A stretch of 64,000 nt of DNA from Pedobacter sp. N36a (GTDB lineage: Bacteria > Bacteroidota > Bacteroidia > Sphingobacteriales > Sphingobacteriaceae): the NCBI RefSeq assembly GCF_014472395.1, contig NZ_JACSZW010000006.1, positions 62,001-126,000 on the forward strand, read 5' to 3'. Position numbers and translations under genes: made by a program. The notes under the pieces were generated by a model. The model had not been told where the DNA came from and ran no database searches. It saw only the letters and a program-made list of their open reading frames with translations. Numbering within the stretch: the stretch's first letter is position 1; every line of letters begins with the position of its first letter. Of the stretch, positions 1 to 64,000 are shown piece after piece.

Positions 1-1
1 A

Positions 2-232
2 GATGGGACCATGGGAATCGGTGTCATCTTATCAGATCCAAAACTGCAGATGAGGGTGACGAAAGAACAATTACTGGCAGAAACCACTGCTAAAAATGCC
101 GAACCGGTAGTATACTACAATGGCGCAGCATGGGATAAAGCGGGAGAAATTACCACTGCTGAAGCCTGGTTTGCCTACCTGAACAATTTTAAACAAACAT
201 TAGAACAGCCTTTAAAGGTAACTGTTCAATAA
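2..232 (+). CDS. C-terminal fragment of a DUF4861-like protein (cut by window edge)
   Basis: Reading frame 2 is open from the window edge (D-G-T before the first visible Met) to a TAA at 230-232, so only the last 76 or so residues are present. The tail contains a Y-Y-N-G-A-A-W-D-K-A-G-E-I-T-T segment followed by a Trp-rich helix-like end, which I recall as typical of the C-terminus of DUF4861 proteins, often found beside kduI/kduD in Bacteroidetes polysaccharide loci. The adjacent kduD, 26 bp downstream on the same strand, supports a role in uronate or polysaccharide metabolism. The family call is from memory of the motif and context; the enzymatic role is unknown. Confidence 0.5.
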   Translation, partial: DGTMGIGVILSDPKLQMRVTKEQLLAETTAKNAEPVVYYNGAAWDKAGEITTAEAWFAYLNNFKQTLEQPLKVTVQ

Positions 233-258
233 GTCTTATTTTATAAAAACATCGTCAA

Positions 259-1029
259 ATGTCGGTACTGAATTTATTTAATTTAAAAGGTAAAACAGCC
301 CTGGTTACAGGTTGTAAACGTGGAATTGGAAAAGCAATGGCAGAAGCATTAGCGGAAGCAGGAGCAGATATCATTGGCGTATCCGCCAGTTTGGAGTTGG
401 AAAACTCTGCAGTGGAGCAATCCGTAAAAGCAGTGGGACGTAATTTCAGCGCCTACCAATGTGATTTTAATGACCGCAGTTCTTTGAAAGCATTCATTGA
501 AAACGTAAAAACAGCACATCCTGTCATTGATATTCTAGTGAATAATGCAGGAACAATTTTGAGAAAACCAATCGCCGAACATCCAGATGAATACTGGGAT
601 GAGGTGATCGCGGTGAATCAAACGGCACCATTTATACTGACCCGTGAGATCGGAAAAGAAATGATTTTGAGAGGATCAGGAAAAGTAATCTTCACGGCTT
701 CTTTGCTGACTTTCCAGGGCGGGATTACAGTTCCTGGTTATGCAGCTAGTAAAGGTGCTGTAGGCCAGTTAACCAAAGCTTTTGCGAACGAATGGGCCAG
801 CAAAGGGGTCAATGTAAATGCGATTGCACCAGGCTATATTTCTACAGACAATACCACTGCTTTAAGGGCAGATGAAGATAGAAGTCGTTCGATTATGGAA
901 CGTATTCCTGCAGGAAGATGGGGAGAAGCGGCAGACTTTAAAGGACCAACCGTATTCCTGGCTTCTGAAGCTTCAAACTATATGCATGGGACAGTGATGA
1001 CGGTTGATGGTGGATGGATGGGGAGGTAA
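259..1029 (+). CDS. kduD: SDR-family 2-deoxy-D-gluconate 3-dehydrogenase (KduD-like)
   Basis: A 256-residue classical short-chain dehydrogenase, the usual length of the family. Visible motifs are the nucleotide-binding TGCKRGIG (residues 17-24), NNAG (95-98), and the catalytic Ser148, Tyr161 and Lys165 (Y-A-A-S-K). The C-terminus T-V-D-G-G-W is standard. Known KduD enzymes reduce the diketo-deoxyuronate made by KduI during breakdown of unsaturated uronates from pectin or glycosaminoglycans, using NAD(P)H in the cytoplasm. It follows a DUF4861-like gene and is only 1 nt from the following sulfatase start, so it is probably co-transcribed. Another SDR substrate cannot be excluded, but overall motif wording and context favour KduD. 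Confidence 0.82.
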   Translation: MSVLNLFNLKGKTALVTGCKRGIGKAMAEALAEAGADIIGVSASLELENSAVEQSVKAVGRNFSAYQCDFNDRSSLKAFIENVKTAHPVIDILVNNAGTILRKPIAEHPDEYWDEVIAVNQTAPFILTREIGKEMILRGSGKVIFTASLLTFQGGITVPGYAASKGAVGQLTKAFANEWASKGVNVNAIAPGYISTDNTTALRADEDRSRSIMERIPAGRWGEAADFKGPTVFLASEASNYMHGTVMTVDGGWMGR

Positions 1030-1030
1030 A

Positions 1031-2497
1031 ATGAAAGAATATAATCTATTCCGGCTGCTCTTCCTATGGGGCAGCCCATTTTTATGTATTTCGCTGAATG
1101 CGAATGCCCAGCAAAAGAAAAATGACCGCCCAAATGTGATCATCATCAACATGGATGATATGGGCTATGGAGACACGGAACCTTATGGGATGACCGGTAT
1201 TCCAACGCCAAACTTTAATAAGGCAGCCTCCGAAGGGATGCGCCTCACACATTTCAATGCCGCACAGGCAGTCTGCAGTCCATCCCGGGCAGCACTGCTC
1301 ACCGGATGTTACCCAAACAGGTTAAGCCTGGCCCATGCTTTAAGTCCGGAAGCAAAAACTGCATTAAACACTTCTGAAGAAACCATTGCCTCCATCCTGA
1401 AAAAAGCAGGATACAAGACTGCTATGCTCGGAAAATGGCACCTGGGTTCAAAAGCACCATTTCTGCCCACCTATTTTGGCTTTGATCGCTTTTATGGGAT
1501 CCCTTATTCCCATGACATGTGGCCCGTTGGTTACGACGGGAAACCATTGGATTCTTCGACTTACAGAGGAAGATACCCGAGATTGCCTATCCTAAGCGGG
1601 GAAAAGGTGGTTGCTTATAATGACAACCTGGAAGATCAGGGGAAATTAACTGGCACTTTCACTAAGAAAGCAGTAGCGTTTATTACGGATCATCAGAAAG
1701 ATCCTTTCTTTTTATACCTGGCACAGCCCATGCCTCATGTGCCTTTGGCAGCTTCAAAAGCTTTCAAAGGAAAGAGTGAACTGGGCGTTTTTGGTGATGT
1801 GATCATGGAATTAGACTGGTCAATTGGAGAAATTATGAAAACGCTGGACCAGTATAAATTATCGGAAAACACGATTTTGATCATTACCAGCGACAATGGG
1901 CCATGGCTCAATTTTGGCGACAATGCAGGTTCTTCCGGAGGTTTTCGTGAGGGAAAAGGAACGGCATGGGATGGAGGAACACGTGTTCCTTGTCTGATCA
2001 GATGGCCAGGAAGCATTCCCGCAGGAAGCCTGAGTGCTCAATTGATGGTCAATATTGATTTGCTCCCAACGATTGCAGCGCTCACCAAAGCCAAGTTACC
2101 TGCGCTTAAAATTGATGGTCTGGACTTCTCTGCTGTCCTGACCGGCAAATCAAATAAAGGTCCGAGGGAAGTTTTTTACTACTATTATGATGTCAATAAT
2201 CTAAAAGCAGTTCGCTACAAAAACTGGAAATTAGTGTTTCCACATAGTTCCAGAGCCTATACTGGTAGTTTGCCAGGTAAAGGCGGTTATCCAGGCCCGG
2301 CACCAGATGTAAAGGTTAAAATGGCTTTGTATAATCTTTCTCATGATCCTGGAGAGCAATATGACGTTCAGGAAAATTATCCTGAAATCGTTAAGCAAAT
2401 ACAGGTTTATGCAGAAGAGGCGAGGGTCGACCTTGGCGATGAGCTGACCAATAGAAAAGGAGCGAATAGAAGGCCAGCGGGAAAAGTATCCCCGTAA
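1031..2497 (+). CDS. Secreted Cys-type sulfatase (family S1)
   Basis: 488 residues from the ATG at 1031; an upstream in-frame ATG at 1004 would overlap kduD and push the signal peptide inward, so I chose 1031. A signal peptide ending near N-A-N-A-Q leads into the sulfatase fold: metal-binding Asp42-Asp43 (M-D-D-M-G-Y-G), then the formylglycine signature C-S-P-S-R with Cys82, followed by A-A-L-L-T-G, and the later T-S-D-N-G-P metal motif. S1 sulfatases hydrolyse sulfate esters on glycans after Cys is oxidised to formylglycine by a separate enzyme, not seen here. It probably acts in the periplasm on a sulfated hexose or hexosamine; the exact linkage cannot be read from sequence. Confidence 0.88.
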   Translation: MKEYNLFRLLFLWGSPFLCISLNANAQQKKNDRPNVIIINMDDMGYGDTEPYGMTGIPTPNFNKAASEGMRLTHFNAAQAVCSPSRAALLTGCYPNRLSLAHALSPEAKTALNTSEETIASILKKAGYKTAMLGKWHLGSKAPFLPTYFGFDRFYGIPYSHDMWPVGYDGKPLDSSTYRGRYPRLPILSGEKVVAYNDNLEDQGKLTGTFTKKAVAFITDHQKDPFFLYLAQPMPHVPLAASKAFKGKSELGVFGDVIMELDWSIGEIMKTLDQYKLSENTILIITSDNGPWLNFGDNAGSSGGFREGKGTAWDGGTRVPCLIRWPGSIPAGSLSAQLMVNIDLLPTIAALTKAKLPALKIDGLDFSAVLTGKSNKGPREVFYYYYDVNNLKAVRYKNWKLVFPHSSRAYTGSLPGKGGYPGPAPDVKVKMALYNLSHDPGEQYDVQENYPEIVKQIQVYAEEARVDLGDELTNRKGANRRPAGKVSP

Positions 2498-2531
2498 AAA
2501 ATATCATTAACAATTTTTAACACCACACTTT

Positions 2532-4184
2532 ATGATAAAATTAAAAATCAAAGCAGTATCCAGTCTTTCTTTTATGCTGTTTGTTGTGCTTTTTATTTTG
2601 AGTCCGAATCAAACGACAGCTCAGGATAATTGTCCAATAATACCATTGCCAAGCAGTGCTGTAAAGGGAAATGGCAGTTTTTTGCTGCAGACCAATACAC
2701 CCCTGGTATTCAATGATGACGCTTTAAAACCAATTGCGCAATACCTTCAGGCAGAACTGTTAAAATCGCAGCAACTACCTATCGGCATTCAGCCAAACTC
2801 AGGGAAATCACCCGCAATAAAACTGGTGCTTTCCCCGAAAAAGAAAAATGGATCAGAAGCCTACGCACTGGACATCGGTGCGGAGGCCATCACGATCACT
2901 GCTAAAGATGTTTCAGGTGCCTTTTATGGCGCGACTTCGCTGATGCAGCTGATCAGACAAACAAAAAAAGTAAAAGGCAGCATCATTTTGAACGCCTGGA
3001 AAATAGAAGACCAACCTGCCTATGGCTGGAGGGGCTTTATGCTGGATGAATCCAGGTTCTTCTTCGGAATGGAAAAAGTAAAGTCGATCATCGACTGGAT
3101 GTCCTTTTACAAATTAAATAAATTGCATTGGCACCTGACTGACGAACCTGCCTGGCGTTTAGAAATCAAAAAATATCCAAAGCTGACCTTGATTGGTGGT
3201 ATTGGTGATTTTATGAATGAATTTACACCAGCGCAATATTATACCCAGGAACAAATAAAAGAAGTGGTGGCCTATGCGGCACAGCGTTTCATTACCGTAA
3301 TTCCTGAAATTGATATGCCAGGACATGCTACAGCAGCCAATAAAGCCTATCCTGAATATAGCGGCGGCGGTGGACCTGGTCATCCAGAATTTACATTTAA
3401 CCCAGGTAAAGAGGGTACTTATGCCTATCTAACCAATATTTTAAAGGAAACTAATGTTTTATTTCCCTCGGCGATGATCCATCTTGGTGGTGACGAAGTG
3501 AGTTATGGCAACCATAAATGGATCACTGATCCTGACATTGCCGCTTTGATGAAAAGTAAAAACCTTGCCGGTACTAAGGAGGTGGAAACTTATTTCATGA
3601 AACGTATGGCCGATTCGGTGTATCAAATGAATGCTAAACTGCTGGTTTGGGATGAGATGGCAGCCGCCGGACTTCCAAAAGATAAAACCATTATTTTCTG
3701 GTGGCGTCATGATCAGCCGCAAGTTTTAACACAAGCGCTGAGCAAAGGATATGAAACGGTATTGTGTCCGAGATTACCATTGTACTTTGATTTTGTGCAG
3801 GACAGTACGCATAATAATGGACGTAAATGGGGTAAATTGTACAACCCTATAGCAAATGTGTATTCATTTTCGGCCGACAATTATCAGTCGCAAACGGTCG
3901 CTAAAAATCAGATTCTAGGCATACAAGCGAACTTATGGACGGAAGCTGTTCCTAATATGCAGCGATTGGACTACCTGCTTTTCCCCAGGATTTCTGCCTT
4001 GGCAGAAGCCGCCTGGTCTCCGAAAACAGGAAAGAATTTCCCTGCATTTATGGAACGTCTAAAAGGGCATTTTGCACTTTATGAGCAAGCGGGGATTTAT
4101 TATTATGATCCGACCAAGCCAGGAAAATACCCGGAACCTGTAAAGCTGAATAAAGGCGCTAAGCGCTTTGATACAGGCGACTAA
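2532..4184 (+). CDS. GH20 beta-N-acetylhexosaminidase, secreted
   Basis: 550 residues with an N-terminal signal peptide ending near T-T-A-Q-D. An N-terminal GH20b-type domain (about 30-155) precedes the catalytic barrel, which holds the family hallmark H-L-G-G-D-E with the Asp321-Glu322 catalytic pair. The barrel also shows W-H-L-T-D-E near residue 200 and P-E-I-D-M-P-G-H-A near 260, both characteristic of GH20. The enzyme removes terminal beta-linked GlcNAc or GalNAc by substrate-assisted catalysis. It is 34 nt downstream of the sulfatase on the same strand and ends at a shared bidirectional hairpin facing the fucosidase gene. Family assignment is secure; substrate is inferred only from neighbours. 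Confidence 0.92.
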   Translation: MIKLKIKAVSSLSFMLFVVLFILSPNQTTAQDNCPIIPLPSSAVKGNGSFLLQTNTPLVFNDDALKPIAQYLQAELLKSQQLPIGIQPNSGKSPAIKLVLSPKKKNGSEAYALDIGAEAITITAKDVSGAFYGATSLMQLIRQTKKVKGSIILNAWKIEDQPAYGWRGFMLDESRFFFGMEKVKSIIDWMSFYKLNKLHWHLTDEPAWRLEIKKYPKLTLIGGIGDFMNEFTPAQYYTQEQIKEVVAYAAQRFITVIPEIDMPGHATAANKAYPEYSGGGGPGHPEFTFNPGKEGTYAYLTNILKETNVLFPSAMIHLGGDEVSYGNHKWITDPDIAALMKSKNLAGTKEVETYFMKRMADSVYQMNAKLLVWDEMAAAGLPKDKTIIFWWRHDQPQVLTQALSKGYETVLCPRLPLYFDFVQDSTHNNGRKWGKLYNPIANVYSFSADNYQSQTVAKNQILGIQANLWTEAVPNMQRLDYLLFPRISALAEAAWSPKTGKNFPAFMERLKGHFALYEQAGIYYYDPTKPGKYPEPVKLNKGAKRFDTGD

Positions 4185-4197
4185 TCACCTTAAAAAT

Positions 4198-4232
4198 GCC
4201 CCTGCATCAGGAAATAGTTCCGATGCAGGGGC
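4198..4232. terminator. Bidirectional hairpin terminator between GH20 and GH29 genes
   Basis: Inverted repeat 4198-4208 (GCCCCTGCATC) with 4222-4232, 11 bp perfect and partly extended inward, lying 13 nt after the GH20 stop and 10 nt before the GH29 stop. A run of A on the left side gives a U-run for minus-strand transcripts; the plus side has a weak T-rich tail. Confidence 0.75.
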
Positions 4233-4242
4233 GTTTAATAGT

Positions 4243-6093
4243 TTATAGGTTACTTTCTATCGCAGCTACTTTTTCCCGGTATAAATCAATCGGGCCGTCT
4301 AATAGTACGGCAATTACCGTTAAGTTTTTGTCCAATCGATCTTCAGGAACAGGGATGTAAACAATTCCAGGAACTGAACTCCAGTATAATTTATTGTAGA
4401 TTTCTGGTTCCATCATGGTTCCTTCGCCCACAATTCTAATCCTGCTGATCTTATTTTTGATGCCTTTTAAAGCAATAGGACCAGTTGGCTTACCTTCTAC
4501 AAATAGGAATAAGGTTTGTTTATCAGGAGATAAAGCACTTTTTCCCTGGTAATGTCCTTCAGGAAGTCCTTTGGTAGTTTTGTATAAACTTTCTGAGTTT
4601 TTAGTGATCCAGTTGTAAACGGCTGGAGATAAGGTTTTCTTTTCTTTTTCCATTCCCAATCCGTCTACGGTCAGGTTTGTAGTGAACAAAGGATTATTTC
4701 CATCATGAATAGCACTGGCAATTTGCGCGATCTGCTCTTGATCATTGCTGTTTTTTTGAGGAGCTATTGCCGCAATTACAGCAGTTTTTTCTGCCAATCT
4801 GATCGGTTCATTGAATTGCATCGAGATTACGGTTACGTCCTGATCTACTGCGTTTTCAGGAATTTTCAAAGTCAGGTTATCTCCGTCTTTTTTATAGCTC
4901 AGCAATTCAGCGCTACCCACAATTTTCGCCGACTTCACTTTAGAAAGTATCCCATTTAAGTGGAATATTCCACCATTAGGTGCCCAATCTGCATATAGAT
5001 ATAAGGTTTTCTTGTCTTTAGAAAGACTGGTTTTTCCATTGAAATGCTCCGCAGGAATTCCTGCACGTGTGCCATAAATCGCTTCTCCATGTTTGCTGGT
5101 CCAGCGGGCAAGGCCCTTCAATACGGCTACTTGCTGCTCTGGAATTGTTCCATCAGCCTTAGGGCCGATATCCAGCAGTAAATTGCCACCCATGCTGATA
5201 CAATCTACCAAGGTGCGGATGATCATATTTGGTGATTTATACTTGTTGTCGTAAGGTTGGTAACCCCAGGAATCATTAATTGTATAACACAGTTCCCAAT
5301 AATCTCCAGCTGGTTTGACCACCGGTATGCCCTGTTCAGGTGTGTCATAGTCGCCATGGTGGTTGAGACGGGAATTGATAATGATATCTGAATTGTCACT
5401 GCGCAGGTTTTTAAGCACCTTTTGCGCCTGCCATTCTTCACCATCGTGCTCCCAATCTCCATCAAACCAAATCAAGTCCGGTTTAAAGTTCGCGGAAAGT
5501 TCATTGAGCTGTTGCTGGTAATAATTAAGGAAAGTATTCCATCTTTTCGGTGCTGCTTTCAATTGATACCTTTTATGCGCTCTGGTGAAAACATCATAGT
5601 CGCTGTAACTCCAATCCGGTAAGGAAAAATAAAGCCCGGTTTTCAATCCGGAAGCTTTTAATGCTTTTACAAATGGACTGATCAGGTCTTTTTTTGCGGC
5701 GCTATGTTTGATGGTAGTTGTTGCATTTGGTGCTTTGGTACCCCATAAAGAAACACCATCATGGTGTTTTGTGGTAATGACCGAATATTTGGCGCCGCTT
5801 TCTTTGATCAGCTTCACCCATTCTTCAGGTTGATATTTGGAGGCATTAAAGCCATCCAATTGTTTCATATAGTTATCGTGGTTGATGTAGTTGTTGAAAA
5901 ATGCCCAGGATTCTGAGATCCCATTTACCGAATAAACACCCCAGTGGATAAATATTCCAAGTTTGGCATCGGTAAACCATTCCATTTTTTTGGTATTGGC
6001 AGCAGTTTTTTCTTTTGAGCTGTTCTCCTGTGCATTGCTGGCTGTTAAAGACAGACAAAGAAACAAGGCAGACAGTAAGGTCTTTTTGTTCAT
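4243..6093 (-). CDS. GH29 alpha-L-fucosidase with duplicated C-terminal domain
   Basis: 616 residues with signal peptide (cleavage near S-N-A-Q-E). The GH29 barrel shows G-I-F-I-H-W-G-V-Y-S (46-55), T-K-H-H-D-G (108-113) and L-I-W-F-D-G-D-W, where Asp211 is the expected nucleophile by family alignment. GH29 enzymes release alpha-L-fucose with retention. The protein is longer than usual because the C-terminal beta domain occurs twice: residues 331-435 and 495-605 share the pattern W-(T/I)-(S/T)-K, a G-(I/L)-P-(A/E)-(E/G)-H motif, L-S-(K/P)-D-K-(K/Q)-T-L-(Y/F)-L and I-(K/R)-I-V-G. It follows the AraC regulator on the same strand by 88 nt, suggesting local control. Confidence 0.92.
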   Translation of the reverse strand: MNKKTLLSALFLCLSLTASNAQENSSKEKTAANTKKMEWFTDAKLGIFIHWGVYSVNGISESWAFFNNYINHDNYMKQLDGFNASKYQPEEWVKLIKESGAKYSVITTKHHDGVSLWGTKAPNATTTIKHSAAKKDLISPFVKALKASGLKTGLYFSLPDWSYSDYDVFTRAHKRYQLKAAPKRWNTFLNYYQQQLNELSANFKPDLIWFDGDWEHDGEEWQAQKVLKNLRSDNSDIIINSRLNHHGDYDTPEQGIPVVKPAGDYWELCYTINDSWGYQPYDNKYKSPNMIIRTLVDCISMGGNLLLDIGPKADGTIPEQQVAVLKGLARWTSKHGEAIYGTRAGIPAEHFNGKTSLSKDKKTLYLYADWAPNGGIFHLNGILSKVKSAKIVGSAELLSYKKDGDNLTLKIPENAVDQDVTVISMQFNEPIRLAEKTAVIAAIAPQKNSNDQEQIAQIASAIHDGNNPLFTTNLTVDGLGMEKEKKTLSPAVYNWITKNSESLYKTTKGLPEGHYQGKSALSPDKQTLFLFVEGKPTGPIALKGIKNKISRIRIVGEGTMMEPEIYNKLYWSSVPGIVYIPVPEDRLDKNLTVIAVLLDGPIDLYREKVAAIESNL

Positions 6094-6181
6094 AGAATTC
6101 GTTGGTTTCTTTTGTTTTTGCGTGTTAAGCGTGTAATGATGTGTTGTTGTTAATGTGTTACTTTTTTTTTTAGCTCTGCTG

Positions 6182-7051
6182 TTACTTCTGCAGATAAGAC
6201 TTTTGGTAATTTAACGGACTCTTTCCGGTAATGATTTTAAAATGTTTGTGAAAGCTGGCAAAGTTGTGAAATCCGCTTTCATAGCAGATCTGCTTCACAT
6301 TCATGCTGTCCTCAATCAGCAATTTGCAAGCATGACCCACCCTGATTTCAGAGATAAACTGGGTGTAAGTTTTCCTGGTTCTTGATTTAAAATACCGGCA
6401 AAACGAATTTGGACTGATGTTGGCCACAGCGGCCATTTCCTCCATCTGGATTTTTCTTTTGAAATTCGCCAGTGAATAATTGTAAATCGCATTGATACGG
6501 TCATTTTCGATCTCCTCGAAATCATGTCGGAAACCGATAGAAGACAGTAATTCATGCTGCGTACAGCTTTCAATGGCCAGCAATGCTTCCATTAAAAGAA
6601 TGATCCGCTTAGATCCTTCAGAAAGTAAAATGGATTCAATGATTTCTCCGATCACTTTTTTCACTTTGTCAGAAATTTGAATTCCTCGCTGTGCTTTTTC
6701 CAGAATTAGTTTTAAGGCCTTGTTTTCCGGTAGGTTTAAAAAATGGTTTCCCCAGAAATTTTCACAGAAATGAACGACAACAACATCGGCATTTTCCTGT
6801 TCATCCGCTAGGAAATAGCTGTCGTCAAATCTCCAGTAATGGGGGAGGTGTGCACCGATCAATACCACGTCTCCAGATCGGAAACGCTTGATACTGTCGC
6901 CAATAAATTGGGTGCCATTTCCTTTCTTGAAATAAATCAATTCCACCTCTGCATGGTAATGCCAGCGGTTGTTGATGTAAGGGACTTTGTCTCTCCTTGC
7001 ACTAAATGAATTCACAAGGTTGTTTGAAACTTTGAGTAGTTGTGGCTTCAT
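6182..7051 (-). CDS. AraC-family transcriptional regulator with N-terminal cupin
   Basis: 289 residues. The N-terminal half looks like a cupin sensor (H-Y-H-A-E-V-E-L-I-Y-F, R-S-G-D-V-V-L-I-G-A-H-L-P-H-Y-W). The C-terminal hundred residues form the paired AraC HTH: first helix-turn-helix around M-E-E-M-A-A-V-A-N-I-S-P-N-S-F-C-R-Y-F-K and second around V-K-Q-I-C-Y-E-S-G-F-H-N-F-A-S-F, ending G-K-S-P-L-N-Y. Such regulators bind a sugar and activate transport or catabolic genes. It sits between the fucosidase (same strand, downstream) and a divergent sulfatase, so both are plausible targets; the 174-bp divergent gap would hold its operators. Confidence 0.88.
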   Translation of the reverse strand: MKPQLLKVSNNLVNSFSARRDKVPYINNRWHYHAEVELIYFKKGNGTQFIGDSIKRFRSGDVVLIGAHLPHYWRFDDSYFLADEQENADVVVVHFCENFWGNHFLNLPENKALKLILEKAQRGIQISDKVKKVIGEIIESILLSEGSKRIILLMEALLAIESCTQHELLSSIGFRHDFEEIENDRINAIYNYSLANFKRKIQMEEMAAVANISPNSFCRYFKSRTRKTYTQFISEIRVGHACKLLIEDSMNVKQICYESGFHNFASFHKHFKIITGKSPLNYQKSYLQK

Positions 7052-7185
7052 AAAATTTGGTTAGGTCAGGCTAAATTTATAAAAATCTTTCATAAATACC
7101 TTGTAATATCAGTAATACACGAATAAATGCCAATATTGCTGAATGAGTTTGAGCGGGTAAATAAACCATATTTCATAAAAACTGA

Positions 7186-7193
7186 TAACTTTG
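7186..7193 (+). promoter_or_regulatory. TAnnTTTG -7 box for the second sulfatase gene
   Basis: TAACTTTG matches the Bacteroidetes -7 consensus TAnnTTTG. It lies 32 nt before the ATG at 7226, giving a leader of about 26 nt. No clear -33 TTTG at the usual distance was found, compatible with activator dependence on the adjacent AraC protein. Confidence 0.55.
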
Positions 7194-7225
7194 GTTCTAA
7201 ACACACAACAACAACCTGAACCCAC

Positions 7226-9355
7226 ATGATGAAAAGAACCTGGAGGACCACAATAATGGTCTTTATGCTTCCTATTGCAGTTATTCCAACATGCGTTAAA
7301 GCTCAAAATCAACAAAAGAAACAGCAGCAGCAAAACCAAGCAAAGCGAGGGAGCTCGCCAAATATCATTTTCATTTTAACAGACGACATGGGCTATGGAG
7401 ATCTTGGTGTTTTCTTCCAAAATCAACGTAAACAGCATCAAAACCTGCCTTATCAATTGACGCCAAATCTGGATCAAATGGCGGCTTCCGGTGCGAAGTT
7501 TACCAACCAATATAGCAATGCCCCGGTATGTGCGCCTTCCCGCGCCTCCTTTATGACGGGGATGAATCAAGGAAATGCGAGTGTCAGAGACAACCAGTTC
7601 GACAAGCAAATTGAAAACAACCACACCATTGCCAATATGCTGAAAAGCGCAGGATATGCGACCGCTGCAGTCGGTAAATGGGGCTTGCAAGGAGAAACAA
7701 AAGAGGAGCCAAACTGGCCTGCCCATCCTTCAAAGCGAGGATTCGATCAGTTCTTTGGCTATATGAGACATGCTGACGGACATGAACATTATCCATTTGA
7801 AGGCCTTTACAGAGGTAAAAAGGAAGTCTACGACAACTATACTAATGTGGCCGCCGACTTAAGTAAAAGCTATACGACAGATTTATGGACCGCTTATGCG
7901 AAGAAATGGATCGTAGATCATGAGCGGAGTAAACAGGCAAAACAACCTTTTTTTATGTTCCTCGCCTATGATGCACCACATGCGGTTTTAGAATTGCCAA
8001 CTCAGGCTTATCCTGCAGGTGCTGGATTGAAAGGCGGCATACAGTGGACAGGAAAAAAAGGAGCCATGATCAATACTGCTTCCGGTGAAATTGATACCTA
8101 TGTACATCCTGATTATGCAAATGCCACTTACGATGATGATCAAAATGTGAATACTCCTGAAAGGCCATGGCCAGATACTTATAAGCGTTATGCAACTGCC
8201 AACCGCAGGATAGATGATGCGATAGGCGATGTGATGCAGCTTTTAAAAGACCTGAAGATTGATGAAAATACCCTGGTTGTTTTCAGTTCCGATAATGGCC
8301 CTTCTATAGAATCTTACTTGCCAAAAGGTTATGCACCCAACAGCCCAGAGTTTTTTGGAAGTTTCGGCCCGTTTGATGGGATCAAAAGAGATGTTTGGGA
8401 AGGTGGATTGAGAATGCCTGCACTGGTTCGCTGGCCCTCAAAAATTAACCCCGGACAAACGATTGCTTTACCCAGCATGCTGTCTGATTGGATGCCTACT
8501 TTTGCCGAGGCTGCCAATGTCCCTGCGCCAGCAAGGTTAGATGGTGTCTCATTGCTGCCCAGCTTAACCGGTAAGGGTAAACAGCTGCAAGGGCAGGTGT
8601 ATATAGAATATCAAGAAGGAGGAAATACCCCGGATTTTAAAGAATTTGAAGCCAGTAGAAGAGGCAGGAAACGCAACCAGATGCAAATGATTCGTATCGG
8701 TGATTTGGCAGGTGTACGCTATAATATAAAATCAGCAGATGATGATTTCGAAATCTATAATGTAGTCACAGATCCTAAGGAAACGATTAATCTTGGCGGA
8801 AATCCAGCGTATCGCCGCTTGCAGGAGAAAATGAAAACGAAAGTCTTACAAGCCAGAAAAGTGGATGCTGAAGCGCCTCGTCCTTATGATGCAGCGCTGA
8901 TTCCAAGTGTAAATCCTGCAGGAAAAATCACCGCAGGAATTAGCTGGAAGTTCTATAAAGGGGATTTTCAATGGGTGGTTACCGAAAAGGGACGAACTCC
9001 ATTGCAAAAAGGAACGACTATAAGTCTGGAAAATCATACGCCCCCTAAACTTTCTGGGATGATGTTATATGAAGCTTGGTTTAAAGCGCCGCAAGACGCT
9101 GAGTACACCTTCTCCTTTGAAAGTAATGTAAAAGCTTATCTGCGTTTGCATGAAGCGGAATTGCTGGATGCAGATTATGACTATTCGCCAGGGAAAGAAA
9201 TCACCGCTACTGTAAAACTGAAAGCTGGATATCATCCGATTAAAATTTACGTAAAGCAAGAGCAGGGAAAGGCAATATCGTTGCGCTTAAAGCAAAAAGA
9301 AGCTGGAGCTAACTGGCAGAATATGAGTGATAAAAATCTTTTTAGCGTAAAATAA
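7226..9355 (+). CDS. Secreted Cys-type sulfatase with C-terminal PA14-like domain
   Basis: 709 residues. A signal peptide (V-K-A-Q-N) is followed by a Gln/Lys-rich linker (29-40), then the S1 sulfatase fold: Asp53-Asp54 in T-D-D-M-G-Y-G-D and formylglycine signature C-A-P-S-R with Cys102, S-S-D-N-G-P near 350. After about residue 560 comes a beta-rich module (Y-E-A-W-F-K-A-P, Y-T-F-S-F-E-S, G-Y-H-P-I-K-I-Y) resembling PA14-type carbohydrate-binding domains. The first two codons are both ATG (7226, 7229), so the start is certain within 3 nt. Divergent from the AraC gene. It desulfates a glycan in the periplasm or at the surface; regiospecificity is unknown. It differs from the first sulfatase by its much longer tail. 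Confidence 0.88.
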   Translation: MMKRTWRTTIMVFMLPIAVIPTCVKAQNQQKKQQQQNQAKRGSSPNIIFILTDDMGYGDLGVFFQNQRKQHQNLPYQLTPNLDQMAASGAKFTNQYSNAPVCAPSRASFMTGMNQGNASVRDNQFDKQIENNHTIANMLKSAGYATAAVGKWGLQGETKEEPNWPAHPSKRGFDQFFGYMRHADGHEHYPFEGLYRGKKEVYDNYTNVAADLSKSYTTDLWTAYAKKWIVDHERSKQAKQPFFMFLAYDAPHAVLELPTQAYPAGAGLKGGIQWTGKKGAMINTASGEIDTYVHPDYANATYDDDQNVNTPERPWPDTYKRYATANRRIDDAIGDVMQLLKDLKIDENTLVVFSSDNGPSIESYLPKGYAPNSPEFFGSFGPFDGIKRDVWEGGLRMPALVRWPSKINPGQTIALPSMLSDWMPTFAEAANVPAPARLDGVSLLPSLTGKGKQLQGQVYIEYQEGGNTPDFKEFEASRRGRKRNQMQMIRIGDLAGVRYNIKSADDDFEIYNVVTDPKETINLGGNPAYRRLQEKMKTKVLQARKVDAEAPRPYDAALIPSVNPAGKITAGISWKFYKGDFQWVVTEKGRTPLQKGTTISLENHTPPKLSGMMLYEAWFKAPQDAEYTFSFESNVKAYLRLHEAELLDADYDYSPGKEITATVKLKAGYHPIKIYVKQEQGKAISLRLKQKEAGANWQNMSDKNLFSVK

Positions 9356-9408
9356 CTGGCTTTAATCATTTCTAAATAAGATTATCCCGCAAAAAAGTGA
9401 GTTTAAAC

Positions 9409-9439
9409 TTTCATTTAACCAAAAAGTTAATTACATTTG
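9409..9439 (+). promoter_or_regulatory. Promoter of candidate small RNA
   Basis: TTTC at 9409-9412, then 19 nt, then TACATTTG at 9432-9439, a match to the Bacteroidetes -33/-7 arrangement. The predicted start is near 9445, at the first base pairs of a UUCG hairpin. Confidence 0.55.
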
Positions 9440-9444
9440 GGCTT

Positions 9445-9513
9445 ACCCTTTCGAGGGTATGTTTTTCATAGGTAGATGTAGGGTCGGAAATTTATTTCCG
9501 ATCCTTTTTTTTT
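9445..9513 (+). ncRNA. Candidate free-standing small RNA, about 69 nt
   Basis: Between the sulfatase stop (9355) and the separate ubiX promoter (9564) lies a compact unit: promoter 9409-9439, a 5' hairpin TACCCT-TTCG-AGGGTA at 9444-9459 with a UUCG tetraloop, a single-stranded middle of about 20 nt, and an intrinsic terminator at 9481-9504 (GGGTCGGAAA, loop TTTA, TTTCCGATCC, one G-U pair) followed by nine T. No convincing ORF is inside; a 22-codon frame from the ATG at 9459 runs through the terminator and looks incidental. I do not recognise the RNA family. An alternative is a leader for ubiX, but ubiX has its own promoter after the terminator. Confidence 0.5.
9481..9513 (+). terminator. Strong intrinsic terminator of the small RNA
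   Basis: Ten-pair stem (9481-9490 with 9495-9504), 4-nt loop, directly followed by nine T (9505-9513). It separates the upstream unit from ubiX. Confidence 0.85.
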
Positions 9514-9563
9514 ACAACTGTTTTTAGCTGCTTTAATACAGTACATCGTATCTGTTTTAACTT

Positions 9564-9571
9564 TATCTTTG
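9564..9571 (+). promoter_or_regulatory. TAnnTTTG -7 box of ubiX
   Basis: TATCTTTG ends 8 nt before the ubiX ATG (9580). With the usual 5-7 nt from the box to the start of transcription, the mRNA would have a leader of 0-3 nt. Confidence 0.6.
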
Positions 9572-9579
9572 CTGCTGCT

Positions 9580-10146
9580 ATGGATAAGAAGAAAATCATT
9601 GTTGCCATTACCGGAGCCAGCGGCTCCATCTACGCCAAACTCCTGCTTAATAATTTAATGACCCTTTCTGATCAGATTGAGACGGTAGCTGTTGTGATGT
9701 CCGACAATGCGAAGGAAGTATGGCGCTTTGAACTCGGCAACGAAGACTACGATCGCTACCCTTACAAGTTTTATCCGAAAATGGACTTCAATGCACCTTT
9801 CGCGTCGGGCTCTGCAAAATTTGACACTATGATTATCATTCCATGTTCGATGGGCACCCTTGGCAGAATCGCCCACGGCATCTCCAACGACCTCATCAGC
9901 AGGGCTGCCGATGTAGTCTTAAAAGAACGCAGAAAATTGATCGCTGTAGTGCGTGATACCCCTTTCAGCCTCATTCACATCAATAATCTGAAGATCGTAA
10001 CCGAAGCTGGTGGTATCATTTGTCCGGCAAGTCCTTCGTTTTATTCCCTGCCAAAAACCATCGAAGAGGTGGCGCAGACTGTTGTGAGCCGGGTCATCGA
10101 CCTTGCTGGTCTCCGTCAGGATAGTTACCGCTGGAATGAGGAATAA
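9580..10146 (+). CDS. ubiX: Flavin prenyltransferase UbiX
   Basis: 188 residues, the normal size for UbiX. Motifs seen: the flavin-binding I-T-G-A-S-G-S-I-Y-A at the N-terminus, P-C-S-M-G-T-L-G-R-I-A-H-G-I (near 89-102), and R-D-T-P-F-S (near 124) which contributes to the dimethylallyl phosphate site. UbiX joins dimethylallyl phosphate to reduced FMN to make prenylated FMN, the cofactor of UbiD-type decarboxylases. A UbiD homologue is encoded at 36337-38163 in this window, so the pair is likely to serve quinone biosynthesis. Transcribed alone or with mtaB, though mtaB has its own promoter box. Confidence 0.93.
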   Translation: MDKKKIIVAITGASGSIYAKLLLNNLMTLSDQIETVAVVMSDNAKEVWRFELGNEDYDRYPYKFYPKMDFNAPFASGSAKFDTMIIIPCSMGTLGRIAHGISNDLISRAADVVLKERRKLIAVVRDTPFSLIHINNLKIVTEAGGIICPASPSFYSLPKTIEEVAQTVVSRVIDLAGLRQDSYRWNEE

Positions 10147-10161
10147 TCTCAGCTAAAACCT

Positions 10162-10169
10162 TATCTTTG
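10162..10169 (+). promoter_or_regulatory. TAnnTTTG -7 box of mtaB
   Basis: TATCTTTG ending 31 nt before the mtaB ATG, in the 54-bp gap after ubiX. Confidence 0.5.
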
Positions 10170-10200
10170 CGCATTCTCAAAGAAATTTTATAAGGGCTAA

Positions 10201-11520
10201 ATGAAGAAGGTTGCATTTTATACACTAGGTTGTAAGTTGAATTTTTCAGAAACTTCAACAATAGGAAGGTTATTTACCGATGCCGGATATGCGGTGGTGG
10301 ATTTTACAGCTGGGGCGGACGTATATGTAATCAATACCTGTTCTGTAACGGAGCATGCGGATAAAAAATGTCGCAAGGTAGTTAAAGAGGCCCTGAAATA
10401 TTCTCCTAATGCTTATGTGACGATTGTGGGCTGTTATGCACAGCTGAAACCAGTAGAAATTGCCGAAATTGAAGGCGTGGATATGGTATTGGGTGCTGCA
10501 GAAAAATTCCGTATTGTAGAATATATCTCTGATCTGACGAAACTTCCAAAAGCCGTTATTCATCAGCAAAACATAGAAAAAGTAAATCATAATTTTATTG
10601 CAGCCTATTCAATAGGGGACAGGACACGTACTTTCCTGAAAGTTCAGGACGGCTGTGATTATCCTTGTACCTATTGCACCATTCCTCTGGCACGAGGTGG
10701 AAGTCGTAGTGATACCATCGAAAACGTGGTGAATAGAGCGACACAGATTGCGGAAAGCGGCGTGAAAGAAATTGTGCTTACTGGTGTAAACCTGGGCGAT
10801 TTCGGAATCAGAGATGGCCATAGAGAAGATAAATTCTTTGACCTGGTAAAAGCCCTGGATGAAGTAGAAGGAATCGAAAGAATCCGCATCTCTTCCATCG
10901 AGCCAAACCTGCTCAGCAATGAGATCATTGAATTTGTAGCTACTTCAAAAAGATTTGTACCCCATTTCCATATTCCATTACAATCAGGTTCTAACAAGAT
11001 CCTGGGGTTAATGAAAAGACGTTACCAAAGAGAACTGTATACTGAACGTGTAGCCACCATTAAAGCATTAATTCCAAATTGCTGTATCGGTGTAGATGTG
11101 ATTGTAGGTTTTCCTGGAGAAACACATGAAGATTTTCTGGATACTTACCAGTTCCTAAATGAATTGGAGATTTCTTATTTACACGTCTTCACTTATTCTG
11201 AACGCGAGCAAACCGCTGCGGCAGAAATGAAAGGCGTGGTTGCAGGAAGTACCAGAGCCGACCGCAGTAAAATGCTCCATATCTTATCGGATAAAAAACG
11301 CAGGGCTTTCTATCAATCTCAGATTGGTACCGTAGGCGAAGTGCTTTTCGAAGACGATCAGAAAGATGGTTTCATGCATGGTTTTACGAAAAACTATGTG
11401 AAAGTAAAAGCAAAATACGACCCGGTGATGGTGAATGAGATTAAAAGAGTGAAATTGCTTGAACTTACTGCCGATGGTGAAGTAGAAGTTGCAGAAAGCG
11501 AAGAAGTTTTAGCTCATTAA
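10201..11520 (+). CDS. mtaB: tRNA t6A37 methylthiotransferase MtaB
   Basis: 439 residues. N-terminal MTTase domain has the three cluster cysteines Cys11, Cys47 and Cys78; the radical SAM motif C-D-Y-P-C-T-Y-C gives Cys152, Cys156 and Cys159; a TRAM-like C-terminus ends the protein. MtaB inserts a methylthio group at C2 of N6-threonylcarbamoyladenosine at position 37 of tRNAs reading ANN codons, using two [4Fe-4S] clusters and SAM. Opening K-K-V-A-F-Y-T-L-G-C-K-L-N and the G-C-Y-A-Q motif distinguish it from MiaB and RimO. Followed 32 nt later by lgt on the same strand. The presence of the iron-sulfur carrier nfu a few genes away is compatible but not evidence of linkage. Confidence 0.92.
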   Translation: MKKVAFYTLGCKLNFSETSTIGRLFTDAGYAVVDFTAGADVYVINTCSVTEHADKKCRKVVKEALKYSPNAYVTIVGCYAQLKPVEIAEIEGVDMVLGAAEKFRIVEYISDLTKLPKAVIHQQNIEKVNHNFIAAYSIGDRTRTFLKVQDGCDYPCTYCTIPLARGGSRSDTIENVVNRATQIAESGVKEIVLTGVNLGDFGIRDGHREDKFFDLVKALDEVEGIERIRISSIEPNLLSNEIIEFVATSKRFVPHFHIPLQSGSNKILGLMKRRYQRELYTERVATIKALIPNCCIGVDVIVGFPGETHEDFLDTYQFLNELEISYLHVFTYSEREQTAAAEMKGVVAGSTRADRSKMLHILSDKKRRAFYQSQIGTVGEVLFEDDQKDGFMHGFTKNYVKVKAKYDPVMVNEIKRVKLLELTADGEVEVAESEEVLAH

Positions 11521-11552
11521 TCTTATATTCGCATAAAAACCTTTCTAAAAGT

Positions 11553-12707
11553 ATGTTTCCAACCGTATCCCATTTTATAGAATATCTTTTCGGTGTTCAG
11601 ATACCTCTTCCTTTCAATACCTTCGGTGTTTTTGTAGCATTAGCTTTCATTGCAGGTTACTGGGCATTTACAGAAGAATTTAGACGTAAAGAAGCCTTGG
11701 GGATCATCCATCCGATTAAGAAATACATTACTGTAGGAAAACCTGCTACCACCTTAGAACTGTTCTATAACGGTATTTTTGGCTTCCTGATCGGTTATAA
11801 ACTGGTTTACGCGTTATTAAATTATAAGCTGTTTGTGAGCGATGCCCAAACGGTATTGCTTTCTACAAAAGGCAGCCTTTTAGGTGGTCTGTTTTTTGCA
11901 GGCTTATTTGCTTACTGGGATCATAAAGAGAAAAACAGGGTTAAATTACCGGCACCAAAAACCGTAGAAGTGATCCAGCATCCTTATGAGCTGATGGGCA
12001 ATATGATTGTCTGGGCAGCAGTATGGGGATTCCTTGGTGCGAAAATATTTGATAATCTGGAACACTGGGATACCTTCGTACAAGATCCAATCGGTGGTTT
12101 GCTTTCTTTCAGTGGGTTGACCTTTTATGGTGGCTTGATTTGCGGTGGTGCTGCGGTGCTATACATTGCTAAAAAGAACAATATTAAAGTATTGCACATG
12201 CTGGACATTGGTGGTCCGGGAATGATGCTGGCTTATGCTGTTGGCCGTATCGGCTGTCAGATGTCGGGAGATGGAGATTGGGGAATTGACAACCTGAATC
12301 CTAAACCGGTAAGCTGGCTGCCAGACTGGCTATGGGCTTATACTTACCCTAATAACGTGGCCAATGAAGGTATTCCTATTCCGGGCTGTGTCGGTAAATT
12401 CTGTCATGAATTGGCAAATCCGGTCTATCCAACCCCAATTTATGAGGTGATCGTTTGCTTTATCTTATTCTTCATCCTTTGGAAAGTCCGCACCAGAATT
12501 AAAATTCCTGGTATGATGTTTGGAATTTACCTGATGCTGAATGGTCTGGAAAGATTCTTTATCGAATTGATCCGTGTGAATACCAAATACGATGTGGCTG
12601 GCATCCGCTTTACTCAGGCAGAATTGATTTCCAGTATATTATTTCTATCCGGTTTGCTGCTGGTTCTATATTCTGTGAGGAATAAAGAAAAGCTGGCGAG
12701 CTATTAA
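11553..12707 (+). CDS. lgt: Prolipoprotein diacylglyceryl transferase Lgt
   Basis: 384 residues, longer than proteobacterial Lgt but usual for Bacteroidetes. Several hydrophobic segments span the inner membrane. The signature A-V-G-R-I-G-C-Q-M-S-G-D-G-D-W-G (around 227-242) matches the Lgt motif with its essential Arg and Asp. It transfers diacylglycerol from phosphatidylglycerol to the lipobox cysteine of lipoprotein precursors, the first step for the many lipoproteins in this window. Four-gene run mtaB-lgt-phosphatase with short gaps (32 and 10 nt) suggests an operon. Confidence 0.92.
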   Translation: MFPTVSHFIEYLFGVQIPLPFNTFGVFVALAFIAGYWAFTEEFRRKEALGIIHPIKKYITVGKPATTLELFYNGIFGFLIGYKLVYALLNYKLFVSDAQTVLLSTKGSLLGGLFFAGLFAYWDHKEKNRVKLPAPKTVEVIQHPYELMGNMIVWAAVWGFLGAKIFDNLEHWDTFVQDPIGGLLSFSGLTFYGGLICGGAAVLYIAKKNNIKVLHMLDIGGPGMMLAYAVGRIGCQMSGDGDWGIDNLNPKPVSWLPDWLWAYTYPNNVANEGIPIPGCVGKFCHELANPVYPTPIYEVIVCFILFFILWKVRTRIKIPGMMFGIYLMLNGLERFFIELIRVNTKYDVAGIRFTQAELISSILFLSGLLLVLYSVRNKEKLASY

Positions 12708-12717
12708 AATATAAGAT

Positions 12718-13506
12718 TTGAATTACGAATTACTTTGTTCTAAAGTTGTAGCCATTGCCCGTTTAACCGGCAATTTTATCCGCAGGGAGTCCATGAATTT
12801 TGACGCGAATGCGGTAGAAATTAAAGGACTCAACGACCTGGTTTCTTACGTAGATAAAAATGCCGAAAAGCAATTGGTGAGGAATCTGGTAAAATTGATT
12901 CCTGAAGCTGGCTTTATTACAGAGGAGGAGACCTTAAATACAACCGGTGCAGTTTTCAACTGGATTATCGATCCTTTAGATGGGACGACCAACTTTATCC
13001 ATGGTCTGCCTACTTATGCGATCAGCATTGCCCTTTATGAGGACGGACAGCCGGTGATTGGTGTCGTCTATGAAATCAACAGGGGAGAGATGTTCTCTAC
13101 TTATAAAGGTGGAGCGGCTTACCTGAACAACAAAGAAATTTCGGTATCTAAGCGTACTTCCTTAAGCGAAACTTTAATCGGAACGGGTTTCCCGTACTAT
13201 CAGTTTGAGAAGCAGGAGGCCTATATGCAATTGCTTTCAGAAATGATGCGCAGCTGTCATGCTTTAAGAAGAATTGGCTCAGCGGCCACTGATTTAGCTT
13301 ATGTGGCTTGCGGTAGGTTTGATGGCTTCTTTGAATACAACCTGAATTCCTGGGATGTGGCTGCGGGTGCTTATCTGGTGCAGCAAGCGGGAGGGAATAT
13401 CCTTAATTTTTCTGGCGGTACAGAGTTTATTCAGCAGCGCGAGATCCTAGCTACGAATGGGAATATCGATGGAGCGCTATTGTCGATTATGGCCAGACAC
13501 TTCTAA
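12718..13506 (+). CDS. Inositol monophosphatase family protein (SuhB-like)
   Basis: 262 residues from a TTG start at 12718; no ATG lies nearby in frame upstream, and the first residues already match the family, so TTG is chosen. Metal-binding motifs are complete: E-E-E-T (about 69-72), D-P-L-D-G-T-T-N-F (Asp85, Asp88) and W-D-V-A-A-G near residue 215. These Mg-dependent phosphatases act on inositol-1-phosphate or related sugar phosphates, and some members bind ribosomal or transcription complexes. Located 10 nt after lgt. The natural substrate is uncertain; CysQ is a related alternative, though the D-P-L-D-G-T-T wording fits SuhB better. Confidence 0.85.
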   Translation: MNYELLCSKVVAIARLTGNFIRRESMNFDANAVEIKGLNDLVSYVDKNAEKQLVRNLVKLIPEAGFITEEETLNTTGAVFNWIIDPLDGTTNFIHGLPTYAISIALYEDGQPVIGVVYEINRGEMFSTYKGGAAYLNNKEISVSKRTSLSETLIGTGFPYYQFEKQEAYMQLLSEMMRSCHALRRIGSAATDLAYVACGRFDGFFEYNLNSWDVAAGAYLVQQAGGNILNFSGGTEFIQQREILATNGNIDGALLSIMARHF

Positions 13507-13526
13507 ACAAAAACATTTAAAAGATG

Positions 13527-13573
13527 ATACGAGAAAAGGCCCTGATTGATAAAATCAAGGCCTTTTCTCGTAT
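13527..13573. terminator. Bidirectional terminator between the phosphatase and nfu genes
   Basis: Long hairpin: ATACGAGAAAAGGCC on the left (13527-13541) pairs with GGCCTTTTCTCGTAT on the right (13559-13573), continuing inward after one C-A mismatch. It sits 20 nt after one stop codon and 16 nt from the other. Confidence 0.8.
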
Positions 13574-13588
13574 ATGCTGATCTGGTGC

Positions 13589-14140
13589 TTATAAAGCTTC
13601 AGATACGACTTCTTTCACTTCAGGAACCATACGCTGTAATAAATTCTGGATACCAGATTTTAACGTAATGGTAGAAGATGGACATCCACTGCATGAACCT
13701 CTAAGTTCTACAGTAACCACACCTTCGTCAAATGATTTATAGCTGATTGCACCACCATCCTGCTCTACTGCCGGACGAACATAGTCGTGCAGGATTTGCT
13801 GGATTTTGATTTCGATATCTGTTCCAGTGAATGCTGGAGCAGCTTCGTCAGTTTCTTCTTTGATTTTATATTCTGATTCTACCGCACCTTTTACGAATTC
13901 TTTTAGGATTGGCTCAATATCTGGCCATTCCGCATCTTCGGTCTTGGTAATCGTGACAAAGTTACTTGCAAAAAAAACGCCGTTTACAAAGTTGAACTTG
14001 AACAGTTCCTTTGCAAAAGGAGATAGCTCAGCACTCTCTTTAGTCGCAAAATCTTCGCTGCCGTTGATCAATAATTTATTGACCATGAATTTCATGGTGG
14101 CAGGGTTAGGGGTTTGTTCTGTATATACGTTGATCGTCAT
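13589..14140 (-). CDS. Nfu-type iron-sulfur cluster carrier
   Basis: 183 residues with two domains: an N-terminal Nfu_N domain (about 1-90; T-P-N-P-A-T-M-K-F is its hallmark) and a C-terminal NifU-like domain containing C-S-G-C-P-S-S with Cys150 and Cys153, which bind a [4Fe-4S] cluster at a dimer interface. Such carriers deliver clusters from the SUF machinery to apoproteins. The linker (95-105) is Glu/Ala-rich. Single gene, convergent with the phosphatase gene. Family assignment is secure; target proteins are unknown. Confidence 0.9.
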   Translation of the reverse strand: MTINVYTEQTPNPATMKFMVNKLLINGSEDFATKESAELSPFAKELFKFNFVNGVFFASNFVTITKTEDAEWPDIEPILKEFVKGAVESEYKIKEETDEAAPAFTGTDIEIKIQQILHDYVRPAVEQDGGAISYKSFDEGVVTVELRGSCSGCPSSTITLKSGIQNLLQRMVPEVKEVVSEAL

Positions 14141-14217
14141 TGTCTTTTTTTCTTACAAAAATAAATAATTCAAAGCTGCAAATTACGTTGTCGATGTCTG
14201 TTTTAGGTCATTAATTC

Positions 14218-15564
14218 CTAGAACACACCCGTATAGTTAAATGGCGTAATTTTCTTTAGTTCTGTTTTTATTGTGTCGTTTACCGCTAAACCATCAATAA
14301 AGGTAGCCATGGTATCCGCGGTGATCTTTTGATTGGTACGAGTCAGGTCTTTTAAAGCCTCGTATGGGTTCGGGTAAGCTTCTCTTCTCAACACGGTTTG
14401 AATTGCTTCTGCAACCACTGCCCAGTTGTTTTCCAAATCAGCGGCAATCGCATCATTGTTCAGAATAATTTTGTTTAATCCTTTAAGGGTAGAAGCCATC
14501 GCGATTACCGTATGTGCCATAGGAACACCTACATTTCTCAATACAGTTGAATCCGTAAGGTCTCTTTGTAAACGGGAGATTGGTAATTTTGCAGCGAAGA
14601 ATTCAAATAAAGCATTTGCTAATCCTGCATTTCCTTCTGCGTTTTCAAAATCAATCGGATTTACTTTATGCGGCATAGCCGATGAACCCACTTCTCCTTC
14701 TTTAATTCTTTGTTTGAAGTAGTTTTTAGAAATGTAAGCCCAGATGTCCCGATCAAGATCGATAATGATGTTGTTGATGCGTTTCAAAGCGTCACATTGT
14801 GCTGCAAACTGATCGTAATGTTCAATCTGAGTGGTATGCTGTGCACGTGACAATCCCAATACTTCGTTCACGAAGTGGTTAGAGAAATCTACCCAGTTTA
14901 CATTAGGATAAGCAATGTGGTGTGCATTGAAATTACCTGTAGCACCACCAAATTTTGCGCTGTTAGGGATGTTTTTTAAGTTATTTAACTGGATTTCCAA
15001 ACGTTCCGCAAATACCAGGAATTCTTTACCCAATTTAGTAGGCGAAGCTGGTTGTCCATGCGTAAATGCCAACAATGGAACAGTTGCCCATTCTGCAGCC
15101 AGTTCTTTAATCTTGCTAATTAAGTTGCTGATGTTTGGATAATATACTTCGTTTAATGCTAGCTTAAATGTATATGGAATAGCCGTATTGTTGATGTCCT
15201 GAGAAGTTAATCCAAAATGGATAAATTCTTTGTAATCCTGAAAGCCTAAATCGTCAAATTGTTTTTTGATGAAGTATTCAACCGCTTTTACATCATGGTT
15301 GGTTACTTTTTCCGTGTCTTTAATCTCCTGTGCATGTACATCTGAGAATTGCTCATGAATCAGACGTAATTTACTGTAATTGGATTTATCAAATTTCGCT
15401 AATCCTGGTAATCCGATTTCACATAGTGAAATGAAATACTCTACTTCCACATATACCCTGTATTTAATTAAGGCAGATTCAGAAAAGTACTTAGACAGGC
15501 TTTCAGTTGTATTTCTATAACGGCCATCTATTGGAGATATAGCTTGTAATGGTGATAAATTCAT
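14218..15564 (-). CDS. purB: Adenylosuccinate lyase
   Basis: 448 residues. The fumarase/aspartase-superfamily signature G-S-S-A-M-P-H-K-V-N-P (around residue 290) is present, with the N-terminal S-P-I-D-G-R-Y-R typical of PurB and the T-S-Q-D-I-N-N-T segment near 125. PurB splits fumarate from SAICAR and from adenylosuccinate in purine biosynthesis, as a cytoplasmic homotetramer. Single gene on the minus strand with a 139-bp gap upstream to the terminator of the next gene. Confidence 0.95.
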   Translation of the reverse strand: MNLSPLQAISPIDGRYRNTTESLSKYFSESALIKYRVYVEVEYFISLCEIGLPGLAKFDKSNYSKLRLIHEQFSDVHAQEIKDTEKVTNHDVKAVEYFIKKQFDDLGFQDYKEFIHFGLTSQDINNTAIPYTFKLALNEVYYPNISNLISKIKELAAEWATVPLLAFTHGQPASPTKLGKEFLVFAERLEIQLNNLKNIPNSAKFGGATGNFNAHHIAYPNVNWVDFSNHFVNEVLGLSRAQHTTQIEHYDQFAAQCDALKRINNIIIDLDRDIWAYISKNYFKQRIKEGEVGSSAMPHKVNPIDFENAEGNAGLANALFEFFAAKLPISRLQRDLTDSTVLRNVGVPMAHTVIAMASTLKGLNKIILNNDAIAADLENNWAVVAEAIQTVLRREAYPNPYEALKDLTRTNQKITADTMATFIDGLAVNDTIKTELKKITPFNYTGVF

Positions 15565-15651
15565 GGATATTAAGATTGTTTACGGTCGCGAAGTTACGGA
15601 TTATTAGCCGTTTTTGGGAATGGAAGCCTGGCTAATTGAATTTCAGGGCAT

Positions 15652-15687
15652 AAAAAAAGGCCTTGGAATAGTCCAAGGCCTTTTTTT
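15652..15687 (-). terminator. Intrinsic terminator of lipoprotein gene 1
   Basis: GGCCTTGGA (15659-15667), loop ATAG, TCCAAGGCC (15672-15680), flanked by seven A on the left and seven T on the right; lies 17 nt after the stop in the minus direction. Confidence 0.88.
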
Positions 15688-15703
15688 ATGAAGTTAATTA
15701 AAA

Positions 15704-15916
15704 CTAGTGAGCAGCTGGTTTAGCAGTTTCAGTAGTAGTTTTAACAACTGTATCTTTTACTGTAGTATCCACAACTGAAGTATCAACAGTAGTCACAACA
15801 GCACCTGAGTCAGTTAATGTAGTGTCAGTTGATTCACCTTTTTTCTCTGATGAACAAGCTGCTACTGATAAAGTGATTGCTAATGCTGCGAAACCTAATT
15901 TAAATGCGTTTTTCAT
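15704..15916 (-). CDS. Small Thr/Val/Asp-rich lipoprotein, copy 1
   Basis: 70 residues from the ATG at 15914-15916. A longer in-frame reading to 16015 has no signal peptide and crosses the promoter-like element, so it is rejected. The signal peptide ends in the lipobox V-A-A-C (Cys21). The mature part is charged near the anchor (S-S-E-K-K-G-E-S) then low-complexity Thr/Val/Asp, with D-T-T at 31 and 50 and D-T-V at 55. Residues 1-46 are identical to copy 2 (16231-16446). No known domain; I do not recognise a function. Its promoter-like element is shared with copy 2 and with the adjacent sigma gene, suggesting it is a stress or envelope target of that sigma factor. Confidence 0.85.
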   Translation of the reverse strand: MKNAFKLGFAALAITLSVAACSSEKKGESTDTTLTDSGAVVTTVDTSVVDTTVKDTVVKTTTETAKPAAH

Positions 15917-15952
15917 TATATTTTGTTTAAATGTTAAATAATCAATTTTGTA

Positions 15953-15983
15953 GATTAATACCCTATATCCAAAAAGGTAACCC
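15953..15983 (-). promoter_or_regulatory. Shared bipartite element, lipoprotein 1 copy
   Basis: On the minus strand: GGGTTACC (15983-15976), 14 nt, GTATTAATC (15961-15953). The downstream end is 36 nt from the ATG, a distance fitting a promoter with a leader of about 30 nt. Identical architecture to the other two copies. Confidence 0.75.
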
Positions 15984-16178
15984 AGGTAATCCAATTTATT
16001 TTTATTTTTTTTCAAATATATTTTTCAAGTCCTGAAATCAGGGAGAAAGTAGGGCGGTATTTGCACCCGAACACTTTCTGGTCTTTTTCATCCTGAAATT
16101 ATTTGACTTTTTTTGGAAAAAAAATGCTGAAAAACTTTTACTTACTCAGTTTAACGGCGTAAGAAATATAAATGCAAC

Positions 16179-16212
16179 AAAAAAGGTGCTGGATTGCTCC
16201 AGCACCTTTTTT
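16179..16212 (-). terminator. Intrinsic terminator of lipoprotein gene 2
   Basis: GGTGCTGGA (16185-16193), loop TTGC, TCCAGCACC (16198-16206), six A on the left and six T on the right. Same geometry as copy 1 but a different stem sequence. Confidence 0.88.
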
Positions 16213-16230
16213 GTGATTAGCCTTTTGAGC

Positions 16231-16446
16231 TTATTTTTTAGTTACAGTGTCAGTAGCAACAGTTGTAGTTTTTACAGTAGTATCTTTTACTGTAGTATCA
16301 ACAACGTTAGTGTCAACTGTAGTAACAACAGCACCTGAATCAGTTAATGTAGTATCAGTTGATTCACCTTTTTTTTCTGATGAACAAGCTGCTACTGATA
16401 AAGTGATTGCTAAAGCTGCAAAGCCTAATTTAAATGCGTTTTTCAT
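16231..16446 (-). CDS. Small Thr/Val/Asp-rich lipoprotein, copy 2
   Basis: 71 residues, lipobox cysteine Cys21, identical to copy 1 through residue 46 and diverging at the C-terminus (ends in T-V-T-K-K rather than K-P-A-A-H). It carries D-T-T at 31, 50 and 55 and D-T-V at 66. Tandem arrangement, matching promoters and high identity indicate a fairly recent local duplication. As with copy 1 the function is unknown. It is the copy nearest the divergent sigma gene; the 207-bp gap holds both genes' GGGTTACC elements facing each other. Confidence 0.85.
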   Translation of the reverse strand: MKNAFKLGFAALAITLSVAACSSEKKGESTDTTLTDSGAVVTTVDTNVVDTTVKDTTVKTTTVATDTVTKK

Positions 16447-16481
16447 TATAATTCTATTTTAAATAATTAATTAATTTTGCT

Positions 16482-16512
16482 GATTAATACCTGAAAGATT
16501 AAAAGGTAACCC
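16482..16512 (-). promoter_or_regulatory. Shared bipartite element, lipoprotein 2 copy
   Basis: Minus strand GGGTTACC (16512-16505), 14 nt, GTATTAATC (16490-16482), ending 35 nt before the ATG. Spacer sequence differs from copy 1 while both boxes are identical. Confidence 0.75.
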
Positions 16513-16624
16513 GAGCAATTCAAAAAAAAATAAAATATTTTTATTTGACGAATTTGGAGCAGTTGACGTTTAGTAAGGTAATAAGGGAAAGATCAGAAAA
16601 AAGTATTTTTTTTTGGTTAACATT

Positions 16625-16655
16625 GGGTTACCATTCACGTATAAATGTATTAATT
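16625..16655 (+). promoter_or_regulatory. Shared bipartite element, sigma-gene copy
   Basis: Plus strand GGGTTACC (16625-16632), 14 nt, GTATTAATT (16647-16655). The right box overlaps the TTG start codon of the sigma gene (16654-16656), unlike the two lipoprotein copies where it lies 35-36 nt upstream of the ATG. Confidence 0.7.
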
Positions 16656-17223
16656 GGTGAGTAATAAGTTAAGCAGTTCAGTTCCAACAGATAGAGAGGT
16701 AGTTTTAGGGATACTAAATGACTCGGAAGATACGCTAAATAAACTGTACACCGGATATTTTCCGATGGTATTGCAGTTTATACTGAATAATAACGGTGAT
16801 GAGGATGATGCAAAAGACGTGTATCAGGAAGGAATCATCGTATTATACAATAAAATAAAGGGCGGCAATTTTGAATTGAGCAGTAAACTAAAGACCTATA
16901 TATACTCAGTTTGCAGAAGAATATGGTTGAAGAAACTTTCCCAGGAAAGCCGGAAAACCAATAACGTCTCAGATTTTGAGGATATCATGGCAGTAGAGGT
17001 TGATTTGGAGCAGCATGAAGAAAAAGATCAGCAGTTTGATAAAATGAACGATGCACTTGTTCATCTTGGTGAACCTTGCAAGACCATTATTCAGGATTTT
17101 TACATCAACGGTCTGTCTATGCAGGACATTTGTGAGAAATTTGGCTATACCAATACGGATAATGCCAAAACTCAAAAATATAAATGCTTACAACGGCTGA
17201 AGAAATTGTTTTTTCAAGTTTAA
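16654..17223 (+). CDS. ECF-like RNA polymerase sigma factor
   Basis: 189 residues if started at TTG 16654; GTG at 16657 is the next choice and no ATG occurs before Met37. Region 2 (about 25-95) shows D-E-D-D-A-K-D-V-Y-Q-E-G and the region 2.4-like Y-I-Y-S-V-C-R-R-I-W-L; region 4 (about 130-189) has the HTH L-S-M-Q-D-I-C-E-K-F-G-Y. An acidic linker separates them. It lies 7 nt before the anti-sigma/protease fusion and is clearly co-transcribed. The shared element upstream suggests autoregulation and control of the two lipoprotein genes. Start codon is doubtful because the shared element overlaps it. Confidence 0.85.
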   Translation: MVSNKLSSSVPTDREVVLGILNDSEDTLNKLYTGYFPMVLQFILNNNGDEDDAKDVYQEGIIVLYNKIKGGNFELSSKLKTYIYSVCRRIWLKKLSQESRKTNNVSDFEDIMAVEVDLEQHEEKDQQFDKMNDALVHLGEPCKTIIQDFYINGLSMQDICEKFGYTNTDNAKTQKYKCLQRLKKLFFQV

Positions 17224-17230
17224 AGGTGAT

Positions 17231-18319
17231 ATGAGAAACGAGATTGAGTTAGAGGGTATAATTGAAGATTATTTGAATGGTAAGCTTTCTGAGACAGAAA
17301 GAGTAGCTTTTGAGCAGCTTCGCAAGAATGATCCAACGGTGGATCATAAGGTAGTTGCGCATAAAGTTTTTCTGGATGCTTTAGGAGAGTATGCCAATAA
17401 GATGGATTTAAAAGCGAAAATGGATCGCGCCCATGCAGAAATTGACGTAGAGCGCTTAACAGAAGCGTTAAGACCTCATCCTTCCCGTATCATCAACTTA
17501 TGGAGAAAAAATAAAGCAGCGATTGCCGTTGCCGCCTCTTTCATCCTGTTAACCATTGTGACCGTTTATTCTATCCAGCAAAACACCAAACAAATTGGCA
17601 GCGTTGAACTGGTCAGCAGGGAATTGACGAAAATTAAAAATTCTCAAAGCAGCCTGATCAGAATCATCAATTCTAAAAATACCCCTAAAAACGTGAAACC
17701 TGCCAATTTCGGCGGAACAGGATTTGCATTAACCGCCAACGGTTACTTATTGACCAATCTGCATGTAGTAGATGGCGCGGACTCTGTATATGTTCAGGAT
17801 AGCAAAGGTGATTCTTATAAAGCTAAAGTAGTCAGAACTGATTCTCAGTATGATTTGGCCATTCTAAAAATTACAGATCGTTCATTCAGCCCGCTTTCTA
17901 ACCTTCCTTACCGATTGAAACAAAGCGGAATAGGCATGGGTGATGTGGTTTATACCTTAGGTTTTCCTAAAGATGATGCCGTATTTGGCGAAGGTTATGT
18001 GAGCTCAAAAACAGGTTATAATGGAGATACCACACAATATCAGGTGGCCATTCCTGTAAACCCTGGAAATAGCGGTGGTCCTTTATTAGACCATCAGGGA
18101 AACATCATCGGTGTCATCTCTGCGAAAGAGAAACAAGTAGATGGAGCAACCTTTGCAATTAAATCAAAATATATTCAAGAGGCTTTAAACTCTATTCCTA
18201 ATGATTCTTTAGGTAAAAAAGTGGCTTTCAATAAAAGAAATTCTTTGCAAGGCCTGAGCAGAAATAAACAGGTCCAGAAAATACAGGATTATGTGTTCAT
18301 GATCAAAGTATATAAATAA
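17231..18319 (+). CDS. Membrane fusion: anti-sigma-like segment + trypsin-like serine protease
   Basis: 362 residues. Residues 1-92 are cytoplasmic and carry the pattern I-E-D-Y-L-N-G-K-L-S-E-T-E followed by F-E-Q-L-R-K-N-D-P, typical of N-terminal segments of Bacteroidetes anti-sigma or related membrane regulators. A single helix at about 96-115 leads to a periplasmic S1C (HtrA/DegS-like) protease: L-T-N-L-H-V-V (His178), Y-D-L-A-I-L (Asp208), N-P-G-N-S-G-G-P (Ser281). No PDZ domain follows; a 35-residue basic tail ends the protein. Position directly after the sigma gene suggests it holds or releases that factor in response to periplasmic signals. That role is inference; the protease fold is secure. 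Confidence 0.85.
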   Translation: MRNEIELEGIIEDYLNGKLSETERVAFEQLRKNDPTVDHKVVAHKVFLDALGEYANKMDLKAKMDRAHAEIDVERLTEALRPHPSRIINLWRKNKAAIAVAASFILLTIVTVYSIQQNTKQIGSVELVSRELTKIKNSQSSLIRIINSKNTPKNVKPANFGGTGFALTANGYLLTNLHVVDGADSVYVQDSKGDSYKAKVVRTDSQYDLAILKITDRSFSPLSNLPYRLKQSGIGMGDVVYTLGFPKDDAVFGEGYVSSKTGYNGDTTQYQVAIPVNPGNSGGPLLDHQGNIIGVISAKEKQVDGATFAIKSKYIQEALNSIPNDSLGKKVAFNKRNSLQGLSRNKQVQKIQDYVFMIKVYK

Positions 18320-18340
18320 AATTCTATTTTAAATAATTGT

Positions 18341-18382
18341 AAGACCCTATAGCTGATCTCGCTGTAGGGTCTTCTTTTTTTT
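18341..18382 (+). terminator. Intrinsic terminator of the sigma-protease operon
   Basis: AAGACCCTATA (18341-18351) pairs with TGTAGGGTCTT (18363-18373), followed after one C by a run of T to 18382. Confidence 0.88.
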
Positions 18383-18470
18383 AAGCCATTTTTCCTGAGT
18401 TCTTTCTTAAAAATTCCTAGTTTTATGTTAAAGCGGATTTAATTTCATAACGAAGACCTAATTAGGAAAC

Positions 18471-19418
18471 ATGGATTTTGGAAAGGTTGCCACAGATGAA
18501 CTTCAAAGAATAGATTTTAGCCTGCCAGCTGATGGCCAGCAAACCGCGCTGACTTTGTCGGGTAAACCTGCAGCAAAAACACCAGCTTTTTATGTGGGCT
18601 GTGCGAAATGGGGCAGAAAAGAATGGGTAAATATGATCTATCCCCCAAAGACTAAAGAAGCCAATTTTCTGGATGAATATGTAAAGCATTTTAATTCAAT
18701 TGAACTGAATGCTGTTTTCTATAGTCTGCCAAAGCCGGAGCAAATCAGGAAATGGAAGGAAAAGGCAGCCCTGAATTCCAGGAATGGATTTCTTTTCTGT
18801 CCGAAGTTTTCTCAGTCCATTACTCACAGGAAAAGGCTAAAGAGCGCAGAAGAAGTCACGGATATTTTCCTCTCTGGTATCTCAGAATTCGGCGAATACC
18901 TCGGACCCTGTTTTCTCCAGATGGGAGATAATTTTGGACCAAAAAACAAAGATGTTTTAGCATCCTACCTCGAATCCCTGCCCGCAGATTTATCCATGTT
19001 CGTAGAACTTAGAAATCCGGAATGGTTTTCGCAGGATAGCAACCGCAAACCCCTTTTTGAAATGTTAGCCAGGTTAAATAAAGGAGCAGCCATTACCGAT
19101 GCCAGCGGCAGAAGGGACGTGATCCATATGGAACTGACCATCCCCGAAGTATTCATTCGTTTTGTAGGTAATGGCGCGGCGTTTAAAGTCTTAGATGAAG
19201 CCCGAATTGATGATTGGGTGAAACGCCTTAAAATATGGCTGGATCATGGATTGGAGAAGGTTTACTTCTTTTTACACCAGCACGATGAAAGGGATACGCC
19301 GATTCTTGCCAATTATACCATTAAAGAATTTAACAAGCATTTAGGCAGTGCGATTTCAGAAATCAAATTCCTTGCTGGGAAAGATGGAGAAATTACAAAA
19401 GACACACAATTATTCTAA
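18471..19418 (+). CDS. DUF72 (YecE-like) domain protein
   Basis: 315 residues. After a non-conserved N-terminal 40, the DUF72 barrel starts at Y-V-G-C-A-K-W-G and continues with F-N-S-I-E-L-N-A-V-F-Y-S-L-P, S-Q-S-I-T-H and F-V-E-L-R-N-P-E-W-F, all characteristic of the family. DUF72 proteins form a TIM-barrel related to xylose isomerase-like enzymes; no reaction is established. Followed 53 nt later by a peroxiredoxin gene with its own promoter box, so the two are not necessarily co-regulated. Confidence 0.88.
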   Translation: MDFGKVATDELQRIDFSLPADGQQTALTLSGKPAAKTPAFYVGCAKWGRKEWVNMIYPPKTKEANFLDEYVKHFNSIELNAVFYSLPKPEQIRKWKEKAALNSRNGFLFCPKFSQSITHRKRLKSAEEVTDIFLSGISEFGEYLGPCFLQMGDNFGPKNKDVLASYLESLPADLSMFVELRNPEWFSQDSNRKPLFEMLARLNKGAAITDASGRRDVIHMELTIPEVFIRFVGNGAAFKVLDEARIDDWVKRLKIWLDHGLEKVYFFLHQHDERDTPILANYTIKEFNKHLGSAISEIKFLAGKDGEITKDTQLF

Positions 19419-19427
19419 AAAGTATAC

Positions 19428-19435
19428 TAAATTTG
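19428..19435 (+). promoter_or_regulatory. TAnnTTTG -7 box of the peroxiredoxin gene
   Basis: TAAATTTG ending 36 nt before the ATG at 19472. Confidence 0.5.
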
Positions 19436-19471
19436 TAGATATTATAATTTATACCCTAAAACCACACAATT

Positions 19472-20107
19472 ATGAGTTTAAGAATAGGGGACGTAGCGCC
19501 CAACTTTAAAGCAGAAACTTCTATCGGGAATATCGATTTTTATGAATTTTTAGGAGATAGCTGGGGTGTTTTATTTTCTCATCCGGCAGATTATACTCCG
19601 GTATGTACTACAGAACTTGGACGTACCGCTTCTCTAAAAGGCGAATTCGAAAAAAGAAATGTTAAAGTACTTGCCTTAAGCGTAGATTCAGCAGAATCAC
19701 ATAAAGGATGGATCAAGGATATCAATGAAACACAAAATACCAATGTGGAGTTTCCAATCATTGCGGATGAAGATAAAAAGATCGCAGATCTTTATGACAT
19801 GATTCACCCAAATGCATCGGAGACTTTAACTGTGCGTTCCCTATTCGTGATTTCTCCAGACAAAAAAGTGAAACTGATGTTGACTTACCCAGCTTCTACC
19901 GGAAGAAATTTTGATGAAGTATTGAGGGTAATTGATTCCCTGCAGCTGACTGCTCAATACAGTGTAGCTACTCCAGCAGATTGGAAAGACGGTGAGGATG
20001 TAGTAGTTATGAATAGCATCAAAACTGAAGATATTCCTGCAAAATTCCCAAAAGGATACAGAGAGATTAAACCTTATTTAAGAATGACACCTCAGCCAAA
20101 CAAATAG
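19472..20107 (+). CDS. 1-Cys peroxiredoxin (Prx6 type)
   Basis: 211 residues with the Prx6 active-site block H-P-A-D-Y-T-P-V-C-T-T-E, peroxidatic Cys45. No second cysteine is visible in the expected resolving position, consistent with a 1-Cys enzyme; the long C-terminal segment (M-L-T-Y-P-A-S-T-G-R-N, P-K-G-Y-R-E-I-K-P-Y-L-R) is diagnostic of the Prx6 group. It reduces H2O2 and organic hydroperoxides in the cytoplasm. Single gene with its own terminator. Confidence 0.93.
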   Translation: MSLRIGDVAPNFKAETSIGNIDFYEFLGDSWGVLFSHPADYTPVCTTELGRTASLKGEFEKRNVKVLALSVDSAESHKGWIKDINETQNTNVEFPIIADEDKKIADLYDMIHPNASETLTVRSLFVISPDKKVKLMLTYPASTGRNFDEVLRVIDSLQLTAQYSVATPADWKDGEDVVVMNSIKTEDIPAKFPKGYREIKPYLRMTPQPNK

Positions 20108-20140
20108 CTGTTCGTCAATTCTTAATCCTGTTATTTCATG

Positions 20141-20178
20141 AAAACGCCCCAAAAACTGTTTAGGTTTTGGGGCGTTTT
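20141..20178. terminator. Terminator after the peroxiredoxin gene
   Basis: Perfect 14-bp stem AAAACGCCCCAAAA (20141-20154) with TTTTGGGGCGTTTT (20165-20178), 10-nt loop. Confidence 0.88.
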
Positions 20179-20268
20179 CTGCTTTTAATATTTGGGAGCT
20201 AAATCCTATTTAGCTGCCATTTGGTTGTTTTACGTTCCCTGATTTGTATGAGCACTCTAATGGGTCAA

Positions 20269-23200
20269 TTAGCCAATGGAGCTCGTAAAGACGCTTTCAT
20301 AATGATTGTACCTTGTTTTAAGTTCCTTGCTCAGCTCCAGCTGCTGGTGATCCCTGCTCATCTCCTCTAATCCATTGATGATTGATATGCCCACTTGTAT
20401 GTCTCTTAAACGCCTTCTTTGTTGGTCCGGCTGCAGGGAAGCGATATATTGCAGCTCCAGGTCCAAAAAGGAAAGGGTGGTTTTGGCCAATACATTGGCC
20501 TGCTGTACGTCTTTGAGCTCATAAAAAATTCTGATGCTGTTGAACCTGTTGATGGTATCCTGGATCGCATAATTTTTTAATGGCAGTTCTTTAACACTTT
20601 TTTTCATCACTTCCATTGCCTGCTCTGGTTTGCCGGCTAAAATCAGGTTATTAGCTAGGGTATTGTGAAAAGTCCAGGTAGTTTCTGCGATAGACCTGCT
20701 TTCTATATCCAGGTACTTCGCAGTTTTGAAACCAGAAAAATTCATTTTATTCATCACATTGTCGTACATCACTTCTGTATTGGTGACCTGTGATTTATCA
20801 CGCTCATCTTTAGGGTTTGTCTTTAAGGGTAATAAACGGTAAGCATACCCTTCTAGGTACAGGTATTTTTCTAAGCCAATATAAGTATCCGGAGATACGG
20901 AAGTGGCGAAATAAATTGGTCTTTCCCAGTTGTTGTGCACCAAAATATCATACATGGCTAGGTCTGCTTTACCGATAAAACTTTTATCAACTTTCCATTC
21001 CATTTGAGTAGCAATTTTGTCTTTGTCGGCAGCTTTAATGGTTTTGGTTTTGACCAGCTGATCCGAATCAATGGTCATTTTAAGTTTCTTAGTTGGCAAG
21101 ATGTTTTCAAAAGATCCATCACTCATCTGTACCTTATCTTCTTGATTGTCGGATGTAAGCACAGTTAACAATTCTTTTAATTCCACACTGTCGGTGATGC
21201 CGTAATCTACATAAGGAATATAATCACGTACGCCCTGCAGGTATTTCTCAGCCGCCATCGTAATAGGTAGTGCGGCAGATTTATTCTGCTGTTTTTTCAG
21301 TTGATTGATGAAATCACCGTCGCTTAAGAATTGGATACAAATCACGCGGACGTCAGTTCTGATGCCTTCTACCTCTTGCGCATACCACAATGGGTAGGTG
21401 TCATTATCTGCATTGGTGAATAAAATCGCATTTGGCGCGCAGGAATTCAGGTAGTTTGCCGCCCAGTCTCTGGCTGTGGTTTTACCCGAACGGTCATGAT
21501 CATCCCAGCCTTGTACCGCCATTAAAGTTGGCGCAATTAGTAACCCGGTCAGCGCGGCAACCAGCAGACTCAATTTTCGGGGCGCGAAGCGCGAAAGTAA
21601 TGCTTTGATCGCCAATACACCGAAACCAATAAAAATGCAAAAGGCATAGAAAGAGCCTACATATGCATAATCTCGTTCTCTTGGCTGGAGTGGGTCCTGA
21701 TTCAAATATAGAATAATGGCCAGGCCGGTGAAAAAGAATAAAGTAGCAATGACTAAGGTCGCTGGTTTGTTTTTTCTATAGAGAAAGATCAATCCAGCCA
21801 TTCCCAATAGGAAAGGCAAGCCAAAAAGTACATTGTGACCATTGTTTTCTTGTATCGAAGGAGGGAGATTTGTTTGTGAACCTAGTCTGAGGGCATCCAA
21901 GGGCTTAATGCCAGAAAGCCAGTTGCCATCTTCCAGATTGCCATGCCCCTGAATATCGTTCTGACGGCCAACAAAGTTCCAGAAGAAATAGCGTAGATAC
22001 ATGAAACCCACCTGATAAGAACTAAAAAAGCTGAGGTTATCGGCCATGGTTGCTGACTGCCCTTTTTCCATCCCCATCCATTGCTGGTAGAAATTTTCGT
22101 GATTAGGTTTTCCACTGTACATCCTTGGGAAAAGCATGTTTTTATCGTATTCAACTTTGAAGGACTTTCCAGACTCCTCATATTTTGAACTGCCTTTGCG
22201 ATATTGAGTACCAGTTTCTTTAAAATCGGTTTGTTTGGCGTCAAAGGTTTTTCCGTACAGCAATGGGGTTTCGCCATAATTGGTGCGTCCAAGATAACTG
22301 TAGAGCGAAAATGGATTGTCGGGGTTAGACAGATTGATACTTGGCTTGGCATTCGCGCGGATCAGGATGACAAAATAAGAACTGAAGCCGAAAATAATGA
22401 AGGCCAGACAAAGCAGACTGACGTTTAGGTGGTGTTTACGATGTTGGATAGCATAGTAGATGCCGTAACTGATCGAGCCAGTCAACAGTAAGATAAAGGC
22501 CATAGCGCCATATCCAAAGTTGAATCCTAGCGTATTGACAAAGAAAAGATCAAATTTCGCAGCGATAAGAACCAAGTATTGCACGATCACAATTTGTACG
22601 AAGCCTACAATCAAACAGGCAATAGCGAAAGCTTTTAAAGTGCCAAACCAGCTGACTTTTTTTGTAATCTTGAAATAGTAAACCAATACAATAGCCGGTA
22701 TGGTGAGTAAACTTAATAAGTGAGCACCGATGGATAGGCCCACAAGAAAAGAAATGAAAACCAGCCAGCGGTTGTCCATGCTTTTTTCCCATTTCAGAAT
22801 GGCCCAGAATACTAGGGCAGTAAAGAGGGTAGATAGGGCATACACCTCAGATTCTACGGCTGAAAACCAAAAGGTATCGGAAAAAGTATAGGTTAAAGCG
22901 CCTACAACACCAGCCGCAATCACTCCGAGCATTTCCAATTTGGTTTTTTCTTCGGAATATAGTTTGGAGGCCATCGCCGTGATGGTCCAATACAGGAACA
23001 TAATGGTCGCTCCACTAAACAGTACCGAGCTAAAATTTACCCAATAAGCGACTTTGGCAGTATCGCCCATAGCGAGTAAAGAGAATAATTTGCCGATCAT
23101 TAAGAACAATGGGGCTCCGGGTTGGTGGCCTACCTGCATTTTAGCACTGGCAGCGATGAACTCTCCACAATCCCAGAAGCTGACGGTCGGTTCCATCGTC

Positions 23201-23274
23201 AGCCAGTAAACAAGGCTGGCAATTCCAAAAAGGAGAAAGCCTACCAGGTTATTAATGCGGCAATAATTTTTCAT
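20269..23274 (-). CDS. DUF2723 multi-pass membrane protein, probable protein O-mannosyltransferase
   Basis: 1001 residues. The N-terminal ~560 residues contain about a dozen hydrophobic helices; the first region has the DUF2723 hallmark F-W-D-C-G-E-F-I-A-A-S-A with Asp-Glu pair, then H-Q-P-G-A-P-L-F. The C-terminal ~420 residues are soluble, including helical repeat-like stretches at the end. DUF2723 proteins share ancestry with GT-C glycosyltransferases; the human relative TMEM260 is reported as a protein O-mannosyltransferase. A polyprenol-phosphate mannose synthase, the expected donor maker, is encoded at 45491-46219. Stand-alone gene on the minus strand. Family is secure; mannosyltransferase activity is inference. 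Confidence 0.85.
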   Translation of the reverse strand: MKNYCRINNLVGFLLFGIASLVYWLTMEPTVSFWDCGEFIAASAKMQVGHQPGAPLFLMIGKLFSLLAMGDTAKVAYWVNFSSVLFSGATIMFLYWTITAMASKLYSEEKTKLEMLGVIAAGVVGALTYTFSDTFWFSAVESEVYALSTLFTALVFWAILKWEKSMDNRWLVFISFLVGLSIGAHLLSLLTIPAIVLVYYFKITKKVSWFGTLKAFAIACLIVGFVQIVIVQYLVLIAAKFDLFFVNTLGFNFGYGAMAFILLLTGSISYGIYYAIQHRKHHLNVSLLCLAFIIFGFSSYFVILIRANAKPSINLSNPDNPFSLYSYLGRTNYGETPLLYGKTFDAKQTDFKETGTQYRKGSSKYEESGKSFKVEYDKNMLFPRMYSGKPNHENFYQQWMGMEKGQSATMADNLSFFSSYQVGFMYLRYFFWNFVGRQNDIQGHGNLEDGNWLSGIKPLDALRLGSQTNLPPSIQENNGHNVLFGLPFLLGMAGLIFLYRKNKPATLVIATLFFFTGLAIILYLNQDPLQPRERDYAYVGSFYAFCIFIGFGVLAIKALLSRFAPRKLSLLVAALTGLLIAPTLMAVQGWDDHDRSGKTTARDWAANYLNSCAPNAILFTNADNDTYPLWYAQEVEGIRTDVRVICIQFLSDGDFINQLKKQQNKSAALPITMAAEKYLQGVRDYIPYVDYGITDSVELKELLTVLTSDNQEDKVQMSDGSFENILPTKKLKMTIDSDQLVKTKTIKAADKDKIATQMEWKVDKSFIGKADLAMYDILVHNNWERPIYFATSVSPDTYIGLEKYLYLEGYAYRLLPLKTNPKDERDKSQVTNTEVMYDNVMNKMNFSGFKTAKYLDIESRSIAETTWTFHNTLANNLILAGKPEQAMEVMKKSVKELPLKNYAIQDTINRFNSIRIFYELKDVQQANVLAKTTLSFLDLELQYIASLQPDQQRRRLRDIQVGISIINGLEEMSRDHQQLELSKELKTRYNHYESVFTSSIG

Positions 23275-23363
23275 GAGGTGAGGTTTAATTTATGGTTAAT
23301 CAAAAATAACCAAATCATTAAAGCATAGTCACTTAGAAATGTTAAAGTATGTTAATTTTTCCT

Positions 23364-24545
23364 TTAGTAATGCTGCTCAATATGAGCATCGATCACCAGA
23401 TAACCCTGTTTTTTGCTCTGTGTAAAGATGAAGAAGCGATGTTGATCTGGTTTGATTTTATATTTTTTTACCAGTTGTTCTGCTTTATCGCGGTAATTTC
23501 TGGCAATCACATTTCCCCTCAGGTCTTTTTCTTTTTTCAGATCTGCAGGAGTCAAAAGGCCATTGATTTTGAATCTTCGTCCTGGGAAATCGCTGACCAC
23601 GTTTGAAGAGGTGTAGAGCTGTGTTTGGGAATGCAATTTCTGCAAGCCATATCTGCTGGCAATCAGGTTGAATGCTCCGCCTTTTAACAACGCGGTATCA
23701 GGCTCGTACAGATATTCCTGTAAATCCTGTTCTGGAATTTCGGCCGCTATATCTTCCTCTCCTTTGAAAAAACTAAAGCTTTTTTCTTGCTCATTTAAAG
23801 TGGTACAAACGATTTTTACTTGCTCGGCAGGTTTGTTTTCTACGATCCAAAGCAACTCTTTACATTCATTTTTCACACTGACTACGTGGATTTCGCTCAC
23901 GTTTTTAAGTTCTTTTAATCCGGCGCTGAGGTCGAGTAAGGGGGCAGTTTTAATGATGATCCTTTTCGATTTCGACAGCAAAAGGTCCAGGTGTTCCACC
24001 ACATTTGGCGTACAATCTTTAAGCATAAACACTTTTCCTACGCTGCTTCTTCTGGCAGGATCAATGTAAATATTGTCGAAATGAATATTCTTTTCCTGAA
24101 GGTAGGCAATGCCATCCAGCGCTAAGAACAGCATGTTAGACTGCTTTAACACCTGTGCATTGTGCGCTGCAATTTCAGAAAGCTCTGGATAAATCTCACA
24201 ATGGGTGACTGATTTCAGTTTACGGGCGAAGAAAAGGCTGTCTACCCCGAAGCCACCAGTTAGGTCAATCAGACTTTCTCCAATCGTTAATTTTGATTTA
24301 TAAGCGGCTGTACTTTCCGAAGAACATTGCTCAATGGACAGTAAAGCGGGATAATAAACCAGTTCCTGATGATACCAGGTAGGTAGTTTTTTAATACTTT
24401 TCTGTTTTGCTGCAATCTGGTTGGCCAGTTCTTTAGAACTGACCTCCGGAAATGGACTTTTAGCCATAGCAATGGTAAATACATCCCCATTTAAATGGTG
24501 ATTGATATATTCCTGTACTGCTGGGGCTAAAATATTTTTATTCAA
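23364..24545 (-). CDS. SAM-dependent methyltransferase with THUMP-like domain
   Basis: 393 residues. Central Rossmann methyltransferase core: I-D-L-T-G-G-F-G-V-D (motif I, about 92-101), E-I-Y-P-E-L (motif II), and Y-I-D-P-A-R-R (a catalytic D-P-A-R variant). The C-terminal part has the R-Y-G-L-Q-K-L-H-S-Q-T-Q-L-Y and F-P-G-R-R-F-K wording I associate with the PG_1098-like ferredoxin-like and THUMP-like domains. Probably an RNA methyltransferase; target not identifiable. Only 10 nt downstream of the aspartate kinase gene on the same strand, thus the last gene of an operon DUF3298 - lysC - this gene. Confidence 0.8.
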   Translation of the reverse strand: MNKNILAPAVQEYINHHLNGDVFTIAMAKSPFPEVSSKELANQIAAKQKSIKKLPTWYHQELVYYPALLSIEQCSSESTAAYKSKLTIGESLIDLTGGFGVDSLFFARKLKSVTHCEIYPELSEIAAHNAQVLKQSNMLFLALDGIAYLQEKNIHFDNIYIDPARRSSVGKVFMLKDCTPNVVEHLDLLLSKSKRIIIKTAPLLDLSAGLKELKNVSEIHVVSVKNECKELLWIVENKPAEQVKIVCTTLNEQEKSFSFFKGEEDIAAEIPEQDLQEYLYEPDTALLKGGAFNLIASRYGLQKLHSQTQLYTSSNVVSDFPGRRFKINGLLTPADLKKEKDLRGNVIARNYRDKAEQLVKKYKIKPDQHRFFIFTQSKKQGYLVIDAHIEQHY

Positions 24546-24555
24546 TGGAATTGAT

Positions 24556-25833
24556 TTAGGTGCTAGGGTTACGGTCTTTCATGACAATCTGACAAGTGTG
24601 TCTACTTTTAACTTCCAGCAAAATGCTTTTGTTAACGGTCACACGATCAATTGTTTCCTGGTTGTAATACCTGATGGTCACCAACTCTAAACCGGTATTG
24701 TATTTTACTTTGTAATGGACGGAAAGCTCCTCAATAAGTTTTTGCAATTTTTCCGGATCCTCATCAATACTCACCGAAAAACTGATCGCGGAGTTGAGCA
24801 TCGTATTGATCTTCACTTTATGTTTATGAAAAAGACTAAAAATGTCGCTCAGGTTTTCTTCGATAATGAAGGAGAAATCTTTAGGGAAAATAGAGATGAG
24901 TACCTGCTGTACCTTGAAGATAAAAGAAGGAACCGGCAACTGGTTTTCCGCATTCGTAATGTCTGTACCTTCGGCTTCCGGATGAAGGAATGAGCGTACA
25001 AAAAGTGGAATATTTTTATTTTGGATCGGTTTAATTGTTTTTGGGTGGATCACCGTTGCTCCATAATAAGCCAGCTCGATGGCATCATGATACGACAATT
25101 GCGGGATTCGTTCAGTTTCGTCAAACCATTTTGGATCGGCATTTAATACTCCTGGAACATCTTTCCAGATGGTTAAAGAATCGGCATTTAGGCAGGAAGA
25201 AAAAATTGCTGCCGAATAATCCGAGCCTTCACGACCCAATGTAGTGGTGAAATTTTCACTGGTGCCACCAATGAATCCTTGCGTTACGCCAATAAAATGA
25301 TCCAGTACAGGCAAGAGTTCCTGCTGTATTTCTGCTTCTGTTTTCTCCCAGTTTACATTTCCTTCCCGGTAATTGTTGTCGGTTTGGATGAAGTTACGGG
25401 CATCCAGCCATTTGGCTTTTAGACCGGTTTCGCACAGGTAAGCGGCAACGATTTTGGTAGAAATGACTTCACCGATTGATACCATCTGATCGTAGATATA
25501 ATCAGGACTATCTGTGATTTCTTCTTCAATCAGCCAGTCGATCTCCACAAAAGTATTGGCTACATCATTGTAAATCGGGTGCTGGTGATTCGGAAAAAGA
25601 TCGCTTATGATCTGAAAATGATAAGCTTTTACAGCTTCAAAAATCTCATGAACATTTTCTTCTTCCCCATTCAGGTAAGCTTTGTAAAGGTCTTCTAGTT
25701 TGTTGGTCATTTTGCCCATAGCAGAAATGACGATCAGTAATTTTTCTTTAGGGTAGCGGCTAACAATTTGCGCAAGGTTGATGACGCCAGCTGCATCTTT
25801 TACAGAGGCGCCTCCAAATTTGAATACGAGCAT
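24556..25833 (-). CDS. lysC: Aspartate kinase
   Basis: 425 residues. The N-terminal kinase domain begins V-F-K-F-G-G-A-S-V (the K-F-G-G nucleotide-binding motif) and contains T-T-L-G-R-E-G-S-D-Y-S-A (substrate and ATP site) and V-I-H-P-K-T. The C-terminal ~120 residues would hold ACT domains, though their sequence is divergent here. The enzyme phosphorylates aspartate, the entry to lysine, threonine and methionine synthesis. It is monofunctional (no homoserine dehydrogenase). Starts 2 nt after the stop of the DUF3298 gene, indicating translational coupling. Divergent ACT segments make feedback properties unpredictable. Confidence 0.9.
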   Translation of the reverse strand: MLVFKFGGASVKDAAGVINLAQIVSRYPKEKLLIVISAMGKMTNKLEDLYKAYLNGEEENVHEIFEAVKAYHFQIISDLFPNHQHPIYNDVANTFVEIDWLIEEEITDSPDYIYDQMVSIGEVISTKIVAAYLCETGLKAKWLDARNFIQTDNNYREGNVNWEKTEAEIQQELLPVLDHFIGVTQGFIGGTSENFTTTLGREGSDYSAAIFSSCLNADSLTIWKDVPGVLNADPKWFDETERIPQLSYHDAIELAYYGATVIHPKTIKPIQNKNIPLFVRSFLHPEAEGTDITNAENQLPVPSFIFKVQQVLISIFPKDFSFIIEENLSDIFSLFHKHKVKINTMLNSAISFSVSIDEDPEKLQKLIEELSVHYKVKYNTGLELVTIRYYNQETIDRVTVNKSILLEVKSRHTCQIVMKDRNPST

Positions 25834-25835
25834 AG

Positions 25836-26651
25836 TTATTTTGTCGGACTTAGTAAAGTGTTAGGCCTGGCAATGGTTTTTAAATCGCTGAAAGGAATGA
25901 TCAATTCAGTGCTGCCATAAGCATAGGCTTTAATTTCGTATGGGTTATAAAGGAATTTTAATCCTTCTTTGGTAATTGTAAAATTGCGGTTCAGGTCGAA
26001 CTTATCATTTTCAAAGAAATAATTGTCTTTGAGGCTTGCTGTCGGACTTAATTTCTCATTTTTTCTAAAAATCTTTTCAGCAATGGCCACCAGCTGAGGC
26101 ATGCTGCCTTCATTAATCAGTGATTCGAGCGTGATTTCCTGTAAGGTTTTCGGATGGATATTCCAGTACACCATCACACTATTTGGGTGGGCACCACCTG
26201 CATAATTGACCAGGCTATGTTCAAATCCTAAGTAATCCGGCTGATCTGTTAACACTTTTGTTTCGGCATCGATAAACCAGGCCGCCACAGTTCCTTCTGT
26301 ATCTCTTAGATTTTCATAGTTTTTCAGGAAAGCATCCGCTACCTGCTGGTAGGTCTGGTCTTTTTTCTCATCAGGATTGATCATGGCCTCCACCGTTTTT
26401 TGCTCCAGGAGCTTGTTCAGCTTTGGATTTGAAAAAACAGGATAAACCATACGAACATAAGTGGTATCCGTGCTTTTTGTCTTCGCAGCAGGATTAGGCT
26501 TGCTGAAAACTTTAAGGCTATCGTATTTAAAACTCATGCCATCGTTAGCAGACATTTCCACAAGTGTGGAATCTTCCTGATCACTTGCTTTTTTCTCACT
26601 CTGGCAAGCTGCAAAGCTTAAAGCCACTAGTAATATTGCTATTTTTTTCAT
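25836..26651 (-). CDS. DUF3298/DUF4163 lipoprotein
   Basis: 271 residues with a lipoprotein signal (A-L-S-F-A-A-C, Cys16). The body contains an N-terminal DUF4163-like region and the C-terminal DUF3298 domain (G-G-A-H-P-N-S near 163-169, then I-I-P-F-S-D-L at the end), as in the extracytoplasmic part of RsiV-type anti-sigma factors, some of which bind lysozyme. No transmembrane anchor or anti-sigma segment is present here, so it is a periplasmic or surface lipoprotein of unknown job. First gene of the lysC operon; association with lysC is probably incidental. Confidence 0.8.
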   Translation of the reverse strand: MKKIAILLVALSFAACQSEKKASDQEDSTLVEMSANDGMSFKYDSLKVFSKPNPAAKTKSTDTTYVRMVYPVFSNPKLNKLLEQKTVEAMINPDEKKDQTYQQVADAFLKNYENLRDTEGTVAAWFIDAETKVLTDQPDYLGFEHSLVNYAGGAHPNSVMVYWNIHPKTLQEITLESLINEGSMPQLVAIAEKIFRKNEKLSPTASLKDNYFFENDKFDLNRNFTITKEGLKFLYNPYEIKAYAYGSTELIIPFSDLKTIARPNTLLSPTK

Positions 26652-26760
26652 CTGCTATTGATTTAAAGATTTCTATTGTTGATTTGAAAGGCCTTTACCT
26701 TTGATTTTGAGCGATTAGTTTCAAACGCTATGCCATTTAGGTATTTCGAAAGTTGCTCTT

Positions 26761-27225
26761 TTATTTTGCAAGCTGCTCTTTTGAAAAAGAACCATTCAAC
26801 CATTCCGGATCCAGCTGTGCTTCATACTTCTTGTAAAAGTTGATGGCTGGTTCATTCCAGTCGAGCACCTGCCAGTTCATGCCATTGAAATTTTGGTCTT
26901 TCGCCTCCTCCATCACTCTTTCGAAAAGTAATTTTCCGATGCCTTTGCCTCTGTAGCTTTCAGTAACAATGAAATCTTCCAGGTACAACCTGCATCCTTT
27001 CCAGGTAGAATACCTGGTATAATATAGTGCAAAGCCAATAATCAACTGGTCGTTCTCTACTACGAAAGCGTTCCATACCGGTTTGGAACCGAAACCAGCA
27101 TCTTCAAATTCTGCTAAAGTCACCGTGACTTCCTCCGGTGCTTTTTCATATAGGGCCAGCTCCTGAATCAATTCCAATAAGCGCGGACAATCCTGCTGTG
27201 TGGCCACTCTGATATTTATATTCAT
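26761..27225 (-). CDS. GNAT-family N-acetyltransferase (diamine acetyltransferase-like)
   Basis: 154 residues. The acetyl-CoA loop R-G-K-G-I-G-K-L-L (about 92-100) is intact, preceded by L-E-D-F-I-V, and followed by W-Q-V-L-D-W-N-E-P-A-I-N-F-Y. The order L-Y-L-E-D-F, R-G-K-G-I-G, D-W-N resembles spermidine/spermine acetyltransferases (SAT1-like), so polyamines or a related amine are possible acceptors. The ATG overlaps the yggS stop by 1 nt (TAATG), showing translational coupling. Confidence 0.83.
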   Translation of the reverse strand: MNINIRVATQQDCPRLLELIQELALYEKAPEEVTVTLAEFEDAGFGSKPVWNAFVVENDQLIIGFALYYTRYSTWKGCRLYLEDFIVTESYRGKGIGKLLFERVMEEAKDQNFNGMNWQVLDWNEPAINFYKKYEAQLDPEWLNGSFSKEQLAK

Positions 27226-27917
27226 TATGCTTCCTCTTTCCAGTGTTTAATTTTTCTTTTGCCAAAGATATTGCTGCCCACGCGAACCATAGTGCTTCCA
27301 GCTTCGACAGCCAGTTTATAATCTCCAGACATACCCATCGAGAGCTCTTTAAAGCGGTCGTCTTTTCTAAAGAAACTTACTTTGATGCCGTCAAAGAGTA
27401 CTTTCAGCTCTGTAAATTCATCCAGAGTCTGTTTCTCTTGTGCATTATTGCTGGCGATGCCCATTAAACCCGTAATACGCACGTTTTTCATCGCCGCAAA
27501 CTCTTCAGAACGCAATAAATCAATTGCTTCATCATAGCCTAAACCGAATTTAGTGTCCTCATCAGCAATATAAATCTGTAGTAAACAATCGATCACTCTC
27601 TTGTTTTTTGTTGCTTGTTTGTTGATCTCGATCAACAATTTCAAGCTGTCTACTGATTGAATCAGGCTGATAAAAGGGGCAATATATTTCACCTTATTGG
27701 TTTGTAAATGACCGATTAAGTGCCATTCAATGTCTTTTGGAAGTTCGGCTTGTTTTTCTACCAGCTCCTGCACAATGTTTTCTCCAAACACCCTTTGTCC
27801 GGCATTATAGGCTTCCAAAACTGCTGATGCTTCCTGGTATTTTGAAACGGCGATCAATTGCACCGCATCTTGCTCCAATTCGTTTTTATATTTTAATAAG
27901 TTATCTGCTATACTCAT
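27225..27917 (-). CDS. YggS/PLPBP-family pyridoxal phosphate-binding protein
   Basis: 230 residues, usual length. PLP lysine Lys26 lies in L-I-A-V-S-K-Y-Q; other family marks are F-G-E-N-I-V-Q-E, W-H-L-I-G-H-L-Q-T-N-K, G-L-M-G-I-A and L-S-M-G-M-S-G-D. This family has no firm catalytic activity and maintains PLP homeostasis. It overlaps the downstream GNAT gene by 1 nt and is divergent from the DUF4296 gene. Confidence 0.92.
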   Translation of the reverse strand: MSIADNLLKYKNELEQDAVQLIAVSKYQEASAVLEAYNAGQRVFGENIVQELVEKQAELPKDIEWHLIGHLQTNKVKYIAPFISLIQSVDSLKLLIEINKQATKNKRVIDCLLQIYIADEDTKFGLGYDEAIDLLRSEEFAAMKNVRITGLMGIASNNAQEKQTLDEFTELKVLFDGIKVSFFRKDDRFKELSMGMSGDYKLAVEAGSTMVRVGSNIFGKRKIKHWKEEA

Positions 27918-27928
27918 TTATCAGTATT

Positions 27929-27960
27929 TTTGGTAAAATTAAGAACCTTAGCGAACTTTG
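27929..27960 (+). promoter_or_regulatory. Promoter of the DUF4296-mutS2 operon
   Basis: TTTG (27929-27932), 20 nt, GAACTTTG (27953-27960), close to the Bacteroidetes consensus with one mismatch in TAnnTTTG; 28 nt before the ATG at 27989. Confidence 0.5.
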
Positions 27961-27988
27961 GCTAAGAAATAATGATGTTTTAAGCATA

Positions 27989-28507
27989 ATGAGAAATTTT
28001 TTATATATAATATCCTTTTTTCTACTGTTTTCTGCCTGTAAACCGGGGATCCCTAAAGACATCATCCAACCGGATAAAATGCCGGGTGTATTGAGCGATA
28101 TTCATGTGGTAGATGGCTATGTATCTGCGATTCCGGTACTAGATTCCGCAAAAAAGGTAGCCAGTTCATTTTATAAAGGGATTTACAAGAAATATGGGAT
28201 TGACTCTGCGCTTTTAGCGAAGAGCATGACCTATTACAACAATAATCCTCAGTTGCTGGCCGACATTTATACCAACGTAGTAGATGATTTAACCAGACAG
28301 AGGGACATCATTACAAAAGCAGACTCACTGAAAAACGAGAAGAATAAATTAGAATTACAGTTAAAACTGTCGGCCGATTCCATTGCTAAGAAATCACCGG
28401 ATTATAAAATCCGTTTCTTGCTGAAGGATACCACAAGCCTGCAGGATACCACGAAAAAGGCTATGGAATTTATCCAGCCGAAGATGGTTTTTAAGTACCC
28501 AAATTAG
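27989..28507 (+). CDS. DUF4296 lipoprotein
   Basis: 172 residues from the ATG at 27989; the frame extends upstream but that part overlaps yggS and lacks a signal, so this start is chosen. Lipobox L-F-S-A-C (Cys16). The DUF4296 core is seen as I-Q-P-D-K-M-P-G-V-L-S-D-I-H-V-V-D-G-Y then F-Y-K-G-I-Y-K-K-Y-G-I-D and a helical C-terminus. Function unknown; the family is restricted to Bacteroidetes. Ten nt upstream of mutS2, so likely co-transcribed with it. Confidence 0.85.
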   Translation: MRNFLYIISFFLLFSACKPGIPKDIIQPDKMPGVLSDIHVVDGYVSAIPVLDSAKKVASSFYKGIYKKYGIDSALLAKSMTYYNNNPQLLADIYTNVVDDLTRQRDIITKADSLKNEKNKLELQLKLSADSIAKKSPDYKIRFLLKDTTSLQDTTKKAMEFIQPKMVFKYPN

Positions 28508-28517
28508 AATTATAAGT

Positions 28518-30890
28518 ATGTTATATCCGGAGAATTGTTTAGAGCGTTTGGGTTTCAGTGAGGTCCGACAACTTATACATAAGCACTGTTTGAGTCCGAT
28601 GGGACAGCAAATGGTGGATAAAATGCAGGTCATGACGAAGTATGACCAGATCAATAAATTTTTGCGTCAAACTCATGAATTTAAAAGTATCCTGGAAAAT
28701 CAGGAGCCGCTGCAAATCAGTACATTTTTTGACATCAAATCTTTAGCTGATAAAATTAAAGTAGAAGGCACTTACCTGGTAGAGGAAGAGTTGCATCAGA
28801 TGTATGCTTCCCTGGTTACGGTATTTTCAGTACTTCGCTTTTTTGAAGAAAGAAAAGAAGTATATCCCAACCTGGAAGCCCTATTGGAACACCTTCCAGT
28901 AGAGAAAAATATCCTGAAAAGAATTGAAATGGTGCTGGACCCGAAAGGGAAAATCAAGCCCAATGCTTCAAGTACCCTGCAGCAGATCATTGGCGACATT
29001 GCCAAGGCGGAGCAGGATGTGAGAAAGCGGATGGACTCCATTTATAAAACCGCGGTTGGCAACAACTGGGTGGCGGATGGTAGCTTAACCATCAGAGATG
29101 GCAGGATGTGTATTCCGATCCTCGCGGAGAATAAAAGAAAACTTAAAGGTTTCATTCATGATGAGTCTGCTTCCGGGCAAACCGTTTACATGGAGCCAGA
29201 AGAGGTGTTTACACTGAACAATAAACTGAGAGACCTGGAATTTGATAAGCGCAGAGAGATCATCAAGATCCTGATTGCGCTGACTACAGATTTAAGACCT
29301 TATACGCCTTTATTATTATCGTACCATGGTTTCCTGACAAAGTTAGACTTTGTGCGTGCCAAGGCTTTGTTTTCGATTGATATCGAGGCTGATATGCCGG
29401 TATTGGTCAAAGAAGCCAGATTAAAACTAATCAATGCGAGGCATCCGCTCTTATATCTTTCTTTTAAGGAGGATAAAAAGACGGTGGTTCCTTTAAATGT
29501 GCACATGACCGATGAGCTGAGGATTGTCTTGGTTTCCGGTCCGAATGCGGGTGGAAAGTCGGTTTGTATGAAAACTGTTGGTTTATTACAGCTGATGGTA
29601 CAATCTGGTTTACTGATTCCTGTACATGAATCCAGTGAAGTAGGAATCTTTGAAAACATCTTCGCCGACATTGGTGATGACCAGTCCATTGAGAGTGATT
29701 TGAGTACTTACAGTGCGCATTTAACCAAAATGAGACATTTTGTAGCGCATGCCACTCCAAAAACGATGGTGCTGATTGATGAGTTTGGTACAGGTACTGA
29801 TCCTCAGTTTGGCGGGCCAATGGCAGAAGCAGTGTTGGAAGTATTGAACAATAAGAAAGTGAGGGGAGTAATTACCACCCACTATTCAAACCTGAAACTC
29901 TTTGCCGGGAATACTCCAGGCCTGGAAAATGCCTCTATGCTGTTTGATAATGACCGCATGAAGCCAATGTATGTGTTGGAACTGGGTAAACCAGGGAGTT
30001 CTTATGCCTTTGAAATTGCGCAGAATATCGGTCTGCAGAAAGAAGTGCTAGAGCTGGCAAGGGCAAAAACCGGCACGAATCAGAATCGTATTGACAGCTT
30101 ACTGGTGGATTTGGAAAGAGAGAAAAAGCAGATTTATGATACAAAACTGCATTTGTCTAATCAGCAGAATAAAGTGAAAAACCTGGTTGCAGAAAATGAA
30201 AAGCTGAAATTGTTTTTAGATGAAAACAAAAAGGTGCTGATCAAAGAAGCAAAACTGGAGGCACAGGCGATCATCAAAAATGCCAATAAACTGGTAGAAA
30301 ATACCATTGCGGAGATTAAAGACAAGCAGGCCGATAAAATCGTCACTAAACAGCTGCGTCAAAATCTGCAAAAGGTATTGGTACAGAATCAGGTGAAAGA
30401 AGAAAAGAAACCTGAGGTTGCAGTGGCTTTAAATACGCCGATACAAGTTGGAGATTGGGTGCAGCTGAACAATAGCGAAACCACCGGACAGGTACTGGAA
30501 ATTAACAGAGACAACCTGGTGGTAGCGTTAGGAGATTTACGTTCTGTGTTGAAGAAAAATAGAGTGTATAAAATCAGCAATAAACAAGCTAAAAAGGCAG
30601 TTCAAAATCACTCTTATACCGGCAGCATTTCTGAGGCAATTGGCAATTTTACAGCTGAACTGGATTTACGTGGTATGCGTGGCGAGAATGCTTTGCATGA
30701 AGTAGAGAAATACCTGGACAAGTCGATCATGCTGGGTTTTCCATTCATCAAAATCATTCATGGAAAAGGAGATGGTATCCTTAGGAAACTGATCCGTGAA
30801 TACCTGAGAAAATATAGTCAGGTGAACCGCGTAGAAGATGAACATGCCGATAGAGGCGGCGATGGAATTACTTACGTGTATTTCAATTAG
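28518..30890 (+). CDS. mutS2: MutS2 endonuclease/ATPase
   Basis: 790 residues, full length. Lacks the N-terminal mismatch domain of MutS. It contains the core domain, the ABC ATPase with Walker A G-P-N-A-G-G-K-S (about 341-348), Walker B region L-I-D-E-F-G-T-G-T-D-P, a long coiled coil (about 520-620, Lys/Glu/Gln-rich), a KOW-like segment, and the C-terminal Smr nuclease domain with L-D-L-R-G-M-R and H-G-K-G-D-G-I-L-R. MutS2 suppresses homologous recombination and in some species splits collided ribosomes. Confidence 0.95.
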   Translation: MLYPENCLERLGFSEVRQLIHKHCLSPMGQQMVDKMQVMTKYDQINKFLRQTHEFKSILENQEPLQISTFFDIKSLADKIKVEGTYLVEEELHQMYASLVTVFSVLRFFEERKEVYPNLEALLEHLPVEKNILKRIEMVLDPKGKIKPNASSTLQQIIGDIAKAEQDVRKRMDSIYKTAVGNNWVADGSLTIRDGRMCIPILAENKRKLKGFIHDESASGQTVYMEPEEVFTLNNKLRDLEFDKRREIIKILIALTTDLRPYTPLLLSYHGFLTKLDFVRAKALFSIDIEADMPVLVKEARLKLINARHPLLYLSFKEDKKTVVPLNVHMTDELRIVLVSGPNAGGKSVCMKTVGLLQLMVQSGLLIPVHESSEVGIFENIFADIGDDQSIESDLSTYSAHLTKMRHFVAHATPKTMVLIDEFGTGTDPQFGGPMAEAVLEVLNNKKVRGVITTHYSNLKLFAGNTPGLENASMLFDNDRMKPMYVLELGKPGSSYAFEIAQNIGLQKEVLELARAKTGTNQNRIDSLLVDLEREKKQIYDTKLHLSNQQNKVKNLVAENEKLKLFLDENKKVLIKEAKLEAQAIIKNANKLVENTIAEIKDKQADKIVTKQLRQNLQKVLVQNQVKEEKKPEVAVALNTPIQVGDWVQLNNSETTGQVLEINRDNLVVALGDLRSVLKKNRVYKISNKQAKKAVQNHSYTGSISEAIGNFTAELDLRGMRGENALHEVEKYLDKSIMLGFPFIKIIHGKGDGILRKLIREYLRKYSQVNRVEDEHADRGGDGITYVYFN

Positions 30891-30902
30891 TTAAACATAT
30901 TC

Positions 30903-30937
30903 AGGACATTGCTTGTTATCAGATAAAGCAATGTCCT
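30903..30937 (+). promoter_or_regulatory. Perfect inverted repeat abutting a start codon
   Basis: AGGACATTGCTT (30903-30914) pairs with AAGCAATGTCCT (30926-30937), 12 bp, 11-nt loop. The right arm ends immediately before the ATG at 30938 and no T-run follows. It could be a weak terminator of mutS2 or a structure controlling translation of the next gene. Confidence 0.6.
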
Positions 30938-32035
30938 ATGAAAATATTGATGATCAGTGCTTTGGCGATTCTGCTGAGCACTACTGCTTGTAAAAAAAGC
31001 AAATCTGGCGGCTCCGAAACGCCGCTTCCTGATGCCGCATTGAAAACAAAAGTGCTGACTGCCGGTTTAGCCTTCCCATGGGAAATTATCTATGGCCCTG
31101 ATCAGCAATTGTGGATCACAGAAAGGGGAGGGAAGATCAGCAGGGTTAATCCTCAAACGGGTGTAGTCACCCTTTTACACAACATTTCTGATGTAGTTTC
31201 CAATGGGGAGGGTGGGTTGCTGGGCATGGTGCTCGACCCAAATTTCGCCACGAATCCTTATGTATATGTGGTCTATAATTATGGGACGGGGAGCAATTAC
31301 CGGGAAAAAGTAGTGCGTTTTACTTATGGTAATGGTGCATTGGCTGCTCCATTCACGATTCTCGATCAAATTCCTGCCTCCAGTATCCATAACGGCTCCA
31401 GACTAATGATCAGTAAGGATCAAAAATTATTCATTACAACAGGTGATGCCAGTAACGCTGCCAATGCGCAGAATAAAAATTCATTATCCGGGAAGATCCT
31501 CCGGCTGAACCTGGATGGCAGCATTCCTGTTGACAATCCCATTGCCAATAATCCATTATGGAGCTTTGGCCATCGCAATCCTCAGGGATTGATTCAGGTA
31601 GGAGATAAGATTTATGCCTCAGAACATGGGCCAAACAATGATGATGAAGTCAACCTGATCCTCAAAGGACGTAATTATGGCTGGCCAAATGTGGAAGGCT
31701 TCTGTAACCTACCTGCAGAGCAAACTTTCTGTGCTGCGAATGATGTGGCAGAACCTATGTTTGCCTGGACGCCCACGATCGCCACAGCCAGTCTTTCCTA
31801 TTACAACTCAGATTATATCCCCCAATGGAAAAACTCCTTATTATTGCTGAGTTTGAAAGGAACCAAGCTCACACAGCTGAGTTTAAATGCTGCTGGCGAT
31901 AAAATTGAGGGGACTAAAGATTTTCTAGTCAACCAGTTTGGACGCCTCCGTGCCATTTGTCAATCTCCGGAAGGAAAGCTATATTTTACAACGAGCAATG
32001 GCGGAGATGATAAAATTATAGAAATCGCCAAATAA
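30938..32035 (+). CDS. PQQ-dependent sugar dehydrogenase-like lipoprotein
   Basis: 365 residues with a lipoprotein signal (S-T-T-A-C, Cys18). The body is the six-bladed propeller of soluble aldose sugar dehydrogenases: F-P-W-E-I near the start, E-G-G-L-L-G-M-V-L-D-P, N-G-S-R-L, G-H-R-N-P-Q-G-L, S-E-H-G-P-N-N-D-D-E-V-N and N-Y-G-W-P-N. These residues form the PQQ and Ca sites in YliI/Asd-type proteins. It would oxidise aldoses in the periplasm if PQQ is available; no PQQ synthesis genes are in this window. A second in-frame ATG at 30950 would give a shorter signal lacking the lysine, less likely. Confidence 0.88.
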   Translation: MKILMISALAILLSTTACKKSKSGGSETPLPDAALKTKVLTAGLAFPWEIIYGPDQQLWITERGGKISRVNPQTGVVTLLHNISDVVSNGEGGLLGMVLDPNFATNPYVYVVYNYGTGSNYREKVVRFTYGNGALAAPFTILDQIPASSIHNGSRLMISKDQKLFITTGDASNAANAQNKNSLSGKILRLNLDGSIPVDNPIANNPLWSFGHRNPQGLIQVGDKIYASEHGPNNDDEVNLILKGRNYGWPNVEGFCNLPAEQTFCAANDVAEPMFAWTPTIATASLSYYNSDYIPQWKNSLLLLSLKGTKLTQLSLNAAGDKIEGTKDFLVNQFGRLRAICQSPEGKLYFTTSNGGDDKIIEIAK

Positions 32036-32083
32036 ATTGTTCGAAGACGATTTATACTATAATTTAGTAGCAAAACCATATAT

Positions 32084-32785
32084 ATGATCAACAAAGTAGT
32101 TTCGGGTGCTGATGAAGCCATCAGCGATATAGAGAATGGGAATACCCTGATGCTCGGCGGTTTTGGGCTTTGCGGGATTCCTGAGAATTGCATTACCGCA
32201 CTGGTAAAAAAGGGCGTTAAAGATTTAACCTGTATATCCAATAATGCTGGCGTAGATGATTTTGGCATTGGTCTGATGCTGCAAAAACGCCAGGTAAAAA
32301 AAATGATTTCTTCGTATGTGGGCGAGAATGCGGAATTTGAGCGTCAACTGCTGAGCGGTGAGCTGGAAGTTGAACTGATTCCTCAGGGCACACTGGCCAG
32401 CAGATGTATGGCTGCAGGATATGGCATGCCTGCAATTTTCACCCCTGCCGGAGTAGGTACGGAAGTAGCCGAAGGTAAGGAAGTCAGGAACTTTAATGGT
32501 AAAGATTATTTGATGGAATATGCTTTTGATGCGGATTTTGCGATCGTAAAAGCCTGGAAAGGGGATACTGCCGGTAATTTGATCTTCAGGTCAACGAGCA
32601 GGAACTTTAATCCGGTAATGGCTATGGCCGGAAAAATCACCATTGCAGAAGTGGAAGAATTGGTGGAAGCAGGAGCGCTGGATCCAGATCAGATTCATAC
32701 ACCAGGTGTATTCGTTCACCGCATTTTTCAAGGTGCCAATTATGAAAAAAGAATTGAGCAGCGTACAGTTAGAACAAAAAAATAA
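32084..32785 (+). CDS. scoA: 3-oxoacid CoA-transferase, subunit A
   Basis: 233 residues. Glycine-rich [11 protein letters not shown] (about 24-34) and S-N-N-A-G-V (51-56) are marks of the A subunit, as is the C-terminal P-G-V-F-V-H-R-I. With subunit B, 8 nt downstream, it moves CoA from succinyl-CoA to acetoacetate or another 3-oxoacid. A thiolase at 50811-51989 could consume or supply acetoacetyl-CoA, though it is not linked. Distinguishing Sco from Ato or Pca homologues by eye is uncertain, but length and motifs favour Sco. Confidence 0.88.
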
Positions 32786-32793
32786 TCATTTAT

Positions 32794-33453
32794 ATGTTGG
32801 ATAAAGACGGAATTGCGAAACGTATCGCAAGAGAAATTAAAGATGGTTTTTATGTGAATTTAGGGATTGGTATTCCTACACTAGTGGCCAATTATATCCC
32901 GGAAGGCATCAATGTGGTGTTACAGTCGGAAAATGGATTACTGGGAATGGGACCTTTTCCTTTTGAAGGAGAAGAGGATGCTGACCTGATTAATGCCGGA
33001 AAGCAAACGATCACGACCTTGCCGGGTTCTTCTATATTTGATTCCGCCTTAAGTTTCGGGATGATCAGAAGTCAGAAAATTGACCTGACGATTTTAGGCG
33101 CCATGGAGGTTTCAGAAAACGGGGACATTGCCAACTGGAAGATTCCTGGAAAAATGGTGAAAGGAATGGGCGGGGCCATGGATTTGGTGGCTTCTGCAAA
33201 GAACATCATTGTGGCCATGCAGCATGTGAATAAAGCAGGAGAAAGTAAGCTGCTACCAAATTGCACTTTGCCGCTGACAGGCGTGAAATGTATTAAGAAA
33301 ATTGTCACAGAACTGGCGGTACTGGATGTGCTGCCTGGAGGCGGATTTAAGCTGATCGAAAGAGCACCTGGGGTGAGCGTAGATTACATCAGACAAGCCA
33401 CAACGGGCAAGCTGTTTGCGGATGATGCTGTGCCGGAAATGAGCTTAAATTAA
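32794..33453 (+). CDS. scoB: 3-oxoacid CoA-transferase, subunit B
   Basis: 219 residues. The catalytic glutamate is Glu46 in S-E-N-G-L-L-G-M-G-P, which forms the CoA thioester intermediate. N-L-G-I-G-I-P-T-L-V-A and D-L-T-I-L-G-A-M-E-V are standard for subunit B. Translated with scoA (8-nt gap) and ends before a bidirectional terminator shared with the uridine kinase gene. Confidence 0.9.
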   Translation: MLDKDGIAKRIAREIKDGFYVNLGIGIPTLVANYIPEGINVVLQSENGLLGMGPFPFEGEEDADLINAGKQTITTLPGSSIFDSALSFGMIRSQKIDLTILGAMEVSENGDIANWKIPGKMVKGMGGAMDLVASAKNIIVAMQHVNKAGESKLLPNCTLPLTGVKCIKKIVTELAVLDVLPGGGFKLIERAPGVSVDYIRQATTGKLFADDAVPEMSLN

Positions 33454-33491
33454 TGCTAAAACGAAAATATCACAGGAGGATATCATATCAT

Positions 33492-33523
33492 AAAAAAAGG
33501 GACGTTTCTGACGTCCCTTTTTT
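33492..33523. terminator. Bidirectional terminator between scoB and uridine kinase
   Basis: A-run then GGGACGT (33499-33505), loop TTCTG, ACGTCCC (33511-33517) then a T-run. Confidence 0.88.
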
Positions 33524-33525
33524 AT

Positions 33526-34173
33526 TTACTCTGCTTTATGTTTGCAGTATTTTACTTTTAAATCAGCAGAGATGTCCTCTGTGATTTTGATGATGTCATC
33601 AGGTGTATTGAAATTGTTGGTGATCAATTGATCACAAGTTTCTCTGTATGGCAGTAGGAAATCCTTATAGGCAGGAACCACATGGTTGTGCCATTTATAA
33701 GTGACATCGTCTTCCGGATATCCCCTTTCCATACCGTCGCGTTTAATGCGGCGTGCTAAAGCAACAGATTCTTCTGCTTCTACAAAGATGCGGTGGTCTA
33801 ATAAGGCTGCAATCTCTTGGAAATGCAGAATGAAAAGTCCTTCTACAATGATGATTGGAGCAGGATTGATTTCCAGAATTTTAGTGATGGCTAAAGGATT
33901 ATTGAAACTATATTCCTTTTTATAAATCACTTCTCCTTTGATCAATTTCTTGATGTCCAAAAGAAACTGCTGATCATCAATGGTTGATGGCAGGTCAAAA
34001 TTGTAAAGCTTGTTTTCTTCCTGGCTCAATTCGCCCACAGGAATGTAATAGTCATCCTGAGAAACCAGGGTTACTTCATCGTTCTTAAAATGATGTAAGA
34101 AACAATTTAAAAAAAAGGTTTTACCGGAACCACTTCCCCCCGCAATACCAATGATAAATGGCTTATTGTTCAT
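33526..34173 (-). CDS. udk: Uridine kinase family protein
   Basis: 215 residues from the ATG at 34171-34173; an ATG four codons upstream is possible but extends further into the preceding gene. P-loop G-G-S-G-S-G-K-T (12-19), D-D-Y-Y-I-P (substrate), I-I-V-E-G-L-F-I (Walker B-like), R-R-I-K-R-D (lid). It phosphorylates uridine and cytidine to UMP and CMP using ATP or GTP. The start overlaps the stop of the LysM gene by 11 nt, indicating coupled translation of two functionally unrelated products. Confidence 0.85.
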   Translation of the reverse strand: MNNKPFIIGIAGGSGSGKTFFLNCFLHHFKNDEVTLVSQDDYYIPVGELSQEENKLYNFDLPSTIDDQQFLLDIKKLIKGEVIYKKEYSFNNPLAITKILEINPAPIIIVEGLFILHFQEIAALLDHRIFVEAEESVALARRIKRDGMERGYPEDDVTYKWHNHVVPAYKDFLLPYRETCDQLITNNFNTPDDIIKITEDISADLKVKYCKHKAE

Positions 34174-35410
34174 TATCTTGTCCACCGTACGTTAAATTAC
34201 AAAAAAATCTTTTATCTATAGCACCCAACGCGTCCGCTACTGCTTTAGTCATCACAATGATCACATCTTTAGTAGATTCATTTTCCGTGAATTTACCTAC
34301 TACCTTTGCAAAGGTAGACCTGTTGCTCATTGGATTGGTAATTTTCATCACCGTTCCAATTGGTGCACTGCGATGCAATACCAACATTTTTGAGGGATCA
34401 AGATCCGGATCTGCAATCCATATTCCTGTTCCTTTTTCGTCCATTTGGTTTAAGCCGTATCTGCTGGCTGGCAACCTTAATGACGGATTTTTTATAGAAT
34501 TCAAAGTATCCACTGGATTCTCCGGCTGGTGGTTTGCCGTTGGAACTGGTTTTTGTGGGTATTGTCCTTTGATTAGTAATTTCTGGCCAACTCTTAAAGA
34601 GTAACCAGTGAGGTTATTTTTAGCTTTTACCTGGTCCATCGATAACTTGTAACGGGTAGCAATGGAGTAAAGTGTTTCATTAGAAGCTACGGTATGTTCG
34701 ATAAAGTCTTCCGAACGATCAGGAACATTGATTGCTACAGGTTGATTTTGAGTAGCTGCGGCTGGATTCTGTTGTTTTTTCGGGAAAATAGGAATCAGAA
34801 TTTCCTCTTTCTTTTTCGTATCGGCAGGAACAGTCTTTTCTGCTTTAACAGGCTGCTGAGCAACAACTGTTGGCGTTACGGCTGCAGCTGCAGTGGTTTC
34901 TTCGGCTGTACCTTCATTTGCCGGCATTTTTAATACTTGTCCGATAGACAGGTTAATGGTTTTGAGGTTGTTGATTTTTTTGATCTCCTCTACGGTCGTG
35001 CCGTATTTCTTCGCCAGCATACCTAGATTTTCTTTTTTCTGAACGGTATGTTCTATGAAGATTCCATCAGGGTCTGTGTTTCCATTCTTTTTCGGAATGC
35101 TATTTTTCTTGGCTGCATTTAACGGTGTTTTCTCTGCTGCAGGGCCAGTGAACGGGATATTGGTGGGTACTTTAATGATCACACCGATCTGGAGGAACTT
35201 GTTGTCATTGAAAGTCATGATGTCTTTCGGTGTCACATTATACCTTCTGCCAATGGCGTAATAAGTGTCTTTAGCAGCTACCTCATGGATAATTAACTTT
35301 TTGCCATTCCGGTTTTCTACTCCTATAGAATCCCTTGTATTGGTATTGGCATTGGCAGTGGGTAGTTTTAAAAGCACTGCAAATAACGATACTATATAAT
35401 ATTTATACAT
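34163..35410 (-). CDS. Secreted protein with three LysM domains and RlpA-like double-psi barrel
   Basis: 415 residues with a signal peptide (ending near T-A-N-A). LysM modules lie at about 38-82, 118-163 and 237-281, separated by Pro/Ala/Thr/Lys-rich linkers. The final ~95 residues resemble the RlpA double-psi beta-barrel: V-L-H-R-S-A-P-I-G-T-V-M-K-I-T-N and A-K-V-V-G-K-F. LysM binds peptidoglycan glycan; RlpA-like domains bind or cleave denuded strands in some species. Probably a periplasmic cell-wall protein. Upstream of, and overlapping, udk. The RlpA relation is a motif-level call. Confidence 0.82.
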   Translation of the reverse strand: MYKYYIVSLFAVLLKLPTANANTNTRDSIGVENRNGKKLIIHEVAAKDTYYAIGRRYNVTPKDIMTFNDNKFLQIGVIIKVPTNIPFTGPAAEKTPLNAAKKNSIPKKNGNTDPDGIFIEHTVQKKENLGMLAKKYGTTVEEIKKINNLKTINLSIGQVLKMPANEGTAEETTAAAAVTPTVVAQQPVKAEKTVPADTKKKEEILIPIFPKKQQNPAAATQNQPVAINVPDRSEDFIEHTVASNETLYSIATRYKLSMDQVKAKNNLTGYSLRVGQKLLIKGQYPQKPVPTANHQPENPVDTLNSIKNPSLRLPASRYGLNQMDEKGTGIWIADPDLDPSKMLVLHRSAPIGTVMKITNPMSNRSTFAKVVGKFTENESTKDVIIVMTKAVADALGAIDKRFFCNLTYGGQDNEQ

Positions 35411-35550
35411 TAATGTCTCTGTTAAATTTAATGAGCAATTATACGAATAATAAAAGAAAGCGGGAATTTTGAATATCTAACGTTGATTCCAAAGGGGTAT
35501 TGTACGTCAAAATAACATTTTTCAAAACCATTTAATTTTCGTGTTGTTGT

Positions 35551-35565
35551 ATAGGCAAATCCTAT
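35551..35565 (+). promoter_or_regulatory. OxyR-like half-site upstream of dps
   Basis: ATAGG-CAAAT-CCTAT, an inverted repeat of the form ATAG-N7-CTAT, the spacing of an OxyR half-operator, 29 nt before the dps ATG. A second half-site at the 22-nt period was looked for and not found. Confidence 0.4.
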
Positions 35566-35594
35566 AATCGGACAAAAATAAAACAATATATACT

Positions 35595-36074
35595 ATGGAC
35601 GCAAAAGAAATCAGTTTAAATGAGAAAGAAGTGAAACCTGTAGTGGACATGCTGAATGACTATCTGGCTAATTATCACGTGCATTACCAGAAATTAAGAG
35701 GTTGTCACTGGAATGTAAAAGGTCAGAACTTCTTTACCTTACACATTAAATTTGAGGAATTATATACCAATGCTCAGTTAACAATTGATGAAATTGCTGA
35801 ACGTGTTCTTACTTTAGGCAAGCCACCTCATAGCCGTTTTGCTGACTATATTAAAGAATCTACTCTTAAAGAGGTGAACACTATTGGAATGAAAGATATG
35901 GACATGGTGGAGGAGATTCTATCCGACATGGCACATCTGATTCAGTTGGAACGCGAACTGCTGGATGCTACGGCGAATGCGGGTGATGACGGTACAAATG
36001 ACATGGTGAATAGATTCATGCAGTTTAAGGAGAAAAATACCTGGATGTTACGTTCATTCTGCGGTAAAAAATAA
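35595..36074 (+). CDS. dps: Dps-family DNA-binding ferritin-like protein
   Basis: 159 residues, normal Dps size. The helix bundle contains Y-H-V-H-Y-Q-K-L-R-G-C-H-W-N-V-K-G (ferroxidase His and Trp) and F-E-E-L-Y-T-N-A-Q-L-T-I-D-E-I-A-E-R-V (ferroxidase Asp/Glu from the partner subunit), then P-P-H-S-R-F. Dodecamers store iron using H2O2 and protect DNA. The N-terminus is short with few lysines, so direct DNA binding may be weak. Its promoter region carries an OxyR-like repeat. Ends at its own terminator. Confidence 0.93.
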   Translation: MDAKEISLNEKEVKPVVDMLNDYLANYHVHYQKLRGCHWNVKGQNFFTLHIKFEELYTNAQLTIDEIAERVLTLGKPPHSRFADYIKESTLKEVNTIGMKDMDMVEEILSDMAHLIQLERELLDATANAGDDGTNDMVNRFMQFKEKNTWMLRSFCGKK

Positions 36075-36100
36075 TTGATCATTCCCCCTAATGGTCTAGT

Positions 36101-36135
36101 AGCCACTTCCAGCATATTTGGGGAGTGGCTTTTTT
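36101..36135 (+). terminator. Terminator of dps
   Basis: AGCCACTTCC (36101-36110) pairs with GGGAGTGGCT (36121-36130; one G-U), followed by T-run to 36135. Confidence 0.85.
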
Positions 36136-36137
36136 AT

Positions 36138-36293
36138 TTAAAGCTCCATCACTTTCCTCATCACCATGTGCATTTCAGGAAAGTTTGTCGTCAGCTTTTC
36201 GAGGTCATCATCTTCCGCGGTTTTAATGTCTTCCCTAGCAGCGGAGCTTTTATTTTTATAAAAGTAATGTAATTTACGGTTTTTCTGCAGCAT
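36138..36293 (-). CDS. Small hypothetical protein, 51 residues
   Basis: An ATG-to-TAA frame on the minus strand begins M-L-Q-K-N-R-K-L-H-Y-F-Y-K and ends M-R-K-V-M-E-L. The product is basic at the N-terminus, acidic in the middle (E-D-D-D-L-E) and Met-rich at the end, composition typical of a translated small soluble protein rather than random sequence. It fills the otherwise empty gap between dps and the UbiD gene and is convergent with dps, its stop 2 nt beyond the dps terminator T-run. A 65-codon frame on the opposite strand looks much less protein-like. I recognise no family. Confidence 0.5.
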   Translation of the reverse strand: MLQKNRKLHYFYKNKSSAAREDIKTAEDDDLEKLTTNFPEMHMVMRKVMEL

Positions 36294-36321
36294 GGTTTTA
36301 GGCCAGATAATAATAGTTTAA

Positions 36322-36329
36322 TACCTTTG
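36322..36329 (+). promoter_or_regulatory. TAnnTTTG -7 box of the UbiD gene
   Basis: TACCTTTG ends 7 nt before the ATG at 36337; the predicted transcript start would fall at or next to the start codon. Confidence 0.6.
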
Positions 36330-36336
36330 GTAGGAA

Positions 36337-38163
36337 ATGGGATATAAAAGTTTAGCAGAATGTGTTGCCGATTTAGAAAAACACGGCCATTTAATCAGGA
36401 TTAAAGAAGAAGTTGACCCATATCTGGAAATGGCGGCTATCCATCTGCGCGTTTACGAGCAGCAAGGGCCCGCTTTATTCTTTGAAAAGGTGAAGGGAAG
36501 TCCTTTCCCAGCAGTATCCAACCTATTTGGTACGCTGGAGCGTTCAAAATTTATGTTCAGGGATAGCCTGGATAAAGTGGAGCAATTGGTAGGATTGAAG
36601 TTTGATCCGATGAGCGCCATAAAGAAACCTTTTCAGATTCCGGGAATTGCCCTGACTGCGCTGACTGCTTTACCTCTTAAACAAACTTTTAAATCTACAT
36701 TTAGTAAAACCACCATCAGTGCTTTGCCACAGATTGTGAACTGGCCTATGGATGGCGGTCCTTTTGTGACCATGCCGCAGGTTTATACAGAAGACATAGA
36801 GAAGCCGGGAATTATGAATGCCAATCTGGGGATGTATCGGATTCAGCTTGCCGGTAATGATTATATCCAGGATAAAGAAATAGGGTTGCATTATCAAATC
36901 CATCGCGGAATTGGTGTACACCAGTCGAAAGCGAATGCAAAAGGCCAGCCTTTAAAGGTCAGTATCTTTGTAGGCGGCCCACCAGCACATCCCTTGGCAG
37001 CAGTCATGCCTTTACCAGAAGGACTTTCAGAGATGACTTTTGCCGGTGCGCTGGGTAACCGAAGGTTCAGGTATTTTTATGATGAAGAAGGGTTCTGTAT
37101 CTCTGCAGATGCCGATTTTGTGATCACTGGTACGGTTTATCCGCAAGAAAACAAACCTGAAGGTCCTTTTGGAGACCATTTGGGGTATTATAGTTTAACC
37201 CATCCATTTCCATTAATGAAGGTGCACAATGTGTATCATCGCAAGGATGCGATCTGGTCTTTCACTGTAGTGGGCCGACCTCCGCAGGAGGATACCAGCT
37301 TTGGTGCCTTGATTCATGAGATTGCCGGATCGGCCCTGCCGAAAGAAATTCATGGCTTAAAGGAATTGAATGCAGTAGATGCGGCAGGGGTTCACCCTTT
37401 ATTATTCGCGATTGGAAGTGAGCGTTATACGCCATTTCTTAAGGAACGCAGGCCTCAGGAGATACTGACGATCGCCAACCATATTTTAGGTAAAAACCAG
37501 CTGAGTCTGGCTAAATACCTATTTATTGCGGCCAGAGAAGATGAGGAGACTTTAGGTACGCATGATCTTTCTGGTTTTATGCAGCATGTTTTGTCCAGAA
37601 TGGATTTCAGAACAGATTTGCATTTCCATACCAATACGACTATCGATACTTTAGACTATAGCGGAGCAGGTTTGAATAGTGGTTCTAAAGTAGTATTTGC
37701 AGCTGCTGGACCAGTACGCAGAAAATTATCGGAAGTAGTTCCTGCTGGATTCACTTTACCGGAAGGGTTCCATACTGCTCAAATGGCGATTCCAGGGGTA
37801 ATGGCGGTTCAGGCTGCTCCTTACCTGAGTCATGCTGCTGCAGTAAAGGAAATCGATGCTTTAAATACAGAGATGACAGATCAGGACTTTGCAGGAATTG
37901 CCTTGATTGTTTTATGTGACAACAGCGTCTTTACTGCGCAAAACATCAATAACCTGGTATGGATTACCTTTACAAGAAGTAACCCTGCGGTAGATATTCA
38001 TGGCATTGGTGCTTTTACAGCAAACAAACATTGGGGATGCACAGGTCCGGTAATTATTGATGCACGTAAGAAGCCTCACCATGCACCGGAATTGATCAAG
38101 GATGCGGAGGTAGAAAAGAACATTGAAAGATTTGCAGGGCTTTTTAAAGCTGGCGACTTTTAA
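36337..38163 (+). CDS. UbiD-family decarboxylase (probably menaquinone biosynthesis)
   Basis: 608 residues, in the range of Bacteroidetes UbiD proteins. Recognisable segments include G-L-H-Y-Q-I-H-R-G-I-G-V-H, F-V-G-G-P-P-A-H-P-L, E-G-P-F-G-D-H-L-G-Y-Y, and the D-I-H-G-I-G-A-F-T region. The E-G-P-F-G-(D/E) motif carries the catalytic acid of the E-R-E network seen in UbiD enzymes. It would need prenyl-FMN from UbiX (9580-10146). In this phylum it is usually annotated as a menaquinone-pathway decarboxylase; the precise substrate is inferred, not visible. Confidence 0.88.
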   Translation: MGYKSLAECVADLEKHGHLIRIKEEVDPYLEMAAIHLRVYEQQGPALFFEKVKGSPFPAVSNLFGTLERSKFMFRDSLDKVEQLVGLKFDPMSAIKKPFQIPGIALTALTALPLKQTFKSTFSKTTISALPQIVNWPMDGGPFVTMPQVYTEDIEKPGIMNANLGMYRIQLAGNDYIQDKEIGLHYQIHRGIGVHQSKANAKGQPLKVSIFVGGPPAHPLAAVMPLPEGLSEMTFAGALGNRRFRYFYDEEGFCISADADFVITGTVYPQENKPEGPFGDHLGYYSLTHPFPLMKVHNVYHRKDAIWSFTVVGRPPQEDTSFGALIHEIAGSALPKEIHGLKELNAVDAAGVHPLLFAIGSERYTPFLKERRPQEILTIANHILGKNQLSLAKYLFIAAREDEETLGTHDLSGFMQHVLSRMDFRTDLHFHTNTTIDTLDYSGAGLNSGSKVVFAAAGPVRRKLSEVVPAGFTLPEGFHTAQMAIPGVMAVQAAPYLSHAAAVKEIDALNTEMTDQDFAGIALIVLCDNSVFTAQNINNLVWITFTRSNPAVDIHGIGAFTANKHWGCTGPVIIDARKKPHHAPELIKDAEVEKNIERFAGLFKAGDF

Positions 38164-38190
38164 GCAAATCATAAATCCACCATTAAATAA

Positions 38191-38238
38191 ATGGTACAAA
38201 AAAAGGGAAGCTGATCAGCTTCCCTTTTTTTGTACCAT
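38191..38238. terminator. Perfect 48-bp palindrome acting as bidirectional terminator
   Basis: Left arm 38191-38214 and right arm 38215-38238 are exact reverse complements, 24 bp each, including a GGGAAGC core flanked by seven A and seven T. Lies between two convergent genes. Confidence 0.88.
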
Positions 38239-38266
38239 ATCCTATAGACATATCTTTTTGGGGAGT

Positions 38267-39778
38267 TTAGAACCTCACACCGAACGTTAAAAATACATTG
38301 TCTCTGCTGGTTTTGATGTTCGCAACCGGCTCCTGGAAATTGTTTAACAGGTAGCTGTCTAAGTCTACATTACCTTCTATACGTTGGTAAGCAAGGTCTA
38401 GAGAATAGTTACCTACGCGGTATCCAAGACCACCTGAGTAAACGTTAGTTGCAAAATATGACTTCGTATCATTTTTTGAATAACTGCCATTATTAGCATA
38501 ACCAGCTCTTAAACTGATGGCATTGTCTACTTTATACTCTGCACCAAATCTATAATTTACGGTGCTTTGGTAATTGTCTTTGATGCTTTGGTTTGCTGAC
38601 ATGATCGCACCCTGGTTATTATCCTGATCCAATGAATACTTGATCGTAGAATAATCGATGTAATCAACATCTGCAGAAATTAAAGCTCTGCCAGCGATCA
38701 CATAACTTGCGCCCAGCGATCCTTTTAATGGGGTACGTAATTGGTAAGTCAAGCCAGAAATACCTGGGGTATTGCTGAAAATCCCCGGTTTTCCACCTGC
38801 AGCATAATTAGTCGTTAAAGTATGCGCCTGAACATCATCGAAATACATCCATGTTGGCGTTTGGAAAGTTGCACCTATACGAAGGTTTGCATCTGGTCTA
38901 ACGATTATACCCAAACGCGCATTGAAACCTGCACCTTTAACATCAGAATTAAGCTGGTAAGTTGAAGTGTAGTTGCTGTTGATGTCCGGGTGGTTATTGT
39001 ATCCGGATTCAGTGAATACACGCTCGCTTACATATCTTGAACTCACAAAATTCAAACTACCACCCACATATACTTTATTAGAAATGTTCAGGGCACCACC
39101 TACGTTCATTTCTGAAGTAGATCCGGTTCTGATTTCCGATTGGCTCTGACGGTATGGACCAGTTGTGGTTGGTGTATAATAATCACTTTGGGTACCAGAT
39201 GCAGGTACATAGCTGATTAAATAGTTATCGTAAGCCATTTTCTCTATGCTGTAGTTATCCAAAGTGGTTGGATCTCCAGAAGCAAAACGATTGGCTTCTT
39301 CTGCGAAATAATTGTTAATAGAACTTTGGGTATTGGTACCATTAAATTTGAAGTTCGCGGTGAAGTCATTATTACGGCTATAGCCTACGCCGAAAACAGT
39401 ACTCACTACACCTTTAGTTGGATCGGTTCCCTTAGGTTTGAACGTTGGGTTAAAAAATACCGCACCCACATTGTTCAGGTTCAGCCTGTTTTTTGAAGAG
39501 TTCGTTTGTTCTCCGAGGAATTCCGCTTTTCCTTTCATCATATTGAATTCCGGGGTAAAGCTAAACTCTGATTTGGTGAATAGACCAAGACCAGCAGGGT
39601 TGCCACCTAATGAACTCATGTCGCCGCCTACACCAATCTGCGCAGCACCCATACTTTTAAACCGGGCGGTACTGCCATAATTTGTTTGAGAGAATCTCAG
39701 GGCATCAGGGGCGTATTGAGCATATAAAGAACCTGTAGTGGTTACTATAACCACTAAGGAGGATAGAATTTTTTTCAT
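38267..39778 (-). CDS. OmpP1/FadL-family outer-membrane protein
   Basis: 503 residues. Signal peptide ends near S-L-Y-A-Q. Early motif A-R-F-K-S-M-G-A-A-Q-I-G-V-G-G-D and G-G-N-P-A-G-L-G matches Bacteroidetes FadL/OmpP1-like barrels (N-P-A-G is the family's hatch motif). The rest is alternating beta strands, and the protein ends in aromatic Phe (F-G-V-R-F), the usual barrel assembly signal. Likely transports hydrophobic compounds across the outer membrane. Single gene. Ligand unknown. Confidence 0.85.
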   Translation of the reverse strand: MKKILSSLVVIVTTTGSLYAQYAPDALRFSQTNYGSTARFKSMGAAQIGVGGDMSSLGGNPAGLGLFTKSEFSFTPEFNMMKGKAEFLGEQTNSSKNRLNLNNVGAVFFNPTFKPKGTDPTKGVVSTVFGVGYSRNNDFTANFKFNGTNTQSSINNYFAEEANRFASGDPTTLDNYSIEKMAYDNYLISYVPASGTQSDYYTPTTTGPYRQSQSEIRTGSTSEMNVGGALNISNKVYVGGSLNFVSSRYVSERVFTESGYNNHPDINSNYTSTYQLNSDVKGAGFNARLGIIVRPDANLRIGATFQTPTWMYFDDVQAHTLTTNYAAGGKPGIFSNTPGISGLTYQLRTPLKGSLGASYVIAGRALISADVDYIDYSTIKYSLDQDNNQGAIMSANQSIKDNYQSTVNYRFGAEYKVDNAISLRAGYANNGSYSKNDTKSYFATNVYSGGLGYRVGNYSLDLAYQRIEGNVDLDSYLLNNFQEPVANIKTSRDNVFLTFGVRF

Positions 39779-39811
39779 GTTTGTTTTCTGAATGATAATA
39801 ATTGGACCTGA

Positions 39812-40702
39812 TTAGCCTCTTCCACCTCTAGAAGATCTACCGCCACCACCGCCGACGCTGCCGCCGCCTGAAGATCTGCCGCCTGCGTCTCCACCACGTG
39901 ATGGAGTATAAGTTGGCTGATTTTGCTGTGGTCTGTAGCTGTCTCTTGAAGGTCTCATCTGTTGATCTTGTCTGCTATCAATTGATTGTATACGTCCTGG
40001 TCTTTGTACACCTTGTTCTCTGTTAGGAATATAAGAATCTGATCTGCTTCCACGTGAAATCACGTTTCCGTTTCTGTCGCTTCTCATGTTTCCAGAACCT
40101 CTTGAAGAACTGCCATTGGCATAATTTCTGTCGTTCATGGTTCTTGACGGTCTTGGTGCGTTATTATACCTGCTGCCACCACCAACGATGATGCCGCCAC
40201 CCCATCCTGGATAGAAACCACCGCCCCATCCTGGATAGAAGCCACCGCCCCAACCTGGATAAAAACCGCTGCCCCATCCTGGGTACCATGGGTTGTAACC
40301 GAAGCCACCGCCCCATCCGTAGTATGGATTGCCCCATGCAGAGCCAAAGCTAAGACCTAAAGAAAGTCCGCCACCATAACCATATCCTCCGTAACCGAAG
40401 CCACCGTCAAAATAGGGATCGTAGTAAGATCTCCATGGACTGGCATAAGAAAATCTATTGATACGGGAAGAGTAATCCATGTCATAATAAGGATCACTGG
40501 TACCATAATATTCATCGTTTGAATCGTAATACTGTTGTTGTGCCACTACTCTTGGTTGTGGGGTGTAAATTTGTGCTTTAACATTAGAGTTGTACACATC
40601 ATCCGCTTGGGCACCTTGCTGCGCATACCTTGGCGCAGAGCAGGAAGCAACAACTATGGTTGTCACAGCCAGCATACTGGTGAATAAATGTCTAGGTTTC
40701 AT
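39812..40702 (-). CDS. Gly/Trp/Tyr-rich lipoprotein with Y-P-G-W-G-G-G-F repeats
   Basis: 296 residues from ATG 40700-40702; a 25-codon upstream extension lacks a signal. Lipobox V-V-A-S-C (Cys21). Order: Gln/Tyr/Asp-rich stretch (about 28-85), Gly/Tyr/Trp-rich region (about 97-180) with tandem 8-residue repeats Y-P-G-W-G-G-G-F, Arg/Ser/Asn-rich segment, and a Gly/Ser/Arg tail. Low-complexity composition resembles adhesive or structural surface proteins. No catalytic motif. Function unknown; divergent from proS. Confidence 0.78.
   Translation of the reverse strand: MKPRHLFTSMLAVTTIVVASCSAPRYAQQGAQADDVYNSNVKAQIYTPQPRVVAQQQYYDSNDEYYGTSDPYYDMDYSSRINRFSYASPWRSYYDPYFDGGFGYGGYGYGGGLSLGLSFGSAWGNPYYGWGGGFGYNPWYPGWGSGFYPGWGGGFYPGWGGGFYPGWGGGIIVGGGSRYNNAPRPSRTMNDRNYANGSSSRGSGNMRSDRNGNVISRGSRSDSYIPNREQGVQRPGRIQSIDSRQDQQMRPSRDSYRPQQNQPTYTPSRGGDAGGRSSGGGSVGGGGGRSSRGGRG
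40201..40290 (-). repeat. 24-bp in-frame tandem repeat
   Basis: Nearly four copies of a 24-bp unit (starting at 40201, 40225, 40249 and 40273) coding for Y-P-G-W-G-G-G-F-type octapeptides. First two copies differ at one base; later ones diverge. Copy number is likely to vary between strains. Confidence 0.85.
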
Positions 40703-40754
40703 AACTATATGTGTTGTTTGTGTGTCACACGCTTTTTTGTCGGCTATAAATTTA

Positions 40755-40762
40755 TAAATTTG
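40755..40762 (+). promoter_or_regulatory. TAnnTTTG -7 box of the proS operon
   Basis: TAAATTTG ending 47 nt before the proS ATG. Confidence 0.5.
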
Positions 40763-40809
40763 TAGTCTACATTTCAAGCAAAGTTACACAAAAAACATTC
40801 CAAATAGTT

Positions 40810-42282
40810 ATGAGCAAAGGTATTACAAGTAAAAATGAAGATTATTCGCAGTGGTATAACGACATTGTTATGAAAGCCGATCTGGCAGAGCACTCCTCTG
40901 TTAAAGGATGTATGGTGATAAAACCCTACGGATACTCCATTTGGGAGAAAATACAGGCGGTTTTAGACAAGAAGTTTAAAGATACAGGACATAGTAACGC
41001 TTATTTTCCTTTATTCATTCCTAAGTCATATTTTTCTAAGGAAGCATCACACGTGGAAGGTTTTGCCACTGAATGTGCCGTAGTGACACATTATCGTCTT
41101 AAAAATGACGGAAATGGAAACATCATTGTTGATGATACGGCAAAACTGGAAGAAGAATTAATTGTAAGACCAACTTCTGAAACGATCATATGGAATACTT
41201 ACAGAGGCTGGATTCAGTCGTATCGTGATCTTCCTTTGCTGATCAACCAATGGGCAAATGTGGTGCGCTGGGAAATGCGTACGCGTCTGTTCTTACGTAC
41301 TACTGAATTTTTATGGCAGGAAGGGCATACTGCACATGCCACTGCAGAGGAAGCGGTAGAAGAAACAGAAAAAATGCTGGATGTATATGCTGATTTCGCA
41401 GAGACCTGGATGGCGATGCCAGTGGTAAAAGGAATGAAAACTCCGAATGAACGTTTTGCAGGTGCATTAGAGACTTATTGTATTGAGGCGTTAATGCAGG
41501 ATGGTAAAGCTTTACAAGCAGGTACTTCTCATTTCCTCGGACAAAATTTCGCAAAAGCATTTGATGTAAAATTCACTAATAAAGAAGGTAAAATCGAGCA
41601 TGTATGGGCGAGTTCATGGGGGGTATCTACCCGCTTAATGGGCGCCTTGATTATGGCACATAGTGATGACGCCGGTTTGGTATTGCCTCCAAAATTAGCG
41701 CCAATCCAAGTGGTGATCATTCCGATTCATAAAAATGAAGAAGACCTGAAAAACATCACCAGCTTTGTAGATGAACTATCTGCTAAATTGAAAAGTTTAG
41801 GCGTATCTGTGAAATATGACGATCGTGAGGCACAGCGTCCAGGATTCAAATTTGCTGAATATGAATTGAAAGGCGTACCAATTCGCTTAGCAATTGGTGG
41901 CCGTGATCTGGAAAATGGTACTGTTGAATTAGCCCGTAGAGATACCAGAGAGAAACAAACTGTAGCTCAGGAAGGTCTAGATATTTTTATCGTTCAGTTA
42001 TTGGATGAAATTCAGGCCAATATTTACAATAAAGCATTCCAATACCGTGAAGAACATACTACTGAAGCAAATTCTTATGATGAGCTGAAAGAATTGTTAG
42101 ATGGTAAAGCTGGATTCGTATCTGCGCATTGGGATGGTACTCCAGAAACAGAACAAAAAATTAAAGAGGAGACAAAAGCTACCATCAGGTGTATTCCTTT
42201 AAACAATAAGCAGGAAGATGGTGTTTGTATCTATTCAGGAAAACCATCTAAACAAAGGGTGTTATTTGCCCGCGCTTATTAA
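40810..42282 (+). CDS. proS: Prolyl-tRNA synthetase (eukaryote/archaeal-like type)
   Basis: 490 residues, the shorter ProS form without the inserted editing domain. Class II motifs: motif 2 around [21 protein letters not shown], the proline site T-S-H-F-L-G-Q-N-F, and anticodon-binding domain (about 290-400) followed by the C-terminal zinc-binding-like domain ending in A-R-A-Y. It charges tRNA-Pro; two tRNA-Pro(TGG) genes lie at 55.6-55.8 kb. First gene of a tightly packed five-gene plus-strand operon. Confidence 0.95.
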
Positions 42283-42324
42283 GATTTCATCATTTTGCGC
42301 TTTAGGGGAAACAAAATTAAAATA

Positions 42325-43020
42325 GTGGATACAGAAAACTACGCGAAAATACTGACTGAATTTGAGCATAAAGCCTCTTTAAAACAGGCCATTTATAGAA
42401 ATACAACGGAAGTCTTTGAGCTGCTTAAAAAGCAGCTCATTAAGACTGCCAGCAAATTGAAAAGCGATTATCAATCTAAAGATCCTTCCGTAGAGATCGA
42501 TTATAAAGAAAACAATAAGTTTGAAGTACAGCTGAAATTTTCTGGTGATATGATGGTGGTATCGATGCACAGTAATGTGTTTAACTTTGGTACTGGTCAT
42601 TCCGTTTTTCAAACGAATTATGTAAAAGAAGATCCTTTACGCAGTTATTGCGGCACGATTTACCTCCATAATTTCCTGGCAGATTCTATTAAATACAATC
42701 GTCTGGCAGATGAAGGCTCGCTCATTGCAAGGCTGCTCATCAATAAAGAAAAACATTTTTTAGTAGAAGGGGAAGGAGCATTAGACTTTTTATATCAGGA
42801 TTTTTCCGAAAACCTAGTGACAGAAGCAGCGCTGACAGATATCATTGAACGGTCAATTTTGTTCTGTCTGGCTACGGATTTAATAATTCCCCCTTATGCG
42901 CAAATAAAAGAAGTAACTTTAAATCAGAAACAATCCATGTTGGCCGCAAGCGGTTACCCGACAGGAAAGCACCTGGGGTATCAGTTTAAGGCTGAAACAG
43001 AACAAAATAATAACCTATGA
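42325..43020 (+). CDS. Conserved-looking hypothetical protein
   Basis: 231 residues if started at GTG 42325 (M-D-T-E-N); a TTG at 42295 is possible but lies 12 nt after the proS stop and adds a basic stretch. Largely soluble alpha/beta sequence with no recognised motif: L-K-F-S-G-D-M-M-V-V-S-M-H-S-N-V-F-N-F, Y-C-G-T-I-Y-L-H-N-F, and a C-terminal segment with I-P-P-Y-A-Q-I-K-E-V. Its stop overlaps the following PLP enzyme start by 4 nt (ATGA), so it is translationally coupled. I do not know a function; the conserved-looking core suggests a cytoplasmic protein. Confidence 0.75.
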   Translation: MDTENYAKILTEFEHKASLKQAIYRNTTEVFELLKKQLIKTASKLKSDYQSKDPSVEIDYKENNKFEVQLKFSGDMMVVSMHSNVFNFGTGHSVFQTNYVKEDPLRSYCGTIYLHNFLADSIKYNRLADEGSLIARLLINKEKHFLVEGEGALDFLYQDFSENLVTEAALTDIIERSILFCLATDLIIPPYAQIKEVTLNQKQSMLAASGYPTGKHLGYQFKAETEQNNNL

Positions 43021-44156
43021 AGTTCGCAACAAAAGCAATACATGCCGGTCAGGAACCTGACCCATCTACAGGAGCTGTAATGACTCCAATTTATCAAACT
43101 TCTACCTACTGGCAAAAATCACCTGGTGATCACCAGGGTTTTGAATATTCAAGAGGTACCAATCCTACCCGTAAGGCTTTAGAAGATTGTCTTGCTGCTT
43201 TGGAAAATGCTAAATATGGTTTGGCTTTTTCAAGTGGAATGGGGGCTACAGATACGGTTTTAAGACTGTTACAGCCGGGTGATGAAGTGATCACCGGAAA
43301 CGACCTTTATGGTGGTTCTTACCGTATCTTTACTAAAGTATATGCGAAATATGGCATTAAATTTCATTTCCTGGACTTATCTAAGCCAGAAAATATGCTG
43401 CCATATATCAATGATAAAACGAAATTGGTGTGGATTGAAACTCCTACAAATCCAACCATGCAGATCATCGACATTGAAGGTGTGGCCAAAATCACTAAAG
43501 CGAATAATCTAATTTTAACGGTAGACAATACTTTTGCATCTCCTTACCTTCAGAATCCTATTGATCTGGGCGCAGACATCGTGATGCATTCGGTGACCAA
43601 ATATATCGGTGGTCACTCTGATGTGGTTATGGGTGCTTTGTTAGTGAACGATGAGCAATTGTATAAAGACCTTTGGTTTATTTATAATGCTTGTGGTGCT
43701 ACACCAGGACCTCAAGATGCGTTTTTAGTATTGAGAGGAATTAAGACCCTTCATTTACGTATGAAAGCACATTGTGAGAATGGTGAAAAAGTAGCACGCT
43801 TCCTGAAAAGCCATCCTAAAGTAGACAAAATCTATTGGCCAGGTTTTGAAGATCATCCTAACCATGATATCGCGAAGAAACAAATGCGCGGTTTTGGTGG
43901 TATGGTATCCATCACTTTAAAAGGGGCTGACCTTCAGGAAACCTTTAGAATCGCTTCTTCTTTCAAAGTGTTTACGCTTGCAGAATCACTAGGTGGTGTA
44001 GAATCATTGATCAACCACCCGGTAAGTATGACGCATGGTTCTATTCCTAAGGAAGAACGTGAGAAAGTAGGGGTTACGGATAACCTTTTACGCTTAAGTG
44101 TTGGGGTAGAAGATATTGACGATTTAATCGCCGATTTAGAACAAGCATTGAGCTAA
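43017..44156 (+). CDS. Cystathionine gamma-synthase/lyase-type PLP enzyme
   Basis: 379 residues, Cys/Met-metabolism PLP family. PLP lysine Lys195 in S-V-T-K-Y-I-G-G-H-S-D; other sites: Y-S-R-G-T-N-P-T-R (about 43-51), S-S-G-M-G-A-T (phosphate binding), V-D-N-T-F-A-S-P (PLP Asp). E-S-L-G-G-V-E-S-L near the C-terminus. Members are gamma-synthase (MetB), gamma-lyase (CTH) or O-acetylhomoserine sulfhydrylase-related; sequence reading alone cannot decide, though the length and S-L-G-G-V-E-S-L-I motif favour MetB/CTH. Overlaps the preceding gene by 4 nt and is 16 nt before the next. Confidence 0.88.
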   Translation: MKFATKAIHAGQEPDPSTGAVMTPIYQTSTYWQKSPGDHQGFEYSRGTNPTRKALEDCLAALENAKYGLAFSSGMGATDTVLRLLQPGDEVITGNDLYGGSYRIFTKVYAKYGIKFHFLDLSKPENMLPYINDKTKLVWIETPTNPTMQIIDIEGVAKITKANNLILTVDNTFASPYLQNPIDLGADIVMHSVTKYIGGHSDVVMGALLVNDEQLYKDLWFIYNACGATPGPQDAFLVLRGIKTLHLRMKAHCENGEKVARFLKSHPKVDKIYWPGFEDHPNHDIAKKQMRGFGGMVSITLKGADLQETFRIASSFKVFTLAESLGGVESLINHPVSMTHGSIPKEEREKVGVTDNLLRLSVGVEDIDDLIADLEQALS

Positions 44157-44172
44157 TTTAAAATAAGAAATA

Positions 44173-44964
44173 TTGGAATTCCTGGAACTGAAAGACTTTT
44201 TGGACTATAAAGTCGAGCAATACAACAAGCCGAACTTTATTACCAACGATCCGGTTTGCATTCCGCACCGTTTTTCTAAAAAACAAGACGTTGAAATTGC
44301 CGCATTTTTTGCGGCAATTTTAGCTTGGGGACAACGCAAAACCATTATCAATAAATGTACAGAGTTGTTTGAACGCATGGACAATGCGCCTTACGATTTC
44401 ATGCTGCAGCATAGTGATGATGACCTTAAAGGTTTGCTGGGTTTTAAGCACCGCACCTTTAACGATACTGATCTATTGTATTTCGTATCGTTCTTTAAGT
44501 TCCATTATGAGCAATCAGATAGTTTGGAAACGGCATTTCTCCTGCCTTCCAAACCTATATTCAGAGCAGAATACCTGGAAGAAAAAACGGAACAAGCATT
44601 AAACTACTTTAGGTCTTACTTTTTTAGTTTGCCAGATTTCCCGAGAAGAACGATTAAACATGTTTCTTCACCACTTCAGAAATCTACCTGTAAACGCCTC
44701 AATATGTTTTTACGATGGATGGTGAGAAAGGACAATAAAGGCGTTGATTTTGGACTTTGGAACACTGTACAGCCTGCGGATCTCATTTGTCCATGTGACG
44801 TTCATGTGGATCGGGTAGCGCGTAAATTGGGAATGATCAGCAGAAAACAAACAGATTGGCAGACTGCGGTAGAACTGACTAAAAAGCTTTCTGAATTTGA
44901 TCCTATAGATCCGGTTAAATACGATTTTGCCTTATTTGGACTAGGTGTCGAAGAAAAGTTTTAA
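44173..44964 (+). CDS. TIGR02757-family protein
   Basis: 263 residues from TTG 44173, since no ATG is available before conserved sequence. Family marks: I-P-H-R-F-S-K-K-Q-D-V-E-I-A-A-F, A-A-I-L-A-W-G-Q-R-K-T-I, R-L-N-M-F-L-R-W-M-V-R and P-C-D-V-H-V-D-R-V-A-R. These resemble a helix-hairpin-helix DNA glycosylase-like fold, and the family is widespread in Bacteroidetes without assigned function. Third gene of the operon after the PLP enzyme; relation to its neighbours is not obvious. Confidence 0.82.
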   Translation: MEFLELKDFLDYKVEQYNKPNFITNDPVCIPHRFSKKQDVEIAAFFAAILAWGQRKTIINKCTELFERMDNAPYDFMLQHSDDDLKGLLGFKHRTFNDTDLLYFVSFFKFHYEQSDSLETAFLLPSKPIFRAEYLEEKTEQALNYFRSYFFSLPDFPRRTIKHVSSPLQKSTCKRLNMFLRWMVRKDNKGVDFGLWNTVQPADLICPCDVHVDRVARKLGMISRKQTDWQTAVELTKKLSEFDPIDPVKYDFALFGLGVEEKF

Positions 44965-44973
44965 TTTTAGTTG

Positions 44974-45486
44974 ATGGCAACTTTTAAAGCGGAGATCGAA
45001 CGTTTTGCTGAAATGGGTGAAAAAACCGGCTGGACTTATGTTTTCGTCCCTTTTGTCATTGCCAACGAAATCAAGGCAGATTATCGGAAAAGCTACCGGG
45101 TAAAAGGAATGCTGGATCAGGTGGCTGTTGCCGGGCTAGCGCTTGTACCTATGGGTGAAGGTGATTTCATTATCGCACTGAATGCGCCATTGCGTAAAAA
45201 ACTAAAAAAGGACAAAGGGGCAGTACTGGAGCTGCGTCTGGAAGAAGATCTCGACTTTAAAATCCTGATGCCGGAGGACCTGGAAGTCTGTTTATCGGAT
45301 GAGCCGCAATGGCTGGAAAGCTTTTTAAAGCTTCCAAAATCCCACCAAAATTATTACATCAACTGGTTGAATTCCGCAAAAACGGAAGCCACAAGAACGA
45401 AAAGACTGGTCAAAATCGTTACTGCGATGGACAAAGACTGGGATTTCGGAACGATGATGCGGGATGGAAAACCCCGCAAAGCTTAA
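44974..45486 (+). CDS. YdeI/OmpD-associated family protein with DUF1905
   Basis: 170 residues from ATG 44974 (a TTG just before is less likely). N-terminal DUF1905 domain (W-T-Y-V-F-V-P, L-V-P-M-G-E-G-D-F, L-N-A-P-L-R-K) is followed by a C-terminal YdeI-like helical segment (F-L-K-L-P-K-S-H-Q-N-Y-Y-I-N-W, A-K-T-E-A-T-R). YdeI-like proteins are linked to antimicrobial peptide or bacteriocin resistance in enterobacteria; the present function is not known. Last gene of the proS operon; stop is 4 nt from the stop of the convergent glycosyltransferase. Confidence 0.82.
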   Translation: MATFKAEIERFAEMGEKTGWTYVFVPFVIANEIKADYRKSYRVKGMLDQVAVAGLALVPMGEGDFIIALNAPLRKKLKKDKGAVLELRLEEDLDFKILMPEDLEVCLSDEPQWLESFLKLPKSHQNYYINWLNSAKTEATRTKRLVKIVTAMDKDWDFGTMMRDGKPRKA

Positions 45487-45490
45487 GTGA

Positions 45491-46219
45491 TTACCGGTTG
45501 TAATTCCTGAACCAACTCCAAACTTTCATTTGAATTACACCAATAAAAGCTTCCCTGAAAATACGGGTGCTCATTTTGGAAGTACCCTCTGTACGGTCGG
45601 TGAAGATGATTGGAACTTCGACTACTTTAAAGCCATATTTGATTGCTGTGAACTTCATCTCAATCTGGAAGGCATAACCTACAAATTTGATTTTATCCAA
45701 AGGAATGGTCTCTAAAACACGTCTGGTGTAACATTTAAATCCTGCAGTTGCATCCTGAATGTCAATTCTGGTCATCATGCGCACATACATGGAGGCAAAG
45801 TAGGACATTAGTACCCTATTCATCGGCCAGTTGACCACATTTACGCCATTTACATAACGGGAGCCGATGGCTAAATCTGCACCATTTACACCAGCTTCAC
45901 GAAGCCTGATCAGGTCGTCTGGATTGTGAGAAAAATCAGCATCCATCTCAAAGATATACTGGTACTGCGGACGGGCTAATGCCCAGCGAAAACCATGAAT
46001 ATAGGCAGTGCCTAAACCCAGTTTTCCTGTTCTTTCTTCGATATGAAGGCCAGGAAATTCTTGCTGTAATCCCTTCACGATGCGGGCTGTTCCATCAGGA
46101 GAACCATCATCAATAATTAGGACTTCAAAAGAATAAGGCAGGGAGAAAACCTTTCTAATGATCTTCTCAATATTTTCTTTCTCGTTGTAGGTGGGGATTA
46201 TAATTAGACTGTCTGACAC
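45491..46219 (-). CDS. Polyprenol-phosphate mannose synthase (GT2, Dpm1-like)
   Basis: 242 residues from GTG 46219. GT2 motifs: I-I-P-T-Y-N-E-K-E-N, I-I-D-D-G-S-P-D-G-T (UDP/GDP-sugar binding), M-D-A-D-F-S-H-N-P (metal DxD), G-S-R-Y-V-N-G and F-K-C-Y-T-R-R-V-L-E. The order and the short size match the soluble Dpm1 type that makes mannosyl-phosphoryl-polyprenol from GDP-mannose at the cytoplasmic face of the membrane. It may feed the DUF2723 transferase. It is convergent with the proS operon and has no terminator between. Confidence 0.87.
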   Translation of the reverse strand: MSDSLIIIPTYNEKENIEKIIRKVFSLPYSFEVLIIDDGSPDGTARIVKGLQQEFPGLHIEERTGKLGLGTAYIHGFRWALARPQYQYIFEMDADFSHNPDDLIRLREAGVNGADLAIGSRYVNGVNVVNWPMNRVLMSYFASMYVRMMTRIDIQDATAGFKCYTRRVLETIPLDKIKFVGYAFQIEMKFTAIKYGFKVVEVPIIFTDRTEGTSKMSTRIFREAFIGVIQMKVWSWFRNYNR

Positions 46220-46258
46220 GTAATATAAATTTAGGAGCGAAATTATGGATTCTTAACG

Positions 46259-46293
46259 AAAAAACCCTCAGTATATTCTATATACTGAGGGTT
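46259..46293 (-). terminator. Terminator of the second peptide transporter gene
   Basis: AACCCTCAGTATA (46263-46275) pairs with TATACTGAGGGTT (46281-46293), loop TTCTA; six A (46259-46264) on the left serve as U-run for the minus strand. Confidence 0.85.
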
Positions 46294-46321
46294 AATGATG
46301 TTAAATCACAAATAAATGAGA

Positions 46322-47875
46322 TTATTTGACATCTCCCATTAGTTTTTTCACTAATGGGGATAGGATAATCAATAATATTCCAGCAATTAAGGCATAAATA
46401 GCCAGCTGTTTATAGCCCTCTGTGAAGGTCATTAATTTCTGAGCTGTGGTATCATTATCTCCGCCTTGCGCCATGTGTGCACCTAAAATACCGGCTACAT
46501 ACTGACCGTAAGCACTGGCCAGGAACCACATTCCCATCATTACACCCTGTAATTTAACCGGGGATAATTTGGTCATAATGGATAAGCCGATAGGAGAGAG
46601 GCAAAGCTCACCGAAGGTAATTACCAGGTACGACAGGGTAAAGGCGTCTAAAGAAGCAATACCTTGTGCATTGGCAAAGAAACGGGTGCTGTATAGGATA
46701 AAGAAACCACCTGCCAGGAATAAAAAGCCAAGACCGAATTTCACTACCGTATTTGGTTCGATCTTTTTCTTTGCTAATCCAATCCATACCAGACTGAAGA
46801 CAAAGGCAAAAATGATCACAAAGAAAGAGTTGGCAGAGTTGTTTACACCGTTTGGATCCAGGGTAATGACGCCCAGAAGTTTATCATCCAGGTTTCTGGC
46901 GGCGAATAGCGCCATAGAGCCCCCGCTTTGTTCGTAAATTCCCCAGAATACAATAGAGAACAGGATAAAGATGATGGCTGCAATAAGTTTTTTACGCTCT
47001 TCCCATCCGTATTTACTCATTTCATAAATGATGTAAACTAAGGTGGCAGGGCCGATGATGTACATAAACCAGTCGGTATATTGTGTTTTGGCCACCATGG
47101 TCATGATCACTGGAATTATGGCCAATGATCCTGCATATACTGCATAATCGTACCATTTTCTGTTGATCGCTTTGGTTTTGATCACTGCTGGTTCAGCAGG
47201 TAATTTTCCATCCAGGCTTTCTGGTAAGATCACCGTTACCTCTTCGTCTTTAAAAGGAGATAATCCAATCGGACCTAAGCTCTTTTTAGTGAAGATAAAA
47301 GTCAGCAAACTGATGGTCATTACAATTCCGGCAAGGCCGAAAGCCAGGTGCCAGGAATAGGTTTTTCCAAGGTAAATACAGGCGTAACCACCCAATAGAC
47401 CACCGATGTTAATTCCGGCATAGAACAGAGAGAAACCAGCATCACGACGTGGGTCATTGCCTTTGTAAAGGGAACCTACCATCGTAGAAATGTTGGGTTT
47501 AAAGAAACCGGTACCGACTACCGTGAAACTGATCCCGAGAAAGAAGAACTGATGCGGATCATAAGAGAGGATTGCACTTCCTATAATCATCAGGATACCG
47601 CCCCAGAACAGGGACTTCCTAAAGCCCAGGATTTTATCTGCAAAGAGTCCACCGATAAAGGTGAAGGCATATACGAAGGCCTGAGTGGCTCCGTATTGAA
47701 GATTGGCATCGCCATCTTTCATCATTAACTGCGTGACCATGAAATAGGTCAGCATTCCCCGCATTCCGTAGAAACAGAAACGTTCCCACATTTCTGAGAA
47801 GAACAGGTACCAAAGTTGTTTTGGATACTTGCCCTTGAAATTCTGAATTTGTTCTAAAGTAAGATTTTCAGCCAT
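46322..47875 (-). CDS. POT-family proton-coupled peptide transporter (copy 1)
   Basis: 517 residues, about 12-14 hydrophobic helices. The proton-coupling motif E-x-x-E-R-F (S-E-M-W-E-R-F-C-F-Y-G) is intact, and the PTR2 signature F-S-L-F-Y-A-G-I-N-I-G-G-L-L-G and G-F-F-K-P-N-I-S follow. It imports di- or tripeptides by proton symport across the inner membrane. Downstream paralogue of the gene at 47940-49709 (64-bp gap with a terminator between), so they may be separately transcribed. Substrate specificity cannot be judged from sequence. Confidence 0.9.
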   Translation of the reverse strand: MAENLTLEQIQNFKGKYPKQLWYLFFSEMWERFCFYGMRGMLTYFMVTQLMMKDGDANLQYGATQAFVYAFTFIGGLFADKILGFRKSLFWGGILMIIGSAILSYDPHQFFFLGISFTVVGTGFFKPNISTMVGSLYKGNDPRRDAGFSLFYAGINIGGLLGGYACIYLGKTYSWHLAFGLAGIVMTISLLTFIFTKKSLGPIGLSPFKDEEVTVILPESLDGKLPAEPAVIKTKAINRKWYDYAVYAGSLAIIPVIMTMVAKTQYTDWFMYIIGPATLVYIIYEMSKYGWEERKKLIAAIIFILFSIVFWGIYEQSGGSMALFAARNLDDKLLGVITLDPNGVNNSANSFFVIIFAFVFSLVWIGLAKKKIEPNTVVKFGLGFLFLAGGFFILYSTRFFANAQGIASLDAFTLSYLVITFGELCLSPIGLSIMTKLSPVKLQGVMMGMWFLASAYGQYVAGILGAHMAQGGDNDTTAQKLMTFTEGYKQLAIYALIAGILLIILSPLVKKLMGDVK

Positions 47876-47900
47876 ATCTTAATTGTCATTGTTCTGTTAG

Positions 47901-47932
47901 TAAAAAAAGCCTTTGGAGAGTTCCAAAGGCTT
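47901..47932 (-). terminator. Terminator of the first peptide transporter gene
   Basis: AGCCTTTGGA (47908-47917) pairs with TCCAAAGGCT (47922-47931), 4-nt loop GAGT, left A-run 47901-47907 gives the minus U-run. Confidence 0.85.
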
Positions 47933-47939
47933 GATTTTT

Positions 47940-49709
47940 TTATTTTACACCGTGCATCAGGCGTTTCATTAATGGAGTCAGCATCATGATGATCAAACCT
48001 AGTCCGATAGGGATAAAGGTGAAGATCAGGAAGAAGGTACTCATTGAATATTTTGAAGTGATCTCATCGATCATACCACCCATTGTACCTGCAACTTTAT
48101 TACCGATAGCGATGGCCAAGTACCAGATACCAAACATAATGGCGATCATTCTTCCAGGAACCAGTTTACTTACATAAGATAAACCTACAGGAGAGATGAA
48201 CAATTCACCCATCGTATGGAAGAAATAAGCCAATACCAGCCAGATCATACTTACTGAAGCTACCGCAGCACCCTGAGGGATGGTACTTGCACCGTAAGCA
48301 AGAACGGCGAAACCGATTCCTAAAAGAATCATACCAAATCCGTTTTTAAACGTTGCAGAAGGATTGTATTTACTTTCCCAAAGTTTAGATACGATTGGTG
48401 CACAGCTGATGATGAATAGAGAGTTCAGGATACCAAACCAGGTGGCTGGAACTTCTGATTTTACTTCGCTGTATTGGTTTTTAAGCATATAGATGACAAT
48501 CACCCAAATGATGATGAAACCTGAAGCTAAAACTAGGTTACCGATAGAATATTTACCGAAAGTTTTAGAGAACAGCTTGAGCAATACATAAGAGATGATC
48601 ACTAGAGGAATCACTGTAATCATGGTGTTGACCACATTGAAAATCACCTTAGAATCACCTGTTAGCATACGCTGGGTATAATCCTTTGCAAAGATGGTCA
48701 TCGAACCACCTGCTTGTTCAAATGATGCCCAGAAGAAAATCGTAATAAAGGCCAGGACAATTACAGCGATCATTTTATCGCGTAATACTGGTGTATATTG
48801 ACTGATCCTTTTCACTAAGATGAATATGAAAAGCACCAATGCAGTGATGATCATGAAGTTACTTCCTTCCATGCTGCCCACATTAAATGCGAACAAGTTC
48901 ATGGTGGTAATTTTGGAAACCGGATCATTGATAATCCAGGATAAGCCAATTACAGCAATCAGACCAATCAACAATAAGTCGAATTTAGAGAATGGGTTTC
49001 TTGTGCTTTCCTCTAGGTTGTCAGAAACTTCTTCTACTTCGTTTTTAAGCGGTTTTAAGCCGATATTACCGAAAATCCCTTGAGTGAAATAGAACTGAAC
49101 CATACCGATAAACATAAAGATACCGGCTAAACCGAATCCATAAGCCCATCCCCAGTCTTTGCTTTCTCCGATGTATCCGCACAATAACATCCCTAAAAAT
49201 GCTCCAGCGTTTACGCCCATGTAGAAAATGGTGTAGGCACCATCTTTTTTCTCCGGATGTTTTTTATACATCTGTGCAATGATAGAGGTCATGTTTGGTT
49301 TGAAGAAACCGTTACCTACTACCAATAGACATAAGCCCAGGTACATGAAGAAATGGTCGATTTCAATGGCCATAGATAAATGGCCTAAGGTCATTAATAA
49401 GGCTCCTACTATAACTGCCCATCTATAACCAATGATTCTATCGGCAATATAACCGCCTAGGATTGGCGTCAGATAAGCTAAGCCTGTATACGAACCATAA
49501 ATTGCTAATGCATGAGCTCTAGGCCATCCCCATCCTGGATTATCACCAATAATGGAAGAAGTTAGAAAAAGCACTAGTAATGCGCGCATCCCATAGTAGG
49601 AGAATCTTTCCCACATCTCCGTAAAGAATAAAACAAACAGTCCAGCTGGATGTCCTAGTACCTTACTCTCAAAAAAGTTATTTGGAGTGTCCAAATTTTG
49701 TGCATTCAT
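47940..49709 (-). CDS. POT-family proton-coupled peptide transporter (copy 2)
   Basis: 589 residues, longer than copy 1 with an extended central region between the two transporter halves. The E-x-x-E-R-F motif (T-E-M-W-E-R-F-S-Y-Y-G-M-R-A) is intact; Y-T-I-F-Y-M-G-V-N-A-G-A-F-L-G and G-F-F-K-P-N-M-T-S are the PTR signatures. Sequence is clearly diverged from copy 1, so it is an older duplication, probably with different peptide preference. Upstream 183-bp gap holds its promoter; no clear TAnnTTTG was found. Confidence 0.9.
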   Translation of the reverse strand: MNAQNLDTPNNFFESKVLGHPAGLFVLFFTEMWERFSYYGMRALLVLFLTSSIIGDNPGWGWPRAHALAIYGSYTGLAYLTPILGGYIADRIIGYRWAVIVGALLMTLGHLSMAIEIDHFFMYLGLCLLVVGNGFFKPNMTSIIAQMYKKHPEKKDGAYTIFYMGVNAGAFLGMLLCGYIGESKDWGWAYGFGLAGIFMFIGMVQFYFTQGIFGNIGLKPLKNEVEEVSDNLEESTRNPFSKFDLLLIGLIAVIGLSWIINDPVSKITTMNLFAFNVGSMEGSNFMIITALVLFIFILVKRISQYTPVLRDKMIAVIVLAFITIFFWASFEQAGGSMTIFAKDYTQRMLTGDSKVIFNVVNTMITVIPLVIISYVLLKLFSKTFGKYSIGNLVLASGFIIIWVIVIYMLKNQYSEVKSEVPATWFGILNSLFIISCAPIVSKLWESKYNPSATFKNGFGMILLGIGFAVLAYGASTIPQGAAVASVSMIWLVLAYFFHTMGELFISPVGLSYVSKLVPGRMIAIMFGIWYLAIAIGNKVAGTMGGMIDEITSKYSMSTFFLIFTFIPIGLGLIIMMLTPLMKRLMHGVK

Positions 49710-49892
49710 GTGTTGGTTTTTTTGTGTAATAATTTATTGAAAGGTTCAGTTAGTTCTTATAAATAAAATAATGGAGAGGGCTCTGTTTTGGTAAGGTTTT
49801 TGTTTGATATTAAAATAAACCATCGCGCAAGATAGGCACCCGGAGTCAAACTCACAAATTTTTAAAGTAGTTTAGAGTGGTATTGGCATCTG

Positions 49893-50810
49893 TTAAAGCT
49901 TCTTGATGGCTTGAATTTTTTTGTCTTTCGGGTCGATGTAGAGCTCGTCCAAATCATTAGGATCATTCTTTAGTTCCACATTCTCAACGAGTTTAAGTTT
50001 GCCGCTCGTCACTTTATACGCATCAAAACTGAGGTCGGAAGCGTAATATTCAAAATTTCCTATCATTTCTTCACTAAAAGGAGCAAGATGATCAAAAACG
50101 ATCATATTTACGCTTTTGTCCATGGTCAGCGTCATGGAGTTGAGTTTGTTGTACTCGAAGATGACACGGTTGAGGCCAGGGTTTTTAGGCTGTACGAAGA
50201 CCGCTTTTCCGAAGCTGGGTTCGCCATTTTCAAAGGACAATATTTCGATTACTTTCTTGGAGGTTTTGCCGTTGTTTCCTTTCCAGCCTAGTAAGGCATA
50301 GGCAGGCGATTTTCCATTGCTTATGGGCACGATCTGGTAGTAATAGGCACCATACCAATTTTTATTGCTGGTAATGGCATTTGGGTCTTTCAGCTGCTCG
50401 GTGTTGTCGATCAGCGGGAATAATTTTAGCTTCCCATCTTTAGTGGCTACTTGTATCGCGCCGAAATAACGGTAGGTACCATCATCTACCGGGAGGTACC
50501 AGCTGAAAATGCGGAAGGATTTATCCGGGGCATTCAGGGTAGAGATTGTTTTTAGTGAATCAAAAGGGTAGTTAAATGATCCTGGCGTTTTCAGGGATTC
50601 TACCAATGTTTTTATGAAATGCGCATTGGCCTCAAAACGAGACTGGTTGTTCTGGGCATGCTGTGCCTGAGCGCTAATCCGGATTAAAGAGTCCTGGAAC
50701 CGGAGCATTGCCGGGTTATTGCTGAGCGGAAAGCTATGCTGCGCATGAACCGTTGTCATCGCGCAGCATAATATCATCACCAATAGGGTCGATTTTAAAG
50801 CTTTGAACAT
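49893..50810 (-). CDS. Secreted hypothetical protein
   Basis: 305 residues with signal peptide (T-T-V-H-A-Q-H). Mostly beta-rich with aromatic residues, e.g. R-I-F-S-W-Y-L-P and W-Y-G-A-Y-Y-Y-Q-I-V-P. No catalytic motif or known domain recognised. Its ATG directly abuts the thiolase stop codon (TAA-ATG), implying co-transcription and probably translational coupling, an odd pairing for a cytoplasmic enzyme and a secreted protein. Confidence 0.78.
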   Translation of the reverse strand: MFKALKSTLLVMILCCAMTTVHAQHSFPLSNNPAMLRFQDSLIRISAQAQHAQNNQSRFEANAHFIKTLVESLKTPGSFNYPFDSLKTISTLNAPDKSFRIFSWYLPVDDGTYRYFGAIQVATKDGKLKLFPLIDNTEQLKDPNAITSNKNWYGAYYYQIVPISNGKSPAYALLGWKGNNGKTSKKVIEILSFENGEPSFGKAVFVQPKNPGLNRVIFEYNKLNSMTLTMDKSVNMIVFDHLAPFSEEMIGNFEYYASDLSFDAYKVTSGKLKLVENVELKNDPNDLDELYIDPKDKKIQAIKKL

Positions 50811-51989
50811 TTAGCTTAACTTTTCAATAACAATTGCGCTGGCACCACCGCCACCATTACAAATTCCGGCTACACCGATAGTTCCATTGTTCTGGGCCAG
50901 TACCGTCAATAAGGTCACTACGATTCTGGCACCTGAGGCACCTAGTGGATGCCCAATGGCTACTGCACCACCATTTACGTTTACTTTTTCTGCATTTAAT
51001 TCCAATAGCTTGTTGTTGGCTAAAGAAACAACAGAGAAGGCTTCGTTGATTTCAAAATAATCTACGTCGCTGATATTTTTACCTGCTTTTTTTAAGGCTA
51101 AGGGGATTGCTTTTGCCGGCGCGGTAGTAAACCATTCCGGTGCCTGCTGTGCATCTGCATACGCCAGGATTTTTGCCAATGGCTTTAATCCAAGTTCTTT
51201 CGCTTTATCCGCACTCATCAATACCAATGCAGCTGCACCATCATTTAAGGTAGAGGCATTTGCTGCAGTAACTGTTCCATCTTTCTTGAATACTGGTTTT
51301 AAGCCTGGGATTTTATCGAATTTAACAGCAAATGGCTCTTCATCTTTCGAGATGAGGGTCACTTCGCCTTTGCGGTCTTTGACAGGTACAGGGACAATTT
51401 CTGAGTCGAATTTGCCTTCGTTTTGCGCAGCCTGTGCTTTTTGGTAAGAACTGATGGCAAAAGCATCCTGATCTTCACGGCTGATTTCGCATTCTGCGGC
51501 ACATAGTTCTGCGGCAGAACCCATGTGGTAATCATTGTATACATCCCAGAGTCCGTCTTTTACCAAGCCGTCGGTTAGCTGACCATGGCCTAAACGGTAT
51601 CCGTTTCTTGCTTTATCTAAATAATAGGGAACATTGCTCATGCTTTCCATACCGCCTGCAACGATAATGTCGTTTTCGCCAAGGGCGATACTTTGTGCAG
51701 CCAGCATGATGGCTTTGGTTCCTGAAGCACATACTTTATTGATGGTGGTAGCAGGAAGGTCTGGTAAGCCGGCAAATTTTGCCGCTTGTGTAGCTGGAGC
51801 CTGGCCAATATTTGCAGACAATACATTGCCCATATACACTTCCTGAACGTCAGCAAGGCTGATGCCCGCTTTTTCTACAGCAGCTTTGATGGCTATACCG
51901 CCCAGTTGAGGAGCTGAAAAACTTGATAATGAACCACCAAAACTTCCTATCGGGGTTCTAACTGCAGATACTATAACTACTTCTCTCAT
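50811..51989 (-). CDS. Acetyl-CoA C-acetyltransferase (thiolase)
   Basis: 392 residues, standard thiolase length. Catalytic nucleophile Cys87 in [23 protein letters not shown] (His) and C-N-G-G-G-G-A-S (second Cys). It condenses or cleaves acetoacetyl-CoA in the cytoplasm. Together with the CoA-transferase at 32-33 kb it could connect acetoacetate with acetyl-CoA, but the genes are not linked. AtoB-like versus FadA-like role cannot be settled by sequence reading; N-terminus and size favour AtoB. Confidence 0.92.
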
Positions 51990-52061
51990 TGGTACTTTTT
52001 AATTTTGGTTGAAAGCAAAGTTAAGTAATTAGTAGTATCTGCTGGTTAAACTCCATCGTTT

Positions 52062-52247
52062 TTAACGAGGCTCATCTGTATCATTTTTGTTTATGCGTCG
52101 TTTTCTTTTCGATTTCACCGCTTCAGTCAACAGGTACTCTATCTGCCCATTGATGCTCCTGAATTCGTCATTTGCCCAGTTCTCAATCTCTTTGAGCAGG
52201 GCAGGGTTGATCCTCAGTGCAAAAGCTTTTTTATCTTTTTCAGACAT
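52062..52247 (-). CDS. Small ribbon-helix-helix (Arc-type) protein
   Basis: 61 residues: F-A-L-R-I-N-P-A-L-L-K-E-I-E-N-W-A gives the beta strand and first helix of an Arc/MetJ-type fold, then S-I-N-G-Q-I-E-Y-L-L, and a basic tail R-K-R-R. Such proteins bind DNA as dimers. It is 12 nt downstream of the SPFH gene, an association I recall from other genomes. It may regulate that operon. It is not followed by a toxin-like gene, so an antitoxin role is unsupported. Confidence 0.8.
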   Translation of the reverse strand: MSEKDKKAFALRINPALLKEIENWANDEFRSINGQIEYLLTEAVKSKRKRRINKNDTDEPR

Positions 52248-52259
52248 GTTTTATCAGTA

Positions 52260-53117
52260 TTAATTGTATAGCGTACCGGTATTCAGGATGGGCTGTACAT
52301 TCCTTTCACCGCAAAGCACCACCAATAGGTTACTCACCATGGAGGCTTTACGTTCTTCATCAAGCTCTACGATATTTTTTTCTGAAAGCCTGTCCAGGGC
52401 CATTTCTACCATACTCACTGCGCCTTCTACAATTAATTTGCGGGCTGCAATTACTGCGGTAGCCTGCTGGCGCTGCAGCATGGCACTGGCAATTTCCTGT
52501 GCATAGGCCAAATGTGAAATTCGGGCTTCAATCACCTCAATTCCTGCTCTCGACAAGCGTTCGCTCAGCTCTGCTTCTAGAAGGGAGCTTACTTTTTCTG
52601 CGCCATCTTTTAGGGTGATGGTGGCTTCCTCATCTTCAAAGTTGTCATAAGGGAAGATATTGGCCAGGTGTCTGACTGCCGCTTCGCTTTGAATTGCTAC
52701 ATATTGCAGGTAATCTTCTACTGCAAACATCGCTTTTGCAGTTTCCTGAATTTGCCATACCACAACAGCTGCAATTTCAATCGGGTTTCCTAATTTGTCA
52801 TTGACCTTGATCTGATGACCGTTGAGGTTTCTCGCTTTTAAAGAAACACTCTTTTTAACAGTTAGTGGGTTTACCCAGAAAAAACCGTCTGTTTTAACCG
52901 TGCCTACATACTTCCCAAAAAGGGTGAGTACTTTGGATTCATTTGGATTGTTGATAATCAGCCCTGGTAAAACCAGAATGAAGTTGAGGGCAAGGGCGAT
53001 CGCGTCAATCGCATATTGCTCAGTGGCTAATGCATAGATTCCGCCGCCTAACAGTGCCAGAAAGAGGACAAATGTAAGGTAGCCAGATGGTGGGGTGATA
53101 ATTTTTTCCTGATACAT
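52260..53117 (-). CDS. SPFH/Band 7 domain membrane protein
   Basis: 285 residues. Two N-terminal hydrophobic segments (about 12-50), then the SPFH domain with [17 protein letters not shown], and [12 protein letters not shown], then the alpha-helical [22 protein letters not shown] region typical of stomatin-like proteins. These proteins oligomerise at membranes and scaffold proteases or channels. The immediate downstream gene encodes a ribbon-helix-helix protein. No NfeD partner is nearby. Confidence 0.87.
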
Positions 53118-53241
53118 AATGATATTGATTTGATATCATAAATTGACGAAATAGTTTTCATAAATGCAAGGATAATCTTTGTAAATCAGATCCCTTCTCA
53201 GGATTACACTTCTCAAAAGCCGATATGAGGAAAAATTGTAT

Positions 53242-53249
53242 TATTTTTG
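53242..53249 (+). promoter_or_regulatory. TAnnTTTG -7 box of the 7TMR-HD gene
   Basis: TATTTTTG, 23 nt before the TTG start at 53273. An out-of-frame ATG at 53251 directly follows the box and would lie upstream of the transcript start. Confidence 0.5.
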
Positions 53250-53272
53250 AATGAAATCAATTTTATATCATT

Positions 53273-55351
53273 TTGGCAAAAATCAAAAAGAATTCCCATA
53301 GGGTGCTTTATCGTAAGTATTCATCAAACATTAAATATGTGATGATGGTGCTGTCTGTATTGATCATAACGGTGTTTTTACCTAAACAACCTAGGTTCAG
53401 ATATGAATTTGAAAAGGGGGAGATCTGGAAAAATAAAGACCTGGTTTCTCCATTCAGCTTTGCGATCTTAAAAACAATCCCTCAGGTGACGACGGATAAA
53501 AAGGACGCGCTGAACAATGTGCTGCCCATTTATAAGATGAACAATGAGCTGATTCACAGTGTGGAGGAAGCTTATTCCAATGAATTTGATGTGAAATGGA
53601 AGACAAATGCCTTTCCTGAAGAAGATAAGGCTGCTTATAAAGCCTCTTCCATGAAACTGCTGGAATCGATTTACAACAGGGGCATCATTGCAATGAATGT
53701 AAAACATCAGAAAGGGAATAAATACTATGATTTTGCGCTGATGAACAATAACATCAGTAAGAGCCTGAGTACTCAGGATGTTTTTACGGTACAATCTGCC
53801 TTGGAGTATTTTGAGAAGAATTATACTTCAGTTAACCTGAAAGTTAAAGAGATGATTCTGGGGCTGGTGGAAGACCATTTGCAGCCCAATATCATTTTCG
53901 ATGAAAAGCTGACCAATATTGTACAGGAAAATACGGTCAACAGTCTTTCTACTACCCGTGGGATGGTACAGAAAGGGGAGTTGATTATTGCGAAAGACAA
54001 TGTGGTAGATGATGAAATTTATCAAAAGCTACTCTCTTTTAAAGAGGCTTATGAAGCACAGACAAAAACTATCGGCGATAGTAAGCTGGTGTACCTCGGA
54101 CAAATTTTACTGGTAGGGTTTATTGTCAGCCTGCTGATGTTCTTTTTGAAGCTGTTCAGAAAGGATATTTTTGCGGACAACCGTCAGCTGTCTTTATTAC
54201 TATTGGTGATCACCACCATGCTGCTGTGTTTGACCTGGGCGATTAAGTTGAACCTGCCTAGCATCTATTATATCCCCTTCTGTATTGTACCGATTATCAT
54301 CCGGATTTTGTTTGATACGCGTTTAGCGCTGTACCTGCATCTGCTGGTGATCCTGATTGCCGGTTTCTTTGTGCCGAACAGTTTTGAGTTCGTCTTTTAC
54401 CAGATTACCTCAGGGATGGTGGCGATCTATAGTATCAGGAATCTGATCAAAAGAGAGCAATTGCTGCTGTCTGCTTTATTCATCTTGTCGGCTTACTTTG
54501 TTTCCTTCCTGGGGATTGGATTATTGAGAGAGGGATCATTCTCTGAGATCGAGTGGCTCAACTTTGTGCCTTTCATTATTAGTGTACTATTGTCGCTCCT
54601 GGCTTATCCATTGATTTATGCTTTTGAAAGGCTGTTTGGCATCACTTCAGATGTGGCCTTGATAGAATTGACGAATACGAATAATAAACTGCTGAGAGAG
54701 CTTGCGTTTAAAGCGCCTGGAACTTTCCAGCATTCTTTACAGGTGGCCAACCTCGCGGAAGCTGCAATTTTTAAAATAGGGGGGAATTCGCTATTGGTAA
54801 GAGCTGGTGCCCTGTATCATGATATCGGTAAAATAGAGAACCCTCAATACTTTATAGAGAATCAAAATACGGCGCTGAGTCCGCATGATAAGCTGCCTTA
54901 TGAGCAAAGTGCTCAGATCATCATTAAACATGTTCATAAAGGCATAGAAATTACCCGCAGACATCAATTACCGGAAAGTGTGATCGATTTTATCAGAACG
55001 CACCATGGAAATACCAGGGTAGATTATTTCTATCAGTCGTTTTTAAAGAACTCTCCGGAGAAATTTGTGGACGAAAACATCTTTCGTTACCCTGGTCCGA
55101 TCCCTTTTTCTAAGGAAACTGGGGTATTAATGCTCGCAGATTCGGTGGAAGCAGCCTCAAGAAGTCTTAAAAATCCGGACGCGCAAAGCATAAATGACCT
55201 GGTCGAAAGGATCATTAACTATAAATTAGAACAAAATCAGTTAGATAATTGCGATATTACTTTAAAAGATTTAGAAACTATAAAGTTGATATTCAAGACT
55301 ATGCTGATGAGCATCTATCATGTGCGTATAGATTACCTACAAAATGTTTAA
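53273..55351 (+). CDS. 7TMR-HD family phosphodiesterase (PgpH-like)
   Basis: 692 residues from TTG 53273; the first in-frame ATG would remove the basic N-terminus before the first membrane helix. Layout: helix 1 (about 24-42), periplasmic 7TMR-HDED domain (about 45-260), seven transmembrane helices (about 265-460), cytoplasmic HD domain with H-S-L-Q-V-A-N-L-A and L-Y-H-D-I-G-K (His516-Asp517), ending in a helical tail. The Listeria relative PgpH hydrolyses c-di-AMP; this protein may do the same. Followed by the tRNA cluster. Domain architecture is secure, substrate is inferred. Confidence 0.88.
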   Translation: MAKIKKNSHRVLYRKYSSNIKYVMMVLSVLIITVFLPKQPRFRYEFEKGEIWKNKDLVSPFSFAILKTIPQVTTDKKDALNNVLPIYKMNNELIHSVEEAYSNEFDVKWKTNAFPEEDKAAYKASSMKLLESIYNRGIIAMNVKHQKGNKYYDFALMNNNISKSLSTQDVFTVQSALEYFEKNYTSVNLKVKEMILGLVEDHLQPNIIFDEKLTNIVQENTVNSLSTTRGMVQKGELIIAKDNVVDDEIYQKLLSFKEAYEAQTKTIGDSKLVYLGQILLVGFIVSLLMFFLKLFRKDIFADNRQLSLLLLVITTMLLCLTWAIKLNLPSIYYIPFCIVPIIIRILFDTRLALYLHLLVILIAGFFVPNSFEFVFYQITSGMVAIYSIRNLIKREQLLLSALFILSAYFVSFLGIGLLREGSFSEIEWLNFVPFIISVLLSLLAYPLIYAFERLFGITSDVALIELTNTNNKLLRELAFKAPGTFQHSLQVANLAEAAIFKIGGNSLLVRAGALYHDIGKIENPQYFIENQNTALSPHDKLPYEQSAQIIIKHVHKGIEITRRHQLPESVIDFIRTHHGNTRVDYFYQSFLKNSPEKFVDENIFRYPGPIPFSKETGVLMLADSVEAASRSLKNPDAQSINDLVERIINYKLEQNQLDNCDITLKDLETIKLIFKTMLMSIYHVRIDYLQNV

Positions 55352-55358
55352 TTTTTTT

Positions 55359-55388
55359 TTGGAACTACCAATCATCTTCCTATATTTG
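55359..55388 (+). promoter_or_regulatory. Promoter of the tRNA cluster
   Basis: TTG at the end of a T-run (55359-55361), 19 nt, TATATTTG (55381-55388), 54 nt before tRNA-Ser. Confidence 0.6.
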
Positions 55389-55442
55389 CAATCCCGAAAA
55401 ACAGCAACGGTTTTTGTTTAAAGCGGGAAAGTTAATTGAAAA

Positions 55443-55530
<88 letters not shown>

Positions 55531-55616
55531 ATCATTAAAGACAACGATAATTAGGTGTTACCAAATAATCAGCGTTTTTACAGTCCTCCGAAAGAGGAAG
55601 AAAGATGATACCAGTT

Positions 55617-55690
55617 CGGGGTGTAGCGTAGCCCGGTATCGCGCCTGCTTTGGGAGCAGGAGGTCGTAGGTTCGAATCCTGCCACCCCGA
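55617..55690 (+). tRNA. tRNA-Pro (anticodon TGG), copy 1
   Basis: 74 nt. Acceptor CGGGGTG/CACCCCG, discriminator A; anticodon stem CCTGC/GCAGG with loop TTTGGGA, anticodon TGG (Pro, CCA). Identical to copy 2. Confidence 0.96.
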
Positions 55691-55748
55691 CAACAATTAC
55701 TCGGAAGAGTAGTTTTATAATGACCATTAAGAAAGATTGATACCAGTT

Positions 55749-55822
55749 CGGGGTGTAGCGTAGCCCGGTATCGCGCCTGCTTTGGGAGCAGGAGGTCGTA
55801 GGTTCGAATCCTGCCACCCCGA
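55749..55822 (+). tRNA. tRNA-Pro (anticodon TGG), copy 2
   Basis: 74 nt, identical in sequence to copy 1, 58 nt downstream. Flanking bases are also duplicated (GATACCAGTT before and CAACA after), indicating recent tandem duplication. Confidence 0.96.
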
Positions 55823-55846
55823 CAACATAGATGTCAAATTCTATCA

Positions 55847-55882
55847 AAAACCCTCTAAATATCACTATTTAGGGGGTTTTTT
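55847..55882 (+). terminator. Terminator of the tRNA cluster
   Basis: CCCTCTAAATA (55851-55861) pairs with TATTTAGGGGG (55866-55876), with one G-U, then a T-run. Confidence 0.82.
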
Positions 55883-56002
55883 CGTTTTAATCCTATCACC
55901 AGTATGAGCATGTCCAGGCGCTCTATACGCCCCGATTCTGCCAGCATGGTCCCTTTTGCTTTGGCCAGTTTGAATAACTAGTTAGTTAGATATCAAATTC
56001 TA

Positions 56003-56037
56003 TTAAAAAGCCCTCCACATATAGTGAAGGGCTTTTA
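56003..56037. terminator. Second terminator, shared with oleate hydratase
   Basis: AAAAGCCCT pairs with AGGGCTTTT; left A-run and right T-run make it usable from both sides. The preceding 20 nt resemble the sequence before the first terminator (55829-55850). Confidence 0.75.
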
Positions 56038-56071
56038 TTTTACGCTAATTATCCAAAATGCATCTTTCTGA

Positions 56072-58012
56072 TTAATCTTTTAGCACCTTTATCCAGTCTT
56101 TGAATTTGTTGACTTGTTCCATTATAAAGGACTCTTGTTCTTCTTCGCCTTCCGGTCCTGCCGGTAAGATGTGTTCAAAATAAGTTCCTTTCAATACACT
56201 GCGTAATATACCTTCACCCAAAAATGGTTTATGATCATTGAGTGTGTTTGCTGCCTTGAGTAAATGGCGGATATCGTATTGTAAAGGATTAATATCGGGT
56301 ACCTGTTTATTTAGGTTTAATAGTTCATAGACTGCAATCCTGGCTGTTCTCACCGAGCTTTCCATAGTAAATACTACATCATTGTTGGTTTCCACAAACT
56401 GGCCGATCAATCCAAGGTTTTTACAGCCTTCCGGAACAGCTCTGGGTCGGTCACCTTTAGCCCTGGGCATAAACATCGAAGTAATATACGGCATGAAAGC
56501 CGTACGGGTGATCGTGTTTTTTACCACATCATCCCACTGATCAATGATGCCCATATGGTAACACAGTTCGGCAAGGATCTCATCTCCTGTACATTCAGGC
56601 ATTACTTTTTTGATATGATTTCCTTCCTTGTCCATGAACAGCGCATACACCCAAAGTACTAAAATGTCATCTGGTTGTTCAGGGAAATGCGGTTGCCTGT
56701 TACAGGTAAAACTCATTAGCCAATTTGAATCTGTAATGGTAACGATTCCACCGGTAGCTGTTTTTCCGGAATAAGGATCATTGACACAATACTCCTTTAG
56801 TTTTTCTACCAGAGGGGAAGGTCTGCAGGTTAAAGTCACGGATTCCCATGATGACTTTTCTATATTGCTGCAGAATTTTTCTGGTTTGCCAAAGATTTCT
56901 GATTTAGCAGCAAGGTTTTTCCATAGTTTCCATCCACCGCTCTTTCCACTTGTATTATTGTCTATAGCTATGATAGGTGCATTTTTGTTATCGCCATAGA
57001 AAGTGTCTTCGGTCATTGAACCAGTAGTCACAATCACATAGTCCTCTTTTCCAAGGGGTATTTTAACTTCTTTTCCGTTTTGTTCTGTAATAATCCCTTC
57101 CACTACTTTTCCTTCGGTATTGATATGGATATCCAGGTCATTCACTAGTGTATTAAATTGGATATTCACACCTTTTTCTTTTAGAAAATTGCGCAAAGGT
57201 GTTACGAAAGTGTCATACTGATTATATTTAGGGAATACCAAAGACGAAAAATCATTTAATCCATCAATTGCGTGTAGGAAGCGGTGCATGTAAAGCTTTA
57301 ATTCCAGCAGGCTGTGCCAGTTTTCGAATGCAAACATCGTACGCCAATAGGTCCAGAAATCACTGCTCAGGAAGGTTTCACTAAAATAATCTTCAATGGT
57401 CAGATCGTCCAGTTCTTCCTTTTTCTTCAGCAGAAGCTTAATGATGGCCATCTGGTCTTTTTTGTTCAGACCAAATTTGCTGAAATCTTTTATTGCTCCT
57501 TGATTATGGATCAGGCGGGCTTTGGAGTAATTAGAATCGTTGTCATTGATTAAACGGTATTCATCTAACACGGTATAGGGAGCCGGCATTTCGAGCGCTG
57601 GAATGTCCTGAAATATATCCCAAAGGTTTTCGTAGGTCATGTCCATTTCCCGGCCACCCCTAATGATGTAACCTTCTTCCGCGTTACCTGCGCCATCTAA
57701 TGAGCCTCCATCGATGTGCAATTGTTCTAAAAATGTGATGTTTTCGGCGGGTACCTGTCCGTCACGAATGAAATAATAAGCAGTAGCCATACCGGCAATA
57801 CCGCTGCCTATAATGTAGATTTTACTGTCCTTATAGGACTGACGGGGAATTCCTCTGTTGCGTTGGTAGTTTCCAATCTGATCCGAAAAGGGCATGGATT
57901 TTTGCGGTGTATTGCGTTGTTGCTCTTTGCTTGAATCGGGTTCATGATCCACATTCCCATCATCAGGTGAGGTGCTTAAAATGTTGTTGAATTTAGAAGT
58001 ATTTGCTTTCAT
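56072..58012 (-). CDS. ohyA: Oleate hydratase (FAD-dependent fatty acid hydratase)
   Basis: 646 residues, the same length I recall for the Elizabethkingia enzyme. FAD-binding [10 protein letters not shown] (about 67-76), the R-G-G-R-E-M-D motif with the conserved Glu and Met, and [10 protein letters not shown] for FAD ribose. The N-terminal 60 residues are polar, Gly/Asp/Ser/Gln-rich and disordered-looking. The enzyme adds water to the cis-9 double bond of oleate giving 10-hydroxystearate, a detoxification or modification of host or environmental fatty acids. Monocistronic. Promoter not identified. Confidence 0.93.
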
Positions 58013-58745
58013 AGGTTGTTTTTTTATTATGAAATTATGATACTGACTTGTCGTATTTACAGACCGAATTAGGAGATATAATATGATGGCTAGGAAAGCT
58101 ATAGTACTTTCATGGCGTATCTATGGCTAACTGTTTGCCTGGAAATATATTTTATTCAGTATTAGTCTTTGGTATATCCTTTCTTGTTTAAGTGGTTACC
58201 AATTTAAATCAAAGGTAGGAGTAAAGGTAGGGCCATTAAATGCCAAGAATCATGCAGAATGATGATGTATATCATCTAGTTGAAAAATATAGATAATCAG
58301 TCAATTCAATGAAAGGTGTTATGATTTAACGCCTGTAGGGCTGTCTGCAAAAATGCGGGCGGCCCTAGGGGCATTAAGCTTTTCTTAAGACCTGATGAAG
58401 CGATTTTTGAATAGGTAATAGGACTGCTTATTACCATCTGGCTATCTGGTTCGGGCTTCGCTGACATCCAATTTAACATTATCGGCAGCAGAAGACTTTA
58501 AAATAGTTCTTTTACACCAACTTTCAATTGGTGCTTCAGAGTTCTGTGTACCATTCTTGGAAGCAGACGCATAGGATAATAGGGAATCACGAAATGGGAC
58601 TTTTTGCAGTCATTGTTGTCTTTCAATTAAAAAAATACAAAACCCGTTTTTATCTTAAAATTTCAAATTATTCCGTACAGATTCCAACAAGTAACCCTCA
58701 TGGATGTATTTTATTACAGTTATTTTCTTTAAATCCATGGGAGAT
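58013..58745. other. 733-bp gap between divergent ohyA and DUF5686 genes
   Basis: No convincing ORF. It contains a GC-rich hairpin at 58331-58372 (see findings) and two smaller hairpins (GGTAATA/TATTACC at 58414-58435; CACCAA/TTGGTG at 58515-58533). No TAnnTTTG match was found close to either start codon. Nothing else recognised. Confidence 0.6.
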
Positions 58746-61253
58746 ATGTCGCTAAAAAGCACACTGGTCATATTTCTTAGTTTTTTAGCTTTCTATTCCA
58801 ACGCCCAGCGGATAGCTATAAAAGGTAGAATTACAGATAAAGCTACAGGACTGCCTCTTACTCACATTAATGTAGGCTTTGACAATAAGGCCCCACAAAC
58901 ATTAAGTGACGCATACGGGCGCTATAGTATGATTGCAACGGGAAAAGAAGAGGAACTCTATTTCAGTATGATAGGTTATAAAAAACAAGTCATATCCTTA
59001 ATTCAGACGCAGGGCCGGGAAATAAACATTCAGATGGAACCGCAATCAGAGAAATTATCTGAAGTGAGCATTAAAGGTGCGAACAAGGCGAAATACCGAA
59101 ATACAAATAATCCCGCAGTAGATTTTATGCGGCAGGTAATTGACCATAAAACTGAAAATAATGCAAACGGACATAAAGAAATTTCCTATAAACAATATGA
59201 AAAGATCAATATGTCAATCAGTATTCCTTCAGATAAAGCTGGTAAAATAAGACTGCTGAAAAAATTACCTTTCTTACTGGAAAATTCAGATTCATTAAAG
59301 GTGCCGGGGAAAAAACTGATACCGGTGCTCATTCAGGAAAAATTCAATCAGGTTCGCTTTTCTGCCTTGAGCGGGGATACTGTTCTTAAACTGGGGGAAA
59401 AACAATCCCGAATTGATCAATATTTGGACGAAGACGGAATTAACGAGTATCTGGAAAAGATCTATCAGGGGGCGGATCTGTATGACAATGACGTTGGCCT
59501 GGGTAACCAGCGCTTTTTAAGTCCGATAGCTGGCATGGCAACTTCCTTTTATAAATATTTTATAGTTGATACTTTAAAAGATGTTTCTCCAAGGCAGCTG
59601 AAAATAATGGTCGCCCCGAAAAACAAACAGGATGTACTTTTTCTCGGCTATCTTTTTATCACGCTTGACGGGAATTACGCCCTGAAAAGAGCAGAACTGT
59701 CCATAAACAATCAGATCAATCTCAATTGGGTTAAAGATCTTCAGATCATATTGGATTATGATGTCGATGGTTCCGGAAGATATCATTTAGGAAAAGGTGT
59801 CATGTCCATGGATTTGGGAATCTTCAGGGAGGGTACCAGTATTTTCGGGGAAAGAACGATCATAACGCATGATTTTCTTTATGGACCGGAGGCATTGTCC
59901 CGGAAAATTGATGCTCCCTTGGTTGGAAGTAAGCTGAATGATGACAGCTGGCTGAAACTAAGACCTGAACCCTTAGCATTAAATGACAAAATAGCCTACC
60001 AAAATATCGACAGCCTGAAGCAGTCAAAAATCTTTCTCCGGAAAATGGCTTTCGCCTCCTTCTTATTGTCCGGGTTTATTCCTGCTGGAAAGCTGGAATT
60101 TGGCCCAATCAGCTCATTCTATAGCTTCAATCCGGTTGAAGGCTCAAGATTTAAATTTGCCGGACGAACTACGGAAGCATTGAGCAAAAAGGTCTTCCTC
60201 GATGCCCATCTTGCTTACGGAACTAAGGATCAAAAATGGAAATACAGCTTAGGTACTGTTCTTTCCCTTACCGATAAATCAATTTATCAGTTTCCTGTTA
60301 AATCAATTACTTTGAAACATAGTTATGAAACTCAAATTCCCGGGCAGGAACTCAATTTCTTGGAAGATGATAATGTCTTGCTTTCATTCAAAAGGGGATC
60401 CAATAACAAATGGCTTTACAATAAGAAATGGTTGATTGAATATCTACATGAAACATCACAGCACCTTTCCTTCAAATTGAGTTACAAAAATCAGGTTTTA
60501 AAATCTGCCGGTGATCTTTTCTTTCAGCGGGGATCTCAGCTTATCCCTGACCTCAATAGTTCTGAATTTTTAGCCGAGATACGTTGGGCACCTAATGAAA
60601 AATTTTACCAGGGAAAACGTTACAGAAGGCAAATTGTGACTGGGCAGCCTGTTTTTACTTTGAGAGGTGCGATTGGGATCAAGGACTTTTTGGGCGGGGA
60701 TTATAATTATCAAAACATAAGCCTCAATATTTCTAAAAGATTCTATTTATCTGTCTTTGGTTATTCTGATGTAATTTTTGAAGCTGGTGCTGTATTTGGG
60801 AAGGTTCCTTTTCCTCTGCTTCACATTCACCGTGCCAATCAAACCTTTGCCTATCAGCTATCCTCCTATAACCTCATGAACTTTATGGAATTTTTGAGTG
60901 ATCGGTATTATAGTGTTAACCTGCAGCATTCATTTAACGGATTCTTTCTGAATAAAGTTCCGTTGATAAAAAAAATGCAATGGAGAGAGATTGTTTCGTT
61001 GAAGGTTTTAGGCGGAACGATTAGTTCAGGGAATGATCCTGGGAAAAACGCTGAACTGTTCCGTTTTCCCACCAATGAACAGGGACGACCTTTCAGTCAT
61101 CCACTTGGTCATATACCTTATGTGGAAGGGAGCATAGGGGTATCAAATATTTTTAAAATCCTGAGGGTGGATTTGGTCAGGCGATTCACTTACCTGGAAA
61201 ACCCAGAGGTTACCAGATGGGGCATCCGCGCTAAATTTAATGTAGATTTTTAG
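58746..61253 (+). CDS. DUF5686 outer-membrane protein with carboxypeptidase-regulatory-like domain
   Basis: 835 residues from ATG 58746, which places a clear signal peptide (ending F-Y-S-N-A-Q) at the N-terminus; two upstream ATGs add unrelated residues. A CarboxypepD_reg-like beta domain (about 22-110: I-K-G-R-I-T-D-K-A-T-G-L-P-L, D-A-Y-G-R-Y) leads into the DUF5686 region, which looks like a long periplasmic/beta-barrel architecture ending in W-G-I-R-A-K-F-N-V-D-F with a terminal Phe. Related to TonB-system-like accessory proteins of unknown function in this phylum. Gene 105 nt upstream of the PAP2 gene, probably one unit. Confidence 0.82.
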   Translation: MSLKSTLVIFLSFLAFYSNAQRIAIKGRITDKATGLPLTHINVGFDNKAPQTLSDAYGRYSMIATGKEEELYFSMIGYKKQVISLIQTQGREINIQMEPQSEKLSEVSIKGANKAKYRNTNNPAVDFMRQVIDHKTENNANGHKEISYKQYEKINMSISIPSDKAGKIRLLKKLPFLLENSDSLKVPGKKLIPVLIQEKFNQVRFSALSGDTVLKLGEKQSRIDQYLDEDGINEYLEKIYQGADLYDNDVGLGNQRFLSPIAGMATSFYKYFIVDTLKDVSPRQLKIMVAPKNKQDVLFLGYLFITLDGNYALKRAELSINNQINLNWVKDLQIILDYDVDGSGRYHLGKGVMSMDLGIFREGTSIFGERTIITHDFLYGPEALSRKIDAPLVGSKLNDDSWLKLRPEPLALNDKIAYQNIDSLKQSKIFLRKMAFASFLLSGFIPAGKLEFGPISSFYSFNPVEGSRFKFAGRTTEALSKKVFLDAHLAYGTKDQKWKYSLGTVLSLTDKSIYQFPVKSITLKHSYETQIPGQELNFLEDDNVLLSFKRGSNNKWLYNKKWLIEYLHETSQHLSFKLSYKNQVLKSAGDLFFQRGSQLIPDLNSSEFLAEIRWAPNEKFYQGKRYRRQIVTGQPVFTLRGAIGIKDFLGGDYNYQNISLNISKRFYLSVFGYSDVIFEAGAVFGKVPFPLLHIHRANQTFAYQLSSYNLMNFMEFLSDRYYSVNLQHSFNGFFLNKVPLIKKMQWREIVSLKVLGGTISSGNDPGKNAELFRFPTNEQGRPFSHPLGHIPYVEGSIGVSNIFKILRVDLVRRFTYLENPEVTRWGIRAKFNVDF

Positions 61254-61358
61254 TGATTTTCGGCCTTGTTCCATTGTCCGCCCCCTTGTTTGTCTATTTT
61301 TATCATGCAGAAACCATTACAAAGGATCTATTCTTCTCCGGACACTCTTCCATTAATA

Positions 61359-62771
61359 ATGAGTAACATCAAAATGCGCGCAAGAATTCTTTACTTTTTT
61401 TTATCGGTAGTCTGTTTAGGCTTACTGATTACGGATGCTACTGCACAGTATAGTGATACATCCCGCCATGACACACTTCCCATTCAGTTGGTTAAACCTG
61501 ATTTAACAAAAAGCTGCTTTGCGAGCAAATTAATCATCCCGGGAATACTTTTTTCTGCAACTGCTGCGACATGGCCTTACAAAGAAAATATCAGGGATGT
61601 CAGAAATCGTTTTATTCCTAATTTCAGAAACCATTTTGACGATTATTTACAATATCTGCCTGCAGTAACGGTTTTGGCGCTTCATGCAGGTAAGGTAAAA
61701 GGTAAACACGAGCTTAAAAGAGCTATAGCATCCTATGTGATTTCTATGGCGATAATGGGCAGTGTGGTTAATGTTACAAAACATGCTACCCGGTTGGAAC
61801 GTCCGGATGCCTCCTCAAAAAACTCCTTTCCTTCTGGTCATACCGCTACTGCTTTTTTAAATGCGACATGGTTACATCAGGAGTACGGAGAAATAAATAC
61901 TTTATATAGTATTGGTGGTTATTCACTTGCGATGATGACAGGGATCGGCAGAGGTATAAACAACAGACACTGGGTTACAGATGTACTAGCTGGTGCCGCA
62001 GTTGGTATTGTTTCAGCGGAACTCGGTGAGTTTCTAGCCAGCAAGATCTTTAAAGATCAGGGAGTGAATTTCCCGCTACTGAGTTCCCCGATTCTCAGAG
62101 GTTCCCCGCCCAGCTTTCTGGAAATGCATTTAGGATATGCCTTCATGACCTCAGGAGATCTGTCGCCTTTGATGCAAAATGGTGCTTTTGCTCGTCCAGG
62201 ATTTAACCTGGGTGTTGAGGGGGCATGGTTTCCGTCAAAACATATCGGGATTGGCGGTGAATTTGCTTTTGCCAGTTTCCCTGTCAGTTCAAATCAAATA
62301 CTTTCTGAGCAAGGCATCAAAAAAGTGCCTGATCATAATTACGTCCAGGCATTGGGAACATCCTATTTTCATATTGGTAGTTATTTTAGCTTGCCTCTCT
62401 CTAACCAATGGGTTATTACAGGTAAATTGGCTACTGGGATTGCATTAGCAAGTAATGGCAATATGATCATGGATCTCAATGAAAAATACGGAAAGCAATT
62501 AAACGCGAAACAGCTTGTGGTCGCTAACTATCAATCCCAACCAGCAATGAGCCTATCTACCGGTCTGGGTATCCAGAAAATGCTCAGCAGAAATACGTCA
62601 ATCAAGCTTTATGGCACCTTTTTCAAGTCCACACATCAATTTAAAACGATAGTGCCAAATCAAGCATATAATCCTGGAGTTCCTGTTTTTCAGTCACCAT
62701 CGAATCAAAGTGGCAAACTTAAGAGCGATCATTTCTCCGTGGGGTTGGCTTTTACTGCGTTTATGTGGTAA
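61359..62771 (+). CDS. PAP2 phosphatase fused to C-terminal beta-barrel-like domain
   Basis: 470 residues from ATG 61359 (alternatives 61374 and 61305 within the same signal region). After a signal peptide (T-D-A-T-A-Q-Y), the PAP2 core carries all three motifs: K-H-A-T-R-L-E-R-P, F-P-S-G-H-T and G-R-G-I-N-N-R-H-W-V-T-D. Its helices are less hydrophobic than in inner-membrane PAP2 enzymes. From about residue 245 the sequence alternates like an outer-membrane beta-barrel (L-G-Y-A-F-M, L-G-V-E-G-A-W-F, F-S-V-G-L-A-F-T-A-F-M-W) and ends in Trp. A two-domain arrangement suggests lipid or lipid A dephosphorylation at the outer membrane. Confidence 0.8.
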   Translation: MSNIKMRARILYFFLSVVCLGLLITDATAQYSDTSRHDTLPIQLVKPDLTKSCFASKLIIPGILFSATAATWPYKENIRDVRNRFIPNFRNHFDDYLQYLPAVTVLALHAGKVKGKHELKRAIASYVISMAIMGSVVNVTKHATRLERPDASSKNSFPSGHTATAFLNATWLHQEYGEINTLYSIGGYSLAMMTGIGRGINNRHWVTDVLAGAAVGIVSAELGEFLASKIFKDQGVNFPLLSSPILRGSPPSFLEMHLGYAFMTSGDLSPLMQNGAFARPGFNLGVEGAWFPSKHIGIGGEFAFASFPVSSNQILSEQGIKKVPDHNYVQALGTSYFHIGSYFSLPLSNQWVITGKLATGIALASNGNMIMDLNEKYGKQLNAKQLVVANYQSQPAMSLSTGLGIQKMLSRNTSIKLYGTFFKSTHQFKTIVPNQAYNPGVPVFQSPSNQSGKLKSDHFSVGLAFTAFMW

Positions 62772-63085
62772 AATCTGCTAAAATTCAGTATTATGTTTGC
62801 TTTACATGAGGACAAATACCGCCATAATCATTCCAATGGTCCTTCGGAATTCAGCGTGCTTGCGGTTAAAAGCATCATACTGGCTCCAAAAAGCAATTGC
62901 AATATCCTTCTTTGGCTGTCCTCAAAAAAAGATCGATCAAAAAAGAAGTTCCGTTACCTTCATCTGCGTACATCTTGAATAAGGAAGCGCACACAAAGGG
63001 TATATTAATTAGAAAAATCCCCAGGATCTCTGGTATTCTAAGAACATCAAGCGTATCAATTCTTGTTTTTTTGTAACATATTGTT
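62772..63085. other. 314-bp gap, possible degraded coding remnant
   Basis: No intact gene called. On the minus strand, a frame reading I-L-G-I-F-L-I-N-I-P-F-V-C-A-S-L is protein-like up to a run of seven A (62924-62930 plus strand), after which another frame (F-W-S-Q-Y-D-A-F-N-R-K) becomes protein-like. This could be a frameshifted remnant or chance. Confidence 0.3.
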
Positions 63086-64000
63086 TTATCCTTGAGTATG
63101 AACTTTTCTGATCTGTGTTGGGCTCTTTTTATAAGACCAGAAGCAGACAATAGGAAAGATGAAAAGATTGAAAATGGTATTTGTAATGAGTCCGCCGATG
63201 ACTACAATGGCTAATGGTTTAGAAGCTTCTGATCCTATTCCCGATGAAATGGCGGCCGGCAATAAACCAATCGCGGCCATCATCGCTGTCATGATCACCG
63301 ACCGAAGGCGGTCTTCCACCCCATTACGTAATGCATCCACGAAAGTGATTCTGGGATCGGATCTTAATTCTTCCATGTTACTTTTAAATTTGGACAACAA
63401 GATCACCCCGTTCTGAATACAAATACCAAATAAAGCAATAAAGCCGATTCCTGCAGATATGCTAAAGTTAATGTTGGTAATTAATAGGGCCAGTATTCCT
63501 CCAGTGATTGCAAACGGCACATTATTTAGAACGAGTAAGGAATCTTTAATGGAGCCAAAGAGTACAAATAAAATAAAAAAGATCACCAGCAGGCAGATAG
63601 GTACGACCATTTGCAGGCGGGCTGTAGCACGTTGCTGGTTTTCAAAATCTCCAGCCCATTCTAAGAAGATGCCCTTGTCGATTTTTACCTTTTCTTTTAT
63701 TTTCTGTTGTGCCTCATCTATAGTGCTCCCCATATCACGGCCTCGGATTGAGAACTTAATGGCACCATAACGCATCCCTTTATCACGATAAATGATACTT
63801 GGGCCAATCTTTTTCTCTATGGAGGCGATTTCCCTCAGAGGAATTTTCGTGCCTGAAAGTGTCGTTACCCTCAGGTCACCAATGGATTCGCCATTATTCC
63901 TGAAATTTTCCGGATAACGTATTCTTAAGTCAAATTTGCGTTCCCCTTCATATATCTGGGTTGCAGCTTGCCCACCGATTGCCATTTGAATGATCGCATT
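63086..64000 (-). CDS. RND heavy-metal efflux pump, C-terminal part (CusA/CzcA type)
   Basis: The frame is open from the window edge, so only the last 304 residues are present. Features: I-G-G-Q-A-A-T-Q-I-Y-E-G-E-R-K-F-D-L and I-P-L-R-E-I-A (porter subdomains), then six hydrophobic helices with N-N-V-P-F-A-I-T-G-G, F-G-I-C-I-Q-N-G-V-I-L-L and G-I-G-S-E-A-S-K-P-L-A-I-V-V. The wording E-G-E-R-K-F-D and I-Q-N-G-V matches the HME branch (CusA, CzcA) rather than HAE multidrug pumps. It exports metal cations with periplasmic and outer-membrane partners, which would be upstream, outside the window. Confidence 0.87.
   Translation of the reverse strand, partial: NAIIQMAIGGQAATQIYEGERKFDLRIRYPENFRNNGESIGDLRVTTLSGTKIPLREIASIEKKIGPSIIYRDKGMRYGAIKFSIRGRDMGSTIDEAQQKIKEKVKIDKGIFLEWAGDFENQQRATARLQMVVPICLLVIFFILFVLFGSIKDSLLVLNNVPFAITGGILALLITNINFSISAGIGFIALFGICIQNGVILLSKFKSNMEELRSDPRITFVDALRNGVEDRLRSVIMTAMMAAIGLLPAAISSGIGSEASKPLAIVVIGGLITNTIFNLFIFPIVCFWSYKKSPTQIRKVHTQG

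Follow-up and report, generated by a model that had tools for sequence, protein, structure and literature searches.

Organization of the locus

The window, that is, the whole stretch of 64,000 nucleotides from the soil bacterium Pedobacter sp. N36a that was analysed, contains a plus-strand gene with a GTG start (16657-17223) whose 188-aa product is, from its family matches, an ECF sigma factor (sigma-70 family group 4). It scores 84.2 bits against TIGR02937 over residues 26-183 (cut-off 42.9) and 31.9 against Sigma70_r2 (cut-off 24), region 2 being the only one named by Pfam, and a profile search of the PDB matched it to SigW and sigma-H chains. Placement in the FecI-like Bacteroides expansion family (TIGR02985) was rejected, with 51.3 bits against a cut-off of 126.4. 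A second plus-strand gene (17231-18319) follows and encodes a 362-aa protein combining a predicted anti-sigma domain, a transmembrane helix and a trypsin/DegS-like protease. Past its end, a scan identified a terminator-like hairpin (18341-18373, plus strand; 13 pairs, then a T run), a position consistent with a two-gene operon; the scan returned four such sites in the region, against 1.9 in shuffled sequences. The gene downstream of the operon encodes a DUF72 protein.

On the minus strand, lipoprotein gene A (15704-15916) encodes a small Thr/Val-rich protein of 70 aa, and lipoprotein gene B (16231-16446) a 71-aa near-copy of it (96.8% over 62 aa). Terminator-like hairpins with flanking A and T runs were recognized by eye 3' of both genes on the same strand (15652-15687 for gene A, 16180-16211 for gene B); neither was listed by the terminator scan of the region. 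Both products resemble the PG1828-family lipoproteins (NCBIfam NF050142) in size and in a near full-length alignment (residues 1-56 on 1-57 of 59), but they were not filed as members because their scores of 40-44 bits (40.4 for gene A, 43.6 for gene B) fall below the cut-off of 50. Linkage to PG1828 as a wider marker was dropped as not diagnostic, since the model matches in 159 of 247 genomes and exceeds its cut-off in 9. We take SigH/PG1828 of P. gingivalis to be a possible parallel.

These genes are connected by a bipartite element, GGGTTACC-N14-GTATTAAT, which occurs in three exact copies in the window, all inside 700 bp and all directed into a gene, namely the ECF sigma gene and the two duplicated small lipoprotein genes. 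Copy 1 (15954-15983, minus strand; GGGTTACC at 15983-15976, N14, GTATTAAT at 15961-15954) lies upstream of lipoprotein gene A, with the ATG 37 nt downstream, and copy 2 (16483-16512, minus strand) upstream of lipoprotein gene B, with the ATG 36 nt downstream. Copy 3 (16625-16654, plus strand), through which the sigma gene may regulate itself, leaves 2 nt between its end and the GTG. The only further match in the window at up to three mismatches is at 6858-6887. The original prediction had described three copies with identical boxes, a spacer of 14 in each and distinct spacer sequences, and exact matching recovered all of this; its 31-nt ranges were one nucleotide too long because each copy measures 30 nt, and the distance from box to ATG at the lipoprotein genes, put at 35-36 nt, is 36 and 37 nt.

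Across the whole genome of this strain (5,252,005 bp in 83 contigs), the three copies in the window are the only exact ones, against an expectation of 0.0039 from base composition or 0.0031 from an order-2 Markov model. At up to two mismatches there were 8 sites, versus 3 for a reversed-pattern control; one site with a single mismatch (L004) is probably due to chance.

Conservation of the element at orthologous sigma genes

Among 99 genomes, that of the strain itself included, 74 have a match to the sigma factor at E ≤ 1e-10. Close orthologues (77-94% identity) were present in 58 of 59 other same-genus genomes, the exception being G014, an assembly in 620 contigs with a distant match alone (25%), from which the sigma gene may be absent. 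The element, with no more than one mismatch, marks the sigma start in 30 of 30 same-genus loci (L009-L038, own locus included). We then considered the best 80 of at least 571 sigma relatives in named genomes, which come from Pedobacter, Mucilaginibacter, Daejeonella, Pararcticibacter and others, many of them uncultured, and of which the closest among the matches listed is from Pedobacter polysacchareus (97%). All 80 of these loci carry the element at the sigma gene, 25 as exact N14 copies, 53 as N14 copies with one mismatch and 2 at N15. From a class-wide sample of 247 genomes, 53 of which have the sigma at E ≤ 1e-30, 29 further loci were examined (L081-L109; sigma identity 82-44%, two of them same-genus), and all 29 have the element at N14 or N15 with up to two mismatches. 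An opposite-strand element lies upstream at the same tolerance in 27 of them and is absent at L089, where the contig extends only about 370 nt on that side, and at L101.

More distant loci (20 of 26 such places, sigma identity 32-44%) gave a mixed picture: L297 has an exact element at N15, L295 and L296 have one with a single mismatch and several others have two or three mismatches, while six (L292, L294, L305, L306, L307 and L310) have none at up to three mismatches within 150 nt, so that the motif fades in distant sigma loci. Copy number also varies. The sigma gene of L079 (G113:C51) has a tandem array of three elements in front of it, with identical spacers in the two that are exact, and at L033-L036 and L038 at least three successive copies occupy the strand opposite the sigma gene, whose own element there has GGGTTACT in place of GGGTTACC.

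The geometry of the element is narrowly constrained. In the 508,384 bases of the best 80 named loci, box pairs with up to one mismatch number 243 at N14 and 37 at N15, compared with 0-2 for each remaining spacer length between 8 and 21; a reversed-box control gave none at any spacer, and none of 4000 shuffled sigma upstream regions contained the element. Rigid spacing of this kind is typical of a -35/-10 pair. The 243 N14 sites comprise 78 at the sigma gene, 151 before short ORFs that show a lipobox-like pattern, and 14 of neither kind, 9 of these 14 lying 77-283 nt upstream of the sigma gene on its own strand.

The element and the sigma gene also occur together across genomes. Exact N14 matches were found in 13 of the 247 class genomes (21 sites, against 3 for a control pattern), all 13 being among the 53 sigma-positive genomes and none among the 194 sigma-negative ones (Fisher p 5.7e-10). 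The other 40 sigma-positive genomes have no exact copy, and the loci examined there mostly have one or two mismatches. Within the genus, a site with at most one mismatch was found in 99 of 99 genomes (control pattern, 0-3 per strand), and overall the element is linked to the sigma gene across nine genome families. The original prediction read the locus as a small autoregulated ECF regulon and proposed a look at orthologous sigma genes; the element is there in the same-genus (30/30), named (80/80 among the best 80 of at least 571) and class-wide (29/29) loci, and the abundance at random genome positions that would have spoken against this reading is not seen, the strain having three exact copies. 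Both observations favour such a regulon, as far as sequence can indicate.

A probable near-leaderless start of the sigma gene

With copy 3 ending 2 nt before the GTG, the sigma gene would be almost leaderless. The codon at the projected sigma start is GTG in 78 of the best 80 named loci (of at least 571), including 40 of 40 at 78% identity or more, and this GTG follows GTATTAA by 2-3 nt in 74 of the 80. An in-frame TAA, part of the -10 box itself, lies two codons before the GTG in 39 of the 40 closer loci, so an earlier start could only be a TTG immediately preceding the GTG (11/40); in the frame of the strain itself, this single upstream start codon is the TTG at 16654. Several other families have instead an ATG about 13-19 nt past the box.

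If the GTA of the second box is taken as the -10 core, its distance to the first box presumably resembles that of known ECF promoters, and the predicted transcription start would fall on or beside the sigma GTG. The sigma mRNA would therefore probably be leaderless or nearly so, since the GTG follows the -10 box by 2-3 nt and the TAA blocks earlier starts, although another promoter further upstream might serve the gene as well. Codons 6-11 of the sigma gene (window 16675-16692) and its orthologues have a third-position variation of 0.077, compared with 0.367 for codons 12-40 and 0.370 for codons 1-5; this low variation some 20-40 nt past the putative start looks as if a second constraint acted on the DNA or mRNA. 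At the other end of the protein, the C-terminal region of the sigma factor is highly conserved over 14 diverse homologues, which would be fitting for a near-invariant -35 box.

Candidate targets of the sigma factor

In the best 80 named loci, 151 copies stand before ORFs of 45-130 aa that carry a lipobox-like pattern, and the ATG is 25-48 nt away in 150 of the 151. Elsewhere, single exact sites lie in front of further lipoprotein genes of this kind (L173, L178) and of a few genes of other kinds (L174, L175, L177).

Outside the window, the element was found at two unrelated genes. DUF4349 (PF14257, E ≤ 1e-10) was detected at 30 places in 27 of 59 genomes, and the element lies upstream of this lipoprotein gene in 23 of the 30 loci (shuffles, 0/600), comprising 22 of 22 same-genus loci, with that of the strain itself (G000:C33:288297) among them, and 1 of 8 others, one of which (L134) has no upstream sequence present. 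The other encodes a 452-aa multi-helix membrane protein (G000:C66:159056-160411, element at G000:C66:160428) for which a Pfam scan gave no family over cut-off. It occurs at 12 places in 11 of 59 genomes, with a patchy distribution in the genus, and the element is found at all 7 near-full-length orthologues (own included) and at none of 5 partial relatives (shuffles, 1/240). In G014, the genome with no close sigma orthologue, the element is present at the DUF4349 gene (two mismatches, N15; L141) and at the 452-aa gene (one mismatch; L166).

The operon partner joins a putative anti-sigma domain to a protease

Codons 1-80 of the second gene (17231-17470, plus strand, as for the following segments) encode a predicted cytoplasmic, anti-sigma-like helical domain, codons 96-115 (17516-17575) a single transmembrane segment by hydropathy, and codons 159-320 (17705-18190) a predicted periplasmic trypsin-like protease (Trypsin_2, 4.3e-25) with the triad H178, D208 and S281. 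In the AlphaFold model (mean pLDDT 76.8, pTM 0.54), four helices at the N-terminus are followed by a long membrane-crossing helix (residues 84-117) and, at 159-320, by a trypsin fold. Fold searches, for which Foldseek was also used, matched HtrA1 (Z 19.9) and DegS without its PDZ domain (Z 19.1, rmsd 2.3 over 164 residues). The protein is present in 79 of the best 80 named loci (of at least 571), the triad is invariant in all 80 sequences formed by these 79 and the window protein, and the next gene encodes a protease domain at 29 of 29 class-wide loci. By its fold and its complete triad, the domain is a serine protease of DegS type. The DegS equivalog itself (TIGR02038) was rejected at 69.6 bits, below its cut-off of 422.95, and a Pfam scan of the protein gave no PDZ domain, hence none to sense outer-membrane protein ends; matches to NCBIfam models include MarP- and HtrA-like proteases. 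Past the protease domain, the C-terminus carries a conserved short motif, DYVFM[VI]KVY.

The N-terminal domain is far less readily named. NCBIfam anti-sigma models matched it very weakly, far under cut-off; a PDB sequence search returned no anti-sigma factor, its best match (E 0.027) being unrelated; and whole-protein fold searches had no anti-sigma chain among the matches listed, which were filled by the protease. The commonest weak Pfam match of the domain is zf-HC2, in 19 of 60 members (best E 0.0019), with none in the window protein's own domain. Modelled alone (pLDDT 88.7), the domain had no significant Foldseek match, the best being at E 4.3 and the anti-sigma factor RslA second at 4.7. 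Structural alignment against nine chains (VIA-align) placed it best on RslA (Z 5.8, 63 residues, rmsd 5.4), values that are weak for a helical bundle.

Comparison with more distant relatives is more informative. At the 20 more distant sigma loci, the partner has a protease in four, and L306 and L309 have no partner ORF over 120 aa. The remaining 14 of 18 partner ORFs are without a protease, a clear hydrophobic segment is present in 13 of these 14, and their N-terminal profile aligns with that of protease-bearing partners at 97.9% hhalign probability (E 3.2e-13). Partners of distant sigma relatives, in most of those examined, keep the N-terminal domain and end differently. A tree built from 53 sigma rows accounts for the protease label with a single change (support 78/92; 80% of bootstrap trees), which we read as moderate given several long branches. 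A common N-terminal domain with differing ends is how anti-sigma factors with exchangeable sensors would be expected to look, and we consider the second protein likely to be an anti-sigma factor.

Alternative explanations and proposed mechanism

Several other readings of the element were weighed. That the boxes are the trace of a recent duplication of a lipoprotein gene with its promoter, joined by chance at the sigma gene, might be suggested by the near-identity of the two lipoprotein genes; yet the sigma copy has an unrelated spacer, faces the opposite direction and persists in all of the best 80 named loci (of at least 571), and the unrelated DUF4349 and 452-aa genes bear the same boxes. 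Duplication and chance were both rejected on the counts in the genome and across the class, on the expected number and on the spacer, and we regard the duplication scenario as having next to no likelihood. Sites that precede several unrelated genes would equally be expected of a two-half operator, bound by a separate regulator (activator or repressor) that controls the sigma and lipoprotein genes. Against such an operator stand two boxes unlike each other in sequence, a spacing fixed at 14-15 in one orientation, a narrow distance to the start codon, and the finding that what accompanies the element from one genome family to the next is the sigma operon, all of which make it very improbable. 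Cross-talk is possible in ECF networks, and the element could also be a promoter read by another ECF sigma factor, the adjacent one being merely one more target: a first look at the genome yielded 41 sigma-like candidates, and the target genes of G014 carry the element without a close orthologue of this sigma. However, positive autoregulation is usual for ECF factors, exact elements in the class sample are confined to genomes with this sigma (13/53 vs 0/194) and the element tracks this sigma gene through nine genome families, so that we find a different sigma factor very unlikely. Taken together, the sequence evidence makes it highly probable that the element is the promoter of the neighbouring ECF sigma factor.

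A separate question concerns the second gene, whose product could be an HtrA-type quality-control protease under sigma control, with an N-terminal domain that serves for generic membrane anchoring and is no anti-sigma factor. The protease is indeed the sole strongly recognised part of the protein, and MarP- and HtrA-like proteases are among its NCBIfam matches. The distant loci argue the other way, since 14 of 18 partners there are without a protease and yet have the N-terminal domain in common, with a hydrophobic segment in 13 of the 14. We thus consider a pure quality-control role unlikely, and prefer the anti-sigma reading of the second protein.

We propose that GGGTTAC(C) is the -35 and GTATTAA the -10 of a promoter with a spacing of 14, sometimes 15, read by the adjacent sigma factor, which would transcribe its own operon in positive autoregulation. 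It would also drive a small envelope regulon consisting of one to several small lipoproteins, the DUF4349 lipoprotein and the multi-helix membrane protein. The N-terminal helical domain of the second protein would hold the sigma factor at the inner membrane and, through the single transmembrane helix, be joined to the periplasmic DegS-like protease. An envelope signal would activate the protease to cut a juxtamembrane linker, its own or that of a neighbouring molecule, after which intramembrane and cytosolic proteases may release the sigma factor. We infer transcription from the element, its reading by this sigma factor, the binding of the sigma factor by the N-terminal domain and the cleavage route from sequence. 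Self-cleavage of the second protein is a reasonable hypothesis, to which we give somewhat less than even weight. The full combination is put forward tentatively: an inhibitory domain with different sensors in relatives, a promoter GGGTTACC-N14/15-GTATTAA that is nearly fixed and, in Pedobacter, Mucilaginibacter and their kin, a leaderless sigma mRNA starting at GTG that would weld the promoter to the reading frame.

Relation to known systems and significance

The closest likeness is to the Sigma-E/RseA/DegS system of Escherichia coli, with which the locus shares an ECF sigma factor, a predicted membrane anti-sigma factor with a cytoplasmic N-terminal domain, a periplasmic protease of DegS fold and envelope lipoproteins among the (here predicted) targets. 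In contrast to E. coli RseA and DegS, the anti-sigma factor and the site-1 protease would here be one polypeptide, without PDZ domain, and the operon is followed by the gene of a DUF72 protein, not by RseB. The promoter sequence also differs from that of E. coli Sigma-E. For DegS, the comparison draws on sections of PMC8103513.

Within the Bacteroidota, EcfO-Reo of Bacteroides and Phocaeicola and Das-Dma (ECF21) of Bacteroides thetaiotaomicron likewise pair an ECF sigma factor with a neighbouring membrane anti-sigma factor (predicted in our case), and EcfO governs NigD lipoprotein genes and has been tied to envelope stress, according to portions of PMC13114119, PMC9308784 and PMC13088901. Their anti-sigma factors, as described in these portions, span to the outer membrane, whereas the partner here is a 362-aa one-helix protease, and this architecture rules out membership in the EcfO/Das (ECF21) group; no promoter consensus for these systems appears in the portions cited. 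The SM6 motif of F. psychrophilum resembles the element in being an ECF promoter motif from the Bacteroidota with a sigma/anti-sigma operon among its members; as given in part of PMC9723704, it has a CGT box at -10 and belongs to type IX secretion genes, and it was ruled out as a match because this CGT box is not the GGGTTACC/GTATTAA pair. In the relevant part of PMC7406223, only 6% of Bacteroidetes ECFs come with a class I anti-sigma domain, a figure that would fit a domain missed by current models. Neither the motif nor an anti-sigma/protease fusion appears in the sections drawn upon from PMC12596196, PMC13088901, PMC13114119, PMC9723704, PMC9308784, PMC7406223, PMC8103513, PMC7593790 and PMC8999054, and a search of the open-licence PMC literature gave nothing relevant among the matches listed for the motif, such a regulon or an anti-sigma/trypsin fusion.

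The analysis goes beyond the original prediction in the putative anti-sigma/protease partner, the candidate targets elsewhere in the genome and the predicted near-absence of a leader on the sigma mRNA. From sequence alone, it points to a promoter, a regulon and a likely regulator for one Bacteroidota ECF factor across at least nine genome families. To our knowledge, the promoter code has been worked out for only a few of the numerous ECF factors in this phylum. In Bacteroidota, so strict a promoter could find use as an orthogonal part. Should the second protein act as inhibitor and protease at once, the locus would represent a minimal, one-protein version of the RseA/DegS switch.
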